Part shown: positions 1 through 10,196 of the stretch, piece by piece
How the letters are laid out: each line of letters starts with the position of its first letter
Position numbering within the stretch: position 1 is the first letter of the stretch
Source: Candidatus Mcinerneyibacteriota bacterium
GTDB lineage: Bacteria > AUK180 > JAQVHJ01
Assembly (NCBI GenBank): GCA_030630935.1
Contig: DAOVMD010000076.1
Location: forward strand, 1 to 10,196
Length of the DNA: 10,196 nucleotides
Reading direction: 5' to 3'
Program-made: the position numbers and the translations under genes
The notes under the pieces: generated by a model
What the model was told of the DNA's origin: nothing
The model's input: only the letters and a program-made list of their open reading frames with translations
The model's database searches: none

Positions 1-88
1 ACATTCAAATATTTTTATATTTTTCCTCTGTATCAAGAGTTTATCCTGTTCAAAAAATTATTGTGTAAAATGATTTTTTTTATTTATC

Positions 89-117
89 TTGACAAAATAT
101 ACAAAATATTGTAAAAT
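89..117 (+). promoter_or_regulatory. Sigma-70-type promoter of rpe
   Basis: A perfect -35 box TTGACA (89-94) is followed by a 17-bp spacer and a -10 box TAAAAT (112-117) that matches TATAAT at five of six positions. Transcription would start near 124, giving a leader of about 20 nt that contains only the ribosome binding site AAGGAG (132-137). The box type is the general housekeeping consensus, not the TTTG/TAnnTTTG form of typical members of the phylum Bacteroidetes. This is a sequence match only. Confidence 0.75.
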
Positions 118-143
118 TAACCTATAAAGACAAGGAGTTCGTT

Positions 144-809
144 TTGAAAGAGATATCTCCATCGATTTTAAACGCTGATTTATTTAAGATAAAAAAGATT
201 TTTAAATCTTTCGCATCTGCAAACATAAAATCTGTTCATCTTGATATAATGGATGGAGTATTTGTACCGAACATTAGTTTTGGTCCAATGTTGATTAAAC
301 AATTATCAAAATACAAAAAGAATCTCCAATTTATTTCTCACCTTATGATTATCAATCCTGAGAGATACATTGAAGATTTTTATAAAGCCGGGAGTGACGG
401 AATTATAATTCATCAAGAAGCAACGACTCACTTACACAGTACATTATTAAAAATTAAATCTTTCAATATCCGGGCTGGGGTTTCCATTAACCCTTCAACG
501 CCAGTTAGTGTACTTGAGGATGTTCTGGATTTACTTGATGAAGTCCTCATCATGAGTGTTAATCCCGGGTTTGGCGGGCAGAAATTTATTGAGCACAGTT
601 ATCAAAAAATTGAAAAGCTTGTAACTTTATTTGAAGACCACGATAATGAAAACATTGCTATCTCCATTGACGGTGGTGTAAATATTAATAACTTACCGAA
701 GTTATTTAATTATGGAGTTGATGTTGCAATTATTGGTTCTGCAATATTTAAAAATAAGGATTTAGAAAAAACACTTTCAGAGTTTAATAAAATCACTGAG
801 AGAAGGTAG
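144..809 (+). CDS. rpe: Ribulose-phosphate 3-epimerase
   Basis: Interconverts D-ribulose 5-phosphate and D-xylulose 5-phosphate in the cytoplasmic pentose phosphate pathway. The 221-residue length is normal for this TIM-barrel family. Visible family motifs are SPSILNAD at the N-terminus, HLDIMDG with metal ligands H32 and D34, H66 in SHLMI, the phosphate-side loop NPGFGGQ (140-146), and SIDGG with catalytic/metal D176 followed by the phosphate-binding IIGSAIF near 195-201. All four expected metal ligands are present. Two positions depart from the usual pattern: FISHLM where DVHLM is common, and IHQEA where VHAEA is common. The start is TTG at 144, chosen because AAGGAG lies 6 nt upstream and SPSIL follows at the usual distance. 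The gene has its own promoter and is separated from the next gene by 739 bp, so it appears monocistronic here. Confidence 0.97.
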   Translation: MKEISPSILNADLFKIKKIFKSFASANIKSVHLDIMDGVFVPNISFGPMLIKQLSKYKKNLQFISHLMIINPERYIEDFYKAGSDGIIIHQEATTHLHSTLLKIKSFNIRAGVSINPSTPVSVLEDVLDLLDEVLIMSVNPGFGGQKFIEHSYQKIEKLVTLFEDHDNENIAISIDGGVNINNLPKLFNYGVDVAIIGSAIFKNKDLEKTLSEFNKITERR

Positions 810-1019
810 TGTGAAAAATGTTATGAAAGAATATGAAAAATAAAACTACCCCAAAAGTAGATATATGAAAAGGCTTTTTTCTTACTTTTGCAATTATGAG
901 AATTTATTTATAAGATGATTTCATATAAATCAGTTCTTTGATATAATAATTTATTTACGATGTTAAAAAGAAATTCTTTACTACTGAGCAGATAACAGAA
1001 AGAAGATAGAAGAAAAGCT

Positions 1020-1422
1020 TTTAACCACTGAACACACTGATCACACTGAAAAGATTTAACAGAGATTTGAATCAGAGATTCAGCAAAGCATGATTGATGG
1101 GAAAAAGAAAAGAATAGAAAAAATAAATATTCTTTCTTTTAATGTTATTGTCTTTAATCATGCGCCAGGCCAAACTGGACTGGTGTGAAGTTTTGTACTT
1201 TGGGAGAGTATCATCATTACGCATAACATTGGGGTTTCACCCCCTTTAGCTGTTTTTCTATTCTTTTTTATAATCCCATTTATTATGTAATCTCTGTTAA
1301 AAATGCATTTTCTTCGCGTTTTCGTGGCTAACAAATGAGGGTTTTATATTAAGTATCAGTAGCTCTAAACAAGTGTATTGCAATCTATAATGTAGCGGCG
1401 TGTTCAGCGTGTTCAGTGGTTA
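1020..1422. repeat. Nested imperfect inverted-repeat region, about 400 bp
   Basis: The outer ends are inverted copies: TAACCACTGAACAC at 1022-1035 pairs with GTGTTCAGTGGTTA at 1409-1422, and the similarity runs on for about ten more bases with mismatches. Inside, TTAACAGAGATT (1056-1067) is matched exactly by AATCTCTGTTAA (1289-1300). A polypurine stretch near 1096-1121 is mirrored by the pyrimidine stretch at 1254-1275. AATGTTAT (1141-1148) is matched by ATAACATT (1223-1230), and GCATGATT (1088-1095) by AATCATGC (1156-1163). A small GGGG-TTTCA-CCCC hairpin sits at 1231-1243. The order is mostly that of a single long degenerate palindrome with sub-hairpins. No transposase or open frame lies inside. 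It resembles a non-autonomous, MITE-like or composite dispersed repeat; that identity is inference. Confidence 0.6.
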
Positions 1423-1499
1423 TTTTTTTTGTTTTTATTTTTAGGAAAGGAAAGTAATTGTTTTAATAAAGATTGTATTATTCGATAAATAACAGGTTG

Positions 1500-1520
1500 C
1501 TGTGAATAAACTTTTCACAG
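1500..1520 (+). promoter_or_regulatory. Hairpin in the leader of the lamin-tail gene
   Basis: CTGTGAA (1500-1506) pairs exactly with TTCACAG (1514-1520) around a 7-nt loop. It ends 16 nt before the AAGGAGG ribosome binding site, so it leaves the site free and could stabilise the 5' end of the mRNA or bind a regulator. No T-tract follows, so it is not an intrinsic terminator. Confidence 0.4.
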
Positions 1521-1548
1521 TACCCTGAAAGAAATTAAGGAGGATATT

Positions 1549-2502
1549 ATGAATAAATTCTTTTTTCCATTTTTGGTTATTCTATTATTTTCAATTCCAA
1601 CTTCTTCAGCAATTTTAATTACAGAAGTTGCTCCGACAGGCGGAGGAGGTTTTGTTGAGGATTGGGTTGAGTTACAAAATACCGGGGCTCTTGGTCAGGA
1701 TTTAACAGGTTGGGCAATTGGAGACCTTGATCCTGATGGTATTCCTGAAACCAGGAGATATGTAATTCCTGCAATAACCTTAGCCGCAGGTCAGCGTCTG
1801 GTAGTCCATTATAAAACCGGCTTGGATGATACAGTCATCAATGATAATAACCCCGGGTACTGGGATCTTTTTGTAAATGGTGCAGAAGATGATCTACCAA
1901 GTACTTATGAAACTGTTGTTTTATTTAATGATTCTAATACAATTGTTGATGCAATTATTTATCAGGTTGCCGATTCAACATATTATGATTCTGATGTAAA
2001 TACAATTGAAGCAGCCGGTGAATGGATTCGGGAACCAACCGAGGAACAGATTGAAGAGAATATTTATTTTGACCCTTTTGTCAGGATCTCAAACGGTTAT
2101 GGAATTAAAAGAATCTCAACAGAAGATTCTAATACTTCAGCAGATTGGGCATTGGTAAAGAAAGCCGAGATGACACCTGGTAGTGATAATCTTTCAATTA
2201 TAATTGGAGATACATTTGATGTTCAGCAGAATTATCCAAACCCATTTATTCCTGGTGAGTATCCGGTTACAAAGATAAAAGTTAATGTTACTGAGTTAGT
2301 GAAACTAAAGATTAAGATTTATGATATTACAGGTGCATTAATAAAAGTTATTGTTGAAGAAGATGATTTTGAACCAGGTCAATATATATTTAGTTGGGAC
2401 GGAATGAATGATAAAGGAAAAGAAGTTCAAAGTGGTACTTTCCTGATTATGGTTACTGATGGAAGTAAAACAAAAATCAAGAAAATGACAATTTTAAGAT
2501 AA
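1549..2502 (+). CDS. Secreted lamin-tail domain protein with C-terminal T9SS-type/FlgD-like sorting tail
   Basis: Exported protein of 317 residues with no enzymatic domain that I recognise. A signal peptide covers residues 1-21 (K3, hydrophobic core FFFPFLVILLF, cleavage after SSA). The mature N-terminus starts at once with a lamin-tail domain (about 22-215): ILITEVAP, then WVELQNTG, then DLTGWAIGD, the usual strand pattern of this Ig-like fold. The C-terminal 90 residues (about 225-317) form a sorting/FlgD-like Ig domain that begins with NYPNPF (228-233), continues with KIKIYDITG and SWDGMNDKG, and ends SGTFLIMVTDG...KKMTILR. In T9SS organisms this tail directs export and is cleaved on surface attachment. 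There is no cysteine. The start has AAGGAGG (1537-1543) 5 nt upstream. It is followed after 13 nt by the barrel-OmpA-SPOR gene and is almost certainly co-transcribed with it. A role as surface cargo or structural partner of that barrel is inference. Confidence 0.92.
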   Translation: MNKFFFPFLVILLFSIPTSSAILITEVAPTGGGGFVEDWVELQNTGALGQDLTGWAIGDLDPDGIPETRRYVIPAITLAAGQRLVVHYKTGLDDTVINDNNPGYWDLFVNGAEDDLPSTYETVVLFNDSNTIVDAIIYQVADSTYYDSDVNTIEAAGEWIREPTEEQIEENIYFDPFVRISNGYGIKRISTEDSNTSADWALVKKAEMTPGSDNLSIIIGDTFDVQQNYPNPFIPGEYPVTKIKVNVTELVKLKIKIYDITGALIKVIVEEDDFEPGQYIFSWDGMNDKGKEVQSGTFLIMVTDGSKTKIKKMTILR

Positions 2503-2515
2503 AATGGAGAGAATA

Positions 2516-4408
2516 ATGAAAAAACTGAAATTCTTAATTTTAATTTTTCTATTAATTTTAATTACTTCTCCTATTTACTCAGTTGAAAGTACTGATAAAG
2601 CCGGGACCTTGCCTTCAGCGGGTTTCCTGAAGATTTCCTTAGATCCACGTGGTTTTGCAATGGCAGAGGCCGGGACAGCATTTGGCGAAACACTTGCTGC
2701 CGGGATTTTTTATAATCCTGCAGCATTAGGAAGGTTAAAGAAGAGTGAATTTTCACTTGGCTCCTTTTACTTTCTTGCACCGGAAATCAATATGGAATAT
2801 GTCGGACTTGCCCAGAACTTTGGAGATATCTTCACGATTGCATTTGGAGTAATTCAATGTGACACAGGTGAACAGGAGAGAACAGATGTTTCGGGTAGTG
2901 TATTAGGAACATTTAATAATAAATCGTCTGCAACATTCTTCTCATTCGGCGGGATGTATGGACCGGGATTCTATTTCGGTTTCGGGATTAAATATATTGA
3001 AGAGAGTCTTGCAGGGAAGTATGGAAAAACAGTCACATCCGATATGGGAATCATTTATATTCCCCCGACTTTTGACCGGCTCGGGTTTGGATTTTCAATG
3101 ATAAATATTCCCATTGCTCAACCTATACAATTTATTGAAGAAAAGACTAAAGTTGGGTCAACTTTTAAACTTGGCTGGTTCATCAAAGCAATTGATTCAG
3201 AAGAGTTAGTCTGGACATTTGTAATGGATAATAATATCCCGTCTGATGGAAGATTTCAACTTAATCTTGGTATGGAATTTAATTTTTATAACTTCCTCTA
3301 TATTAGAGCCGGGGATAAAATTGTCGGTTATGATTTAAATGAAGCGACATTTGGATTTGGTTTAGGACTCAGTGAGGATATGTCCCTGGACTACTCTTAC
3401 TCCACAAGACCTGAGCTGGGTGCAACACATAGATTCGCTTTCACATTGAGATTTGGAAAGCCTAAGGAAGTCAAAGTTGATACTTCAGAACTGGATAAAT
3501 TAAAAAGTGAATTAGATGAAGAGAGAAGGAGACTCGCGGACGAAGATGCGAGAAAGCAGATTGAAGACGAAGCACGGCAAAGACAACTTCTTGCAGATCA
3601 AGAGAAGCAAAGAGAACTCTTAGCAGCCCAGCAGAAATTACTGGAAGAAGAAAGAAAGCGGCTTGAGGACGCGAAATTAAAAGCTTCAGAAGACGAGAAT
3701 ATTGAGATTAGAGAAGATTCAAGAGGATTGGTTCTTAATCTTGTCGGTATAAATTTTGCTTCGGGTTCTGCTGCAATTCCGCAATCAGCATACTCATCTT
3801 TAAATAATGCAGCTTCAATTATTAACTCATATCCTAATGTCCAGATCAGGATTGAAGGACATACAGATTCAATTGGAGCAGAAGCTTTAAATCAGCAATT
3901 ATCTCATAAAAGAGCTGAAGCTGTTAAGAATTATTTCATCCGGAATGCCGGTATTCAAAGAAGTTTAATTTCCGCATTTGGTTATGGTGAATCCAAACCT
4001 ATTGCATCCAACGATACAGAAGACGGAAGGTTTAGAAATAGAAGAGTTGAAATTATTCTTCTAACAGGATCACAGGCTGATTCATATATTGACGCACCTA
4101 CTTATTATGAAGAACCGGCACCATATTACGAACCACCTGAACCAACCTATACAGAACCCGAACCAACTTATGAAAGTTCAAGTGGTGAGTATACCGTATT
4201 TGTCGGGTCGCACAAGACAATTGATGCTGCTAACCGGGAAATTCAAAAATTGCAGTCACTTGGTTATTCTGCTGTTTATGTGAAAGTAAATATCCCGGGT
4301 AAAGGTATTTATTACAGAATTAAAGTTGGGTCTTATGATAAAGAAACAGCTGATCAAATTAAAAGTGACCTTGAATCGAAAGGTATGGGTGCCTGGATAA
4401 AACACTAG
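2516..4408 (+). CDS. PorV-like outer-membrane barrel fused to coiled coil, OmpA peptidoglycan-binding and SPOR domains
   Basis: Envelope protein of 630 residues. In order: signal peptide (1-22, MKKLKF plus a long hydrophobic core); PorV/PorQ (UPF0164) family beta-barrel (about 30-312), with AGFLKISLDPRG and NPAA (67-70) and ending in alternating aromatic strands HRFAFTLRFG; a charged Glu/Lys/Arg/Gln coiled coil (about 323-395); an OmpA-C domain (about 404-518); a Pro/Glu/Tyr-rich linker (about 519-555); and a SPOR domain (about 557-630), with YTVFVGS, LGYSAVYV and YYRIKVGSYD. In the OmpA domain, D451 (GHTD) and R466 (LSHKRAEA) are 15 residues apart, as are the diaminopimelate-binding Asp and Arg of Acinetobacter OmpA, and NRRVEI is present. 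The protein therefore probably spans from outer membrane to peptidoglycan. I chose ATG 2516 because GGAGAG (2506-2511) sits 4 nt upstream and MKK opens a clean signal peptide; an in-frame ATG at 2504 would add four residues and lacks a good site. No frameshift is evident, and the domains read through in one frame. Confidence 0.93.
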   Translation: MKKLKFLILIFLLILITSPIYSVESTDKAGTLPSAGFLKISLDPRGFAMAEAGTAFGETLAAGIFYNPAALGRLKKSEFSLGSFYFLAPEINMEYVGLAQNFGDIFTIAFGVIQCDTGEQERTDVSGSVLGTFNNKSSATFFSFGGMYGPGFYFGFGIKYIEESLAGKYGKTVTSDMGIIYIPPTFDRLGFGFSMINIPIAQPIQFIEEKTKVGSTFKLGWFIKAIDSEELVWTFVMDNNIPSDGRFQLNLGMEFNFYNFLYIRAGDKIVGYDLNEATFGFGLGLSEDMSLDYSYSTRPELGATHRFAFTLRFGKPKEVKVDTSELDKLKSELDEERRRLADEDARKQIEDEARQRQLLADQEKQRELLAAQQKLLEEERKRLEDAKLKASEDENIEIREDSRGLVLNLVGINFASGSAAIPQSAYSSLNNAASIINSYPNVQIRIEGHTDSIGAEALNQQLSHKRAEAVKNYFIRNAGIQRSLISAFGYGESKPIASNDTEDGRFRNRRVEIILLTGSQADSYIDAPTYYEEPAPYYEPPEPTYTEPEPTYESSSGEYTVFVGSHKTIDAANREIQKLQSLGYSAVYVKVNIPGKGIYYRIKVGSYDKETADQIKSDLESKGMGAWIKH

Positions 4409-4449
4409 TATAAAAGAGTTAAAGTGTTCAAGTGTTCAATAGTTAAAAT

Positions 4450-4584
4450 GTTGAAGAAGTTAAAATATTATTGTATTGACGTGCCACGGCAGTCTATGGT
4501 TTAATTGTTAAAGAGTTGAAAAAGTTCAAATGCTATTGTAGAGACGTGCCACGGCACGTCTGATAGTTCAATTGTTCAAGAGTT
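4450..4584. repeat. Two-copy degenerate tandem repeat with palindromic core
   Basis: Unit 1 starts at 4450 and unit 2 at 4515, a 65-bp offset. Both open with GTTGAA(G/A)AAGTT, continue with TATTGTA, reach a core (T/G)GACGTGCCACGGCA, and close with an AATTGTTNAAGAGTT block. In unit 2 the core is a full palindrome (AGACGTGC at 4542-4549 and GCACGTCT at 4554-4561 around CACG). In unit 1 the right arm is shortened to GCAGTCT, so that hairpin is broken. The 5-bp difference in that arm explains why unit 1 is shorter. Confidence 0.75.
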
Positions 4585-4648
4585 AAACGAGTTTTCTGAT
4601 AGCCTCTTCATCTGTTTATTTAACACCGATTTTTTTCATAAAAAAATA

Positions 4649-4677
4649 TTGACATTTTAATTATTATATGTTATACT
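4649..4677 (+). promoter_or_regulatory. Sigma-70-type promoter of the PorV-like/modular surface protein unit
   Basis: A perfect TTGACA (4649-4654), a 17-bp spacer and TATACT (4672-4677) form a near-consensus promoter. The start would lie near 4684, giving a leader of about 34 nt that contains AAGGAGG (4704-4710). The same -35 box and spacer length occur upstream of rpe, which suggests the main vegetative sigma factor. A TATAAT also occurs at 4686-4691 but has no good -35 partner. Confidence 0.75.
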
Positions 4678-4717
4678 TCTTATGATATAATATAACAAAA
4701 ATTAAGGAGGTTTCTAA

Positions 4718-5644
4718 ATGAAGAAGTTTCGTATTTTCTTTTTGCTTTTAACGATACTTGCATTTTCCAGTTCAGTATTTGCAAGTAGTGATGTTGGAAC
4801 AACTGGTGCAGCATTCTTAAAGATTGACATAGGTGCAAGGCCTGCCGGTCTTGGTGATTGTTTTGTTGGAATTGCAGATGATTATAATGCTATTCAATGG
4901 AACCCTGCCGGATTATCCTTTTTAGAAAAGGGTCAGGTTGCATTTATTAGAACTAACTGGTTAGCTGACACAAGTTTCAATGCTTTAAGTTTTGCTTATC
5001 CTTTTAATTTTGGGACATTAGGTTTCAATTGGACCTCTCTAAACTATGGCAGCATAGACGGTTATGATATTTATGGTAACTCAACTGGCAGTTTCACACC
5101 TACTGACACTGCTATCACATTATCATATAGTAAAGAGATCACAAAGGGCTTTTCATTAGGTCTTAATTTAAAACAGATTTCCAGTAAGATTGAATCAGAG
5201 ACTGCTTCTACTCAAGCATTTGATTTTGGGTTATTATATAAACTCGAGATAGCCGGTAACCCATTCAAATTAGGATTCTCAGTTTTAAATATGGGTGGAG
5301 AGATGAAGTTCATTGAAGAGGGAGACCCGCTTCCGACCAATTATCTCTTTGGTTTTTCATATTTAATCTTGAACAATGACACACATTCCGTTCTTGGAGC
5401 AATTGACCTTTCCAAACCGGTCGACAACGACTTCAGAGCAAACCTTGGAGTTGAATACGGCTTCAAGCAAATGTTATTTATCCGACTTGGATACAAAGCT
5501 GCAGGTTATGATATTGAAGGTCTTGCAGCAGGATTTGGTTTTCACTATCCTTTAGGAAAAAACATATTTGGATTTGATTATGCATTTGGAAAGATGGATG
5601 AGATTAATGACGTTCATAGATTCTCTGTCTCATTCCAATTTTAA
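4718..5644 (+). CDS. PorV/PorQ (UPF0164) family outer-membrane beta-barrel protein
   Basis: Predicted outer-membrane barrel of 308 residues. The signal peptide is residues 1-22 (MKKFRIFFLLLTILAF, cleavage after VFA). The mature start GTTGAAFLKIDIGARPAGLGD and the WNPAGLSFL segment with NPAG at 62-65 are signatures of the PorV/PorQ branch of the FadL-like superfamily. The rest is alternating hydrophobic strands with short turns, ending in FSVSFQF; a C-terminal Phe is the usual beta-signal for outer-membrane insertion. It is a paralogue of the barrel part of the upstream fusion: compare FLKIDIGARPAG with FLKISLDPRGFA, and FIRLGYKAAGYDIEG with YIRAGDKIVGYDLNE. In T9SS organisms PorV shuttles cargo to the attachment complex, and here the next gene encodes a sorting-tailed protein. 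AAGGAGG is 7 nt before the ATG. A more general transport role cannot be excluded. Confidence 0.9.
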   Translation: MKKFRIFFLLLTILAFSSSVFASSDVGTTGAAFLKIDIGARPAGLGDCFVGIADDYNAIQWNPAGLSFLEKGQVAFIRTNWLADTSFNALSFAYPFNFGTLGFNWTSLNYGSIDGYDIYGNSTGSFTPTDTAITLSYSKEITKGFSLGLNLKQISSKIESETASTQAFDFGLLYKLEIAGNPFKLGFSVLNMGGEMKFIEEGDPLPTNYLFGFSYLILNNDTHSVLGAIDLSKPVDNDFRANLGVEYGFKQMLFIRLGYKAAGYDIEGLAAGFGFHYPLGKNIFGFDYAFGKMDEINDVHRFSVSFQF

Positions 5645-5737
5645 AATCAGAGATTCAATTTAAGTTAGTACATTAGAAACAAAGTATTTTAAATTTCCAA
5701 ATTTATTAATTAACTCTATTTAACTTCGGAGGGTAGT

Positions 5738-8700
5738 ATGAGAAACAAGTATCTCTCGTTAATAATTTTTATTTCATTACTTCTCTTCTCTTCAATTATT
5801 GTTTCAGCCAATACAGGTAACTCTGGGCATACAATCACAATTGACGGTTTTCAAACTGATTGGGATATTGATGAGAAGATAGAAACATCATCGACTTATT
5901 CAACATTTCCAGGATCAATTTATATAACCTGGAGTTCTACATCATTAACCGTAGGATTAGATAAGTTTCCATTAGGCGATACTCCAGCAACAGATTTCAG
6001 TTTATTTGTTGCAATTGACACTGATCAAACACCGGCATCTGGCGCAGTACTTGACGGATATGGTAGGGTAGCATTCACAAATGCAAATTTCTTGCCAGAA
6101 TATTTCTATTCATTTTCAGGTGCTTCAGGCGCGTATGAATGGGCTGAATGGGGCGGAGCAGTATGGAACTGGAAAGGTTGGCTTAACCACGATTCTTACG
6201 GTGGTTATGTTGGCCAAACCCCGGAAGTATTCTCAGAATTTAATATCTGGTTTTCAAGTCTGAATAACCCGGCCAATATTGCTGTTTATGCATGGGTAAC
6301 GAAGGAAACTGACGCAGATATTCAAGCCGCATTCCCGATTTCCAATCCAACAGGGACTTTACCAAATTTCACAACCCCATATTTATTTAATGGTGTTGAC
6401 GGTTCAAATTCTCACCAGGCACCGTTTCTTGCAGGTGTTTTACCAACTGATTTAATCATTACAGAAGTTCATTATAATCCAGCAACCTGGCAAGGATCGG
6501 ATAATGATTATGAATTTGTTGAGTTTTTTAATAATACAGGTGGAGATATTGATTTAACCGGATATTATCTGGGAACTTTAACTGCAAATATCCCCCTCAC
6601 CGGTACAATATTAGCGAATAATTATGGGGTGGTTGCATTTGATCTTGATGATAGCACTGAGTCTGATGGTCATTACTTCAATGAATTTTATTTTGGACTT
6701 AGTACAGATATAGATTTAATTGATGCAGAGGGAACATATTTCGGTTGCTCTAATACCAGAGAAAATATTTATTTATGGTCTGGTGAAACAGTTGCAAATG
6801 CGATAGTTTTTGATTGTATCTCTTATATAGATGATTGGGACACGTGGGGAGCTGATGGAAAAGGTCCATCAATGGAAAAATTGGTTTATACCACACAAAA
6901 TACTAATGACGATTCACTGGGTGGATTTAACGACCTGAACTGGAATACGGCATCACCTTCTTATGTCTGCGGCACACCGGGCAGGAAAAATTCACAGCCC
7001 TGCGACATAACTTCTACACCAGGCTGGGCAGCCGGTAATGCAAATCTAAATGTTGTTGATCCGGGAAATGATACCACACTTGATCTTACCTGGGATACTG
7101 CTACTGATACAGGTAACTTGACATTATGGTATAATATTTATCGAAGTACAATAACAGGATTCACACCTGCTGCAGGAAATCAGATAGTTACAGGTGTAAT
7201 TCCTGCAAGTTATACTGATACAGGCTTAACCACAGGAACTACTTATTATTATAGAATCCAAGTATTTAACTGCAATGAAACCCAATCTATAAATACTGAT
7301 GAGGGTTCCGGAACTCCAATAGTCTCGGATATCGAAGCCCCGGTCTTTGCAGGAATTCAATCTGCAACTGACCTTGTTCAGTATGATAGGGTTAAATTGG
7401 GTTGGAACTCTGCAAATGACACTGGTGGTTCAACCCCTATTACATATAATATTTATCAATCAACTGTTGCTGCAGGACAAAATTTCACTACACCAAACTA
7501 TACAGTTGTAACATCGACTAAACTTAAAATAACCGGACTTGTTAATAATCAAACATATTATTATGTAATACGGGCAGAAGATAGTTTAGGCAATGAAGAT
7601 ACTAATTCAGTTGAGCTTTCTGTTACCCCAACAGGGACTCAAGTTGCAGGGGCGGCACATTTATTATTATCAGAGATAATTGTCACACCAACAGCCGGTG
7701 AATATATCGAGATTTATAATCCAACCGGTTCAACTATTACATTATCAGATTACTATGTGACTGACGCAACTTACTCAAGCGGTGGTGCATATTATTATAA
7801 TATTGTAACAGGAGCAGATTACGGGGGCGGCGGATTTGGAGATTTCAATGCACGATTCCCGGACGGAGCCACAATTGCAGCGCTTGAATACCAGACCATT
7901 GCGATTGCCGGTTCTGATGATTTCTATAGCGAATTCGGTTTAACCCCGACCTATGAATTATATGAAGATGGGGTACCTGATGCTATTCCTGATATGCGTG
8001 AAGCTGTAGCAGGAAGTATTAATAATCAGGGAGGTTTAACAAATAGTGGTGAGATTGTTATCTTATATTATTGGGATGGGATTGATGATCTTGTAATTGA
8101 TATTGACTATGCAGTTTGGGGAGATAAAGATGAGGCGGTTGATAAAACCGGAATCGCAATCGACAGTATAACCGATGCAGATACCTTAACAACTACATTT
8201 GAAGATGATACTCTAATTGCAGACCAGGACGCTTTACATACTTCCGGTCATTTGTTTGGATATTCTTTCAGCCGAATTGATATGACGGAAGGTACAGAAA
8301 TTAAATGGTTTAGCAATGGTATTACTAAACATGACGAGACTAGTGAAAACTTATCAGTTACCTGGAATCGGTTCTATGTGCCTTCACCTAATTTGTCTGT
8401 TAATTCAATTTGGGGAAATGTAGTTGATATTGACACCAGTACCGGTCAGAATAATGTGGATATAAATTTCTATCAAGCTAATGATATTGTTGATATGCTT
8501 GATGGTGCACCATATATAGGTTCTGCCAGAACTGATGCAAATGGTGATTATTCATATTCCAATCTTACAGCCGGAGTAACATATACACTAATCATTTCTG
8601 TTGATCAGGATGGTTATTCAATGTCTTTATTCGACCTCGCAACTGATGTATACTCGAAACCAGCACCAAATAGAATTGATGGTAGATTAGTTGATCCTGT

Positions 8701-9640
8701 CGTTCCAATTGCACCAGTTCACTATGGTTCATTCAATAACGGAACTCCTACATTCACCTGGAATCAATATACAGGAAATGCAATAACTGACCCGACTCTA
8801 CCAGCCGGTCCCGCAACAGCAAATATGTATTCAATTATGATCTGGGATATCGTAGACGGAACAATTGACCAGGTAGTTCTTGACGACATAACTCTTAATA
8901 CTACATATACTGTTATTGCATCATCTGCATTAGTCGATGGGCCTTATGCTTATGAAGTTGCAGTTTGGGATTCGAACTATGCAGGGTTAGGTGATGCAGT
9001 ACCATTCGCCTGGTTTGATTATCATAATGTATTTTATATTGCTCAAAACCCGCCAAGTGTAGATGCTGCAGATATAGTCGCAAGTAACCAGGTCGATGTA
9101 ACATTCAGCGAGACTGTTAAAGTAACTACTGCAAATTCTACCACGAACTACATTGTTGCACCGGGAAATATCGTCCCAACTTCTGCAGTTCGTGATTCAA
9201 CAAACTTCGACCTTGTACGGTTAACTTTTGCTGATGACTTTACTCCTAATACATATACATTAACAGTCACAGATGTTACTGATCAGGATGATTTACCTGT
9301 ACAATTATCAGGTCAATATACTGCTCAATTTGTAATCGAACAACCAGTTACTGATGATTGGCCATTGAACTTAGATGATTTAATCGTATATCCAAATCCT
9401 GCAAAAAGTGCAACGATTGTTACATTTAAAAACCTGACAAAAGAAGGCGAAATTAAAATTTATACAATCGCCGGAGAACTCGTTTTTACAATTAAGTATG
9501 ACGAGAATGATAATGGAGTTGTAACCTGGGATATTAAGAATGAAGACGGTACAAAAATCTCTTCAGGAGTTTATATCTATTTTGCAGACGATTCAGCAAA
9601 TGGAACAACGATAGTTGGAAAGATTGCAATTATTAAATAG
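5738..9640 (+). CDS. Large modular secreted surface protein with two lamin-tail domains, two FnIII domains and a T9SS-type sorting tail
   Basis: Exported protein of 1300 residues. Signal peptide 1-24 (cleavage after VSA). An N-terminal beta-rich module (about 31-230), opening ITIDG...DW (D36, W42) and rich in Trp and Tyr, resembles CBM9/DOMON-like sugar-binding folds, but weakly. Lamin-tail 1 (about 236-421) has LIITEVHYNP, EFVEFFNNTG and DLTGYYLG and closes with GTPGRKNS. Two fibronectin type III domains follow (about 427-530 and 531-634; YYYRIQVF and YYYVIRAEDS). Lamin-tail 2 (about 640-884) has LLLSEIIVTP and EYIEIYNPTG. Next come a carboxypeptidase-regulatory-like domain (about 889-961; GNVVD, TDANGDYSYSNL), an Ig-like stretch (about 988-1100), and a second with a VDVTFSETV motif (about 1105-1200). 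The sorting domain (about 1211-1300) starts YPNPAKSA (1218) and ends SGVYIYF...GKIAIIK. Its five cysteines (337, 360, 411, 422, 512) lie only in lamin-tail 1 and FnIII 1. GGAGGG (5728-5733) precedes the ATG. The 93-bp gap after the PorV-like gene has no clear promoter, so the two probably share a transcript. I see no catalytic motif; adhesion or scaffold is inferred. Confidence 0.93.
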   Translation: MRNKYLSLIIFISLLLFSSIIVSANTGNSGHTITIDGFQTDWDIDEKIETSSTYSTFPGSIYITWSSTSLTVGLDKFPLGDTPATDFSLFVAIDTDQTPASGAVLDGYGRVAFTNANFLPEYFYSFSGASGAYEWAEWGGAVWNWKGWLNHDSYGGYVGQTPEVFSEFNIWFSSLNNPANIAVYAWVTKETDADIQAAFPISNPTGTLPNFTTPYLFNGVDGSNSHQAPFLAGVLPTDLIITEVHYNPATWQGSDNDYEFVEFFNNTGGDIDLTGYYLGTLTANIPLTGTILANNYGVVAFDLDDSTESDGHYFNEFYFGLSTDIDLIDAEGTYFGCSNTRENIYLWSGETVANAIVFDCISYIDDWDTWGADGKGPSMEKLVYTTQNTNDDSLGGFNDLNWNTASPSYVCGTPGRKNSQPCDITSTPGWAAGNANLNVVDPGNDTTLDLTWDTATDTGNLTLWYNIYRSTITGFTPAAGNQIVTGVIPASYTDTGLTTGTTYYYRIQVFNCNETQSINTDEGSGTPIVSDIEAPVFAGIQSATDLVQYDRVKLGWNSANDTGGSTPITYNIYQSTVAAGQNFTTPNYTVVTSTKLKITGLVNNQTYYYVIRAEDSLGNEDTNSVELSVTPTGTQVAGAAHLLLSEIIVTPTAGEYIEIYNPTGSTITLSDYYVTDATYSSGGAYYYNIVTGADYGGGGFGDFNARFPDGATIAALEYQTIAIAGSDDFYSEFGLTPTYELYEDGVPDAIPDMREAVAGSINNQGGLTNSGEIVILYYWDGIDDLVIDIDYAVWGDKDEAVDKTGIAIDSITDADTLTTTFEDDTLIADQDALHTSGHLFGYSFSRIDMTEGTEIKWFSNGITKHDETSENLSVTWNRFYVPSPNLSVNSIWGNVVDIDTSTGQNNVDINFYQANDIVDMLDGAPYIGSARTDANGDYSYSNLTAGVTYTLIISVDQDGYSMSLFDLATDVYSKPAPNRIDGRLVDPVVPIAPVHYGSFNNGTPTFTWNQYTGNAITDPTLPAGPATANMYSIMIWDIVDGTIDQVVLDDITLNTTYTVIASSALVDGPYAYEVAVWDSNYAGLGDAVPFAWFDYHNVFYIAQNPPSVDAADIVASNQVDVTFSETVKVTTANSTTNYIVAPGNIVPTSAVRDSTNFDLVRLTFADDFTPNTYTLTVTDVTDQDDLPVQLSGQYTAQFVIEQPVTDDWPLNLDDLIVYPNPAKSATIVTFKNLTKEGEIKIYTIAGELVFTIKYDENDNGVVTWDIKNEDGTKISSGVYIYFADDSANGTTIVGKIAIIK

Positions 9641-9657
9641 GGTGCAAAGCACCCTTT
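9639..9657 (+). terminator. Short hairpin overlapping the stop codon of the large surface gene
   Basis: AGGGTGC (9639-9645) pairs with GCACCCT (9649-9655) around AAA, and three Ts follow. The stem uses the last two bases of the TAG stop codon. The T-tract is too short for a strong intrinsic terminator; it may protect the 3' end of the mRNA or simply be another small palindrome. Confidence 0.4.
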
Positions 9658-9732
9658 GTGAATGCAAAGTACTCAATGGAGTTTTTCTTATAACTTCATT
9701 TTGTCATTGCATCTCAGTTTCTTTAATTTCCA

Positions 9733-9774
9733 CGGTCGTATCTTCACAACTTAGAAGATACGACCGTTTTTTTT
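9733..9774 (+). terminator. Strong intrinsic terminator of the surface-protein unit
   Basis: CGGTCGTATCTTC (9733-9745) pairs perfectly with GAAGATACGACCG (9754-9766), a 13-bp stem with an 8-nt loop. It is followed at once by eight Ts (9767-9774). It lies 93 nt after the stop codon of the 1300-residue gene and is the clearest Rho-independent terminator in the window. On the opposite strand there is no matching T-run, so it acts in the + direction. Confidence 0.92.
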
Positions 9775-9816
9775 ATTATGACTCTTCTTAATTTTCCTAT
9801 TCGGTTTTGTGTTTAA

Positions 9817-9844
9817 GTAGGGGCACGGCATGCCGTGCCCCTAC
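9817..9844. repeat. Perfect 28-bp palindrome, REP-like
   Basis: GTAGGGGCACGGCA (9817-9830) is followed directly by its exact reverse complement (9831-9844), with no spacer. The ends are GTAG/CTAC, reminiscent of the tetranucleotide that marks REP elements moved by REP-associated tyrosine transposases. No such transposase is in the window. The GTGCC/GGCAC words are shared with the palindromic core at 4542-4561. Confidence 0.9.
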
Positions 9845-9860
9845 CATATATTGTTTTCAT

Positions 9861-9886
9861 ACTAGCCCTAAACGGCTAGTCTTTTT
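9861..9886. repeat. Inverted repeat ACTAGCC/GGCTAGT followed by T5
   Basis: ACTAGCC (9861-9867) pairs with GGCTAGT (9874-9880) around CTAAAC, followed by C and TTTTT (9882-9886). It has the form of a weak intrinsic terminator but lies in a row of similar palindromes, so a dispersed repeat is as likely. Confidence 0.6.
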
Positions 9887-9895
9887 CAATCGTTT

Positions 9896-9934
9896 CCTAG
9901 GGCTGAAGCCCTAGGCTATGAATCATTTTCATAG
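9896..9934. repeat. Two adjacent inverted repeats, CCTAGGGC/GCCCTAGG and CTATGAA/TTCATAG
   Basis: CCTAGGGC (9896-9903) pairs with GCCCTAGG (9908-9915) around TGAA. Directly after it CTATGAA (9916-9922) pairs with TTCATAG (9928-9934) around five bases. A third small pair, AATCAT (9936-9941) and ATGATT (9944-9949), follows. The first hairpin has a very short, stable loop. Confidence 0.7.
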
Positions 9935-9975
9935 GAATCATAAATGATTTAAAAAGAATTTATCAATGATGTAAA

Positions 9976-10000
9976 GTATGGTTAACTCCGTTAACCATAC
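9976..10000. repeat. Perfect 11-bp inverted repeat with 3-nt loop
   Basis: GTATGGTTAAC (9976-9986) and GTTAACCATAC (9990-10000) are exact reverse complements around TCC. The dyad could be an operator, but no gene starts nearby. Its place in the palindrome row favours a dispersed repeat. Confidence 0.75.
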
Positions 10001-10024
10001 CGAGAGCAGATAGCAGAGAACTGA

Positions 10025-10056
10025 CCCTGTACCACGCGCTTCGCTAGGGTGCAGGG
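10025..10056. repeat. Imperfect inverted repeat with inner GCG/CGC hairpin
   Basis: CCCTGTACC (10025-10033) pairs with GGTGCAGGG (10048-10056) with one T-G wobble. The loop contains GCG (10036-10038) and CGC (10042-10044), which can pair again. It is GC-rich against its AT-rich flanks. Confidence 0.6.
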
Positions 10057-10135
10057 CGCGGAAATAGTTGTTTTATAGTTAAAAGCATTGATGTAAATCA
10101 TTATTTATAAGTCTCTTAAAAGTCTCCCGATGCAC

Positions 10136-10194
10136 GGAGTTTATCCCGGATTCACTTCGGGACGAGCGGGATCTCCTTCCTCTGGTCGTCGACC
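10136..10194. repeat. GC-rich compound inverted repeat at the window edge
   Basis: An outer pairing joins GGAG (10136-10139) plus ATCCCG (10143-10148) to CGGGAT (10167-10172) plus CTCC (10173-10176). An alternative inner hairpin pairs TCCCGGA (10144-10150) with TTCGGGA (10156-10162), with one wobble. GGTC and GACC (10184-10187, 10191-10194) form a third small hairpin. The element probably continues beyond the window. Confidence 0.55.
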
Positions 10195-10196
10195 TG

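Follow-up and report, generated by a model that had tools for sequence, protein, structure and literature searches.

A single open frame in the window, by which we mean the whole stretch of DNA analysed, an entire contig of 10,196 nucleotides, encodes a PorV-family barrel, a helical stalk, an OmpA domain and a SPOR domain in one chain, and this four-module architecture is real and conserved. The frame spans positions 2504–4408 and begins at ATG 2504 or, more likely, at ATG 2516 (Table 1); the source genome is in 471 contigs and 80% complete. The preliminary description had recognised four modules in this frame, a reading now borne out by hmmscan, by AlphaFold2 and by seven genomes that keep the modules in the same order. 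Conservation was followed across these seven genomes of the phylum, all from one class and two families, each of which has a single orthologue of the fusion. A chance fusion or assembly artefact was considered and is ruled out, as the gene is in frame in all seven, the six relatives align with the window's protein at 40–73% identity, and the barrels form one clade. No published description of a barrel-OmpA-SPOR architecture was found in our literature search, and the earlier statement that no characterised protein has this architecture stands for the literature covered. Searches of viral collections yielded a single match, to an OmpA domain.

Table 1. Features of the window (positions count from its first nucleotide; residues are those of the encoded fusion protein).
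Feature	Position	Strand	Basis
rpe, ribulose-phosphate 3-epimerase	144..809	+	TIGR01163 229.9 bits; syntenic upstream marker in phylum
Likely cargo: LTD domain and T9SS/FlgD-type C-terminal sorting tail (tail 2233-2493)	1549..2502	+	PF00932 47.8, PF13860 31.5, TIGR04183 26.5 bits
PorV-family barrel, stalk, OmpA and SPOR protein, 630 aa	2516..4408	+	Seven full-length orthologues including its own
14-strand FadL/PorV-type barrel, residues 35-313 (predicted)	2618..3454	+	NF033709 105.5 bits; predicted model
Helical stalk, residues 323-390 (predicted)	3482..3685	+	Predicted model and alignment
OmpA peptidoglycan-binding domain, residues 414-509	3755..4042	+	PF00691 81.8 bits
SPOR domain, residues 556-628	4181..4399	+	PF05036 36.3 bits; predicted model
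Promoter-like site	4649..4677	+	11/12 matches; consensus match only
Stand-alone PorV/PorQ-family barrel, second shuttle-type gene	4718..5644	+	NF033709 214.3 bits
Large LTD/fn3 protein, sorting tail about 9386-9607; likely cargo of second barrel	5738..9640	+	Profile matches

Structure prediction had been set beforehand as a check on this reading, and both the barrel strands and the separate OmpA and SPOR folds are predicted. The AlphaFold2 model of the full-length protein, made from a four-sequence alignment, has strands at residues 78–313, a single helix at 323–390, an OmpA fold at 396–516, a low-confidence linker at 526–555 and a SPOR fold at 559–629, with the disordered linker separating OmpA from SPOR. 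The helix, 68 residues long, corresponds to the coiled coil of about 70 residues proposed earlier, and the alignment shows that the stalk is longer in the phylum's other family than in that of the window. Foldseek matches to the full-length model were filled by OmpA domains. The OmpA domain carries three ligands for the peptide stem, Asp451, Asn459 and Arg466, invariant in all seven orthologues; the first and last had already been pointed out. In identity and in spacing (Asp, Asn at +8, Arg at +15) they equal Asp576, Asn584 and Arg591 of PorE (PMC7192894). Judged by its model match and its intact Asp/Asn/Arg diaminopimelate ligands, the OmpA domain is genuine.

The barrel matches the PorV/PorQ family model NF033709 over residues 35–313 with an E-value of 3.9e-30 in hmmscan, above the curated cut-off of 90 bits. 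The equivalog models NF033710 and NF033711 (cut-offs 250 and 220) are absent from the 25 best-scoring NCBIfam models for the fusion, the weakest of which scores 47 bits, and one orthologue (L009) reaches only 60 bits with the PorQ equivalog. We conclude from these profile matches that the barrel belongs to the PorV/PorQ family but lies outside the PorV and PorQ equivalogs. The PorV/PorQ-type barrel placed earlier at residues 30–312 is in this way confirmed, with a FadL/PorV fold of 14 predicted strands, but its UPF0164 label is not: Pfam UPF0164 gives no match to the fusion and matches instead the neighbouring stand-alone barrel. Modelled alone, the barrel has exactly 14 strands at a pLDDT of about 60; the strand count is a prediction, to which family membership lends support. 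Comparison with solved chains by VIA-align 2 gives Z-scores of 23–24, all tied, for FadL/CymD and for the T9SS PorV chains 8gl6_F and 6h3i_F. In a tree of 48 barrels the seven fusion barrels form one clade (support 100/99).

The C-terminal domain scores above the PF05036 cut-off of 21 bits, and residues 559–629 are predicted with a pLDDT of about 90 to adopt a β-α-β-β-α-β fold, in agreement with the SPOR domain earlier assigned to residues 557–630. In the structure of an RlpA complex, one Gln (Gln270) and a basic patch (Arg309, Arg311 and Arg302) touch denuded glycan through their side chains, many further contacts come from the backbone, and the equivalent Gln is important for the septal localisation of FtsN and DamX (PMC6895207). 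Phe562 occupies this position in the fusion, and Phe, Tyr or Cys does so in all seven orthologues. The basic-patch residues Arg601 and Lys603 are kept in all seven, but the loop expected to carry the equivalent of RlpA Arg302 varies among them. Of the other SPOR domains collected from the phylum, 25 of 27 have the Gln, and SPOR proteins that bear it are found beside the fusion in every genome of the phylum examined; the difference (Fisher p 7e-6) is descriptive only, as the seven fusion domains are one family. Six of the seven genomes encode one Amidase_3, which is able to make denuded glycan, so that denuded glycan should be available. The domain is thus a SPOR domain by model match and predicted fold, without the Gln of the known glycan-binding mode, and it probably binds its ligand in some way other than the standard denuded-glycan mode. 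Because much SPOR binding is by backbone, it may nonetheless still bind glycan.

In all seven genomes a gap of 3–13 bp separates the fusion gene from the gene upstream of it, which encodes a secreted sorting-tail protein of about 310 residues, globally alignable across the set, with one copy cut by a contig end. FlgD_ig is above cut-off in five of the seven upstream proteins; for LTD, two of the proteins exceed the cut-off, two others match weakly and no match is reported for the remainder. Their tails are weak, with TIGR04183 scores of 19–26 bits; for L009 and L010 no such match is reported, and FlgD_ig gives 22 bits. The gene downstream of the fusion differs between the two families, being either a PorV barrel or a TPR protein, and the conserved unit is therefore the tail protein together with the fusion. 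The rpe gene further upstream is probably unrelated to the fusion in function. In the window the second barrel gene has a strong promoter-like site of its own and is followed by the gene for a tail-bearing protein of 1300 residues, so that the window presents two barrel-cargo pairs; the stretch 4718–9640 would form a separate unit if the promoter-like site acts.

SprA homologues were found in all seven genomes, above the curated cut-off in three and with one confirmed at 214.9 bits; two SprA-type translocons (L172:6752-12034 and L173:6399-11780) are about 1760–1790 residues long. Sorting-tail matches number 27–43 per genome, with scores above cut-off in all seven, and PorV-family barrels number 6–14 per genome at an E-value of 0.001. 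By their profile matches, then, the SprA translocon and the sorting-tail proteins of T9SS are both encoded in this phylum. Furthermore, PorV-family genes adjoin same-strand tail genes more often than chance: among the matches listed, at least 8 of 47 PorV-family genes above cut-off have such a gene within 700 b (expected 0.47) and at least 17 of 47 have a same-strand tail end within 5 kb (expected 2.1), orthologous loci being counted per genome and hence non-independent. C25 sortase-type peptidases occur only in the window's family, with none in five of the seven genomes. The GldM profile matched nothing in the genomes of the phylum, and nothing in the control genomes either.

The design is not confined to one phylum, an idea that was considered and ruled out by barrel-Ig-OmpA-SPOR and barrel-Ig-SPOR proteins in a second phylum, that of genome G322 (84 genomes). 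There the modules follow the same order, with Ig domains where the stalk would be (for example L250, L251, L253, L260 and L263). Proteins of the barrel-Ig-SPOR type without OmpA (L255-L259, L261, L264-L269) appear to outnumber those with OmpA there. Its barrels score 52–66 bits for the PorV family, significant yet under cut-off, and the G322 barrel falls on a long branch with an unresolved position in the barrel tree. An hhalign comparison of the window's family with this group is collinear over barrel, OmpA and SPOR (E 6e-50), most clearly in the OmpA stretch. The SPOR Gln is replaced by Met, Leu or Ser in all 20 proteins examined from this phylum. In another genome, G051, a PorV-OmpA protein carries AMIN as its last domain instead (34.2 bits against a cut-off of 20.5), and its gene lies 32 bp after a tail-bearing gene, the tail match being weak (17.7 bits, under cut-off). 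These domain matches indicate that barrels of this kind have retained or acquired a second wall module, one of septal type, on more than one occasion.

Simpler and different combinations were also seen. Most proteins from a profile search of contig collections had OmpA alone, and a single one, from Candidatus Desantisbacteria (L037:6001-7455), joined PorV and OmpA; PorV-OmpA proteins without SPOR occur in several lineages, being found also at L162, L164 and L015. In L160:170-1627, L163:188-1651 and L165:441-1919 (G000:C41, G001:C137 and G004:C11) a barrel-like N-terminus, matching the PorV family at 88.5 bits in L160, just below 90, and weakly in L165, is joined to two ComEA-like helix-hairpin-helix modules. 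These proteins, found in both families of the phylum, may serve in DNA uptake as an outer-membrane receptor. Five proteins of two genomes (L166, L168, L167, L170 and L169, from G002 and G003) combine a PorV-like barrel with a CsgG/LpoB-like domain, called by Pfam in L166, L169 and L170 and by eye in L167 and L168, with Ig-like domains between the two in L169. In a protein of 985 residues (L161:1377-4331, G000:C212) TPR repeats both interrupt and follow a PorV-like barrel. In this phylum, barrels of this type seem to serve quite generally to carry periplasmic modules.

We interpret the fusion, with a little more confidence than doubt, as a PorP/SprF-type shuttle and a PorE-type anchor in one chain, holding a cognate cargo on the cell surface and tethered to peptidoglycan. 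The product of the upstream gene would cross the outer membrane through the SprA translocon, its sorting tail would be received by the FadL/PorV-type barrel in that membrane, and the cargo would remain bound at the surface. The stalk and OmpA domain would reach down to bind peptide stems of peptidoglycan and so fix the complex, with the SPOR domain contacting the wall at a second point or supplying a cue to position. This interpretation draws on the PorV/PorQ score, the predicted 14-strand FadL/PorV fold and the upstream tail gene in all seven genomes; on the presence of SprA and sorting tails, the adjacency of barrel and tail genes and the intact OmpA ligands; and on the tail gene beside the AMIN-bearing relative. 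It also has a precedent. In P. gingivalis one complex contains the FadL-family barrel PorP, the OmpA-domain protein PorE and, as type B cargo, PG1035; the authors propose that a static cargo is fixed to the wall via barrel and PorE (PMC9143113). In five operons of F. johnsoniae an SprF-like shuttle is encoded together with a type B cargo and a homologue of PorE (PMC12618676). Against it, the barrel fold is no closer to PorV than to FadL transporters, the barrel is not an orthodox PorV/PorQ equivalog, the upstream tails are weak, GldM is unmatched (as in the controls) and C25 peptidases are restricted to one of two families. Of the two functions suggested in the preliminary description, anchoring of a secretion shuttle to the wall gains from the SprA homologues, the tails, the operon in seven of seven genomes and the OmpA ligands. 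Sensing of septal peptidoglycan is possible but weakened, since the Gln that contacts denuded glycan is missing from the SPOR domain, though the basic-patch Arg and the fold are kept.

A different role, in which the barrel serves merely to anchor the protein in the membrane and its OmpA and SPOR domains fasten the outer membrane to the peptidoglycan of the septum during envelope constriction or for stability, partly replacing Tol-Pal, seems unlikely to us. It would suit the single orthologue per genome, the single Amidase_3 in six of the seven genomes, the recurrence of septal-type modules (SPOR or AMIN) on such barrels, and the TolB searches, in which none of the seven genomes scored above the TIGR02800 cut-off and only partial propeller matches were obtained. 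It is opposed by the loss of the SPOR Gln from all seven orthologues and from 20 of 20 proteins in the second phylum, by the operon, whose conserved partner gene is of cargo type and not a division gene, and by the other, Gln-bearing SPOR proteins in every genome.

Two further roles rest on the kinship of the barrel. The tied fold matches to FadL, TodX, CymD and PorV, together with an NPA-type hatch motif at residues 67–69 and a Toluene_X match (21.1 bits, though under cut-off), would fit a channel of the FadL kind that takes up hydrophobic molecules and is held to the wall through its periplasmic domains; the PorV/PorQ model nevertheless matches far better (105.5 bits, above cut-off) and the gene conserved next to the fusion is for a secreted tail protein and not for metabolism, which makes such a channel distinctly improbable. 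We give still less weight to a BAM-accessory barrel with built-in wall anchors, similar to BamG, a FadL-family barrel of the Bacteroidota BAM complex. Among seven other FCB phyla, six are reported to have a BAM complex resembling that of Bacteroidota (PMC12611786), and the barrel model does match barrel chains of three Bacteroidota BAM entries, but with Z-scores of 19–20, below those to PorV and FadL; moreover, no bam gene is nearby and barrel paralogues are numerous.

If the shuttle and the wall anchor are indeed united here, the fusion offers a testable single-protein form of the proposed complex of cargo, shuttle barrel and anchor, which as a three-protein assembly is still partly speculative in Bacteroidota. 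Together with SprA it would also place a T9SS-like set outside Bacteroidota, to which recent papers confine T9SS. We suggest, as a tentative and on balance doubtful generalisation, that T9SS-like systems outside Bacteroidota have built shuttle and wall anchor into one chain, and that the barrel-borne SPOR domains without Gln form a subclass in at least two phyla that reads another ligand, either a wall feature or a protein. Such a group would test how far SPOR means binding to denuded septal glycan.

Comparison with known systems places the fusion closest to the set of PorP/SprF, PorE and type B cargo, with which it shares the FadL-family barrel, predicted here with 14 strands, the Asp/Asn/Arg ligands of the OmpA domain and the cargo-type gene alongside. 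In the fusion, however, barrel and anchor are one chain, a SPOR domain is added, the barrel is of the PorV family by sequence and not PorP, and the TPR, propeller and lipid anchor of PorE are missing. With the T9SS shuttle PorV it has in common the NF033709 family model, the predicted fold and an SprA in the genome, whereas PorV lacks both periplasmic domains, OmpA and SPOR, and the fusion misses the PorV equivalog model. Like the OmpA and OprF porins it joins an outer-membrane barrel to a C-terminal OmpA domain as a wall tether, but its barrel is of the predicted 14-strand FadL type and a helical stalk and SPOR domain are added. Its SPOR domain resembles those of FtsN, DamX and RlpA in sequence model, predicted fold and basic-patch Arg, and differs in that their Gln (Gln251, Gln351 and Gln270) is replaced by Phe, Tyr or Cys and in being carried by an outer-membrane barrel.
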